Source: Amanita rubescens
Lineage: Eukaryota > Basidiomycota > Agaricomycetes > Agaricales > Amanitaceae
Assembly: GCA_015039365.1 (NCBI GenBank)
Contig: WION01000368.1
Location: 1-52,327, forward strand
Length of the DNA: 52,327 nucleotides
Reading direction: 5' to 3'
In this document: piece after piece, positions 1-52,327 of the stretch
Layout: each line of letters opens with the position of its first letter
Position numbering within the stretch: the stretch's first letter is position 1
Notes under the pieces: model-generated
What the model saw: the letters and a program-made list of their open reading frames with translations, nothing else
What the model was told of the DNA's origin: nothing
The model's database searches: none
Made by a program: the position numbers and the translations under genes

Positions 1-1523
1 TGAAAAGTGCTGTAAACATTTGTGTGCCTTCCAATTTCATCATATATTTGGGCAATTTAAAACTGTGATCCCATTTCAAGATATGCCCAGACAGTGCAGA
101 CATACACTGATCCAAGATTGGGCAGATGTTTTCCATATAGTCCATATAGACATTTTTAATGTACCACCTTGATGGAGAAAAACCACTATAACCAGATTGA
201 TCATGGAACCCAGAAAAAGGAGCATATGCTTTGACTGCAGAATTTATTCTTTCCATGTCACTAATGTTGGCTGTAACAGTATGCAAATATTTCAACTCTC
301 TGAGATCATGCTCACGGACATGAAGCTCTTGTAAAATCTTTGACCATGCCCTAGAACTAACTCGGTGTGCAATACCAGCACGAATGAGAGTCATCAAGGT
401 TTTATCAATTCCACTTCGATGTGTTAAAAATGCTGGAAATTCATCCACAAGACCAGGATCCAGCTGCTCCAATATATCAGGGTCATACAGGTTAACTGTC
501 CTTCCACAACCAGTAGGACCAGATGCATCAGTCTTTCTGTGGCAGCGAAAACGCTGAGTTATAATATAATAATTGTCTTTCAGATCAACAACCCGGTGTG
601 CCACAGGATCACTGTTCCAACCCTTGATAGTCATGGGGTGGTCTTTATTCTTGTAGTAGTGAGTCGTGACAGGTAGAATTTTGGCATGTCAACTTCCTTC
701 TATCCAAAAGGTTTGGCAACCAGACAAATACTTGTGGGTAATAGAAAGACTCTGGTGTTAAGCCCTCTGATGATCTAAGAGAGCTCATGGCAAAGTAACC
801 ATCCTTGGGCACAATCCAGAATGTGCCATTTTTATAACACAGTGGAATACCATTTCCAGAGATTTCTTGAGCAAGTTTATCTTTTACAGATGCAAGATAG
901 GCTCCCACAACACCAGTAGCAGGCAAGTCATCATTATGAAACCCCAAATCATCATCAACAGAATCATCAAAGTCATTGACACTCTCAAAAATATCATCCC
1001 ATTCATTATCAGACTCTGAACCAAGAAGAGTATCTGGATTAACTGAATTGAGGAACGTGAATGGCTGTTCAAGGTTGAGATCATCAATCATGTCAGTCAT
1101 GTTACCAGTTGCATCAATGTTCTGCTCAGACAGAACATTTCTTTGGGGGCTAAATATGAAAGATTGTACAGAGTGAAAATTGAGAAGATAAGCTGAGGCT
1201 TACCCTGGAATCCTGTCTGCAATATACTCCAATTAATATAAGAATATACAAAAATAAAGTACATACTGAAGATTGAAAACAGATTTTGTTGATTCCCATG
1301 TCCAGGAACAACAGTTGATCCTGGGAATGACTTCAACACTTTATCAGAAGCATTTGGGTCAATTCTTACCTGTGTTCAATGTGCTAGATCTTACAGATGG
1401 CACAGATGGCCCAGCAGATGCATTATCAGTGGATTGTGCTGGTTTCCTGCCAGACTTGGCCCTAGAGCCTCCAGCAGAATGTCCTAGCATATTTTTACTC
1501 CCAATGGGCCTTCCAGGTGCCAT
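1..1523 (-). pseudogene. DUF6729 transposon-type protein, frame-broken, runs off the window edge
   Basis: I place the start at the ATG at 1523, which opens a basic N-terminus beginning MAPGRPIGSKN and followed by GHSAGGSR and SGRKP, the usual opening of this basidiomycete family. A 5' splice site GTAAGA follows near 1370. The main exon (about 1100-645) has an acidic stretch and then FWIVPKDGYFAMS and SFYYPQVFVWLPNLL, hallmarks of DUF6729. It hits a stop at 645. The continuation is in another frame from about 665: TIKGWNSDPVAHRVVDL, DNYYIITQRFRC, EFPAFLTHRSGID and, near position 60, WDHSFKLPKYM. A single-base frameshift at about 650-660 therefore separates two halves of one protein. The DHSFK motif resembles the first acidic motif of DDE-type recombinases; that is inference. 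The C-terminus lies beyond position 1. The upstream intron boundaries (1100-1370) are not resolved. Confidence 0.7.
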
Positions 1524-1594
1524 TGTGATGGTTATAGACAGTGCACAGGGGAGGGGAGTGAAGAAACAGTTGGAATTGATCAAGAAATGATAGA

Positions 1595-1765
1595 GGACGA
1601 AGCTTTGGTGAGCGTGTGAAATACCTTCTATATTAGGTTCTTATGTCTAAATAAGGAAGGAGAACTTATGTCTGAATGGAGCGACTACTAAATATGGAGG
1701 GTGCACTTATGTCTAAAAGGAGAAGGGCACTTATGTCCATTTTTGGACATAAGGGTGGTCCAGAC
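1595..1765. repeat. Subterminal repeats and hairpin beside the DUF6729 gene
   Basis: The motif CTTATGTC recurs at about 1639, 1665, 1707 and 1730, each time near AAGGAG-type sequence. The last copy belongs to a perfect 10-bp inverted repeat (CTTATGTCCA, short T-rich loop, TGGACATAAG) at about 1730-1753. Repeated short motifs ending in a palindrome just outside a transposon-type gene look like the subterminal region of a DNA transposon. No target duplication could be identified, so the element boundary is inferred. Confidence 0.45.
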
Positions 1766-2100
1766 ATGGCACTTGAGCCGATGTTACAAGGATAAGTACA
1801 TGTAATCTTATCTTGGTAATTTTTTCCCACATTTTGCAATTTACCTTGCGGGATGACCTTGAAGTTGCTCGCCGTGATTAGCACCTTGTTCCGTTCAAAC
1901 CAAATATAAACACATGAACATTTTGAAAGTATTAAGAAGCCACAGTTGATAGGAGCAGGGGTTAACGATATTAGAACCGCGGTTTATTACTACGAGCCAC
2001 TCAAACTATCAGAGACATGTCAAATGTCCGCGTGTATAGAGGTACGACCTATAAAATTAATGATATCCTTCCTATACATTTAACGCAGCAAATGGAGTAC
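1766..2100. other. Intergenic stretch without a recognised gene
   Basis: This AT-rich stretch lies between the DUF6729 element and the secreted-protein gene. I see no ORF with family features, no convincing tRNA fold and no clear repeats. Confidence 0.5.
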
Positions 2101-2683
2101 CTATTGAGAATTTGCATTGAAGATACCGGTACCTGCGCCGGTGATTCCGGGAGGGGCAATGCCAGACCTGACGCATTCAAAGGACTTGGTGTTTGAATTA
2201 ACCTTGGCCGGGAAAGAGCCGTAGTCGAAGCCGTTGGGGTAGACGTTGTAGTAAGGGAAGGTAAAGAACATGGTGTCACCGACACAGCTATTTCCGCTAA
2301 TTTGGCGTAAGGTTTTGAATGTCGCTCACGAGCAGACAAATTACTCACGTGTAGAGCGTGCAGTTGAATCCAGGATCGGGACGAGCGCTCTGAATGCTGT
2401 TTTGGAACTGGGCGGGGAGGTCCTGGCATTGACCGGTGTTGATGTGCTGGAAGGCGCACTGTCCACCGAAGAAAGGTTGAGTGCAAGTGAAGAAGCGTTC
2501 GTTGTTGGGTCTAGTAAAGTTGATTGGAGCTGCGAATTGTCTAGCCTCGAGCTGATTGTCCATTGAGTATGATGGGGTCATCGCAGATGAATGAACGAAT
2601 GTTACCTGATGGTTATGTACGTGAGGCAGAGCGCTGACCAAAAGGCCAGCGAAAGCAACGACGATTGCAAGTGCCTTGAACAT
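2101..2683 (-). CDS. Small secreted cysteine-containing protein, beta/gamma-crystallin-like
   Basis: Three exons (2683-2606, 2551-2349, 2287-2101) give 155 residues. Both introns (54 and 61 nt) have GTAACA/GTGAGT donors and CAG/TAG acceptors, and the total length is a multiple of three. The first 20 residues (MFKALAIVVAFAGLLVSALP) are a classical signal peptide. The mature part has six cysteines in a pattern C..PFFGGQC....GQC..LP..FQNSIQS....GFNC.LYTC, which resembles the Greek-key beta/gamma-crystallin-like small secreted proteins common in mushrooms. The product is probably exported; partner and function are unknown. A divergent start to SUI2 lies 190 bp away. Confidence 0.75.
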
Positions 2684-2872
2684 GTTGAACCTGCTGAAAA
2701 AGGGGGATGTGAGCTTGTACTTATACAAGTGGACCGAGGTCATGTCGTAGCCCAGAGTGAGTCCATTGAACTTTCATGAATGATAACCTGGAGTAACTTG
2801 ACGACGACACGAGGTTTTTTATATTCCGACCGACTCGCGGGTGGCTGTGCTCAGATTCTTCTCTTATCAAAA

Positions 2873-4059
2873 ATGCGATATTACGAGCAGAAATATCCAG
2901 AAGTAGACGAACTTGTAATGGTTCAAGTTCGCCAAATAGCCGAGATGGGTGCCTACGTCAAGTTGGTAAGTTGGTTGTGAACCGATCACTCTACTCTGAC
3001 TTTTGTGTGTTTGTGTGTCAGCTCGAATATGACAATACCGAGGGCATGATTCTCTTATCAGAGCTGTCCCGTAGACGTATCCGATCAGTGCAAAAACTGA
3101 TTCGAGTTGGAAGGAACGAGGTTGTAGTCGTCCTGCGAGTCGACAAGGAGAAAGGTGTGTATGTGTCAAAATCAGATGGAACTATATATCTCATTCATCT
3201 CCTCCAGGGTACATTGATCTTTCAAAACGACGTGTATCAGCAGAGGATATCATCAAATGCGAAGAACGGTATATGAAATCGAAAACGGTGGCGTCGATCC
3301 TACGACATGTCGCTTCCAAGATAGCAACGGGAGGGTCAGACGCGCAAGTTGAAGAAACGCAAGAAATGGACGTCAACGAAGAAGAAAAGCTCGAAAAGCT
3401 ATACGAACAAATTGCGTGGCCACTAGGAAAGAAATACGGACATCCGTATGATGCGTTCAAGCTTGCACTCACTGAAGCTGATGCCGTGTTTTCATCCTTG
3501 GAAACCCCCGTACCGCCAGCTGTTTACTCGGTCCTTACCAAAACCATTGCACGGCGACTGACTCCTCAACCGATAAAACTACGTGCCGACATTGAACTGA
3601 CATGCTATACCCCGTCCGGCATCGATGCAATCAAAAAGGCTTTGAGAGCAGGAGAAAAGCAAAGCAGCGAAGCTGTACCGATCAAAGCCAAGCTGGTAGC
3701 TCCGCCGCTGTACGTGCTAAGTACAAACGCAACAGACAAGGCGAGTCGTTTGTTGATGTTGATGATCGAATCTTTTATATCTCTCTCTATAGTTTGCCGC
3801 CGTAGAGCGATTAGAACGAGCAATTGAAGCGATACAGGGCACCGTTGAAGAAGATGGAGGTAACCTGGTGATTAAGATGAAGGTGAATCCCGTAATTTTT
3901 TTCTTTCTGTTTGCCCTTTTTCTCATACGTCAACAGCCAAAAGCCGTTTCTGAAACGGATGAGCAAGATCTTGCTCAACTGATGGCCAAGGCAGGATTGG
4001 AGAATGCAGAGGTTTCTGGAGATGAAGACGAGGATATTGATACTCATGTCACCGTCTAA
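2873..4059 (+). CDS. SUI2: Translation initiation factor eIF2 alpha subunit
   Basis: Five exons (2873-2965, 3022-3154, 3208-3740, 3793-3882, 3937-4059) sum to 972 nt and 323 residues, close to the usual 300-315. The S1 domain opens with [17 protein letters not shown] and contains the signature [12 protein letters not shown]; Ser47 here corresponds to the regulatory Ser51 phosphorylated by GCN2-type kinases. The helical and C-terminal alpha/beta domains follow ([43 protein letters not shown]), with the usual acidic tail. eIF2 delivers initiator Met-tRNA to the 40S ribosome. The third intron (3741-3792) has a GC donor (AAG/GCGAGT) rather than GT; splicing there restores the family reading frame [10 protein letters not shown]. 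Confidence 0.96.
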
Positions 4060-4154
4060 TAAGCGACCAATACATGGCTTGGTATATATATATGGATGGG
4101 GTGAGGTGATTAATTAGTACTCGAGATTATTGCGCGTGCGCGGGCAAGTCCTTT

Positions 4155-6243
4155 CTACATGATAACACATTCCTTATCTTCGGCTTTGACACCTTGTATA
4201 CCCATCTCTGCAAAGGTCGAAGGACCTCTTTGCGGCTTTGAAGCATGGGATTCACTCCCCTCGGAAGAAGGAGGACCGGGACTCGTAGAATGGGGAGGGG
4301 TTGAGACGCCGACACCACCGCTAACGTTCCTACCGCCTCTTCCATAACGACCTACGGTGGGAGTATTGCCGCCAGAGCCTGGTCTACCTGGGCTGGCGCT
4401 CCTTGAGGAAGGAACCGGGTTATCGACCAGAGTGTACCTGTTCAAGTTGGGGTATTGCTGTGTATTGGCAGGACGGAGACGGGGACTGGACCCAGGTTGC
4501 TGTTGCTGTTGCGGAAGTTCCGGAGAGCTGGCTGAACGCCCTGGGTGAGGAGGGCGGATCAAGGATGTCCTGCGAGCAAGGTCCATGATCTGCTGTTGAC
4601 TCTCCCGTTTCGGGTAGTGTTGTTGTTGTTGTTGTTGTGGTGGTGGTGGTGGTGGTGGTTGCTGATTCTGAACTGGTGGTTGCTGTTGCTGCTGCTGCTG
4701 TTGTGGCGCACCGTGAGCGTCGCCGCGCTGTTTGGCCATGGTCCTCTTCCTGACGAGCTTGTCTTCTGTAATAACGTCGTGTTGTTCTCTCGATAGAGCC
4801 TGTGGAACTGATTGATCTAGAGCATCCAATCTCTCCGCTGCATCTGTATTGCCATTGTCCCTGGCCTTTTTGTACCATTTGATGGCAACGTTGACGTCCT
4901 TTGTACCTCCGACACCGACCTCCGCATAGTAACCCATTGCGAATTGAGCGCTAGGCAAGCCACGACGAGCAGCCTTGTCAGCAAAAGTCCAAGCGAGACC
5001 TTCATCCTTTTCAAAATGACCTGGAGAAGAGGGATCGTCGCCTGAACCGCAGAGGAACCATTTGCTGAGAGCCATGTCGGCTTCTGCCTCGCCTTGTTGA
5101 CTGGCGAGACTGTAGTATTGGACGCTGAGCAAAGGGTCGAAAGGGAAGGGGGGCTCTGCAAATTCATATGCGTGACCGAGCTTGTACTGGGCTGGTGCAA
5201 AGTGGAGATAGGCAGCACGTTCGAGGTGCTTGCGTGCTTCGAGTTCTGGGGAAGAACCAGACGGTATAAATGGAACAACTGCATATGGGGGAACGGAGAC
5301 CTGTGAAAACTCATTGAGGAGCATGAGTGCATAAACGTAAGCAGGTTGAGGGCTGTCGAGGGAAGCGAGGGTGGCAGCACGATGAAGGAGAGGTAGAGCG
5401 TGTTCGAGCGATACAGGGAAGCCAAGTTGACCGATGAGATGTGCCATACCCATACGCTGGATAGATTTTGTCAGATGAGGAGCAGGTGAAAAAAAAAAAA
5501 AAGCGTACATAGCAGCAACTTTCTACGCCTAGCTTGACGCCTCTTTCAAAACAATCTTTAGCGCGGGCAAAATCGTTGAATGACTCATAATCTCTTCCGA
5601 GCCTAAACCAAGCGGAAGCGTAACCAGAACGGGCGGCAGTTTCGAAATCACGGAAAGCAGATCGCAAGTTTTGACGGAGTAGATCTGGAAATGTACCACT
5701 TGCGGCTAGAGTTGCGCGGATATAAATTGCCTCTGCAACGTGGGGTGGACAGGGTTGGTGTTGCTGTGTCCTCGAGGCGATGTCAAGAATGATGGGGATG
5801 GCAACATGAGCTAAACGGATGAGGTTTGGGTCAGCGATGGGGGTTGTTGGATCTGTGGAAGAGTTTTGTTGAGAACGATTGACGAGAAAGATGACATCTC
5901 GAGACCAAGCGACTTTTGATAGTTGATCATAATTTGGCTGTTGAACTGAAAGAGCGACAGCCTGTAAAGTAGCGATTGTTGGGATTTGAGCTGTTAGTGA
6001 TGGAGAATCTGGTGGAGGAGAAGGAGCTTTTGGTGGAGGACCATAAGTACTTTGAATTGAAGGACGATGATGAATAATAGTGTTGGGTTGAGTGAATGAA
6101 AGAGTAGCTTCATAAGCTGATCTTCTAAGATCGGGTGGTAAAGGTGGAATTGTAGGTGGCATAGAAGAAGTTTGGTGAACAACGTCAGGTGGTCTAGGTG
6201 GAACTGGTGGTGGATAAGATGGTGTTGGGTACGCGTTGTGCAT
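4155..6243 (-). CDS. CHS4: Chs4/Skt5-type chitin synthase activator, Sel1 repeats, CaaX end
   Basis: Two exons (6243-5509 and 5456-4155, 52-nt intron with a long T tract) encode 678 residues. A proline-rich N-terminus (MHNAYPTPSYPPP) is followed by a run of Sel1 repeats, with recognisable units such as AARS.GYASAWFRLGRDYE, AYLHFAPAQYKLGHAYE and AARRGLPSAQFAMGYYAE. The tail has poly-Gln and poly-Pro tracts (about 4610-4710) and ends in CVIM, a CaaX box expected to be farnesylated as in yeast Chs4/Skt5. The family recruits and activates chitin synthase at the plasma membrane or septum. The ATG at 6243 is preferred because upstream in-frame codons lack ATG. It starts 65 bp from the divergent SEC63. 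Confidence 0.88.
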
Positions 6244-6307
6244 GTTAAAGTGCGTAGTCACAAGTCACATCCCTACTCTTGTCACACTTCCACGTCTTCA
6301 ATTCTTC
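6244..6307. promoter_or_regulatory. Very short shared promoter between CHS4 and SEC63
   Basis: Only 64 bp separate the two divergent start codons, so both genes must share this core promoter or have overlapping 5' leaders. I see no clear TATA box; the sequence is pyrimidine-rich on the plus strand before SEC63. Confidence 0.5.
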
Positions 6308-8531
6308 ATGGCAAAGTACAACTACGATGACGCTGGTCATATGCCAGCTTATTTCCTCTTTTCTTTTCTCGCCCTCTTTCTTATCCCTGCTTCAATATCT
6401 TCATTAACTTCAACAAATCAAGGAAATATTCCAGCTTGCAAATGTAATCCTTGCACCACAAGGCGCTCTTGGCTTGCAAGTAATTCTAGGCGTTTCAAAC
6501 TAACAAAACGTTCTATATTCCTCATCATTGGATGGTCACTTCTCGCCTTTTTATTTTACAAAGTATCCAATGCCGTAGTCGAAAACAAGGTCTACGACCC
6601 TTTTGAAATTCTAGGTATCAACACTGGCACCTCAGAAAAAGAAATCAAGTCCCATTTCAAGAAACTCTCTCGCATGTATCACCCAGACAAGGTCAAAGCA
6701 ACAGCCAACCACACCATAGAGATGATTCAGGAAAAATTCGTTCAAATTACAAAGGCGTACAAATCCCTCACAGACGAATCCATCCGCAAAAACTGGGAAC
6801 TCTACGGTAACCCAGACGGTCGTCAGGAAATGACAACAGGTATCGCTCTACCCAGGTGGATCGTCGAGAGCAAGTACAACGGTTGGGTACTTGGTGTTTA
6901 CGGCTTGCTCTTTGGAGGTGCCCTGCCTGCTTTAGTAGGCAGATGGTGGTTCAGCAGCCGCGAAATAACCAAAGATGGTATCCACGCTCGCTCCGCTGCA
7001 GAATTTTTCAAGTCTTTACGCGAAGATTCCGCTGCAGACCAAGTCTTTAGTACCCTCGGAAAATCCTTCACCTGGGAACGCTCTTCAAAGTCTTCCTCCG
7101 CAGACGCCGCAGAATTGAAAAGGCTCGATCAGGAACTCGTCAACAACGTTGGCAAACCTTGGAATGCCATACAATCCATTCTACAACCACCCGACGACGC
7201 ACGCAGGAGAGCACTCATACTTCTTTACGCTCACATGCTCAGAATAGACGTCAAGCGACCCAACTTGGTCAACGGTATACTCTCTTCTCTCTCTCTCTTT
7301 CCACCTTTCTAACTCTACCGCAGAACAATCCCAAATTCTTCAACATACCCCCCTTCTCTTGAACGCCCTTCTCAACATCACTCTTTCACGCAACTGGCTC
7401 TCCCCTGCTCTTGATGTCATGCGCTTGAATGCGTATCTCGTTCAAGCACTGCCTCCTCCCTTACTATCCGATGGCTCTTTGATCAATCCCCGTGCTCCCG
7501 CATTTGCTCAGCTACCGGGTATAACCTCACCCGAGGAGGCCAACACCATCGCTCCTAGTGCCACTGGATACAATGATTTCGTCCGCGCTTTACAAGAAAA
7601 AGGTGATCACCGACTCTCCGACGTTAAAACCGCTCTGTCAACCTGGGGCGGTCATGTAGATCTCGTCGATGTTGCGTTCAAAGGTATGATCCATTCCTTC
7701 TCCATCCCGTCAGTCAATCTGAAAAGACCTAGTCATTGGCGAGCGTGTCGTATCCCCCTCGGCCATTGTCTATCTCGTCGTAAAACTCCGCCTCAAGTCT
7801 CCCATTGCAAAAGCACCTCAAGATGACAAGAAGCCAGAGCTAGACGTAGATGCGATCAAGCGACGCGTAAAACGGAATGACGAGCAAGAAGAAGAATTCC
7901 TCAAGTCGCGTGGTGACGCCGAAGAATCGAAAACTATCGCAGAGTATGCCCACGCTCCACATTGGCCTGGCGTATGTTTTCTCTCTTTTTCGAGCGCATC
8001 CATATTCTTAACACTCTCTATTTCAGGAACGGAAACCATCTTGGTGGATCATCCTTGCTGATGAGAAATCAAACCGCATTGTTGTTCCTCCTCTCAAAAT
8101 CACCGATATACCCAATGCTCGATTACCCCACTTCCGATGCCGACGAAGCACTACTTGAACACGATTACAGAGCATACAAGATCCAGTTCCAAAGTCCTCC
8201 TAATGTCGGCATGTTCACATGGAAGGTATACGTTGTCAGTGACACATTTGTCGGTGGGGAAGTAACCCGAGATATTACCGTAAGTATCTCTCTCCAGAGG
8301 CCTATTCACGTATATTAACAACAACAAATCAAGATGAAAATAGAAGAAGCACCCGTATCTGCCGTCGATGAGGTAGAAGATGAGATCTCGGACCCAGATG
8401 AAGATTCGTTGGCCGGCCAGATGGCAGCCATGCGCGGCGGTTCCGTCAAGAAGCGTAAAGAAGAGAGTGATGACGAGGATAGCTTGGATGAGGAAAGCGA
8501 TGAGGATAGTAGTAGCAGCGATAGCGACTAG
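6308..8531 (+). CDS. SEC63: Sec63, ER translocon J-domain subunit, with one frame break
   Basis: Five exons (6308-7274, 7324-7683, 7733-7971, 8027-8279, 8334-8531). Three membrane segments lie near residues 13-35, 68-85 and 195-217. The J domain sits between the second and third, with HPDK at 125-128. The Sec63/Brl region follows (GIALPRWIVESKYNGW, WPGERKPSWWIILADE, YKIQFQSPPNVGMFTW, SDTFVGGEVTRDI), then the acidic tail (DPDEDSLAGQMAAMRGG) that contacts the translocon side. Summed exons are 2017 nt, one more than a multiple of three. The frame changes within about 8122-8140, between KITDIPNARLPH and DADEALLEHDYRAYK, and the duplicated 3' copy at 16.2 kb lacks the extra base. This is either a real +1 insertion or an assembly error; the rest looks intact and functional. 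Confidence 0.88.
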
Positions 8532-8697
8532 CTATGAGTTTACTAATTTACATAATACCGTAAGTACTGAAGACCTAAGTAGTACTACCGCTGAAGTCAC
8601 TGGCACCAGCTCGCTCCCGTCCGACTTTCCGCACTTGCGGTTCAGGTCTAGTACTTGGTTGATTTGGCGCTGTTGGCTAGGGCGGGCTTTGACTCAA
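7679..8697. repeat. Direct repeat, copy 1 (SEC63 3' end plus downstream gene relic)
   Basis: This stretch matches 15813-16807 in the same orientation. Homology begins at the last bases of SEC63 exon 2 (CAAAG then the GTATGATCC donor) and ends at TTTGACTCAA. The last 150 bases are the C-terminal relic of the Pro/Gln-rich gene family whose main array lies at 16.7-19.1 kb. Copy 2 carries many indels, so the duplication is not recent. Confidence 0.85.
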
Positions 8698-9034
8698 TAT
8701 CTGTCCTCAGACAGAGCGTAACTTGGCGTCATCCTCCAGGTTATCGTCGTCGAAAGAAGAATTGATGTGTGTCTTCTCTTTGGGAGCACCTGGGATCCCT
8801 TTTGTTGCTCTCGATGAACTTGACCATTGCCGCAGCGTCCTGCTGCCCGCTGGCCAGTCATCCAATCTACCCCGACGACGCGCGAGTTCCACACAGCGTG
8901 TCTCGCGTTTTCCGGGTGCAATTCCCTCCTTTCTAATCATCATCCCTCACTCAGGTGTGCCTGGCCACTCTCGCCGTCGCTTATCATCTCCGCGGGGCAT
9001 CGTGACTAAGAACTCATCTCAGACTCTCTTGACC
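8698..9034. other. 5' region of the NTPase gene
   Basis: This stretch lies between the duplication breakpoint and the NTPase start codon. An open frame runs through most of it with no ATG before 9035 that fits the family. No other gene is seen. Confidence 0.4.
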
Positions 9035-11996
9035 ATGAACCAGATGGATGTCGACCCGACCACCCGGCTTCCTTCCTCTAGTTCAAAACGCCCTGCTGAC
9101 TTTCTTCCCGCCTCCTCTTCTGCCGACAAACGCACCAAAATTCTTCCGCCGGATGGACAACTGACTAAGCTGAACTCCAACATGGGTAATCGGATGTATA
9201 ATATTTTGGTCGATGTAGCCGAGGCTAACGAATCCGTGTGGTGGAACATACTTTCAAGTGTTTTGATGGACCTCACGCTGGAATTGGCGTCCACAGACAT
9301 GAAAGACAGCGTGATCGCAAATCTGAACCGTGAGCGCGCGGATGACATTGTGAAGAGTTTCAACAACAAAGACCAGTTGGAAGAGTGGAAGGTTGACGTG
9401 CGGAATGCTGTTAAAAGCAAGGACTGGACTGACCTGGTTTTGCGTCGTACGTACATTTCGGATTATCAGATCATTCGATCGCATTTAATCGCGACCACAG
9501 CGGAACTCAAAATTCCAACGATAGCCTCCACGTTTGAACTATCTCCTGAACAGGAAAACGGTACTCCTATTAAAATTTTACCCCTGTTCATACTGACTGG
9601 GCCGCTCAGCCACCAAGATATCTTGGGAACGCCCATACCATGGCCGAGCGGCGGAAGCCTTATGGACACACATCCGGAAACACTATCGTCCAGACGACAC
9701 GACAGCTTCTTATGTGCACTTTTGTTCTGTTGTTCAATCGTCCGGTACGGGCAAGTCAAGAACAGTTGATGAACTTGGGAAAAAACACTTTTCCATACCG
9801 ATTAACCTCAGGGATGCAAAATTTACTGGTATTTCTTTTTTCTTGTTGGTTTCGCAGTGACCAATAATACATGCGCCGTATCTTTCCAGGAGGCTACCCT
9901 CCTGCCGACCATGAGGTTCGAGATTTTTTGACCAAGAAAGGCACAGAGGGCGAATCGTATCGCCGAGCTTGCCGTTTTATCGACGCTTTGTTTCAGCATA
10001 CCGACCATATATTGAAAAAGGAGTTCGATCCGAAGCTGAAAATCGAGGAGGTGGCTTGTAAATTCAGAATGCGTATGACGGAGGGCCAAACAATGACAAT
10101 GCATAACGAGTTTAGGAGACAATTTTATCAACAGGTGGTTCAAATTGCGAAAGGAAAACTTACTGTATGTCTTCTTTACCTGGGATATATCCGTCGACTC
10201 AAAGTGTCCCACAAGGCTGCTCAGCCAGGAAGTGACACAGGACCAGCTTACATTTCGCCCTCGACATCAGAGAACGCCATAGATGATTCGCCCTCGACAT
10301 CAAAAAACACCATAGATGATTCGCCCTCGACATCAGAGGACGCCATAGATGATAACTCCTCCCAACATTATGCCTTCCCCGCCGCCGCCTCCTGCAACAA
10401 ACTCGTTCGATCCTTGAGGGACAGGAAACCTTGGTCATCGTCTTGCCAGAACTATCCTCTCGTCATTCTGACATTCGATGAGGCCCATACTTTGGCCAAT
10501 CGAGAAGAAACTACATGGTCAAACCTCAGTGTTCTGAGACACGTGTTTCGCGCTTTGTATCGCTTTCCCTTGTTCGCTCTGTTTCTGTCTACAACGGGCA
10601 GAATATGGCAGTTCACATCGCCGGATGAAGATACTTCGACAAGAATCTTCCTCCGTAATTTGAAATTAATCCAACCATTCATAGACCTCGGCTTTGACAT
10701 GTTAGCGAAGAAAGTAGCCCTGAATGGCAAATGGGATTTGGAGCACGTTACCCGCGATTCGCATATTGTTCATATGGGTCGCCCCCTGTAAGTATCTCAT
10801 TTTCATGACGTGAATCATGCTGATGCGGATACGCCTTAAGATTCGGGTCACGCTGGGATGCTGGGGATGTCCCCGTTCGAGCAAACATCGTGACGTTTGC
10901 TGTCGGAAAGCTCCTTAACGCAAACCCCAGCACAGAATATTTCACTGAAGACCAGATGCTTGCTTGCCTATCTCAACGCTTACCTATCAAATTCAATTCG
11001 ACGACCTACATCTCTCACGCAGAGAGGAAGCAGGTGGAAGGACATATGCGAGTCTGCCTTAACATCGACGATGGCTTCCAGAGCATGACGACAGTATCAC
11101 CATCTGAACCACTTCTCTCCGAAGCTGCCTACGTCATCATGTCACGGAAATCCTTTGACGTATTGAAATGTTTCAAAACTGTACTGGACGGATTCGCCGT
11201 ACATAAAGGCGATCGCGGTGAGTTTCTTGCACTGTTGTTGCTGACTCTGGCTCGTGACAAGGCTGTTGGCCCCCCTGATGATGAAGGACGCCCGAAATGT
11301 CACCCGAAACAACGATACTTCGACTTTGCGTCCTTCATGTACGGACATCTGTTCAAGTCCCTGTCAAACCCAGTATTGGTGAGCCTGCAGCACGATTTCC
11401 CTAATGCAAAGATGCATTTCAACCACTTCGTCAAACTCCACGACTTCAAATCCGTTGATAAGGAATGCCTTTTGCATCTAATGACCCGAGGTGCTGGTGT
11501 GCTTTGCGCCAATAATCATGCCTCGATTGATGCAGTCACCGTCTTTCTGAAATCTGGCACGAAATTGACCACCAATAACATCGGACTCGGCTTGCACCAG
11601 TTCAAGAATGACCCTAGCTACTCCAAGAATCCCCAACCAGAACTTTTTGAATCCATGGATCCTTATGAATGTGGAATTCTGAAGGAGGGGGATGCCGCCG
11701 TTCCCATCGTCAAAATAGTTTTCGCCCTCGCTGCCAGAAGTGCGGGTCTTCATGTGACAAGGCATGACCCATCGGAAGCTTATAACGCTGTTGTTTATGA
11801 CATTTGGTGTGCGGGACTTTCACCCGAGTATCTAGAACCGATTTGCGAAGAACAGACTGACATCTGGGACGGCCTCCTGCAAGCGTCAAACGGCTGGAAA
11901 AAAATTTATAAGGCAGCAGCAGATATTGATCTTCGAAGGTCGATGTACCCAGGAGCTACGTTCGACGGAGGTCATTGGTCCAATTGGAATGTTTGA
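9035..11996 (+). CDS. Large P-loop NTPase of an agaricomycete family, possibly Crinkler/RHS-like
   Basis: Four exons (9035-9560, 9610-9828, 9890-10787, 10841-11996) total 2799 nt, 932 residues, with canonical GT-AG introns of 49-61 nt. An N-terminal nuclear-localisation-like patch (SSSKRPADFL, ADKRTKI) precedes a helical region. Walker A is VVQSSGTGKSR at about residues 218-228, and Walker B is LVILTFDEAHT near residue 440. Between them are three 33-bp direct repeats (10255-10353) encoding PSTSxxxIDDS. The remaining 450 residues are alpha/beta with no named domain. Proteins with SSGTGKSR and hhxFDEAH in this order are common in mushrooms; a link to Crinkler-RHS-type effector or transposon NTPases is a hypothesis from motif layout. 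All exons are open. It lies inside the mosaic insert at 8.7-15.8 kb. Confidence 0.75.
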
Positions 11997-12068
11997 CACT
12001 GAGCACCATGCGAAGGCCGCAGACCCTATACATATACAGTACTACGATAGATTATTGTACGGCTGGAG

Positions 12069-13514
12069 ATGCTAAGTGCTAAAATACAAATAAACCAAAA
12101 TAACAAAACCATGAAACGCAAAGAGCGCAACGACGACGGGGCAGTTGCCTCAGAGTACCATGGGTATGTCTCAGTTATCTACTTGACGTAGAAAAAAATA
12201 ATAAAGCACTTAGATCAACATTCTTTGTATCTAACCTGCCATACAATGCGACTTCTACAGACCTACAAACTCTCTTCTCCGAAATTGCACCCGTGCGCAA
12301 CGCTTTCGTGGTCTGTGAGTCGGGAACCGGCATGTCCAAGGGTGTTGGATACGTCTCTTTCGCAATCCGTGAAGATGCACAGGCTGCGTTCGATCAGATC
12401 GCAAAAGAAGGGTTAACACTTGTTGGACGGAAATTGCGGATACAGTGGGCTGAGCAGAAGGTGCATGAGATTGATCTCCACACGGCATTCTATTGAATTT
12501 TGATGATAGGCGAAGACGAAAAAAGAGAAAATGGATCCTGACCAGAAAGAGCCCCCGCAGAAGAAACCACGACAACAATCGCGAGCCAACAATCCCCAAG
12601 ATCCTCTGGCCATTCGTACCGTCATCGTCTCCGGTCTCCCTTCTTCTATCGACTCCAAATCACTATGGAAGAAGATTCGCAAACACAAAGGCGCAGAGAA
12701 ACTTGAATGGCCCGTGTCGGGTGATGATGGAATCCAGGATTCTTCCTCAGGTGCGATTCACGGTGTTTTCTCCCGACTATCTTGCTTAAAACCGCGTGCA
12801 GCGCACGCCATATTCTCTACCCCAGCTTTAGCACTTGATGCCGTGAACAAACTTCACGCACACGTCTTCAAAGGCAGTCTTCTCTCTGTAACGCTCAAAA
12901 AACGGATCGAAACACTTTCATCACAAAAAGCATCCACAAAGGCTCCCAGCCATGCAAACCGTCTGATCATCCGCAACTTGCCATTCACATCAACAGAACA
13001 AGATCTTCGTTCTATTTTCCTTCGTTACGGCCCCATATACTCTATCAACATGCCCCTAAATGTGTCTCCCAGTAGCGGTGGTAGTAAAGAAACGGTTAAG
13101 ACTGAGGAAGATGTAGAGCAACTCGACAGTGTCCCAACGTTGAATAAAGGCTTTGCTTTTATTTGGTTCTATTCTCGGAAGGACGCCGAGAAGGCAATGG
13201 AAGGGATAAATGGCACCGTCGTGCGGGCGGGCGCAGCTGAGGAGCTCGTGAAGAATAAACAAAAAAAGAAGAAAGAGAGGAGGGTGGAGCGGAAGCTCGC
13301 TGCGCAGAAGGACCGGGAGTCGACGATGAAACGCGAAGAGAGCGACGTGGAGGGAGATGAAGAGGAAGAAGAGAGGGAAAACGATACCCGGATGAGCGAA
13401 CGCGTGGCCACAGTCGACTGGGCATTGAGTAAGGATAGATGGGAAGAAGAAAAGGCATGAAGAGCGAAAGCGAAAGCGAGGAAAGCAACGCAGGCAACTC
13501 TAACTCAGACGGCG
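12069..13514. repeat. Inverted duplicate of the NOP4 5' half
   Basis: The segment is a close copy of the complement of 26980-28405. Homology starts at ATGCTAAG upstream of the start codon and stops at CAGACGGCG inside the acidic linker after RRM3. Divergence by eye is only a few percent, mainly substitutions and small in-frame indels. Confidence 0.9.
12111..13460 (+). pseudogene. Truncated NOP4 duplicate with RRM1 to RRM3 only
   Basis: Exons 12111-12163, 12214-12460 and 12510-13460 give an open 416-residue product with the same intron positions as the complete gene on the opposite strand at 28.4-25.3 kb. RRM1 (FVSNLPYNATSTDLQ), RRM2 (TVIVSGLPSSID) and RRM3 (LIIRNLPFTSTEQDL) are present. A local rearrangement (GAAAAGGCATGA) creates a stop just after WEEEKA, so RRM4 and the C-terminus are lost; homology itself ends 54 bp later. 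The copy kept its promoter-proximal 42 bp and could be transcribed. Whether a three-RRM protein is made is unknown; I class it as a broken duplicate. Confidence 0.8.
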
Positions 13515-15594
13515 TACGGACGCAACACTCCCTCTCCTTCTGCTTCCCCCGTGCTGAGACAGAAACCGAGGATGAGTCCGAATATGACACGGATGGCGAT
13601 ATTAACATGAACCGTGTCTCCCGATTGCCCATCGCAAACCGTAGCACCAACACGGCCACTCCTCGCCGAAGCGATCGACATCTGCATCTTAACGCAGGGC
13701 CAGAGACCTCAGCTGGATCTGCCTGTATAGCCTCACAGCGACGTCTTGAGCCCGGGGTCTACACGCCTCAGCATCCGCATCACGTTCTCCGGAACGTACC
13801 GCGCCCGCAGGGATGCGTAATACCACTCGTCAACCACGATTTGGGCCTCTCACTGACCGGGCTACGGCACTAGCTGGTGGCGTAGGCGACGGCGACGCGC
13901 ACATCATTATTTCCGACGCTGTCGGCGGTACGGGCGTCGTTGGCGAAAACTTGAACATGGCAATGGAAGGTGTCGGCGTAGCGGGCGTTGAAGATGGAAT
14001 GGAGAGTTTGCAGGCTAACGACGATTTTGCAATGGGTGCTCCTCCGGGTGCCCCCGGTGCCATCGGTTTGGATTTGGCGAGCGTGGGTATGGTGGAAGAG
14101 GGAGCGACGCCGCGGGAGATGAAGATGGGGGGAGGATGGGTGCGTTGTTGGATTCCAATTCGACGCCGAGGGCTGGTGTGGTGGATTTGCCCGAAATGGT
14201 CCCGACGTCGGCGGGTGGCTTGCAGAGGGACATGACCGTCTGTGCTCATCGGGCCTCCGCGGGAGAGGAATCATCATCTGCCATGTCGGCCGCTGCTGCT
14301 TCTACGTCCCGCGCTGCATTTGACGCCGAGTCTGTTGTTCCCGGAAGTGGAACGGGTATGAACGTGGATTCTGACATCCAATCTCAAACTGCTCACCGAC
14401 CGGTATCTGCCCCGGAAATGGCTTCTGCTGCATCGACTGCAAGTACCGCCACGAATGCGAGCGCAAATGGAGTCAATAGTAACGGTGCTGTTGCTGGGGC
14501 AGCTTCTGCTCTCCCTCCCGGCCCGTATAAGGATGAAGACGTTCTGCTTGGCTTACAACTTGCTCGCGTATCTCAGCAAATACCCACATGTTAGACAGGC
14601 CTTCTATAAATCCCGTGCGTCATTCCATCCCGCTTCTCTCGGCTTGCACCAAGCGAACACTACGCGCAAGACTGAACCGGGCATACTATCTACAAGACAG
14701 AGAAAAGCAAAAGGAAACTGCACTTCCATCCGCAACAGGACTTGCCATCATGGGTTCTTTAGGGCTTTGGCTGGACGAGGAAGAGCCGCGTTGAATTCCG
14801 CGTGTTTGGGTGGCGCTCATGCAGGAACAAGTTCGACTGGAGCTGCGGCCACTAGTTCTGCTGCTGCGGCCACCACTGCTGCTCCGAATCCGCAGCCGAG
14901 GCAGACGAACGTTTTTTTCACTAGTGGAACGGTTTACGTTCAAGCCTAGTTCGAATGAGGCTGATCTGTTGAACCCACCTCCGAGGCTCCCAGCTGAGAT
15001 TCAGTATTGGGCCGGCATCATCATGCGCAACGCACGTAGAAAGGATGATAGTCGAGGTGGGATAAGACAATGTGCAAACAGTAAGTTTTGCTGCTTTTGA
15101 GAGAATGGATGCTAATGAATAACGTAACTTAGTGCTTTGTGGACGTTGGGAACAGTATACCCGGGAGAATTCGCCAAATGTCGAAGATGCCGCAAGGCTA
15201 AGTACTGTGGAAAAGAATGTCAAAGCACCGCATGGAGTGAAGGCCACCGATTCTGATGAAGATGGATCGAGAGGGACATCATCGACCCGATTCGCATCAA
15301 CTTCAGCAAGTTATGGACGAAACTGGCGAGATCCGTATTATTCCAAATGGGGACAATGCGGCTGCGCACGGGCCCGGCGCTAGCGTTGCTGCTTCTCAAG
15401 TTTCGCCGAGGGCAGAGAGAGCGGGAGGAGAGAGAGGGAAAGGGAGAGGAGGTTGCGAAGGTTTGGCCATGATATCGCTCAAGTTCGTGATCGACCCGAT
15501 GTCTGTGCCCGTTACCATTGCGCGCCGCCCGGTTCAGTCCCGCAGCGCTATACAAATGCAACTGGTCCCAACTTCCCCCACTGGGCGCTACTGA
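13515..15594 (+). pseudogene. MUB1/SamB-type MYND zinc-finger gene fragment, multiply frameshifted
   Basis: Family landmarks appear in order but in changing frames: DEDVLLGLQL then LLAYLSKYPHVRQAFYKSR (frame lost at about 14563), SLVERFTFKPSSNEADL (extra T in a T7 run at about 14915), PPPRLPAEIQYWAGIIMRN, KDDSRGGIRQCAN, a 54-nt intron, then CGRWEQY and, in another frame, FAKCRRCRKAKYCGKECQST with the MYND cysteines. The next conserved residues (HRFWCS) are interrupted by tandem stops at about 15252. The MYND finger of MUB1 works with Ubr2/Rad6 in ubiquitination. At least four frame breaks make it a pseudogene. Its 5' end is fused directly to the NOP4 fragment. Confidence 0.82.
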
Positions 15595-15812
15595 TGAAAA
15601 AAAGCGTGTCCTAAACCCGTTCGCAGGTTATGGGACACGCTGGTCCGCCGGGATGGCGGCGGAGTCCGGCCTGGGTCAGCCAATGGGAGACGGGGTTGGG
15701 CTGAGGCTGAGCAGGGCGTGGGCGACAGGGACGAGCTGGCGTGCGATTGCTCACCTTGTACGTCGCTCGCTGCATGCCTTTGCTTTTCTCAGCCCACGCA
15801 AAACTCTCCTTG
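15595..15812. other. Junction spacer with a small inverted repeat
   Basis: Between the MUB1 fragment and the SEC63 fragment is a GC-rich spacer. It has an 8-bp perfect inverted repeat, GCGTGTCC and GGACACGC, at about 15603-15640. No gene is seen. Confidence 0.4.
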
Positions 15813-16807
15813 CAAAGGTATGATCCATTCCTTCTTCATCCCGTCAGTCAATCTGAAAAGACTTAGTCATTGGCGAGCGTGTCGTATCGCCCTCGGCCAT
15901 TGTCTATCTCGTCGTAAAACTCTGCCTCAAGTCTCCCATTGCACAAGCATCTCAGGTTAAGATGACTAGAAGCCAGAGCTAGACGTAGATTCGATCAAGC
16001 GACGCGTAAAACGGGATGACGAGCAAGAAGAATTCCTCAAGTCGCGTGGTGACGCCGAAGAATCGAAAACTATCGCAGAGTATGCCTACGCTCCTCATTA
16101 GCCTGGCGTGTGTTTTCTCTCTTTTTCGTGCGCATCCATCTTCTCAACTCTCTTTCAGGAACGGAAACCATCTTGGTGGATTATCCTTGCTGATGAGAAA
16201 TCAAACCGCATTGTTGTTCCTCCTCTCAAAATCACCAATGTTCGATTACCCCATGCCGATGCCGATGAAGCTGGAAGGTATACGTTGTCAGCGACACATT
16301 TGTTGGTGGGGAAGTAACGCGAGATATCACTGTAAGCATCTCTCTTCAGAGGCCTACTCACGCATATTAACAACAAATCAAGATGAAAATAGAAGTATCT
16401 GCCGTCGACGAGGTAGGAGATGAGATCTCAGACCCAGATGAAGATTCGTTGGCCGGCCAGATGGCGGTGGTTCCGTCAAGAAGCGTAAAGAAGAGAGTGA
16501 TGACGAGGATAGCCTGGATTAGCAGCGATAGCGACTAGCTAGTTTACTGATTTACATAATGCTATAATACTACTACCAACAGTACTGAACGCAGGACAAG
16601 CAACAGGTCCCAATGGCTACACAGACTGGAGAGCTAGTGCCGCTCAGGTCAAGGTCAAACAAAAACATCACTTGAACTCACTGGCACCAGCTCGGGCACG
16701 CTCCCGTCTGACTTTCCGGTTCCACAATAACCACTTGCGGTTGAGGCCTAGTACTCGGTTGATTCGTCTCAGGTTGGCGCTGTTGGGTAGGGCGGGCTTT
16801 GACTCAA
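15813..16807. repeat. Direct repeat, copy 2 (SEC63 3' end plus downstream relic)
   Basis: Second copy of 7679-8697 in the same orientation. It starts at the exon 2/intron 2 border of SEC63 with the shared CAAAG and runs to TTTGACTCAA, after which it continues into the Pro/Gln-rich gene array. Confidence 0.85.
15818..16537 (+). pseudogene. SEC63 3' fragment
   Basis: Intron 2 and exons 3-5 of SEC63 are recognisable (VIGERVVSPSAIVYLVV..., ERKPSWWIILADEKSN, acidic tail). The reading frame is broken by a GGTTAAG insertion with a TAG at about 15955-15968, a large deletion of the segment corresponding to YKIQFQSPPN, and loss of much of the acidic tail. There is no start codon or 5' half. It is useful as an outgroup: its sequence near 16250 shows the frame that the main SEC63 gene has lost. 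Confidence 0.9.
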
Positions 16808-16917
16808 AAGTCAACTTTACGCTCAAAAGCCTGATAATGAGACGTGCACTGACATTTTTCGGAGGCATCGCCATAGTAAGCGTTTGCGGGGGGCGGTTGT
16901 TCTTGAGGGCCACTCAT
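16678..16917 (-). pseudogene. Pro/Gln-rich array gene, copy A
   Basis: The start MSGPQEQPPPANAYYGDASE lies at 16917. The C-terminal signature TRPQPQVVIVEPESQTG ends at 16678. The two are in one frame but separated by a TGA at about 16805. The paralogues suggest a short intron at this place whose boundaries no longer restore frame here. No known family recognised. Confidence 0.5.
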
Positions 16918-17249
16918 TTCGAAAAAGTCAATGTCATGCAGGGCTGATGCTACCTATACTTAAAGGTCATGCATGTCATGGCGCGGACCATGCGGGGTTG
17001 AACAGCATTTGCACTACCTTTTATATCATCATAGTAGCGTAAGTGATATACTTGGATCGGAGAAAGTCTAATAGTAGCAGTATTACGAATAGCTGTGCAT
17101 AGTATTGAAGGTAGAGTATTCATTAATTCATTCCAGGACAGAACTGCAGAGCATGCAACAATACATCGCACCAGTACATATTGCAAACCTAGCCGTATGC
17201 GCGAGTCGGCGAACGTTCAGATCATAGGTCAAACAACTTGAAATTAAGC

Positions 17250-17605
17250 TCACAAGCCGAGGCATGCTACATCCAGTCCCGTCGGACCTTCTTCCGGCTG
17301 CACATAAAGCACTCGCGGTTGCGGTCGAGGCAGCGGTTGAGATTGAGACCGAGATGGGGGTTGAAGTTGTGGCGGTCGAGTTTGAGGTGGCGGTTCAGAT
17401 AGCTGAGGGAGCGGTGGCAGCGGAGATTGAGGCGGCGGGAGCAGTGGAGGCTGTGGTTGCCTCGTCCGATAGCGGTGTAGGCTGCGCCGGGCTTTGAAAG
17501 ATCAACTTTATCCTCAAAAGTCCAATGAGACGTGTACTGACACTGTTCGCTGGAATCGCTATGGTACCCGTTTGGAGGGGACAATTGTTCTTGCAGGCCA
17601 CTCAT
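17250..17605 (-). CDS. Pro/Gln-rich array gene, copy B (best preserved)
   Basis: The start MSGLQEQLSPPNGY is at 17605. A 50-62 nt intron ending GGCGCAG at about 17489 would join EQCQ-type sequence to a Pro/Gln-rich stretch (QPPLLPPPQSPLPPLPQ) and the C-terminal signature PRVLYVQPEEGPTGLDV, stop at 17250. The donor is weak and could be GTGTCA, GTACAC or GTCTCA; all three keep frame. The product would be about 100 residues, disordered, with no signal peptide. A TATAAGTA-like box lies upstream on the minus strand at about 17643. Function unknown. Confidence 0.5.
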
Positions 17606-18038
17606 TTTATGAACAAGTTAACGCCATTCAAGGCGGGTGCTACTTATAAAGGTCATGTTGGGGACCATGCGGTTGTTCGGAATGCCTGGGATAGCATCTG
17701 GGTTGAACAGCATGGTCGGACTTCAGGCCTGCAGGGACCAGGCTGTCAAAACTGGCTTAAAGTTTTGTATCAACATGGTGGCGGCGTAAGTGAAATACTT
17801 GCCAGTAATCTATCGCAAAAGAAGGGAGGTGGAGAGAGCGTAATAATGGCATTACTTATTAACCTACTGCCATTGCGCATGGCGGTTCCGCATAGTATTG
17901 ACGGTGGTCCTGCAGTATTCATTCCTATTAACCGAGTCAGAGCATGCTCCAGGCAAACAAACATCATTTCACATCACACAACCACATGTTGCAATATGCG
18001 CGAGTCCAACGTCCGGATCATGGGTTACAAAATTAGGC

Positions 18039-18215
18039 TCACAAGCACAGGCATGCATATCCCGTCCGATCTTCTTCCGGAGGCAGCGGAGGTAGACTCT
18101 GGCCCTGGTTGGCTCGCCCGATAGTGCTGTTGGACTTTAAAAGGTCAATTTCATCCTCAAAGGTCTAATGAGACGTGGCGTACTGACACTTGGGGGCTGC
18201 TTTTATAACTTGCCC
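18039..18215 (-). pseudogene. Pro/Gln-rich array gene, copy C (remnant)
   Basis: Only the conserved middle (TCTCATTAGACCTTTGAGGA region), the acceptor CCAACAG and a shortened C-terminus remain. The conserved start region is missing. Confidence 0.5.
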
Positions 18216-18675
18216 GTTTCATCAACAAATCAACAACTTATAGTGGTCATCAGAACGTGCGATGCTTGCTTGTGCCGTTCAGGGCCCAGGGCGCAGGTTG
18301 TCAAAGTTGGCTTATTTATACAATCAGCGCCGGAAGACATACCTCCCCCATATGTAAATAACAAAAGGCGACTTCCATAACACAAATTAAGGCTCCGGAG
18401 CGATGTCTGGGACAGCTTTTGGCACTATTTAGTGCTGAGTATTAGGGTAAGTACATGAATCTATTGCAGAACGAGAGACGTGAAGAAAGCGCAATGATAG
18501 TATACAGCACCAACGACTAGATGGCTCATATTACCTATTACAATGCCATTGACGGTGGAGTATTCATTCCAGGACAGAACTACAGATCATGCAACAGTAC
18601 ATCGCTCCAGTACATATTGCAAACCTAACAGTACGCGCGAGTCGAACATTCAGATCATAGCTCAACAAATTAAGC

Positions 18676-19109
18676 TCACAAGCTGAGGCATGCTACATCC
18701 AGTCCCGTCGGACCTTCTTCCGGCTGCACATAAAGCACTCGCGGTTGAGGTCGAGGCGGGAGTTGAGATTGTCGAGATTGAGGTGGCGGTTGAGATTGAG
18801 ATGACGGTTGAGGTTGAGGTGGCGGTTGAGGTTGAGGTTGAGGTGGCGGTTGTGGTTGAGATAGCGGAGGGAGTGGTGGCAGCGGAGATTGAGGCGGCGG
18901 GTGAGGTGGTGGCTGAGGTAGAGGCCGTGGTTGGCTCGTCCGATGGCTACTACGGCGGGCTTTGAAAGATCAACTTTATCCTCAAAGGTCTAATGAGACG
19001 TGTACTGACACTGTTCGTGATCATTGCCATAGTATGTACTTGGGGACCCCGGACCCGCCTCCGCAAAAACAACGTATGGAGGGGGCGGCTGCTCTTGTAA
19101 GCCGTTCAT
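18676..19109 (-). pseudogene. Pro/Gln-rich array gene, copy D (longest repeat tract)
   Basis: The start MNGLQEQPPPPYVVF is at 19109. The body is a long PPPQPQPQ-type tract (complement of 18745-18900), and the end is PRVLYVQPEEGPTGLDV with a stop at 18676. A TAG follows the conserved CQYTSH unless the proposed intron (acceptor CGCCGTAG) removes it. A TATAAGTA box lies upstream on the minus strand at about 19150. The copies share N- and C-terminal signatures but differ in the length of the middle. Confidence 0.5.
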
Positions 19110-19620
19110 TTCATGAAAAAGTCCTAGTCAACAAGAAAGGCTTGTTTTACTTATAAAGGTCCTATCGCGGCTGTGAATGTCCAGATAGGGTTTCATCAGA
19201 ACGTGCGCTATGATGCATGCATGTTCAGGCCGATAAGGCTATAAGCCAGGCACAGGACGCAGGTTGTCAAAGTTATTAGCGGCTCAATAAGTATTTGAGA
19301 TCCCATCTGTAAATCAAAAAAGGCTATGTACTGTATCCGACTTCCACAACATGGATTAAGGTGCTACTAATATTCAAGACGACTGGTATTCCACAACGCT
19401 ATGAATGAGAATGCTGAGAATAACGAACGTGTTTAACAAACGTAGTCCAAACGTGGTTAGACATCTACCCCCACAGCGTCAATGACATACAATACTTGCT
19501 GCGGGCGTACAAACAGTCCTCGAGACTCGACGTCAGATGTATCAGACGGCGCGGGACTTGCACTCCGAAACCTCTTCGCAGCGCGGTCTAGTCCTGTTAA
19601 CAGGACAGTCAGTCATTACA

Positions 19621-22600
19621 TTACTCCACAAGGTCACTGCTTAGCTTACGGTTGATAGAGTCTCCCATACGTCGTCTCCGTGATCTGTCCTCTGGGCCTC
19701 CCCACTCCGATCCTACACCACCAATGTCAAAATAGCGAATCCCGCCCCAAGACCCATCATGCCACTGTCGCCCACTGTCGTTTCCGGTCAGGTCATCCCG
19801 CTCGCCCATGTAACTCCAACTGTCTCCGGAGCTCATTGGCACTTCAACCCCTACCCATGGCCCGAGTTCACCTTCAACCTCGCCGATATATCGTGCATAT
19901 GCCTTGAAGCGCTTTCGCTGAGAGGAAATAATGCATGGGATGCCGACTTCCAACATGATACCCCTTGGGACAAGCGAAAGCGCCTCTTTTGTTGGTGGTG
20001 ATATTATTGTAGTCGGTGTGCTATGCTGCGACGGCAATGCGTCTTTGGACGATTTCCCTCCAGATGACTTTGTCTTGGTCCTGATAGTTTCTGTAGACTT
20101 TTTTGACTTGAGTGTTGCAGTCGATGTCGTACTTCCACTTTTTCGGTGTTGATCGGGATGGTTTTCCGAAGAAGTGCTCTTTACTTCCTTTTTTTGCACA
20201 ACGCCTGCCGAGCTAGTTTTGCGTATACGACCAGGGCCGACTCTATTATCCTTCACAGATCCTTGTGACGAGCCAGAGGCAGTTGACTTTGTGCTCAGAG
20301 TGAGGGATGGTTTCTGAGTAATCGTTGATGATGAGCCCACGTGAGTAGCGGGACGTTTTCGGTCGGCGCTGCTCCCAGACACGCTTCTGCCATTCGGTTG
20401 AGTGTTGGTAGTAATCGAATGTAATGATGCACCGGACGACCGCCTCGCGCGCGTGATGGTACTAGTCGTCAAGTGCACAGGAGAAGCGGACGGCGATACA
20501 CCTCCGGAACCGCCAGCTGTCCGGACGCTCAATGTGGATGATGCAGATAGGCGCCTTGAGCGCGCTGTCACGGCAGACGAGGTAGAGGAGTATGTGCTCG
20601 CAGTCCTATATGTCGCGTTTTCAAATGTCGAGTTTGTGCTGATGCTGGATGTTGGGCGCGACGATACTGTCGACTTGAGAGAAGGCGCGCCTTGCCGTCC
20701 GGGTGAAGGGCGGAGTGAACTCGGACCAGGCGCTTTCCGGAGTGTAGACGTCGTTGAACGTATTGATGATGCAGAGGATTTCGCCCGTAGAGACTGTGAG
20801 GACCCAGTAGCCTCACTTGGTAAAGTACTCGTTCGCGACATAGCGCTTCCGTTGCGGCGGACAGTGCGTGATGCATTGCTACCAACGGATGGTGGGATTA
20901 CGATCTTATTGATGAGTGTTTTCTTCACCGATAATGTCGAGTTTGCGTCAGAATTCGGATCAGGGTCTTTGACATCGTCAACCCGACCAACGTGGATATT
21001 TTCAGGCTCTAGAGTTGTCTCGTCCGTATCATCCTTCACACTCTTTTCTTCTGAAGGTTCCTCGTCATTCTCTGGCTCTACAATCGCAGGGCTTCGTACT
21101 GGAGATGGAGTCCTCGAGTTCATCAATCGCGAGGCGTCCGAGGTTGGCGTTAATTTTGAATCAGGGCGAGGATCAGGGCTTGACACCTTTCTGAGATTAA
21201 CTCTCGAAGAGGCGTTAAGTGTACTCTTAACGTTGCCTGCCATTGTGCTCCGGCGCACGCTATTGGTTGCCATCGAAAACGTGCTGCGAGCACTGTAGAC
21301 GGACGCTGAAGAAGACGCAACATCGCTGCTTCTATCTCGGGTGGGTGCGATATTGCGCTTTGAGTGCAAGCTACGGCTCAACAGACTGACACGAATGCTT
21401 GCGGTATCGCTCTCGCCATCACGCGTTGCATTCTTGACGCGCAGCGTGGATCCTTTGGGCACGGGCATGTTGAGATCATCCACTGGGACATCGATGGCTG
21501 GCAAAAATAGTTCTATATCATAATCCGGCTAAGGAAACAGACCTACTCACTGTCGCTAATTTCTTTGATTGCCCAACCTTCCAAGTCATCAAAACCGCCT
21601 TCCTGGCGAATATTCAACCATCTTTTTCCAATCCGGTTAATTATGTCTGTTTGCGTCTGTTCCACTTGTACTCTTATATGCGATGTTGTTGATAGCATGA
21701 CCTGCCCTGGATCTGTTGAACTAGGACGTAGGAGAATGGAGGAGACAAGGGTCTAGATAAATTTAAGTATGCGGCATACACATGAATAATAGCTGGTCTC
21801 ACCTGATACAATAGAGCGGAATTTTTATCGTTCATACCCCGTAGAATCGCTTTCATGATCCACTCCACTCGTTCTCCATCCTCGAAATGAACCCCATCGT
21901 TCTCCATGATTTCTAGCCATTCGGGCTGCGTGAAACAAGCTTCTGCCTGATTACATAGTACTTCGTCCACAGTGCGGCGACCAGTTTCAATCATGTCTCG
22001 CACAGTATCTCCCCATGGGTCAATAATAGGATTTAGCTTTGCGAGAGCATGGTCGGCAGCGAATAGAAGAGGGAATACGTTCTCCGGAGTCGTGCGTTTG
22101 CCTACGCCTTTCAAGAGACTTTCCCTGAGTTTGGGAGGAAGGGCAGCGAACTCAGATGTACACCATCCTTCCCCGAATAAACCGACCAGTGCGCGACGTG
22201 CACCACGGTCTAAAGTTTTATTCATAACGTCATCCGCTATAGCAAATTCCAGCACGCGAGGGGCTCGTCGGGCACACTGTCGGCATCTGCAACCTCCTGT
22301 GCCCCACTTGCTGCCAGTCAACCGCTCGTACTCTTCGAAGGACAAGAAGGCATGGAACAGCCCGTGCATCATTTCTTGGATAATGCGCGCCTGGATTTCG
22401 TCATGGAGGGTATCAAGAGAAAGGTATGTCGCGGAACGAAGGATGGCGAATGCGGTATTCAGGTCGTAATTCCTGTTGGAGAAAATAAGGGTTCCAGTGT
22501 AAAGAAACCCAAGTGTAAAATGAAGCGACGCTGGGGTGAATGGTGGAGAAGGGAGAGACAGCGTGATGGGTTCGTTAGCTTGCTGGGTCTTTGATTTTGG

Positions 22601-23384
22601 CCAAGAGACGAGAGCGGTGTAGAAGTATGGGCAGCGGGAGACAAGAATAAATCGGTGAGACGAGAAAACAGCAGTGGTATCTTCGTGGGGTGAAGAAGAA
22701 AAGTTGCCAGTGAGGGAGATACGGATATCAGAGTATAAACGCGAACGCCACATGAAGACGAGGTCCTTTCGAAGCTTATCTATTCGAAGCTCCTCTGCGT
22801 CGCCCTCGGGCCGTGGTTCGGAGAGCCGTGATTCGAAAGACTCGTAGAGGAATTCGAATGCTTCGCCGAAGCCCTGCCCAGTGTAAAGGTATTCAAGCTC
22901 ATTTGAGAAGAGAGCTGGATTCATGGGAGTCCTGATGTGCAAGATGCCGCCAGGTTGAGACTGAGTCGCGGACGGTGCGGGGGATAGAGAACGATCTTCG
23001 TCCATAAAGGAGGGAGTTGAGGCAGTGGCATATCCTGGAACTGGCGACGAAGGGTAAGGATAAGGGGAAGAAGAAAGTGGATTCGGCTTGAAAGAAAAAT
23101 ATCTGGTTTGAAAACTAGGGGGAGCACGGGCATAAACAATAGCTGAACAAAATGGAGTCAAGACACGGATTTGAAGGCAAAGACGGTGATTCACCTTTAT
23201 GGCCCCAGACTTCTTCGACAACTTTATCGTCGTAGTCATCCTCGGCAGTGAGCTCCCAGACGACATCAGGGAATCTGTCCTTGGCATGTTGAAAGAGCGA
23301 CTTGAGGTTAGCTTGCCATTCTAGGGTTGCTTTTCTAGTGGCTTCCTGCAGTGAAGCAGGCAGCGCTGATAAAGAACTTGCCAT
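19621..23384 (-). CDS. BTB/POZ and CAP-Gly domain protein
   Basis: Four exons (23384-23195, 23142-21803, 21752-21551, 21512-19621) sum to 3624 nt, 1207 residues, all introns GT-AG and 38-53 nt. A BTB fold lies near residues 199-310 (LYSDIRISLTGNF, FSSHRFILVSRCPYF, FLYTGTLIFSN), preceded by a second BTB-like end (LEYLYTGQG). A helical Cys-containing region follows (GGCRCRQCARRAP). After exon 3 comes a 430-residue Ser/Thr/Arg-rich disordered linker. The C-terminus is a CAP-Gly module (VPRGIMLEVG, YIGEVEGELGPWVGVEVP, WGGIRYFDI), which binds EEY/F tails of tubulin or partners. BTB plus CAP-Gly suggests a cullin-3 adaptor or scaffold near microtubules; that role is inference. Confidence 0.85.
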
Positions 23385-23492
23385 CGTCGGGGACTCCGAT
23401 GGTCACAATTGAGTCGAATGCTGTCTGCCAGAATTGCGGATTTACGGCGAACAGTTTCACGTTATGATTTCTCCAAACAACACGAGGCAAAT

Positions 23493-23510
23493 GGGTTAGG
23501 GTTAGGGTTT
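23493..23510. repeat. Short interstitial telomere-like repeat
   Basis: GGGTTAGGGTTAGGGTTT, about two and a half TTAGGG units, lies in the 177-bp gap between the oxygenase stop and the BTB/CAP-Gly start. Confidence 0.6.
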
Positions 23511-23560
23511 AGCAATCCTACTATACAATCCCTCCTTCATCGACCGTACCCTAATCCGAC

Positions 23561-25077
23561 TTAATAGTTTCCGGAAAACCGTTTCATCACATACTCTTTC
23601 ACCTACGCCGTTCTCAGTACCAACGCTGCCTGCAACCTTGATGAACCAACCAACTCACCGAAACAGGTTCATACTTCTTAGGTTGATCTGCTGACCACGT
23701 ACCCGGTATGGACTCGATAATGGAAGACATGTCCTATATACACCATGAATGTAACCCGTGAATAGAGCGGAAAATGCATACAGGGGCACAGAACTAACGA
23801 GGATAATCACCACCAAAGAGCATAAATAAAAAGAAGCTTACATAGGGTATAGAATACCGAGCCGGTAATACACCATCCTCTGTCGCTACATCTGGCGGTG
23901 CGACGACGCGGTGTAATGTACTACGTATCGTGTCATTCGACCCTGATCCACGAGTTAAACTTGCAGTCACAGAGCACTAAAGAAAGGCCTCACACCGCCG
24001 CAAAAAGTCCCCTGCATTGAGGACTACGGAGTTTGGGACGGGTGGCACTGCCTTCAAATAATTTAGACGTCATTTAATCTATAGAGATGGGTTTGACGCA
24101 CTACGAACTTTCCAGGCTCATTCGGGTCCTCAACTTCGAGGCCTCCTATGTCATCCTGAAAAAGGAACTGCCTTGGGTCAGCTATGTTTCTTCAAATAGA
24201 TGAAACGGTGGTGAAAAACAGAAAGGAAACTGACCGTAAACGTGTCGAAATCCGTATGACCCGACAACCGTGTAAACCTGTTCGACAGGAGTGACTCGAG
24301 GGCAATACTTCATTATACGATGTCGTTATTCGATCGAGTCATATCAATCGGTCGCAAGTGAAACCATACCTGGGATAGTGAAGTAGCCTCAACTGATTAT
24401 TTGCCGTCTTATGATACCTCAAGAACCACTCCTCCTCCAACCCAAAACCCAGTGCGAGCGCGCGAAGAATATTCTTTTCCACCTCATGGCATTTCTGCTT
24501 GTCATTTAATGCACATGAACTCAATCACGATCCCGAAGGAAAACATACCCAATAAAACCCCAGACACGCTTCCTTGAACCCGGGCAGGACGCCCTCGGGC
24601 AGCCAGATGTTTGGCATGAAGTCGTTGTCCTCACTCCCAACTTCAAAGGACTCTTTCATGTTTGGTGGAGGAATGGTAAATGGATCTCCCGATTCCGAAT
24701 ACTGCATTACTTTCTCCTGACAGGGGTAAGAGTATCCTGGTAGGTGACGTATGCAAAGGTAAGTATGGAATTTGGTAATAGTTTTTTCTAACCTCGATGG
24801 TGCGTTCCAGATTCTGGATGTGGAGCGAGGATTTTGGTTTCGTGAGGAAGGGAAAAAAAGTGTTTCGACTATCGTCAGGTGAGTTAAAAAATCCAGCGGA
24901 TAAGGACGGCTGTTAACTTACCAAGTCGAACATCCCTTGCACGTCTTCGTTTGAGAGGCCAAAATTAGTGAGGTAGACGAAACCTGCTGATTTGAACGAC
25001 GCGAGGATCTGATCTGCAGCCTGCTGTTTCGCTGATCCGTCTAGAAACGGAGCAAAATCGACGATCTGGATAAACAT
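23561..25077 (-). CDS. 2-oxoglutarate/Fe(II)-dependent dioxygenase, isopenicillin-N-synthase-like
   Basis: Eleven exons (25077-24922, 24868-24793, 24736-24549, 24494-24370, 24307-24235, 24167-24105, 24051-23994, 23942-23842, 23793-23782, 23733-23659, 23602-23561) total 969 nt and 322 residues in frame. The DIOX_N region (IVDFAPFLDG, AGFVYLTNFGLS, FFSLPHETKILAPHP, GTHHRGYS) precedes the jelly roll. The iron ligands are His and Asp in SGHTDFDTF and the distal His in STLHRVVAP; the 2OG arginine is in ARYSIPYF. The 23793-23782 exon is only 12 nt. Substrate cannot be told from sequence; relatives oxidise small molecules. No neighbouring biosynthetic cluster is seen. Confidence 0.85.
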
Positions 25078-25292
25078 GGTAGTGTGTGATCGATGAGACC
25101 AGCGCTGAATCAACCGTAGCCGCTATATATATCGCGAAGGAATAAAAAGAATTATTGAGACGCGTTTCACCTGAAAAAAAGACGGTCAAGCAAGTCGTCG
25201 CATGTCAAATGCTTGGGACGGAATTTCTCAGGCCGCGTGAACAAGCCTGAGGCTCTACATTTTGTATTTCAATTGGACGCGTAAAACGTGGC

Positions 25293-28200
25293 CTACACAA
25301 TACGCTGCTTTTTCAACGGCGCGCTCGACTCTTTGTCAGGCAGACGTGCGCGCTTTTTAGCGTGCGGTGAGCTTGGCTCGCTGACCGTTGCTTTGTTCTG
25401 CACCGCTTTCCGCCTCTGGACAACCTGGACGTTCTCTATCGAGAACTCCACAATTAACGTTCCTCGCCGTTTTTTCTCGTCATCTTGCTCTTGTTTACCC
25501 TCTTTCTCCTTTGTCAATTCCGCCACCATCCGTTTCAACCTCACATCACTCCTTTCTTCGTCACCTTTACCCTCACTTCCCTTCAACCTATCCCTTTCTA
25601 GTTTGATCAGCCTTTCCAGCTCTTCTTTCCACTGAGATCCCAATAATACGCCCAACTCGGCATTAGCGTTCACCCACCTCAGTACGCGCAAAGCATCTGC
25701 ATGCGTGTGCATCTCAATAAACCCATAACCGCGACTCCGCCCTTTTCCTGTGATAGGATCCACACGCTCGGCCTGGCGCACGATCTTGGCCTGCTTGACG
25801 CTTGAGACGCTCCCACCATTACGCTGGGACCGAGTGAGCTTTTTGAGAAATTTGGTTTTCCGCTTCGCTGATCTCGTGGCGCTCGTGCTGAGGAACGACG
25901 CGACGCTGCCAGCGTCGCTCTCATTCCCTGCCTCATCCCTAGTCTCTTCCCGCAAAGCATTTCGTTCTCCAGGTCGCCCACCAGGGTCTCGAGATTCTTC
26001 CTCGGACAGTCCATTTCTTTTCCCTTCTTTGACCTCTTTTTCGAATGTGCGTACGGCGTGTATGGCAAGCCGCTTCAACATCCGCTCCGTAACGAATAGG
26101 GGAATTTGGCGGATGCTGAGACGCGTTTTCGATATATATAGGGAAGGATTAGATTTTAGAAGTGCCCTGCGGGCGTTGAATGAGTTTGTCCGACGTTCGA
26201 GGTCGGTGGGAGGAATCGTGGCTGCTGAAGGACTATTGGGGAGAATGACTACACAGGTATCAGAATCGTAGATAAAATAAAGGGCAAACACACCTCCTTC
26301 CCGTAAAAGGTACATGTTCCGCTTGTCGGCTTTTTCGCGCGCCCTCTCGCCCAATTCTTTCAACCTTCCAGCTTCACCTCGCGTCACAGCGCGTATAACG
26401 TCGAGCGCCCGGCCATGAAGCACTAGATTCTGAGCGAGAGACGATGATGGGTCAGGAGTCAGGATGGAAGGGAGTGTGAATGGATTTTTCTTCCTTAACT
26501 GGCAAGGCAATAGAGAGATCAGACATGATGTTAAAGGATAATAGGCCAGAAATACCACGTCAGATCCGGTAGTTTCAGCTTTGAGCAACTGACTCTGTTG
26601 AATGAGTTTGTCTGCGTCTTCTTTGTTCCAGAAACATGCAAATCCTGTTCCACGGGATCGCCCAGTTGCGGGGTCCATCGTAATCCGCACGTATCGAAGG
26701 GGACCGAAGGTATGGAATCTACATGCTTTTGAGCTGAATTAGAAACCGTAGGAAAAGGCGCTTACAGAATCCGTAATTCATCCTCAGTGGCATCATATGG
26801 TATATTCCTGATGAAGAGTGTCGTTCCGACATCGGTCTGTGGAAGTTGAGGTTTAATAGGTTTATCATCCTCGTCTCGCTCGTCTTCGCTTTGATCTGAG
26901 CTGGTCTCGTCGTCACCAGACGCTTCCTGATCGTGAGCATCCCATCCACTTTCTTCCTCACCTTCCTCGTATTGGCATTCGCCGTCTGAGCTAGAGCTGC
27001 CTGCGTTGCTTTCCTCGCTTTCGCTCTCCATCTTTGCCCTTTCTTCTTCCCATCTATCCTTGCTCAATGCCCAGTCGACTGCGGCCACGCGTTCGCTCTT
27101 CCTGGTATCGTTTTCCCTCTCTTCCTCCTCTTTGTCTCCTTCCACGTCGCTCTCTTCGCGTTTCATCGTCGACTCCCGGTCCTTCTGCGCAGCGAGCTTC
27201 CGCTCCACCCTCCTCTCTTTCTTCTTTTTTTGTTTACTCTTCACGAGCTCCTCAGCTGCGCCCGCCCGCACGACGGTGCCATTTATCCCTTCCATTGCCT
27301 TCTCGGCGTCCTTCCGAGAATAGAACCAAATAAAGGCGAAGCCTTTATTCGTTGGGATACTGTCGAGTTGCTCTACATCTTCCTCAGTCTTAACCGTTTC
27401 TTTACTACCACCACTACTGGGAGACACATTTAAGGGCATGTTGATAGAGTATATGGGGCCATAACGAAGGAAAATAGAACGAAGATCTTGTTCTGTTGAT
27501 GTGAATGGCAAGTTGCGGATGATCAGACGGTTTGCATGGTTGGGAGCCTTTGTGGATGCTTTTTGTGATGAAAGTGTTTCGATCCGTTTTTTGAGCGTTA
27601 CAGAGAGAAGACTGCCTTTGAAGACGTGTGCGTGAAGTTTGTTCACGGCATCGAGTGCTAAAGCTGGGGTAGAGAATATGGCGTGCGCTGCACGCGGTTT
27701 TAAGCAAGACAGTCGGGAGAAAACACCGTGAATCGCACCTGAGGAAGAATCCTGGATTCCATCATCACCCGACACGGGCCATTCAAGTTTCTCTGCGCCT
27801 TTGTGTTTGCGAATCTTCTTCCATAGTGATTTGGAGTCGATAGAAGAAGGGAGACCGGAGACGATGACGGTACGAATGGCCAGAGGATCTTGGGGATTGT
27901 TGGCTCGCGATTGTTGTCGCGGTTTCTTCTGCGGGGGCTCTTTCTGGTCAGGATCCATTTTCTCTTTTTTCGTCTTCGCCTGGCATCAAAATTCAATAGA
28001 ATGCCGTGTGGAGATCAATCTCATGCACCTTCTGTTCAGCCCACTGTATCCGCAATTTCCGTCCAACAAGTGTTAACCCTTCTTTTGCGATCTGATCGAA
28101 CGCAGCCTGTGCATCTTCACGGATTGCGAAAGAGACGTATCCAACACCCTTGGACATGCCGGTTCCCGACTCACAGACCACGAAAGCGTTGCGCACGGGT

Positions 28201-28363
28201 GCAATTTCGGAGAAGAGAGTTTGTAGGTCTGTAGAAGTTGCATTGTATGGCAGGTTAGATACAAAGAATGTTGATCTAAGTGCTTTATTATTTTTTGCCA
28301 CGTCAAGTAGATAACTAAGACATACCCATGGTACTCTGCCCCATCGTCGTTGCGCTCTTTCAT
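25293..28363 (-). CDS. NOP4: Nop4/RBM28-type nucleolar ribosome biogenesis factor, complete
   Basis: Six exons (28363-28326, 28275-28029, 27979-26766, 26718-26556, 26498-26294, 26248-25293) total 2823 nt, 940 residues. RRM1 is near 13-90 (FVSNLPYNATSTDLQ), RRM2 from 132 (TVIVSGLPSSID), RRM3 from 246 (LIIRNLPFTSTEQDL), and RRM4 from about 483 (TTLFIRNIPYDATEDEL, split by the 47-nt intron at 26719-26765). A degenerate last RRM ends in GRSRGYGFIEMHTHADAL. Lys/Arg/Glu linkers and a basic tail (KKRARLPDKESSAPLKKQR) fit nucleolar targeting. Yeast Nop4 is needed for 60S subunit assembly. Start chosen at MKERNDDGAEYHG. It starts 51 bp from the divergent acetyltransferase gene; its 5' half is duplicated at 12-13.5 kb. 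Confidence 0.92.
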
Positions 28364-28414
28364 GGTTTTATTATTTTGGTTTATTTGTATTTTAGCGCTT
28401 AGCATGGGACGAAT
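28364..28414. promoter_or_regulatory. 51-bp shared promoter of NOP4 and the acetyltransferase gene
   Basis: The two divergent ATGs are 51 bp apart. The A/T-rich stretch next to NOP4 was carried along in the 12-kb duplicate, whose homology stops 42 bp upstream of the start. Confidence 0.5.
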
Positions 28415-29466
28415 ATGTCCTCCGCCAAACAAGTTCTCCTTTCCAGGAAGCTGAAACTGAGCCGCGTGCGCGCGTTTTTTTTCACTCTAGCTTACGGTAA
28501 ATCTCACGATGAATTTAAGAGAAAAAAAGAATCAAATCTGAGCGAATACTACGATCCTCATATCCCAGACGTCGTAACACCGTTACCACGCGCACCACAG
28601 ACCCTCCCCGTCAATCTCGAAGTCCTCAAAGCTCTGAACAACATCGAAAATACGCCTTTTGAACTATTCTTTCTTGTCCCGCATTCATGGAGTCATACCT
28701 GCCGACATTCCAGGCTTGATCGCGTCTGACTGGCAGACTAGGACACCTTGGATGAATCTTATGAGTGATATTAGGGAGCACTATAGTTATGCGCAGTAAG
28801 AATATGTTTTTCAATACATGGAATTGACTTATTCACAATTTTAGCCCTGATCGCGAACAGCCAGCCGAGGCCTGCAGTGAAATCCGGTACACCATTCTCC
28901 AGGAAGAGCATTTGGATCAAGTTCATGACCTCTTGGAAAGCACTTTTTGGTTGGGAATTAACGGTAAGACACAACTAGTTCACCCATAACCAGCGTCGTT
29001 GATTGCCTAGACAGTCCGTGACTCGTTTGACTTGTTCCCGGATCGGTGTACTATCGTGGCCACATATAAGAAGATGGTTATAGGAGTTGCCATTTTGAGC
29101 TCTCCGCAAGAGACCTACATCACATATCTCGCCGTAAAAGTAGGTTGGGATAATTCCCGTATTGCTAGGTGGGTGTCGACTTGCGAGGATGACCATTACT
29201 TTACTTATTCACAATACTAGAGCAATGCTTTACCACCTTATCGCAATGAACCCTGGAAAAGACATAACCTTGCATGTTTCGACCAACAATACGGCTATGG
29301 TAGGTTACGATGTTGACTATGTGGATTTAACTTACATCTGGTTCAGTTACTGTACAATCTTTTTGGATTCAAGGCAGAGGAATTTGTTGCAGGGTTTTAT
29401 GAGGATTATCTGAATGAACAGAGCCGCGCATCAAAAAATGCATTCAAACTTCGTCTTCGACAATGA
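28415..29466 (+). CDS. KAT14/CSRP2BP-like GNAT acetyltransferase, one frame break
   Basis: Exons 28415-28795, 28845-28963, 29015-29168, 29221-29299 and 29347-29466. The C-terminal half matches the GNAT of KAT14: LLESTFWLGIN, CTIVATYKKMVIGVAIL, ETYITYLAVKVGWDNSRIA, MLYHLIAMNPGKDITLHVS, LLYNLFGFKAEEFVAGFY, ending KNAFKLRLRQ. The acetyl-CoA loop region lies in the VGWDNSRIAR segment. The first exon has conserved pieces in two frames: ...ENTPFELF, then, shifted by one, GVIPADIPGLIASDWQ. A single-base frameshift near 28670 (TTCTTTCTTG) is therefore present in the gene or the assembly. In animals KAT14 is part of the ATAC histone acetyltransferase complex; the fungal role is unknown. Confidence 0.8.
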
Positions 29467-30041
29467 AAAGAAATTGACGGCAATCGTAATCTCGTCCAAC
29501 AACTTCGTGATAGACGTGTAGAAAGTGCTACATGGCCCATTTGTTCGAGACACGTCCTCAAACGAGGCCAGAAATCTCTACCCCGGTATCTTCGAGAGAC
29601 AAGTGAGAAGGGGTGTCGAAGCCAAAACTTTAAACAACAAGTGAAGTAGAACCAGCAGAGCAATGAGATGTCGTGGAGTTGTTTGATATGTTGTGGTCGT
29701 TGACTCGTATGTGGTGGGCATGACAACTAGGAGAATACAGACCAAAGGGCTCTTCATGCTCACGACAGGCTAGTTTGGCGAGGTTCAGGTGGGTATACTA
29801 AATGTGGCCGTATCTCACAAGTATTACCGTAGTAGTGTTACTTGTGATGTTATTGATTTCGAACGTTGCACAGGCGCCAGGTGCAGATGCCATCTGATCA
29901 TAAGGTTCGGCGCCGTGGAAACCATCGCCGTTGCCATACGATTCTAAGTATCAATCATACATCAAGACGACGCGATGCTGCATAAAGAGCACGACGTACG
30001 GTACTAATTGGCTTACTATTAGTGCCCCTTGAACCACTAGC
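29467..30041. other. Intergenic stretch without a recognised gene
   Basis: This is the 3' flank of the acetyltransferase gene. No ORF with recognisable features and no repeats are seen. Confidence 0.5.
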
Positions 30042-30980
30042 ATGCGCTTTCCCAAAATCTTCAGCCTTTTCGTCTTCTCGCTGACGTGTTTTGCTTGTAC
30101 GATGCCTAGTACTATCGCAGAGGCGACCACTGAAGATCAATGTGTAAGGAGTCGAAACTTGAGAATTATTGTGCTGCGTACTAACGCTGTTCTTTCTCAG
30201 TCTCTAATGCACCAGATTCTACCTCGTGGGTGGGACAGTCGCGGCGGACCATCGCACCCTTATTATGTACGTTCTCTCATCTTCAGTGCATACTATAAGA
30301 CCTGGCTGTACCCGGCTCATACTAGGGCCCAGGAGCTCAAGTGTGGGGACCCTGGCGTTGTTCGTACGGCCTGGAAATATAAAGGACCACAGACCAAGTA
30401 CGGCAAAGACGAGGCGTGGGCGGTGGATCAAAAAATACTTGCCAGTTGGAGCGATCATTAAGAAAATTGTCGTCAACTCCCAAAAAGATATGACACTGGT
30501 TCGCACTCAAGATAATCCACTTGATGCTAGTCAGGCAGTTCTGTGACTGGGGTTTCCTGGCAGTCCCGCACAGCCAGAGAGAAACAAGTATGGTATATCA
30601 TCCAATATGACATGGGTATTCCTGCAGCAGACACTAGGCTACCCTATCATTTACTCGCAATCATCCGACAAAATACTTTGTCCTACTATCGGAAGACTTA
30701 CTTTATTATACCTCCAGACAGGTACGCCGTGCCCTCGTAGCTTTTCAATTTCTTCCGCTAATCAGTGTACTATGTTCATTTTGTTCCTTTTTTTACAGTA
30801 TCGTTGGAGATCCTGACATCTACGCCTACACCCAAAAACCTTATGACCTAAAGCACAGATTTGGTCAGGATGTCAAGGGCTGGTATGGCGAGATCGTCTC
30901 GTGGGCGATGGCAAACCGTGTTGGTGAACCTGCGCCTCCAAAACCTGAAGAGATCACACCTAGCGATGCCACATTTTGAG
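30042..30980 (+). pseudogene. Broken secreted-protein gene of unknown family
   Basis: The segment opens with a good signal peptide (MRFPKIFSLFVFSLTCFAC) followed by an intron-like GTAAGG...TTCTCAG (about 30142-30200). Downstream, coherent pieces occur in different frames: GGTVAADHRTLIMYVLSSSVHTI (about 30227-30295), then RKTYFIIPPD joined by a 78-nt intron (30721-30798) to IVGDPDIYAYTQKPYDLK and DVKGWYGEIVSWAMANRVG, stop at about 30980. Several stops between them cannot be removed by convincing introns. I do not recognise the family. It may be a decayed gene or one whose introns I have misread. Confidence 0.4.
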
Positions 30981-31255
30981 CCTTTTATGGCTGAAGATGA
31001 CTCACGAAAGCTGCAATTTTTTGACAATTGTCGCGTAGTTATGGGGGTCGAGAGAGTGTTGGCTTGTGTCGTACTAGTCACATCAATGGAAGGCAGCTGT
31101 GTTGCAGTGTACAGTTGCACATATTGCGACATGTTTGGCAATGGCGTGTTTGGCGTTGTATTCACCCCGTTGGGTCAGACAGCGAGCAGAACGAGCATGA
31201 AAACAATTGAACTGACGAGCTCCAACCGAACCTATTCTCAACCACCTTCATCTTC

Positions 31256-33310
31256 CTCTAGTCCCAGAAGTTTATCCCCAAGTCCTCGCACTTCCAATTG
31301 CCCGTCGCCCACTATTTTCAGGCTTTTACGAAGCGGCCGTGCTGCGATGATGAAACGCGGCCAACCCTATCTCGGCGCTTCCCTTCTCAAGGATGAAAAC
31401 AAGGACGCGGAATCAGGTTCACCAAGTCGGAGTGTTTGCCCCGTCCTCGCGTGAACCAGACGGCGCACCGGGTGAAAACAGGAAGAGGGCTTGACGGTAG
31501 TTTTACAGAAGGATCAGGATTACGGAGCTCGTGCAGCCAGGCGGACCCCCGAGCATGGCAGATGTCCAGATTGAGCCAGAGTCGACAACGTCACATGGAA
31601 AATCCCAGCTGCCAACACCACCCGCCTCACCTTCCCCGGAAAGTCAAAAGCTGGAACATTTTTCCTGGTATGTTCAACAAAAATCATTACCCAGGTCATC
31701 ATCTTACTCCCGCTTACACAGGTCCCGTTCAGACGTCCTTCTTGTTACAATCACACCGTCTCCGTCGTCAGCGTCGAGAATCTAGTCACTCAACCGTACA
31801 ACAAAGATGACCAGTACATTCGCGCCTTCATGTCAGAAATCGTGTCGGTTTTCAAGGATATCGCCCAATTGAACCCGTTATTCCGTGACCAGATTACCAA
31901 CTTTTCCATCAATCAGGTCGCGTCAAACGTTTTCGACGAGCCCGACAAGCTGGCCGATTTCGCCGCCGCAGTCTCTACAGGCGAAGTCCAGGAGTTACAG
32001 GATGTACTTGAATCCCTCATAGTTGACGATCGTCTCCGAAAAGCCCTTCTCGTCCTCAAAAAAGAGCTTATCAACGCTCAGCTGCAGAGCAAGCTCAGTA
32101 GGGACGTTGATAGCAAGATTGCAAAGAGACAACGCGAGTATTACCTCATGGAGCAACTCAAAGGGATCAAGAAAGAACTCGGCATGGAAAGCGACGGAAA
32201 AGACAAACTAATCGAAAAATTCAAAGAACGTGCTGCAGCGCTCAGAATTCCAGAAGCCGTTCGAAAAGTATTCGATGAAGAAATCGCCAAACTAGCCAGC
32301 CTCGAACCCGCAGCGAGTGAAGCCAACGTGACTACCACGACTGGTTGACTCAGATACTCTGGGGCCGTCACTCGCCAAAATATCAACATCAAACACGCGC
32401 AAAAAGTGCTTGATTCAGACCATTACAGTCTGGAAGACGTTAAATCACGGATACTTGAATTTTTGGCTGTAGGCAAGTTGAAGGGAACGTTGCAGGGGAA
32501 GATTATATGTTTCGTCGGGCCTCCGGGTGTCGCAATTTTTCAGGTTTAGCGTGGGAGGATCGATGGATGGAGATCAAGGGACATCGGAGGACGTACGTCG
32601 GCGCATTGCCATCCAGACGCTCAAGCGGGTTGGAATGGAGAACCCCCTTGTGTTGATTGACGAGGTGGATAATATTGGTCGAGGGATTAACGGCGATCCC
32701 TTGTTGGAGATGTTGGACCTGGAGCAAAACAATAACTCTTCGGATCATTAGTACGTCTTTTTTCTTTCTCGGTTGGGCCTTGCACTTATGAACGTCTTTT
32801 ATAGTATGGACGTCCCAGTTGACCTTTCCCGCATGTTGTTCGTCTGCACTGCCAACAATCTCGACACCATCCCTGCACCGCTGCTAGACCGAATGGAGGT
32901 GCTCGAAGCGTCTGGCTACGTTTCGAAAGAAAAGTCTATCATCGCTTCCAAGTATCTCGGCCCCCAAGTGAACAGCTTGAATCCGGGGTTGTCGACATTC
33001 TCATCAAATACTACTGCAGGGAGAGCGGCGTCAGGAACTTGGAGAAACACATTGACAAGGTTAGCATCTATGATTTCCAACTCGCGAGATCTTGTTGAAC
33101 GTTCTTGGTAGATCCATCGCAAAGTTGCTTTGAAGGTTGTTCAAGATTTAGGTGAAGAAGAGCTCCCGGAGCCGCAAACTCTGAATGCATCATCTGATCC
33201 TTTGGTCGATGATCAAGTGCAGGGTGAGGCTCGGGCGGACGAGATGAAACCTGCAGAACCAGTGGATGAAGAACCGGGAAAAGAGGTAGATGGGACAGAG
33301 AATGGTGAGG
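31256..33310 (+). pseudogene. Mitochondrial Lon protease (Pim1) pseudogene
   Basis: Lon landmarks occur in order with frame changes: [25 protein letters not shown] joined by a deletion to [17 protein letters not shown], then an open stretch (31830-32348) [18 protein letters not shown] through [19 protein letters not shown] and [17 protein letters not shown] to a TGA. After that come [22 protein letters not shown] and [12 protein letters not shown]. The Walker A continuation (GKTSxxKS and about 15 more residues) is deleted, and the sequence resumes at QFFRFSVGG. Walker B VLIDEVDNIG and [17 protein letters not shown] remain. The Ser-Lys protease domain is absent. No active ATPase or protease could be made. 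Confidence 0.9.
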
Positions 33311-33429
33311 GCGACAAGGAAACAACGTGCTACGGTGAGCATCTGTCCTCCATGGATATTAACATTACTAATAGCGAAGCAGAATTTATATTTAACGGGT
33401 CTAGTCTCACCTATTCCCCATAGGAAGCT

Positions 33430-34955
33430 CCGCTTTGCGGGCCTACGCTCCATATATTCTACTTCCACATCCTTCCGTCCATTTGCGCCTCATGCCAGTG
33501 GCCGACCACGTCACCGGCATCATGGGACATCCCGATGCCAGCTAGAAAGAGGGCGTGCCAAAGATGCCTGCTGAAGCGCGAGCAAGTCTGCGAAAGCGCA
33601 GCAGTGGGCCAAATGACGATAACAAGCGCAAACAACCTCCAAGTTTCTACTCTCTGCTTCGACTCTTTGCTTCGCTGTAACAATTCTCACACTGCTAGAC
33701 ACGCCGTCTTAACTCTCAATCCCTGCCGGCTCTCATGATCAACTTTCCTTCTGCATCATTTCATTTTCGACGCACGACGCAAAGCGTCGCTTATCCATCT
33801 CTATGCGACGCCGACTCTCGTAAACCCAACTGCGAGCGTCTACGCTTGGATTCTCGCATTGCCGTCATGGTTGTCACATTACTTTGCTACCACGCTTGTC
33901 CAGTGCTATTTCTACTCCATTCTACATCGCACTGGTTCTCGAACTCACGCAGTAGGCTTGAAGTACAACGCCACTTCGTTTACACTTGTTTCTACACCCT
34001 GCCGAGGCTCCTGTCGTCTGCTTGTTTCTACCCTGTCCAAGATGCTTAAATTACATTCTCGTTCGTCCCGTACCTGTAGTTTACTACCACCTGTGTGTCT
34101 GCTTTTGCTTTTGCACTTTCAAACCTTTGACCACTTTTCAAAGTGGCGAAAGCTCGATAATAACTGTAAATGTGAAAAAAAAAAGTAGTAAAAATGACTT
34201 TACAAAGAACGAAGACCTCACTTTTAAAAGGATCCCCTCTTGCCATGTTGGCCCCTTTCGAAAGGAGCCAAAGCCCGAGTTGACAAATTACTGTTGGAGC
34301 TGTTTAGGCAGAGGCTCAGGTGTACTAGGAACGTAATAGTTACTCGTACTAGCACTGATGCTGTCAGTGGCCCATGGACACGCGAAATTGCAACGTCAGA
34401 CGCAAAGTGCCAACGTATCGACGTACTATATTGCTTTCGCCCAGCAGACCAACGAACCGCTCCCTCTTTGAGATTACATATTTAAGGCAACCAACGTGAC
34501 AGCGTTTGAATCAAACATACCGCGAGCGGTACTGCGTCGTATTGAATGTCCGTTATCCACCTGTTAGGATAGCGCTAACATATTTGTGAATCCTTGCCTC
34601 GTAATAAAGACAACCAAAAGTTTGCATTTGGCTGTCGATAGTACATCATCGTCAAAAGGCATCAACAAAACGGCGGGAATCTCGCAACTGCTCGCAGCTC
34701 GTTATGCGAGCTATCACAGTCTCATTCAGGGATGCGGCGCAGTCAAAAGTTAGTCTGCATATCTGTCGACGCTGTGTTATGCTCAAGCTTTTCAGAGCGC
34801 AGAAGGGCGCTTATCATAGACAATACACATTTAAAATGACAACGAGATGAAGTGTACAGGGAGAGCATGCAAGCTACAGAAGCAGAATAAGGAGGAGTTG
34901 AAATGTAGAACAACGGGATGATAAAGGAGAAGGTCAAGCCTACTTTACACATGCA
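33430..34955. other. Intergenic stretch without a recognised gene
   Basis: A short frame at 33535-33738 contains RKRACQRC, but it is too short and isolated to call a zinc finger. No repeats or tRNA were recognised. Confidence 0.4.
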
Positions 34956-34958
34956 CGG

Positions 34959-35576
34959 CTATTCCGCAAGAGTCTTAAAATTGTAGTTACACGCACCTTC
35001 ATTGAGTATCACATTTTTGACTTCCTGAAAAATAGCCTGAATTCGAGCTGCCCCCTCAGCAGTTGTCAAGTCCAAATCCCAACGCGCCCTAGGCGCGACA
35101 TAAATAACACGGTTTGGAGAGTTTTGTATCACCGCAGGTGTGATTCGGTTACCGTCGTCCTTGTTGAGCTCATACTTGCATATTATGTAACCGAATGCGC
35201 TTAGGCCAGTGAAAATCGTTGGGGTAGCGTCATAGAAATGGACAAATCGTTGTCGCATTTGTGTATCAGCCTCCCCTCGAGCCGAAAGCGAATCAGTAGT
35301 TGCGAGTGCCAGTTTAATCTCCACGAACATCTTCTGATGCACAATCTTGAAGAGGACACCAAAATCGACCGCTTCTCTAGTTCTTAGGTGGTCGGGCCTG
35401 GTGGCGACAAGTGTCAACCTCTAGTTTCGAACTCGTGGGTATGATTTTCCTACCTGGCCTTCGTCGATGGGGAAGTACTTAGTCAGAAGCACGTTCCAAG
35501 CACCATACCATTCATTTTCGTCGGTTGTTTCGGGAGGAATATCAAGGAATTCGTCGAGTACAGCTTGGGGTAACAT
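34959..35576 (-). CDS. Agaricomycete family protein, PD-(D/E)XK nuclease-like pattern
   Basis: Exon 1 (from ATG 35576, MLPQAVLDEFLDIPPETTDE, EWYGAWNVLLTKYFPIDEG) joins a second exon ending at 34959 if a very short 33-nt intron (GTAGGA...ACTAG, about 35418-35450) is removed; the joined frame reads EGQRLTLVATRPDHLRTRE. The second exon has AVDFGVLFKIV followed by KMFVEIKLALA, an Asp...Glu-x-Lys arrangement typical of PD-(D/E)XK folds, then AGEADTQ-like RGEADTQMRQRF, FTGLSAFG and a closing helix RARWDLDLTTAEG. I know this as a recurrent mushroom family without assigned function; nuclease activity is a structural guess. The frame is open upstream of 35576, so a longer N-terminus is possible. Confidence 0.55.
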
Positions 35577-35738
35577 TGCGAGATGGGGAGGTAAACGAGG
35601 CTGGGAGGATGTGTTTGAAGTGAGTGGCACAATTGAATCATCGACGTGCCGATGACAGGCTGTAAATATTGATAAATATTGACTCGGAACTTCCCTGCCG
35701 ATGATCCGTTTGGAACCTCTCCCACAAAGTACTACTAC

Positions 35739-36677
35739 TGGGGGTGGGCAATTCTCGGTTACGCGCGGGAGGCGTGACATCACGCGTGTGACTGATTCTG
35801 TCACAAATCTTGACCCATTCGTAAATTGCTGCATCTTGCATGCTGTAGCTTCAAATAATGTTCCACATTGAACTATATAATCATAATAAAGTATATGCAC
35901 CTATTATATGATATATGTGAGCTAAAGAAAGGGTTCTGACTATGTTCTAACCTTGGGATGGCAATTCCGCATATCTGTGACACATGTAACGTAGTTGTGA
36001 CATGCGCACCATGTCCTGATAATATGCTGCACAACACTCTAGTGCATTGTATTAAAGTAGAAATGGGCCAGCATACACTATATAAATAGCCTTATGCATC
36101 GGATAATAGATAATATACTCCCATGACATGTCAATGACCGAATTTCCTGTATATCAGGGGCTCATCTTGCAAGGAATAGATCTCAGTAGGATTACATCAG
36201 ATCAAGTTGGTGTAAGGGGGAAAGTTGCACCATTTTTAATGCGCTACAACTTGTACTGAACAGATTCTTGAAATTCCTATCCTAATGACCTCAAATGCAC
36301 CTCAAAAGGGCCAGTTTTAGGTATTAGAATAGGAATTTTAAAATTTTGTTCAGTAGAAGTCATAGAGAATAGAAAATGGCGAAACTTTCCCCCTTACACC
36401 AACCTAATCTGATGTAATCCTACTGAGATCTATTCCTTGCGAGATTAGCCCCTTGATTTGGCAGGGGGTTTGACCATTGGCAGGTCATGATAGCATATGG
36501 CTTATGCTCTTATGGACAGGTCTATTCATATAGTATGTTCTAACCTATTTATGCTCTAATACAAGGTGATAGAGTGTTGTGCAGAGTATAAAGCCACTGG
36601 GTCAATGTTTCAAGACGTCACGCACATGTCACACGCGTGTGACTCGTGTCACGCATATACGGAATTGCCCACCCCCA
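35739..36677. mobile_element. 939-bp foldback MITE with 7-bp target duplication
   Basis: The element begins TGGGGGTGGGCAATTC and ends with its exact complement. Imperfect complementarity continues inward for more than 60 bp (GTCACACGCGTGTGAC-like sequence, then CTGCACAACACTCTA and its complement). CTACTAC flanks both ends (35732-35738 and 36678-36684). The unfilled site GTACTACTACAAGC is preserved in the paralogous fragment at about 37294-37307. It has no coding capacity, so it must be moved by a transposase encoded elsewhere. A target duplication of 7-8 bp and GC-rich ends would suit a hAT-like family; this is inference. Confidence 0.85.
36156..36453. mobile_element. Nested 298-bp inverted-repeat element inside the MITE
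   Basis: Two arms of about 80 bp (from AGGGGCTCATCTTGCAAGG at the left and its near-complement at the right) enclose a 135-bp AT-rich centre. Arms differ at only a few positions. No clear target duplication was identified, so it may be a second insertion or the core of the outer element. Confidence 0.65.
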
Positions 36678-37011
36678 CTACTACAAGCGTGACGCCGGTG
36701 CCAGTTTATCCACGACGGCGTCCCACGTAGTAGAAACCATGCCGAAAGAGGGTCATCCATACTCCGTCATCGCGTGGTACGCTTGGATCTCCCCGTGGCT
36801 GTTAGGCGAATCCTCCTCGCCTGCACGTTTCATGGGTCCTTTGGTCCAGATACAAACCGACTCGTTGTGGGCCACAACGCTTCTTTCGATTGCGCCCGCA
36901 CCGAAAGCGAATACTCCCTTGCTGGTCATGCGACGGACACTTCATCTCCTCAAACGCCCTCCAGGCCAAGAAGCTCTCCAACCTGCTCTTCAGCCAAAAC
37001 CGATCTTGAAA

Positions 37012-39190
37012 CATGCGCCCGGAAATCTCGGAGTTCAACTGCTTTCTCCAGCTTTGTGCGCCCAACTTTTTCCACCATCAAGCTTTTCTTCACCGCGTCG
37101 AATCTCTCGCGACCATCTTGCAACTCACTCACTCGACCCTTTTTCTCTCCCTTCGACCTCATTTTCTCTCCCTTCAACTCACTTCCAGAACAATTCCACC
37201 GCATCGGTCTCGCCACAGCTTCTCCTTACCGCGACCTCGCAAACGCCTCTCTTCCTCCCCTCCCAGACACATCCGAATGGAACCTCTCCAACAAAGTACT
37301 ACTACAAGCACGCCGGCGGCGCCAGTTTCAGCGGGCCCGTCCCCTTTCCTATCCACGACGGCATCCCGGAATCCTGCTTGTTTTTGATGTAGAAATCATG
37401 CCGAAAGTGGGTCGTCCATACGCCATAGCCGACTCTTCCAGTGCGTGGTCCGAAGGATCCGTGGTTGGCACAGTTGGATTCAAGGACGTTGAAAAGGCGG
37501 GAAAATCGAAGGGCGTGGTGAGTAGTACTTTTTTCGTTGCTGTCTTTTTTCTTTGCTCAAGTTACGTTAAGGTTCCCGTATTGTCCCCTTACTGCTCAAA
37601 CTGGCGTATAATGGCGATCAAGGGCTGGAATTACGTCGAAAAGTGGGCAAACTGCGTACCGCTCGCGGTCAGAAGTCAGATCCTTGGTCAGCGCCACGCA
37701 AAGTACTGTTAGCCTCGGGCGAGATGACGTCTAACGATAACGACCTAGCGATGGCGTTATCGTCTGGTTCAAAGGACCTGGACGACCGAATACAGGAACT
37801 TGCAACTCGCATGATGGAAGAGGCTAGGAAGAATCCTGAATCTGTCATTGTTCAAGATCCGTGGTTCTCTCAACTAGATTGGAGCCCAAAGAAAAGACAA
37901 AACAGAGGGAGCAGGAGAAGCCGAAAGCGCCCTCCATTTAATGGTACTGGGACTTGACGAAACCCATTCCTGGTATGATCGATCTCACCCCTCGAAACCG
38001 AATTGCACCGCTCCTGTTCAAGTTGGCGTGGAGATGCTACCCTTTGTTTCATTCGAGAGAATACGGTTGGATATACCGTGTTCCTTCCATCTCGGAAACT
38101 TCCAAACGAATCGTCTCTGACGTTCTCCAACCCTGCCGACTCGACTCTCTCCGATCTAGTTGTTTTTCAAGTTGCCTCATAAAGATGGTGAAAAAGCAAA
38201 CGTGGGGTCTCCCCTTGGCAAGACGTTCGTCAAGTATATGGTGGAATGGGACGGGCAAAGATACTCGGCCTGTCCCGCGACCAAACCAACGTATTCAACT
38301 ATTCGAGGATTTATGGGGGTGGCATGAAATATGCCGTTCTGCTCCTCCAAGCCAACGCCGGAATGTCGACGGAAGCTAAAAAACTCGCTGAAAATCTGTA
38401 CGCTTCCGCAAAGGGCCGCAACGCTCACCGATCCAGCATATTTGATCGAAACTTTTGGTTCGGAGGATCCGAGAGCTTCGTGTTCAACAAGCTCGAAGAG
38501 ATTGTGAATTCAGAGAAGCCAAGGACGCCTGCGTTGGGATGCGGCGTGATGTACGTGTTGAGCAAGGAGTACTTCCCGAACGAACTCGGATCAGATTATA
38601 TGCCTTCGAGAATCAACTGGATCGTCCAGTCCTCGGGTGTGGATCACCTCGACATGTTGATCGTATCGATTGTATCTCATCAAGCGGTACCATATCCGAG
38701 CAAGATACCTCATCTCGGTGCACGACAAACTGCGGTACCTCGTCAAAGAAGAAGACAAGTACCGCGCTGTGCTCGCGTTGATCTGTGGACGAGAACGATG
38801 TTTGTATACATGTATGCTCGGTATGGACGATTTACCACAGGGCGTCACGTTTTTTTCGGCGGTGGATGTGGATAGGTGTTTGAGAAAGGAAGTGGATATG
38901 GAGTGTGACACCTAGTCAGCCGGTGCCTATTCTGCCTGGCGAGTCTCTAAATATCGAGAGTGCGTTGGAAAAGACGAGAGAAAGTTTGGGAGAGGAACAC
39001 GGAACTGAGACCACCGGATTGTATGGTTCATCGAGCAAACACGGCGGCGTTCTTGAAAGCACAGGATTTTGGAGCGGTCAAGGGGCTTGCGCAGAAAGCT
39101 CACGGTGTCAAGTCGTGGTGTTCTGGGGTCATTGCGACAAAGTCCCCGCCTGGAAAATCAAGGATAAGTTCGGTGGCATTACATAACTGG
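37012..39190 (+). pseudogene. DNA polymerase gamma (Mip1) pseudogene with dead catalytic motifs
   Basis: Pieces in order: EQFHRIGLATASPYRDLA, LPPLPDTSEW, TKYYYKHAGGASFSGPVPF, FDVEIMPKVGRPYA (ExoI), a gap, a spacer (37720-37960), YWDLTKPIPGMIDLTPRNR, YPLFHSREYGWIYRVP, a large deletion that removes polymerase motif A, ILGLSRDQTNVFNYSRIYGGG (motif B), NRKFWFGG-like NFWFGGSESFVFNKLEE, SDYMPSRINWIVQSSGVDH, and RYLISVHDKLRYLVKEED (motif C). The motif B lysine (RxxxK) is Asn, and the HDE glutamate of motif C is Lys. Frames shift many times. It cannot encode a polymerase. Confidence 0.9.
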
Positions 39191-39239
39191 TTCTCTGGAA
39201 GATTGAAGAACAGGTATGCAGTAGTTGGGTCAGCGTAGG

Positions 39240-41252
39240 ACGATGGTTTTGGCCTCGGGATGGATAACTTTCTCCTCACAGGCACGGAAGGGATGTGACT
39301 AAAGAGCCGGAGCCAGTGTTTCACCTGTTAGATCACAGCAACCAGCACTTTGGAGCATGGCGTACATATGGGTTGGTAGTCTTTAGGAGGGAAAAAGGGA
39401 CGAGAAGGTGCCTTTGGGCAATGGAAAGGGGATTTATTGGAGTGAATACGAGTTTGACGAGTATCATTATTAGTGTAATTTATGTTGATTTTTCAAAACG
39501 GGGACACGCTCCAACTCCACAAAAAGTTATTGTTATACAGTTTACAGTGCTAAGACCTAGGCAGGAACAAGTCCTTACTCGTGCCAAGCATAGCGCAGGG
39601 AGCGTTCAAGCGAAATCATTTCTCACTTAATCTTCAATACCCTTCGCAGGTGCCGTGGTTTGCGTATTTCGGCGCGCCAGCCTGTTATTCCTCGATTTGG
39701 ACCATGAAAGAAGATCGGTAGGCTGGGCTGAAGGGGTTGTTGGTAGAGGCACACGATCCGGTGTGCATCACTTAGGTAGTGGATTAGATATCATCCTTTG
39801 AAAGAGGAGCACTAGCTAGAGCAGGGAGAAGGTCGTCGTCATCTTAACCACTCTGCGCCTTGATGGGAATATATTCTGGACTGAGAGTGAGAGGATCAGT
39901 AATTTGTCGTGGACTAATGAGGTCGGTAGCAAAGGAGATACGGATAGCAGTATCTGCAAATGAAACGCGAGATACGTGTTCACGAGGAGCAGATAGAGCG
40001 GTATTTCGCAGATCTGTACCTCGACAGCGGATCTGAGTTGCGTCACTGGGTGAGGCGGAAGTAGGATCTGCAATCATGCGGGGGACGAATAATCCTGAAT
40101 GAAAAAATCTGAGTTGCGAGCGCTGATGTCTATGGAGTGTCGCTTTTCCACTCTGTTGATCGGGTGGGAGATCGCACCGATGTGTAGTTTATAAACGTTG
40201 AGGTCGCATTTGGGTCGTGGATGGGCACCGGGTGTGGATCAAGCAGCCTGAAGCCTGCGGAAGAGGGTCAGTCAAGGTATATACAGAAAGGGATGAACGC
40301 ACCTTCATAAGTGCTGGTCCCTATAGCCTGAACAGCCCCCATGCCCCTTCCTTACGTCATGTAGTCGACACGTTCACTGAGGATAACGAGAGGGAGCATT
40401 CAGACTCGGAGCCGAAAGCACGGCGATAGCGAGGTGATTTCTCCCTTGGCTTTGCCATCCGAGTCCGCATGTCGCGCCGTGGTACAGATATCTGGTGAAA
40501 GAGGGCTCAGTAGACAAGTCATAACGTTGGCAGTGATTGGTGGCGGTGGACTGGCGGGAGACCCGAATAGAAGATGGTGCTGGGGCAGCGTGGACAATTT
40601 CAATGTAGCATGTGGAAGCAGTGGTTAGTAGTCAGAGAGGATGGAGCACCGACGTAAAAACGAGCACCTATCCGTATTGTTGCAATATGTAGTTTCGAGA
40701 AAGAGCTAGGATGGCCTGAAGGTGAGACGGGTAACTAGCGTGGGACGTTGCCGAATGCGTTTGACTGGGCCTGAGAGCAACGCGGTTCCCGGGGGTCAGT
40801 GCTGCCCCGTGAATTTATAGTCTGCGCGCTCTCACCTTTGACCAGACGCAACCATTCGATTTCGCTCGTACTACCTGTGCCACACAGTATACTCCATCTC
40901 TCTGCGCGCTCTTCAAACGCATTGTTAAACGTTTCTGACCAGCTAGAGCCTGCCCACGGTCACCTGACACACCGTTATCTCACTAGTAATACGTGAGGTG
41001 CACAGGGCGGTATACTAGTAGGGCAGTAAGTCAACCACATCATCTAACTCAGGGCCACTGTTACCTCTGATCTCTTAATCCAGAGTCCAGACATCATCCA
41101 TTGCCTCAGTCAAGTCCAGTACACTTCTTGATTCAACACACACTGGCAGCAGTATCATTGAGGCTTTTTTCCATTATCTTTCCAGTGTGCATTTCCTTTT
41201 CACCACCCCCTCAATCACACAGTCTAATCTTGATCCTAGCACAACATCAGTC
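39240..41252. other. Two-kilobase stretch with no supported gene
   Basis: A minus-strand open frame at 40077-39844 starts MIADPTSASPSDATQIR and a few others of 60-80 codons exist, but none shows a family motif, intron logic or low-complexity bias typical of genes here. CT-rich sequence precedes the GTPase gene from about 41090. Confidence 0.4.
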
Positions 41253-42466
41253 ATGGCAGCCACAACTGGTGCACATTCTTTGAGTAGGCTAATTTATGTG
41301 ACACAGCATTGCTAACCCTTGAATGACACATATCAGATGCAGACTTGGATGAGACACATGTTCAAATGCTCAGGGAGCGCTATCTATGCCCACACTTTCG
41401 CATCCTTGTCATTGGGAGGGCTAATGCGGGCAAGACAACCATCCTGGAGAAGGTTTGTGGTGTAGCAAAGGGGACAAAGCCCATCATATGTGACAGGGAT
41501 GGTAAGTCAATCTCAGTTTTGTGCTTCCAAGTTTGACTGCTGAGTTTCTTGCAGGTAATCAACTTGAACAGTCTGTGATTCATTTGATGCCATCAGTTGA
41601 GGTGAGTCAGATAATGATGTATGGATGTACCCACTCACATGCAATGATAACAGAGAGGCCTGCATGATATTGAACATCAAATTACATACCCTGGAAGTAA
41701 CTTTATCTTCCATGACTCTAAGGGTTTTGAATGTGGTTCAAATGAGGAATTGGAGATTGCTTGGAACTTCATTGAAAAGAAGTCTGCAGAAACTGAGCTG
41801 AAAAGCCAGCTGCATGCAATTTGGTATCTTGCTTCTATCCCTTTACAGTACTGGCTGACCTGGCTTCCTCTAGGTACTGTATACCCATGGACAGCCCTCG
41901 TCCCATTCTACCTGCAGAACTTGAATTCTTCAATAAAGGGACAGGCAGAGGTAAGTCCTAATGAATTCATATCTCATCTTGTAACTTGTTGGTTTTGGAG
42001 AGATTGTTACCTTAACTATTGTTGCCTCCTTTCCATTGGCCAACTTGCCACAAAATCTACTAGTACTGACTAGTAAATATTTCCTTTACAGTTCCCTTGG
42101 TGGTTATATTCACTAAATTTGATGGTCAAATAGCCAGTGAATATGTCAACTTGACTGATGCAAAGGATGAAGATAAGTGGGAGAGAGCCAGGGAAATTGC
42201 TGAAATCACTTTTCAGAAGTTTATCTTCCTAAAGTTTTGGATGCCAAATATCCTCCCAAGGCATATGTGCGATTGGAAGGTGAGAATGATGAGGATTTCT
42301 TCCTAAAATGGGAGTAATGTTGTTTCATAGACATGGATTTACCAGAGAAGAATTGTGCTGAATTAACTCAGCAAACTGCTGATGCAATAGATGATGACAG
42401 CATACATCAGCTGTTTGTTTCAACACAGATGAATAATCTTGACCTTTGTGTTAAATCTGCACTTCA
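41253..42466 (+). CDS. P-loop GTPase-family protein, N-terminal part
   Basis: Exons 41253-41283, 41337-41501, 41555-41601, 41654-41823, 41874-41950, 42092-42279 and 42331-42466, introns of 50-53 nt apart from one of 141 nt. G1 is VIGRANAGKTT, G3 HDSKGFE and G4 VVIFTKFD, the signature of a large AIG1/TrmE-like family expanded in mushrooms. Downstream pieces (VYLPKVLDAKYPPKAYVRL and LFVSTQMNNLDLC) are also family features. A one-base shift near 42216 separates VYLPKVL from the G4 exon, and the step from 42466 to the next coding stretch meets a TGA. Either the gene is slightly damaged, the assembly has errors, or the following array begins a separate gene. Confidence 0.72.
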
Positions 42467-42528
42467 GTGAGGGTCACATTCAAATTGTCACTTACTAACA
42501 TTGACATTGTTCAGACAAGTTCTGAAAT

Positions 42529-45500
42529 ATGAAGATTGGATATGGGAATGATGTCATTATCATAGTTTTTTCCAAATTTCCACATTTTTGGGTATGCATT
42601 TTTGTCTAACTGCACATCAGCATAGGAAAATTTAAATGGCAATAGGTGGACAGGGAGGTAGGTGACCTTCATATGGAATGATAAATACTTGCAAATGTTC
42701 ATCAGGAGGTAAGTAACACTCCAATGCCTTCACATGAAAACAAAATTAGTCATGCTTCAGATGGCCAATGAACAACTGAGTGAAGCACAGGTTAGTCACT
42801 GTCACCATATTCAGTTGGTGGCAGGATCTGATGATATTGATATCAGTGGGTATGTAAATGACATTGAACTACATAGCATAGATCTGATATATTGTCTCAT
42901 GACAACAGTTTGTGAGTAATGCTTCCTTTTGTGATGAGCATTCTTGTCCCATAATCTACAGGAAGTGAGTGACATGACTCAATTTTGATTTTTGGTAAAT
43001 GATCCCATGGTGCACCATATGGCCAATAGCAAGTGAGTTGATCTATCATTGTAAGCAGACTTGTCAATCCAGTCTCTCATGGACAGGGAGTGAGTAATAC
43101 ATCATTCCTTCACACCACATCTGACCTGCTTAAAGAAAGTAAGCAACATAGATGTTGTACAGCTTACCAGACATATTACTCAATGAACAACAGAAAGTTG
43201 GTAACATATTATTATCTGAAAGAGAGTCTCAAAAATTTCATTGGATTAATAACAGGAAGTAAGTAACATTTCCTTTCTGTCTGCTCATAAATATTATATG
43301 ATCTCCCAAAACAACAGACAGTAAATATTTCTCCTTTTCAAATTCTCTTCACAAGCTATTGCAAAATAAACAGGATGTATGTGATCCTTCTGTGACATGT
43401 GAATTCATCATATGAAATACTATGACAAAAGAGAGTCAGTGGCATTGTTTTCTTTTTTCTGAACTCCTCACAATACTAATTCCATTCTAAAAGGAAGTGA
43501 GTGATGCTGGCCATTTTGCTACAGGACAATTTGGACACATTATTTTGTTCTACAGATTGTGGGTGATATTGCAAGTTTTGTGAAAAGCAGTGAAATCACA
43601 TACATATTTTCCTATAAATATAGAAGGTTAACAGCATGTCATGCTGATTTAGTGGTTCAAAAGATGACCTTACCAAATTTTGCCTATGTCTAACAGTATG
43701 TGAGTAACATTGCACATTTTGTGAAAGGCAGTCTCATTACATCTTTTCCTATGACCAACAGGTTGTGAGTGACAATGCACATTTTGTGAAAGGCAGTCTC
43801 ATCACATGTTTTCCTATGACCAACAGCGAGTGAGTGACATTGCACATTTTGTGAAAGGCAGGCTCATCACATCTTTTCCTATGACCAACAGCGAGTGAGT
43901 GACATTGCACATTTTGTGAAAGGCAGTCTCATCACATCTTTTCCTACAACAGCGAGTGAGTGACATTGCACATTTGTGAAAGGCAGTCTCCTCACATCTT
44001 TTCCTATGACCAACAGGCAGTGAGTGACATCTACACATTTTGTGAAAGGCAGTCTCATCACATGCTTTTCCTATGACCAACAGCGAGTGAGTGACATTGC
44101 ACATTTGTGAAAGGCAGTCTCATCACATCTTTTCCTATGACCAACAGCAAGTGAGTGACATTGCACATTTTGTGAAAGGCAGTCTCATCACATCTTTCCC
44201 TATGACCAACAGGAAGTCAGTGACATTGCACATTTTGTGAAAGGCAGTCTCATCACATCGTTTTCCCTATGACCAACAGCGAGTGAGTGACATTGCACAT
44301 TTTGTGAAAGGCAGTCTCATTGCATCTTTTCCTATGAGCAACAGCTTGTGAGTGATCATTGCACATTTTGTGAAAGGCAGTCTCATCACATGTTTTCCTA
44401 TGACCAACAGCGAGTGAGTGACATTGCACATTTTGTGAAAGGCAGTCTCATCACATGTTTTCCTATGAACAACAGTTTGTGAGTGACACAAGTTGCACAT
44501 TTTGTGAAAGGCAGTCTCATCACATGTTTTCCTATGACCAACAGCAAGTGAGTGACATTGCACATTTTGTGAAAGGCAGTCTCATCACATGTTTTCCTAT
44601 GATCAACAGCAAGTGAGTGACATTGCACATTTTGTGAAAGGCAGTCTCATCACATGTTTTCCTATGACCAACAGCAAGTGAGTGACATTGCACATTTTGT
44701 GAAAGGCAGTCTCATCACATCTTTTCATATGACAAACAGGCAGTGAGTGACATTACACATTTGGTGAAAGGCAGTCTCATCACATCTTTTCCTATGACCA
44801 ACAGCGAGTGAGTGACATTGCACATTTTGTGAAAGGTAGTCTCATCACATGTTTTCCTATGACCAACAGTTTGTGAGTGACATTACACATTTTGTGAAAG
44901 GCAGTCTCATCACATGTTTTCCTATGACCATTGACCAACAGCTTGTGGGTGACATTGCACATTTTGTGAAAGGCAGTCTCATCACATGTTTTCCCATGAC
45001 CAACAGGAAGTGAGTGGCATTGCACATTTTGTGAAAGGCAGTCTCATCACATGTTTTCCTATGACCAACAGCAAGTGAGTGACATTGCACATTTTGTGAA
45101 AGGTAGTCTCGTCACATGTTTTCCTATGACCAACAGCTTGTGAGTGTCATTGCACATTTTGTGAAAGGCAGTCTCATCACATGTTTTCCTATGACCAACA
45201 GCTTGTGAGTGTCATTGCACATTTTGTGAAAGGCAGTCTCATCACATGTTTTCCTTTGACCAACAGCAAGTGAGTTCCTTTGCAATCTTTTTGACCTGCA
45301 TTCTCAGCATACCTTCATGAATGTTTGATATATCATTACATCCTATTTATACATATCAGAAAGTGAGCATGTTGCCATATCTTTTCCATGTCTTCCTTTT
45401 ACATTATTATCATCATAGATTGTAAGATTTCATTTCAGCTCACCCACTCCCACCTCATGTGATTATTCTGTATTCTCTATCTCATACATAACTAGGATGA

Positions 45501-45882
45501 ACTTTTCTCAATGTTTCGAGTCAAGCAAGAGAATTTTGCAGTAAAGGTGTTTTTCTTTTTTTTCTTTTTGGGTACTACACAACTGATGCTATTGCAACAA
45601 GCCTACTCATTGCCAGGTCCTAGTTTGTAAATTACTCCTTTTCATTTACTGAATTTATGCTTAAACCTTGGAGCAATTATTATCATTGCCAAGCTATCCT
45701 TTTGGATCAATAAACCATTTCTGCCATCAGTCACAGAGGCCTTGGATCAATACAAGCAAAAAGGCTATGCTCAGAAGCTGAAGACTGACATTACTCGTGA
45801 CTTTATGGACTCTGGTCATCAAGATTTTGTCACATTACTCAATAGACAGGTGTCTCATATTGATGGTATGGACTTTGTCTAG
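42529..45882 (+). CDS. C-terminal coding part built from 42 one-codon exons between normal exons
   Basis: A coding stretch from the ATG at 42529 (MKIGYGNDVIIIVFSKFPHFW; FPHFW is a GTPase-family feature) ends at 42591. It is followed by exons 42646-42657 (VDRE), 42706-42708 (E), 42761-42790 (MANEQLSEAQ), then 41 consecutive 3-nt exons from 42847 to 45421, then 45496-45546 (DELFSMFRVKQENFAVK), 45617-45622 (VL) and 45694-45882 (LSFWINKPFLPSVTEALDQ..., TAG). Every intron is phase 0 with a GT donor (mostly GTGAGT, GTAAGT or GTATGT) and AG acceptor. Single-codon exons spell segments such as WFEQGKKETDREIKYV and RFQQQARFLEQLLQKI, an amphipathic helix. The last exon resembles the C-terminal helices of the same GTPase family, so this is probably one gene with 41253-42466. 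The alternative is one 2.9-kb intron from 42592 to 45495. Confidence 0.6.
42592..43761 (+). repeat. Left, diverged half of the codon-plus-intron array
   Basis: Eighteen intron-sized intervals of 46-70 nt share almost no sequence beyond their splice signals, yet each ends in AG and begins in GT around a 3-nt block, apart from the two longer exons VDRE and MANEQLSEAQ. Codon positions are 42706 GAG, 42847 TGG, 42909 TTT, 42962 GAA, 43030 CAA, 43087 GGA, 43136 AAA, 43194 AAA, 43256 GAA, 43318 ACA, 43374 GAT, 43432 AGA, 43494 GAA, 43556 ATT, 43624 AAG, 43697 TAT. Confidence 0.7.
43762..45362 (+). repeat. Right, homogeneous half: 65-bp minisatellite of codon plus intron
   Basis: About 24 units of 65 bp consist of a variable codon, GTGAGTGACATTGCACATTT, a conserved middle (GTGAAAGGCAGTCTCATCAC), and TTTTCCTATGACCAACAG. 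Codon positions: 43762 GTT, 43827 CGA, 43892 CGA, 43953 CGA, 44017 GCA, 44084 CGA, 44148 CAA, 44213 GAA, 44280 CGA, 44345 CTT, 44411 CGA, 44476 TTT, 44545 CAA, 44610 CAA, 44675 CAA, 44740 GCA, 44805 CGA, 44870 TTT, 44942 CTT, 45007 GAA, 45072 CAA, 45137 CTT, 45202 CTT, 45267 CAA, then diverged 45360 AAA. Occasional small indels fall in the intron part, never in the triplet. Confidence 0.85.
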
Positions 45883-46640
45883 TCATGCACTAGTTATGAA
45901 CAATTTATGGCAGGGTGAAACACACAGTATGATATCCAGGCAGTGATATATTGGCTGCATTGCCTTTGCATTATACACCTTTTTATAACACTAGTACTAT
46001 AAACATATCATAGATTTTTTCAAATCTTATTGTATCAATGGAAAGGTATCATATACCACTTACTAACCCTGCAATAGCTAAGAAATCGGCGGTCCAGTTT
46101 TTGAGTTATTGAGCCTTCAATATTCGTCAAGTTGTGACCTGTAGTGACATATAGGTCACAACACCAGGAGCGCTTACCCTCTGCTCTCCACTGCTGTCAC
46201 ACCCCTCTGGACTGTTCAATTGGAATGTATGATATAAGGAAACATCCTTTTGCTCATCAGAAATTATAGGTGCTTTTCGGAGTTAGCATAGGGGGTATAT
46301 GGTATACTGCGGGGGGGTTATTGTATTGATTTAGCCAGAAACATGGCACAAAAGTAAGAAATAATGCGCGGAAGTTTGTTGTGTATAACATGTGAAACAC
46401 ATATGAAACATATGTTTAGCACAAAAGCAACCGCGGATGAGAACACCAGGAAGCGCGGATGAGTTGGTCTGTCATTTACATACAAAGTGTGCAGAATGTA
46501 TCTGTTTTCATCCGCTTAAAACAGTGTTGCAATAGGCGGAAGATGTGTGTTGTGCATATGATAATGTATATATAGGCATGAAAATAGTCCGGCAATGATG
46601 ACACTGCAATGGGCAGAGTAGTTTACATACTGAGTATGAT
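45883..46640. other. 3' flank of the array gene, no gene seen
   Basis: AT-rich sequence with a run of seven G at about 46311-46318. No ORF or tRNA recognised. Isolated copies of satellite-like GCGGA motifs begin near 46430. Confidence 0.45.
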
Positions 46641-47620
46641 GTGCCAATCATCCACTGATAAAGACATAGCGATTCATGGTAGATTATTTTGTGTCAAGCC
46701 AAACATAGTGTTGTGACCAACCAAAACCATGTGAAAATGGTCCGCCTATTACAACGCTGCCATCGGCGGACCATTTTCATTTATGTAAGTGATCCAATTA
46801 ACCGCCAATCAAAACATTGTAATGTGCGGAAGATTATTTTCCTTAAAGCCAAACATAGTGTTGTGACCAACCGGGACCATTTTTCATTTATATAAGTGAT
46901 CCAATTATCCGCCAATCAAAACATTGTAATGTGCAGAAGATTATTTTCTTTAAAGCCAAACATAGCATTGTTACCAATTGAAACCATGTGAAAATGGTCC
47001 GCCTATTCCAACGCTGCCATCGGCGGACCATTTTCATCTATATAAGTGATACAATTATCTGCGAATCAAAACATTGTAATGTGCAGAAGATTATTTTGTG
47101 TCAAGCCAAACATAACATTGTTACCAATTGAAACCATGTGAAAATGGTCCGCCTATTCCAACAGTGCCATCGGCGGACTATTTTTCATCTATATACGTGA
47201 TCCAATTATCTGCCAATCAAGACATTGTAATGTGCGGAAGATTATTTTCCTTAAAGCCAAACATGGCATTGTTACCAATCAAAATCATGTGAAAATGGTC
47301 CGCCTATTCCAACGCTGCCATCGGCGGACCATTTTTCATCTATATAAGTGATACAATTATCCGCCAATCATGACATTGTAACATGCGGAATATTATTTCC
47401 ATTCAAGTCAAACATAGCATTGTTACCAACCGAAACCATGTGAAACTGGTCCGCCTATTCCAACGGTGCCATCAGCGGACCATTTTTCATCCATGTATGT
47501 GATACAATTATCCGCCAATCACAACATTGCAATGTGCGGAAGATTATTTTATTTCAAGTCAAACATAGCATTGTTACCAACCAAAACCATAAGAAAATGG
47601 ACCGCTCATTGCAATGATGT
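46640..47620. repeat. 150-bp satellite with an 11-bp perfect hairpin per unit
   Basis: About six units. The markers GGTCCGCCTATT recur near 46740, 46999, 47149, 47299 and 47451, giving a 150-bp period. Each full unit contains AATGGTCCGCC, an 18-nt loop, and GGCGGACCATT, followed by TATATAAGTGAT, CAATTATCCGCCAATC and TGTGCGGAAGATTATTTT. The first interval is longer and partial. No coding capacity. Confidence 0.85.
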
Positions 47621-48420
47621 GATCAGCAGAGTGCAACTAGCTGAAGGAGAGAGTAAGGTGACAGATAGAAGATGTTACAAACTCGTTAATCTCAACGTAT
47701 CCGAAAGTCAGAACATCAACTTGATACTTGAGGGCAAGTGTGGCACAAGGTCAATCAAGTGCGGGAAGTTAGAGATACTAAGTGCGAAGTAAGTATGAAC
47801 TAAGTTCAGACATGGGAATATTGAGCGACACAGAGCGAGTCAAGTGAGTTTACAAGGAAGACGAGTTATGTGAGGATTGGACAACTATGTGAAACTTAAG
47901 GTTCAAATCTAAGATAGAGGTGGGGTTTATACTTGTAAGTACAATGAGAGATACTAATTAACCAATAAGGGTAATGAGAAAAGTAAGTATAAAGATGTTG
48001 TGATAAGTAGGACAAGCGACGAATATAGTAGGAAATGGGCTTGTTTCAATATATATGAATGGAGGATATTGTGTCATTCTTTCTAGATTTCCAACTGTCC
48101 TGTTACAGACTCCCAGATTATGCAGACATGATATGTCAGACATGTGAATTTGTTTATGGCTACAACATCCGTCATTAGTGTTATGAACATGTCATGTAGC
48201 CAGTGTTCTCTCTGATCCTCTCTTTGTTCATGTTTCTCGCTCTCTTTATGCTCTCTTTATGATTGATTATCTGGGTCATTATATGACTTATACTCAAAGA
48301 TTGTATGGTGGATTTGACACATGCTATTCATCAAGACATGCCTACAATATTCAGATGTCAACAGTTATGACATGTTATGATTTTTCACATGCGTTTACGT
48401 ACTATATTTGTGTATGTAAC
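47621..48420. other. Unassigned stretch between satellites
   Basis: Purine-rich, GAGT/AAGT-rich sequence with no gene seen. Confidence 0.4.
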
Positions 48421-48424
48421 TGAG

Positions 48425-48485
48425 CATCATGCCCTCGCGAAGCGAGGGCATGGTGCGGCGCCCCGGGCCCGAAGGGCCGAGGCGC
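48425..48485. repeat. Two GC-rich hairpins with GAA loops in tandem
   Basis: TGCCCTCGC-GAA-GCGAGGGCA (9-bp stem) is followed a few bases later by CGGGCCC-GAA-GGGCCGAG (6-bp stem plus flank GCGCC/GGCGC). Both have the same GAA loop. Confidence 0.75.
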
Positions 48486-48489
48486 GTTT

Positions 48490-49400
48490 TCGGGTGCGCG
48501 ATCTATTTTTGGTCGCGATCGCGACGTCATCATCGCCCCTTTCCTTTTTTGTCATCGTCGTCATCCACCCCCCTCCTCTTTCGTCATCGTCGTCGTTACC
48601 CCCCTCGGCGTCGTCGTCGTCCCCCCTTTATCCCCCATCGCGGCCGCTGTCCCTTTCCATTTTTGGCAATCATCGCCCCGCATCCCCCCCAATTTCCCTC
48701 CTGCCGTCGTCGTCGTCACCCCCTTTCACCCCCATTATCCCCCTCCCCTCATCGTGCGCGATCTATTCTTAGTCACGATCCGATCGCATCCCCTTCCCTC
48801 GTCGTCGTTACCCCCCCTAGTCGTCGTCGTCGTCGTCCCCCCTTATCCCCCATCGCGGCCGCTGTCCCCTTTCCATTTTTGGTAATCATTGCCCGGCATT
48901 TCCCCCACAATATCCCTCCTGCCGTCGTCGTCGTCACCCCCTTTCACCCCCATTATCCCTCATCGTGCGCGATCTATTCTTAGCCACGATCCGATCGCAT
49001 CCCCCTCGTCGTCGTCGTCGTCGTCGTCCCCCCCTTATCCCCCATCGCGGCCGCTGTCCCCTTTCCATTTTTGGTAATCGTTGCCCCGCATCCCCCCCAG
49101 TTTCCCTCCTGCCGTCGTCGTCGTCACCCCCTTTCACCCCCATTATCCCCCTCCCCTCATCGTGCGCGATCTATTCTTAGTCACAATCCGATTGTATCCC
49201 CTTTGCCGTCGTTACCCCCCTAGTCGTCGTCGTCGTCGTCCCCCCCTTATCCCCCATTGCGGCCGCTGTCCCTTTCCCTTTTTGGTAATCGTCACCCAGC
49301 ATCCCCCCCAATTTCCCTCCTGCCGTCGTCGTCGTCACCCCCTTTCACCCCCATTTCCCACACCCTGCGCGATCTATTCTTAGTCACAATCCGATCATGT
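48490..49400. repeat. C-rich satellite of about 200 bp with CGTCGTCGT tracts
   Basis: Five units marked by GTGCGCGATCTATT at about 48498, 48754, 48966, 49162 and 49366. Each contains two (GTC)n tracts, ATCGCGGCCGCTGTCCC and TTTCCATTTTTGGTAATC. The long open frames on both strands are side effects of the repeats and carry no domains. Less regular C-rich sequence continues to about 49640. Confidence 0.8.
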
Positions 49401-49639
49401 TCCTTTCCCTTTTTGGTCATCATCGTCATTGTCCCCATCTGTCCCCCATTTCCCCGCAATCACGATGCATCACCCCTTCCCTTTTTGGTCATCTTCGTCG
49501 TCACCCCCCCTCGTCGTCGTCGTTATCCCCTCATTCCCCCCACTGCGGCCGCTCTGTCCCCCATTGCCCTCGTCATTGTCGTTGCCCCCTGCCCCCCATT
49601 TCCCCTTGCCGTCCCCCCATTTCTTCACCCTATTCTTGG

Positions 49640-50740
49640 TCGTGATTGGATGATTGGCATTGTTATGATCGTCGTTTGGTCTCCCACGTCTCCCCTCCTC
49701 TTGTCACCCCTGATGTTTCCCATCATTACCCCTCGTCATGCCTGATTGCCCTCGCTCATCGTCAGTTTCTCCAGGTTTCTCCTCATCCGAGTCATCACGT
49801 CGTCGCTCCTCCCCATCGTCGTCATCCTTCGTCGGCTCCTCATCACGCTCGGCTTTCGGCTACGTCTCCGGCCCGATCACTTTCCAAAACGGGCACAGAC
49901 ACACAACCCTCTGCCCACGCCCACGTCAACGCCTCTCCTCCTCATCCCTAACATGCAACTGCTTGACTTTGCGTCGGCGGTTGCAGTGATGACTTGACTT
50001 TGCATCGGTCATCACGCGTTAGGGTTATAGGGTTGACTATGCGTCGCCCTATGGGATCTGCAAACTGGCCGTTCCCCTCGACAAGGTCGGTATATATTCA
50101 TGCCTTATAATTGTTAAACCCACTCATTCCACCTTACAGTGCTCCCGCCATCTCCTGGCTATTTTTTAAGCATTCATAGCCTTGTCTCGTCAAACCGTCT
50201 TTCATGTAGGTACGTTCTCGTCTCACATGTTTTAAATTTAGTAATCTAATCGTGTTTGCTTTCCCAGCTCGTTTAGTAAACCTCGCCATGCCCCTTGCGC
50301 TTTTTCTGCATAGACTGCATTCAAACAACTGTGAGCGTCCCGTCTCGGCAAATTTGTACTTACAATGCTAACCAAGTTCTTAGATCACGCATATATCTAC
50401 TCGAAAGCTCCACCCACCCATGCCGCTTCATCCTACCGCAGACGGCATAACACGTCGTCTAGAGATAGAGAGGGTGGTGCTTCTGTATTACACGTTCACA
50501 CTGCTTGTTTTCACTCTACAGGTACTAAATATATCTCGTTTGCCTTGTATCCATTTGACTGCCTCAAAAAGTAATAACATAGTTCCCTTACCTCTTTCCG
50601 TGCGTTGACAACTTGCCTTTGCATTGGTTGTTTGCGCGTTTGGCCGAGGTTGACTTTGCGTCTCGCGTTTCTCTTGGGAGCTGCATCTGACGTATTGCAG
50701 GCGTGAATGAAAGTGACGGCTATTGCCAACAGCAGAGTTT
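49640..50740. other. Stretch without a recognised gene
   Basis: Short open frames only. Copies of the motif TTGACTTTGCGTC occur at about 49968, 49996, 50030 (one mismatch) and 50650. Confidence 0.4.
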
Positions 50741-50743
50741 TGT

Positions 50744-51140
50744 TCGTCTGTAAAGCAGGTCAACTTTTCCCTCCGACTAAAAGCACCGTAACACCACCCT
50801 CAAACTTTTCTCTTTATACAGGTACTCCCTCAGTCTTCCTGTTCGCGCTGTAACCAATGTTTTGCGCGTTTGTCAGTAAGCCTTCCAAATTTGGCAAGTC
50901 GTTCACTCCCGCTACCATCACGTACTAAAACGGAGCTATATTTTTGTCTGTAAAGCAGGTCAACTTTTCCCTGCAACTAAAAGCACCGTAACACCACCCT
51001 CAAACTTTTCTCTTTATACAGGTACTCCCCCAGTCTTCCTGTTCGCGCTGTAACCGATGTTTTGTGCAAGCTTTCCAAACTTGGCAGGTGGGTCACTTCT
51101 CTCTCCTCCCGCTACCATCACGTACTAAAACGGAGCTTGA
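50744..51140. repeat. Tandem duplication of about 200 bp
   Basis: The stretch from GTCTGTAAAGCAGGTCAAC through TAAAACGGAGCT occurs twice in a row (about 50746-50938 and 50946-51138) with a few substitutions and a small indel. Each copy contains ACCACCCTCAAACTTTTC, TTTATACAGGTACTCCC and CCCGCTACCATCACGTAC. Confidence 0.85.
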
Positions 51141-51159
51141 GTAGAATCGCTTTCCTATC

Positions 51160-51680
51160 CGATGTCAAGAATTCAGTTTCTATTACAGATTCTGTATGTT
51201 TTCCTTCTTTCTCTAATTTAAAACATCTCTAATATGCTATCAGTGACGCTTCAAACCCTACACCCAAGCAAGCGTTTGACTTTGCGTCAACGCATGTATC
51301 GTTGACTTGTACTTTGCGTCGGTCTTCCATGGGATACAAGGTTGACTTTTGCGTCGCCTTAGTCTTGTGGGTCTCTGGCGCAATTGTCCTCGTGCCTGCA
51401 AAGCTTCTTTTGCCGTTCCTGGTTTTCTGCTGAAGCAGCGTTAAGGTTCTATTTAGATATCCAACGTTAAGAATTCGCCACGCCGAGATTCTGTACGTTT
51501 CTTTCTTTTTTTTCTACTCTAAAACATCTCTAATATGCTATCAGTGACGCTTACAAACCTACACCGGGTTCTTTTGCAGGTCTCTCAGCAATGTGAATCG
51601 CGCAATCGTCTCAGTGCCTGCAAAGCTTCTTTTGTTGCTCCTGGACGATTCTCTTCCTGCCTTTTCTGCTGAAGCAAGCT
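51160..51680. repeat. Second direct duplication, about 300 bp period
   Basis: AAAACATCTCTAATATGCTA and ATCAGTGACGCTT occur at about 51221 and 51521. GCCTGCAAAGCTTCTTTTG occurs at about 51394 and 51616. Both pairs lie in the same order, so the block is a diverged duplicate. Confidence 0.75.
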
Positions 51681-51781
51681 AAAAGCTCGCACGGCATCCG
51701 ACTTGGTTTCTTTGCCGAGCTACCAGTCACACTTTGCACCTTCTGTCTAGCCTCCTCCTCCTTGTGAGTGACATTTGGAAG

Positions 51782-52327
51782 ATGTCGTTTCAATGCCGTG
51801 GAAAAACGTCTAATGCTGAGAAAGCAGGTGGTGCAGCCGTTGCTGATGATGGTTCAATATCGGGTGCGGTTGGTGTACCCGACGGCGGTATGGCGGGTAA
51901 TTGAAGGCGGTTGCATGACGTCCGTATGTATCACTGTTCCCAGACTGCATGGCGGGTTTTTTGATGATTGTTGCATAGGTAACAAAACATTCATGACATC
52001 GGGTGCGGTTGGTGTACCCGACGGCGGTAGTGATATAGCGCGCCGTGGTGCTGCTGCCAAGAGTACCTGACTGTGGCATGGTAGGGGGTCGCATGACGTC
52101 CAATGCTTGGGTATGTATAGCCGTTCCCGACTGCATGGCGGGTTTTGATGATTGTTGCATAGGTAACAATCTCGGCCAACGGAGAATAAGACCCGCATGG
52201 GTCTTTGCCATTCTCGTGTCATTTGCACCCAAATTCTTCTCTTCTTCGGAAGCTGCGGGCAAGCGGCGATGCAAACGGGTATTCATGGAAGTGATGGTTG
52301 ATGTAATTTTTTGTCGGATATGAGGGG
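51782..52327 (+). other. Possible start of a gene with internal repeats, cut by the window edge
   Basis: An ATG at 51782 opens MSFQCRGKTSNAEKAGG and SGAVGVPDGGMAG. A diverged repeat of GCGGTTGGTGTACCCGACG, GACTGCATGGCGGG and GATGATTGTTGCATAGGTAA occurs twice (about 51867-51990 and 51999-52168). GTAATT...CCCAG could be an intron. Frames differ between the repeats, so I cannot give a reliable model. Confidence 0.3.

Follow-up and report, generated by a model that had tools for sequence, protein, structure and literature searches.

A stretch of 52,327 nt from Amanita rubescens, hereafter the window (contig C298 of the 75.7 Mb genome), poses the question of whether a long series of three-base blocks, each flanked by an AG acceptor on its left and a GT donor on its right, represents single-codon exons joined one after another by splicing, or only the regular by-product of a repeat within an intron. 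An earlier note on this DNA had counted 42 such blocks, and all 42 are present at 42706-45421: GAG at 42706, TGG at 42847, and 40 more running from TTT at 42909 to ATT at 45419-45421, with introns of 46-90 nt between neighbouring exons of the array. An automatic search for three-base chains returns 41 blocks, picking a chance TTG at 42815 instead of TGG at 42847. The pattern is far above chance. In the left half (42640-43720), which is non-repetitive, a search for three-base blocks finds 17 sites and a longest chain of 15, whereas no other length between 0 and 9 exceeds 3 sites or a chain of 2; the longest three-base chain obtained by chance was 3, both in 200 dinucleotide shuffles and on the two strands of window positions 1-42000. 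The right half consists of 24.4 tandem copies of a 65-nt unit (43679-45275), so that its regularity is no proof by itself, and it is the codon evidence that decides.

All features of the gene lie on the forward strand. Sequence matches place the G-domain exon regions at 41348..41506 (carrying the P-loop GRANAGKT, and matched by tblastn), 41654..41824 (RGLHDIEHQ...HAIW), 41875..41949 (YCIPMDSPRP...), 42091..42234 (exon 4, VPLVVIFTKFD...) and 42330..42467 (DMDLPEKN...SALQ), followed at 42515..42591 by an exon that ends in FPHFW in the sibling genes. Next come the four-codon exon VDRE (42646..42657), for which the database protein P0045 has VGRD at the same place, the one-codon exon E (GAG, 42706..42708; GTG in 7 of 14 aligned loci, E in P0045), and the ten-codon exon MANEQLSEAQ (42761..42790), which is matched across loci. 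Fifteen one-codon exons then occupy 42847..43699 (W42847, F42909, E42962, Q43030, G43087, K43136, K43194, E43256, T43318, D43374, R43432, E43494, I43556, K43624 and Y43697), and the string that they spell is mostly conserved among paralogues and recurs with substitutions in P0045 and in a second database protein, P0010. The hypervariable array proper spans 43762..45269 and comprises 24 one-codon exons (V43762, R43827, R43892, R43953, A44017, R44084, Q44148, E44213, R44280, L44345, R44411, F44476, Q44545, Q44610, Q44675, A44740, R44805, F44870, L44942, E45007, Q45072, L45137, L45202 and Q45267), separated by introns that are alike and 58-69 nt long, mostly 62. The final two one-codon exons (45360..45421) are K at 45360-45362 and I at 45419-45421, after which follow the DELF exon, DELFSMFRVKQENFAVK, at 45496..45546, matched in 14 of 18 loci with both gene ends, and the C-terminal coding part (VTEALDQYKQKGY...) at 45730..45879, again by sequence match.

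The earlier note also had the flanking exons joining in frame, which is true of VDRE, MANEQLSEAQ and DELF, all in phase with the blocks, but not of the upstream exons, where the window copy carries two frame lesions. Compared with its siblings exon 4 is one base short near 42219, and the exon before the array (42515-42591) is one base too long: it measures 77 nt, and in all 19 siblings read its length is 76 or 73. Both lesions lead to stops, while the same exons are open in all 19 readable sibling loci (the twentieth, L028, is without these exons). Since the two lesions lie upstream in this one copy, this family member may have broken only recently, or it may have been mis-sequenced.

The design itself recurs throughout the genome. 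A search with the array DNA gave at least 39 clusters, the window being one of them (40 of 220 candidates were scored), although some near-identical clusters among them may be haplotypes of one locus. We parsed 20 of the 38 other clusters plus 8 more diverged loci, and chains of one-codon blocks were found in all 28, the longest strict chains running to 14-77 blocks in the first 20 loci (20/20) and to 21-58 in the diverged ones (8/8), with the maximum of 77 in L012. Block chains were also seen in L029 and L032; L030 and L031 are parts of genes already contained in L019 and L023, and gave no chain when read on the opposite strand. Eighteen of the first 20 loci have the five G-domain exons and a MANEQLSEAQ-like exon before the array and the C-terminal part after it, whereas L018 is without the C-terminus and L028 without the G domain, both adjoining contig ends. 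Contigs end inside the genes of L018 (C239), L028 (C155) and L041 (C12), and so the arrays may break the assembly and further loci may be hidden. Several six-base blocks (CAATCT, CAATAT) stand within the one-codon arrays of L026 and L027 as two-codon exons. The G-domain family as a whole looks large, with at least 288 matches to P0010 in the genome (107 of 891 candidates scored), a figure that is no gene count because each gene matches exon by exon. For tests on homogeneous units we used 21 loci, or 15 without the near-duplicates L011, L014, L015, L018, L024 and L027; L019 was also left out of the codon-word and codon-intron decoupling tests (14 loci).

Do the blocks behave as exons? Block lengths were extracted with mid-intron anchors, AG and GT not being required, from 511 segments of 30-52 nt in 15 loci, other spacings being left out. 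Outside L019, 456 of 467 resolved blocks were exactly 3 nt long (4 were of 6 nt, 5 of 2 and 2 of 4, and 12 more stayed unresolved), and five of the seven blocks of 2 or 4 nt belong to a single locus, L009. In L019 15 of 32 blocks were 3 nt long and the other 17 measured 0-4 nt. Both AG and GT were retained in 411 of 414 modal-length segments, the exceptions being two losses in L022 (one acceptor, one donor) and, in the window, a single shift of register.

Stops hardly occur among the codons. Among 558 units from the 15 non-redundant loci, picked for AG, GT and consensus-like flanks, there was 1 stop against 25.5 expected from column composition. This column-independence test was set aside as confounded, TTA and TCA being absent as well, and we relied instead on a test within the xRA class, where T was the first base of 1 of 323 xRA codons versus 59 of 235 other codons (Fisher 2e-23; 15 loci). 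The eight diverged loci gave the same picture, with 1 stop in 313 blocks and first-base T in 1 of 154 xRA codons versus 48 of 159 others; background AGNNNGT sites in the window include 16 stops in 349, and the block stops are located in L022 and L039. Codons that would create a rival splice site are scarce too, since the 558 units hold no xGT where 54 are expected, 22 xYA where 113 are expected and 2 xAG where 5.3 are expected, an avoidance that is weaker in the eight diverged loci (xGT 8/313, xAG 9/313).

The left half adds a comparison free of the tandem repeat. Across 14 aligned loci the order W F E Q G K K E T D R E I K Y is kept with few substitutions, and mean pairwise mismatch is 0.9% at splice bases, 8.1% in codons and 12.8% in intron interiors, the edge in conservation of codons over introns being modest (P 0.015). 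With splice bases at 0.9% against 12.8% in intron interiors, and with two proteins that read as spliced products, the proposal of serial single-codon exons with preserved splice sites is supported.

Those two proteins are P0010 and P0045. P0010 has 386 residues, comes from a JGI source on a 1446-nt contig, and reads FPHLW-VDRAV-TNEQLSETK-WFEKGKKESDREIEY, then 43 residues ending in I; after this array I it continues VRFHF..., which is the reading of the intron after the window's final one-codon exon. P0045, on a 1903-nt JGI contig, reads VGRD-E-MANKQLSEAQ-WFEHGKKDTDKQIVY plus another array string. From the short contigs and the joined codons we infer that both derive from cDNA, in which case splicing of the blocks does take place: the codon strings are too closely joined for ordinary genomic DNA of the family, which points to an origin in spliced RNA, as a retrocopy likewise would. 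Among the matches listed no exon of the genome exceeds 89% identity to P0010, so this protein is probably that of a relative. We read 38 homologous proteins; the array is seen in these two alone, and in no NCBI model of the set. Searches directed at the linker returned only P0010 itself, P0045, P0001 and the distant P0121; the distant relatives P0036, P0053 and P0121 have a WF...-like stretch followed by a different, ordinary-looking linker.

These results bear directly on two readings that would do away with the exons or with their variability. One holds that the array is a tandem repeat within one long intron, its AG and GT merely part of the unit and unused. It draws on the right half, where copying of the 65-nt unit also copies the splice motifs, and on the absence of the array from all NCBI gene models read, but it has no place for the chain of 15 in the non-repetitive left half, for the avoidance of stops, xGT and xYA codons, for a three-base length that holds in most of the 15 loci, or for two database proteins resembling the joined codons, and we consider it very improbable. 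The other attributes the codon variability to an assembly artefact of collapsed repeats, and seems to us scarcely credible: although some contigs end within these genes, and a consensus over differing alleles might give the L019 block lengths of 0-4 with flanks unchanged, assembly errors would neither leave out stops, xGT and xYA nor keep to three bases in the other loci, and the design recurs in diverged arrays whose introns are different.

We therefore favour, with a probability of about 0.82, the explanation that serial one-codon exons encode a hypervariable linker that has been diversified by recombination and selection. The 42 predicted one-codon exons would most likely belong to a G-domain (GTP-binding-like) gene and be joined serially by splicing, the product being a conserved 15-residue stretch and then a hypervariable linker peptide. 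The near-identical introns could serve as homology arms for short recombination events, so that one or a few codons would be replaced per event without damage, and new codon strings would be kept by diversifying selection. Our confidence is strong for serial splicing into a hypervariable linker and moderate for diversification by short recombination between near-identical introns together with diversifying selection; that the linker might have a role in non-self recognition, as proposed for other hypervariable fungal receptors, is an analogy to which we give little weight.

How uniform are the introns, and how variable the codons? In modal-length segments the intron positions beside the block, AG and GT apart, reach 94-100% consensus and the three codon positions 53, 34 and 65%. 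The decoupling test covered 525 units from 14 loci. Where two units agree in all 60 nt of their flanks, 592 of 2673 pairs from the same locus share their codon (22%, compared with 17% if codons are dealt at random within the locus), as do 1867 of 16926 from different loci (11%). Mean flank mismatch is 12.3% within and 13.4% between loci, values that are ungapped and hence inflated by indels, and codon mismatch is 57.9% and 60.7%, respectively. Codons are thus nearly decoupled from the introns that surround them, and this hypervariability within near-identical introns, which the earlier note had missed, is the most striking feature of the arrays. Codon use in the arrays strongly favours a single codon for each amino acid. 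Five-codon words, taken from the longest unbroken run per locus, were common to different loci once versus 0.6 times by chance, whereas 5 were repeated within arrays versus 0.4 by chance, and adjacent units were alike in 72 of 323 cases (52.8 by chance). The 62-nt intron has 791 copies in the genome within 3 mismatches and the reversed control none; all but one of the roughly 100 copies listed lie inside 65-nt tandem arrays, and the lone exact copy outside them is at a contig end on C12, beside further blocks.

Pairwise comparison of loci offers a closer view. Within the array L014 and L015 differ at 9 of 117 block bases and at 3 of about 2530 intron bases (single-base gaps uncounted), the block differences falling in runs of 2-3 adjacent codons. 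L026 and L027 show no such excess (3.7% in blocks, 2.9% in introns), and the pairs L011/L012, L012/L018 and L024/L025 have zero block differences, L011 and L012 being set apart by one entire 65-nt unit and a 7-nt gap. Blocks differ by 41% in L013/L017 and by 30% in L010/L020, figures that may partly reflect pairing of non-homologous units. In L019 (C749), at about 5856-7919 in its oriented sequence, blocks of 0, 1, 2 and 4 nt stand between unchanged flanks, possibly as the consensus of two haplotypes differing only in their codons, and the C-terminal exon is split between two frames. A targeted mutational process, which the odd block lengths of L019 had suggested, was dropped because blocks such as CA, GA and A resemble a consensus over differing alleles, and L019 is therefore proof of neither.

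Two further readings accept the exons and differ on how they arose or what they serve. Introner elements exist as many near-identical intron copies per genome, scattered in unrelated genes and accompanied by a target-site duplication, and the 62-nt intron might be a self-copying element of this sort that inserted itself into an ordinary exon at one codon boundary after another. The codons would then be older than the introns, which would leave the introns uniform and the codons not. The 791 copies against none for the reversed control agree with such an invasion, as do the similar flank mismatch within and between loci and the decoupling of codons (22% versus 17% at random). Both systems consist of near-identical intron copies, but those listed here, the C12 copy apart, stand in tandem arrays at one-codon spacing; moreover a bias to one codon per amino acid is unlike an ordinary exon, and L011 and L012 differ by a whole 65-nt unit, and so we think an introner-like origin unlikely. 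Somewhat better placed, though still doubtful, is the idea that alternative splicing is the main purpose, any subset of codons being skippable in frame to give many isoforms per gene. With phase 0 introns and three-base blocks most donor-acceptor pairs are in frame, the likely transcript P0010 retains the next intron, and a precedent is cited for the nank genes of Tuber melanosporum; against this, the avoidance of codons that make rival splice sites argues for accurate splicing, and the codon diversity sits in the genome itself.

Within the favoured reading, that of a linker diversified by recombination and selection, a further result runs the other way: five-codon words are unshared across loci, while plain exchange of longer tracts predicts sharing. 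The main rival account of the codon-intron decoupling is copying of introns only. A bolder version, which we put forward tentatively as possible rather than probable, would see a device working at codon resolution, in which hundreds of one-codon exons are insulated by copies of the 62-nt intron, the introns are homogenised genome-wide, and the codons are rewritten nearly independently by intron-only copying or by a codon-targeted process, so that a recognition peptide would be rebuilt residue by residue.

Regarding the protein, the G domain of the window has a P-loop of the form GxxxxGKT, and the joined domain falls just under the Pfam MMR_HSR1 cut-off (20.5 bits versus 21.9), which the relative P0018 exceeds with 24.8 bits. 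Pfam scans of the window G domain, its C-terminus and four relatives contained no NACHT or ankyrin match, only weak MMR_HSR1 and chance-level rows, and at E 0.01 no domain was assigned to P0010 or P0121. A sequence search of solved structures gave only three weak rows (best E 0.028). In structural comparison the best rows were immunity-related GTPases such as Irga6 and GM4951, a class marked by a G domain with a helical bundle, with rmsd of 6-8 A and 9-13% identity and a modest lead of about 2 Z units over generic G domains (13.3); we know of no hypervariable linker in immunity-related GTPases. AlphaFold gave pLDDT below 50 for residues 322-386 of P0010 and very low confidence for residues 296-344 of P0053, which lie between the G domain and the C-terminal helical part. 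Since the linker is modelled only with low confidence it is probably flexible.

Serial single-codon exons had been called undescribed, a claim that does not stand. According to passages in PMC4986451, PMC10197012 and PMC3689799 citing Iotti et al. 2012, the nank genes of Tuber melanosporum contain multiple or even tens of codon-sized microexons that are alternatively spliced, and the kind is therefore already known. Shared with Tuber are the series of 3-bp exons, the expansion of the gene family and the ectomycorrhizal life of the fungus. To judge from the same passages the Tuber genes are of the NACHT-ANK type, belong to an ascomycete and gain their diversity by alternative splicing, whereas here we have a G domain and a basidiomycete, and the Amanita genome itself carries the hypervariable codons, set in homogenised introns in at least 39 clusters. 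What differs from Tuber is accordingly another family, another phylum and the hypervariability of the codons. The WD-repeat regions of the Podospora HET-E family, as described in part of PMC4986451, undergo concerted evolution with few hypervariable positions per unit; both systems combine repeats homogenised together with hypervariable positions, but the conserved part of the unit is protein in HET-E and intron here, where the hypervariable codon makes up the entire exon. Another extreme fungal microexon, the one-nucleotide exon mentioned for Fusarium CYP621A (PMC12940212), is a single exon rather than an array. Our literature searches listed no paper on microexons or such arrays in Amanita, on this G-domain family, or on hypervariable one-codon exons.

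If the favoured reading is true, the 77 one-codon blocks of the longest strict chain, in L012, would mark an extreme of gene structure, and the family would exemplify a new route to a variable protein region: because the homogenised part of the repeat would be spliced out, recombination could alter codons with the frame intact and without dragging conserved residues along. It would also make testable how fungi diversify candidate receptors, how the spliceosome handles long series of three-base exons, and what causes the decoupling of codons from introns. The absence of the array from all NCBI models read indicates that gene callers can miss such segments.

Finally, scans of the window with Rfam and for tRNAs gave no match, and the DNA beyond the gene holds repeats of other kinds. 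Just 3' of the gene, at 46874-47605, units of about 151 nt are repeated in tandem (4.9 copies); a C-rich tandem repeat of about 211 nt per unit (3.9 copies) occupies 48587-49396, and a 200-nt direct repeat is present in two copies at 50746-51137.
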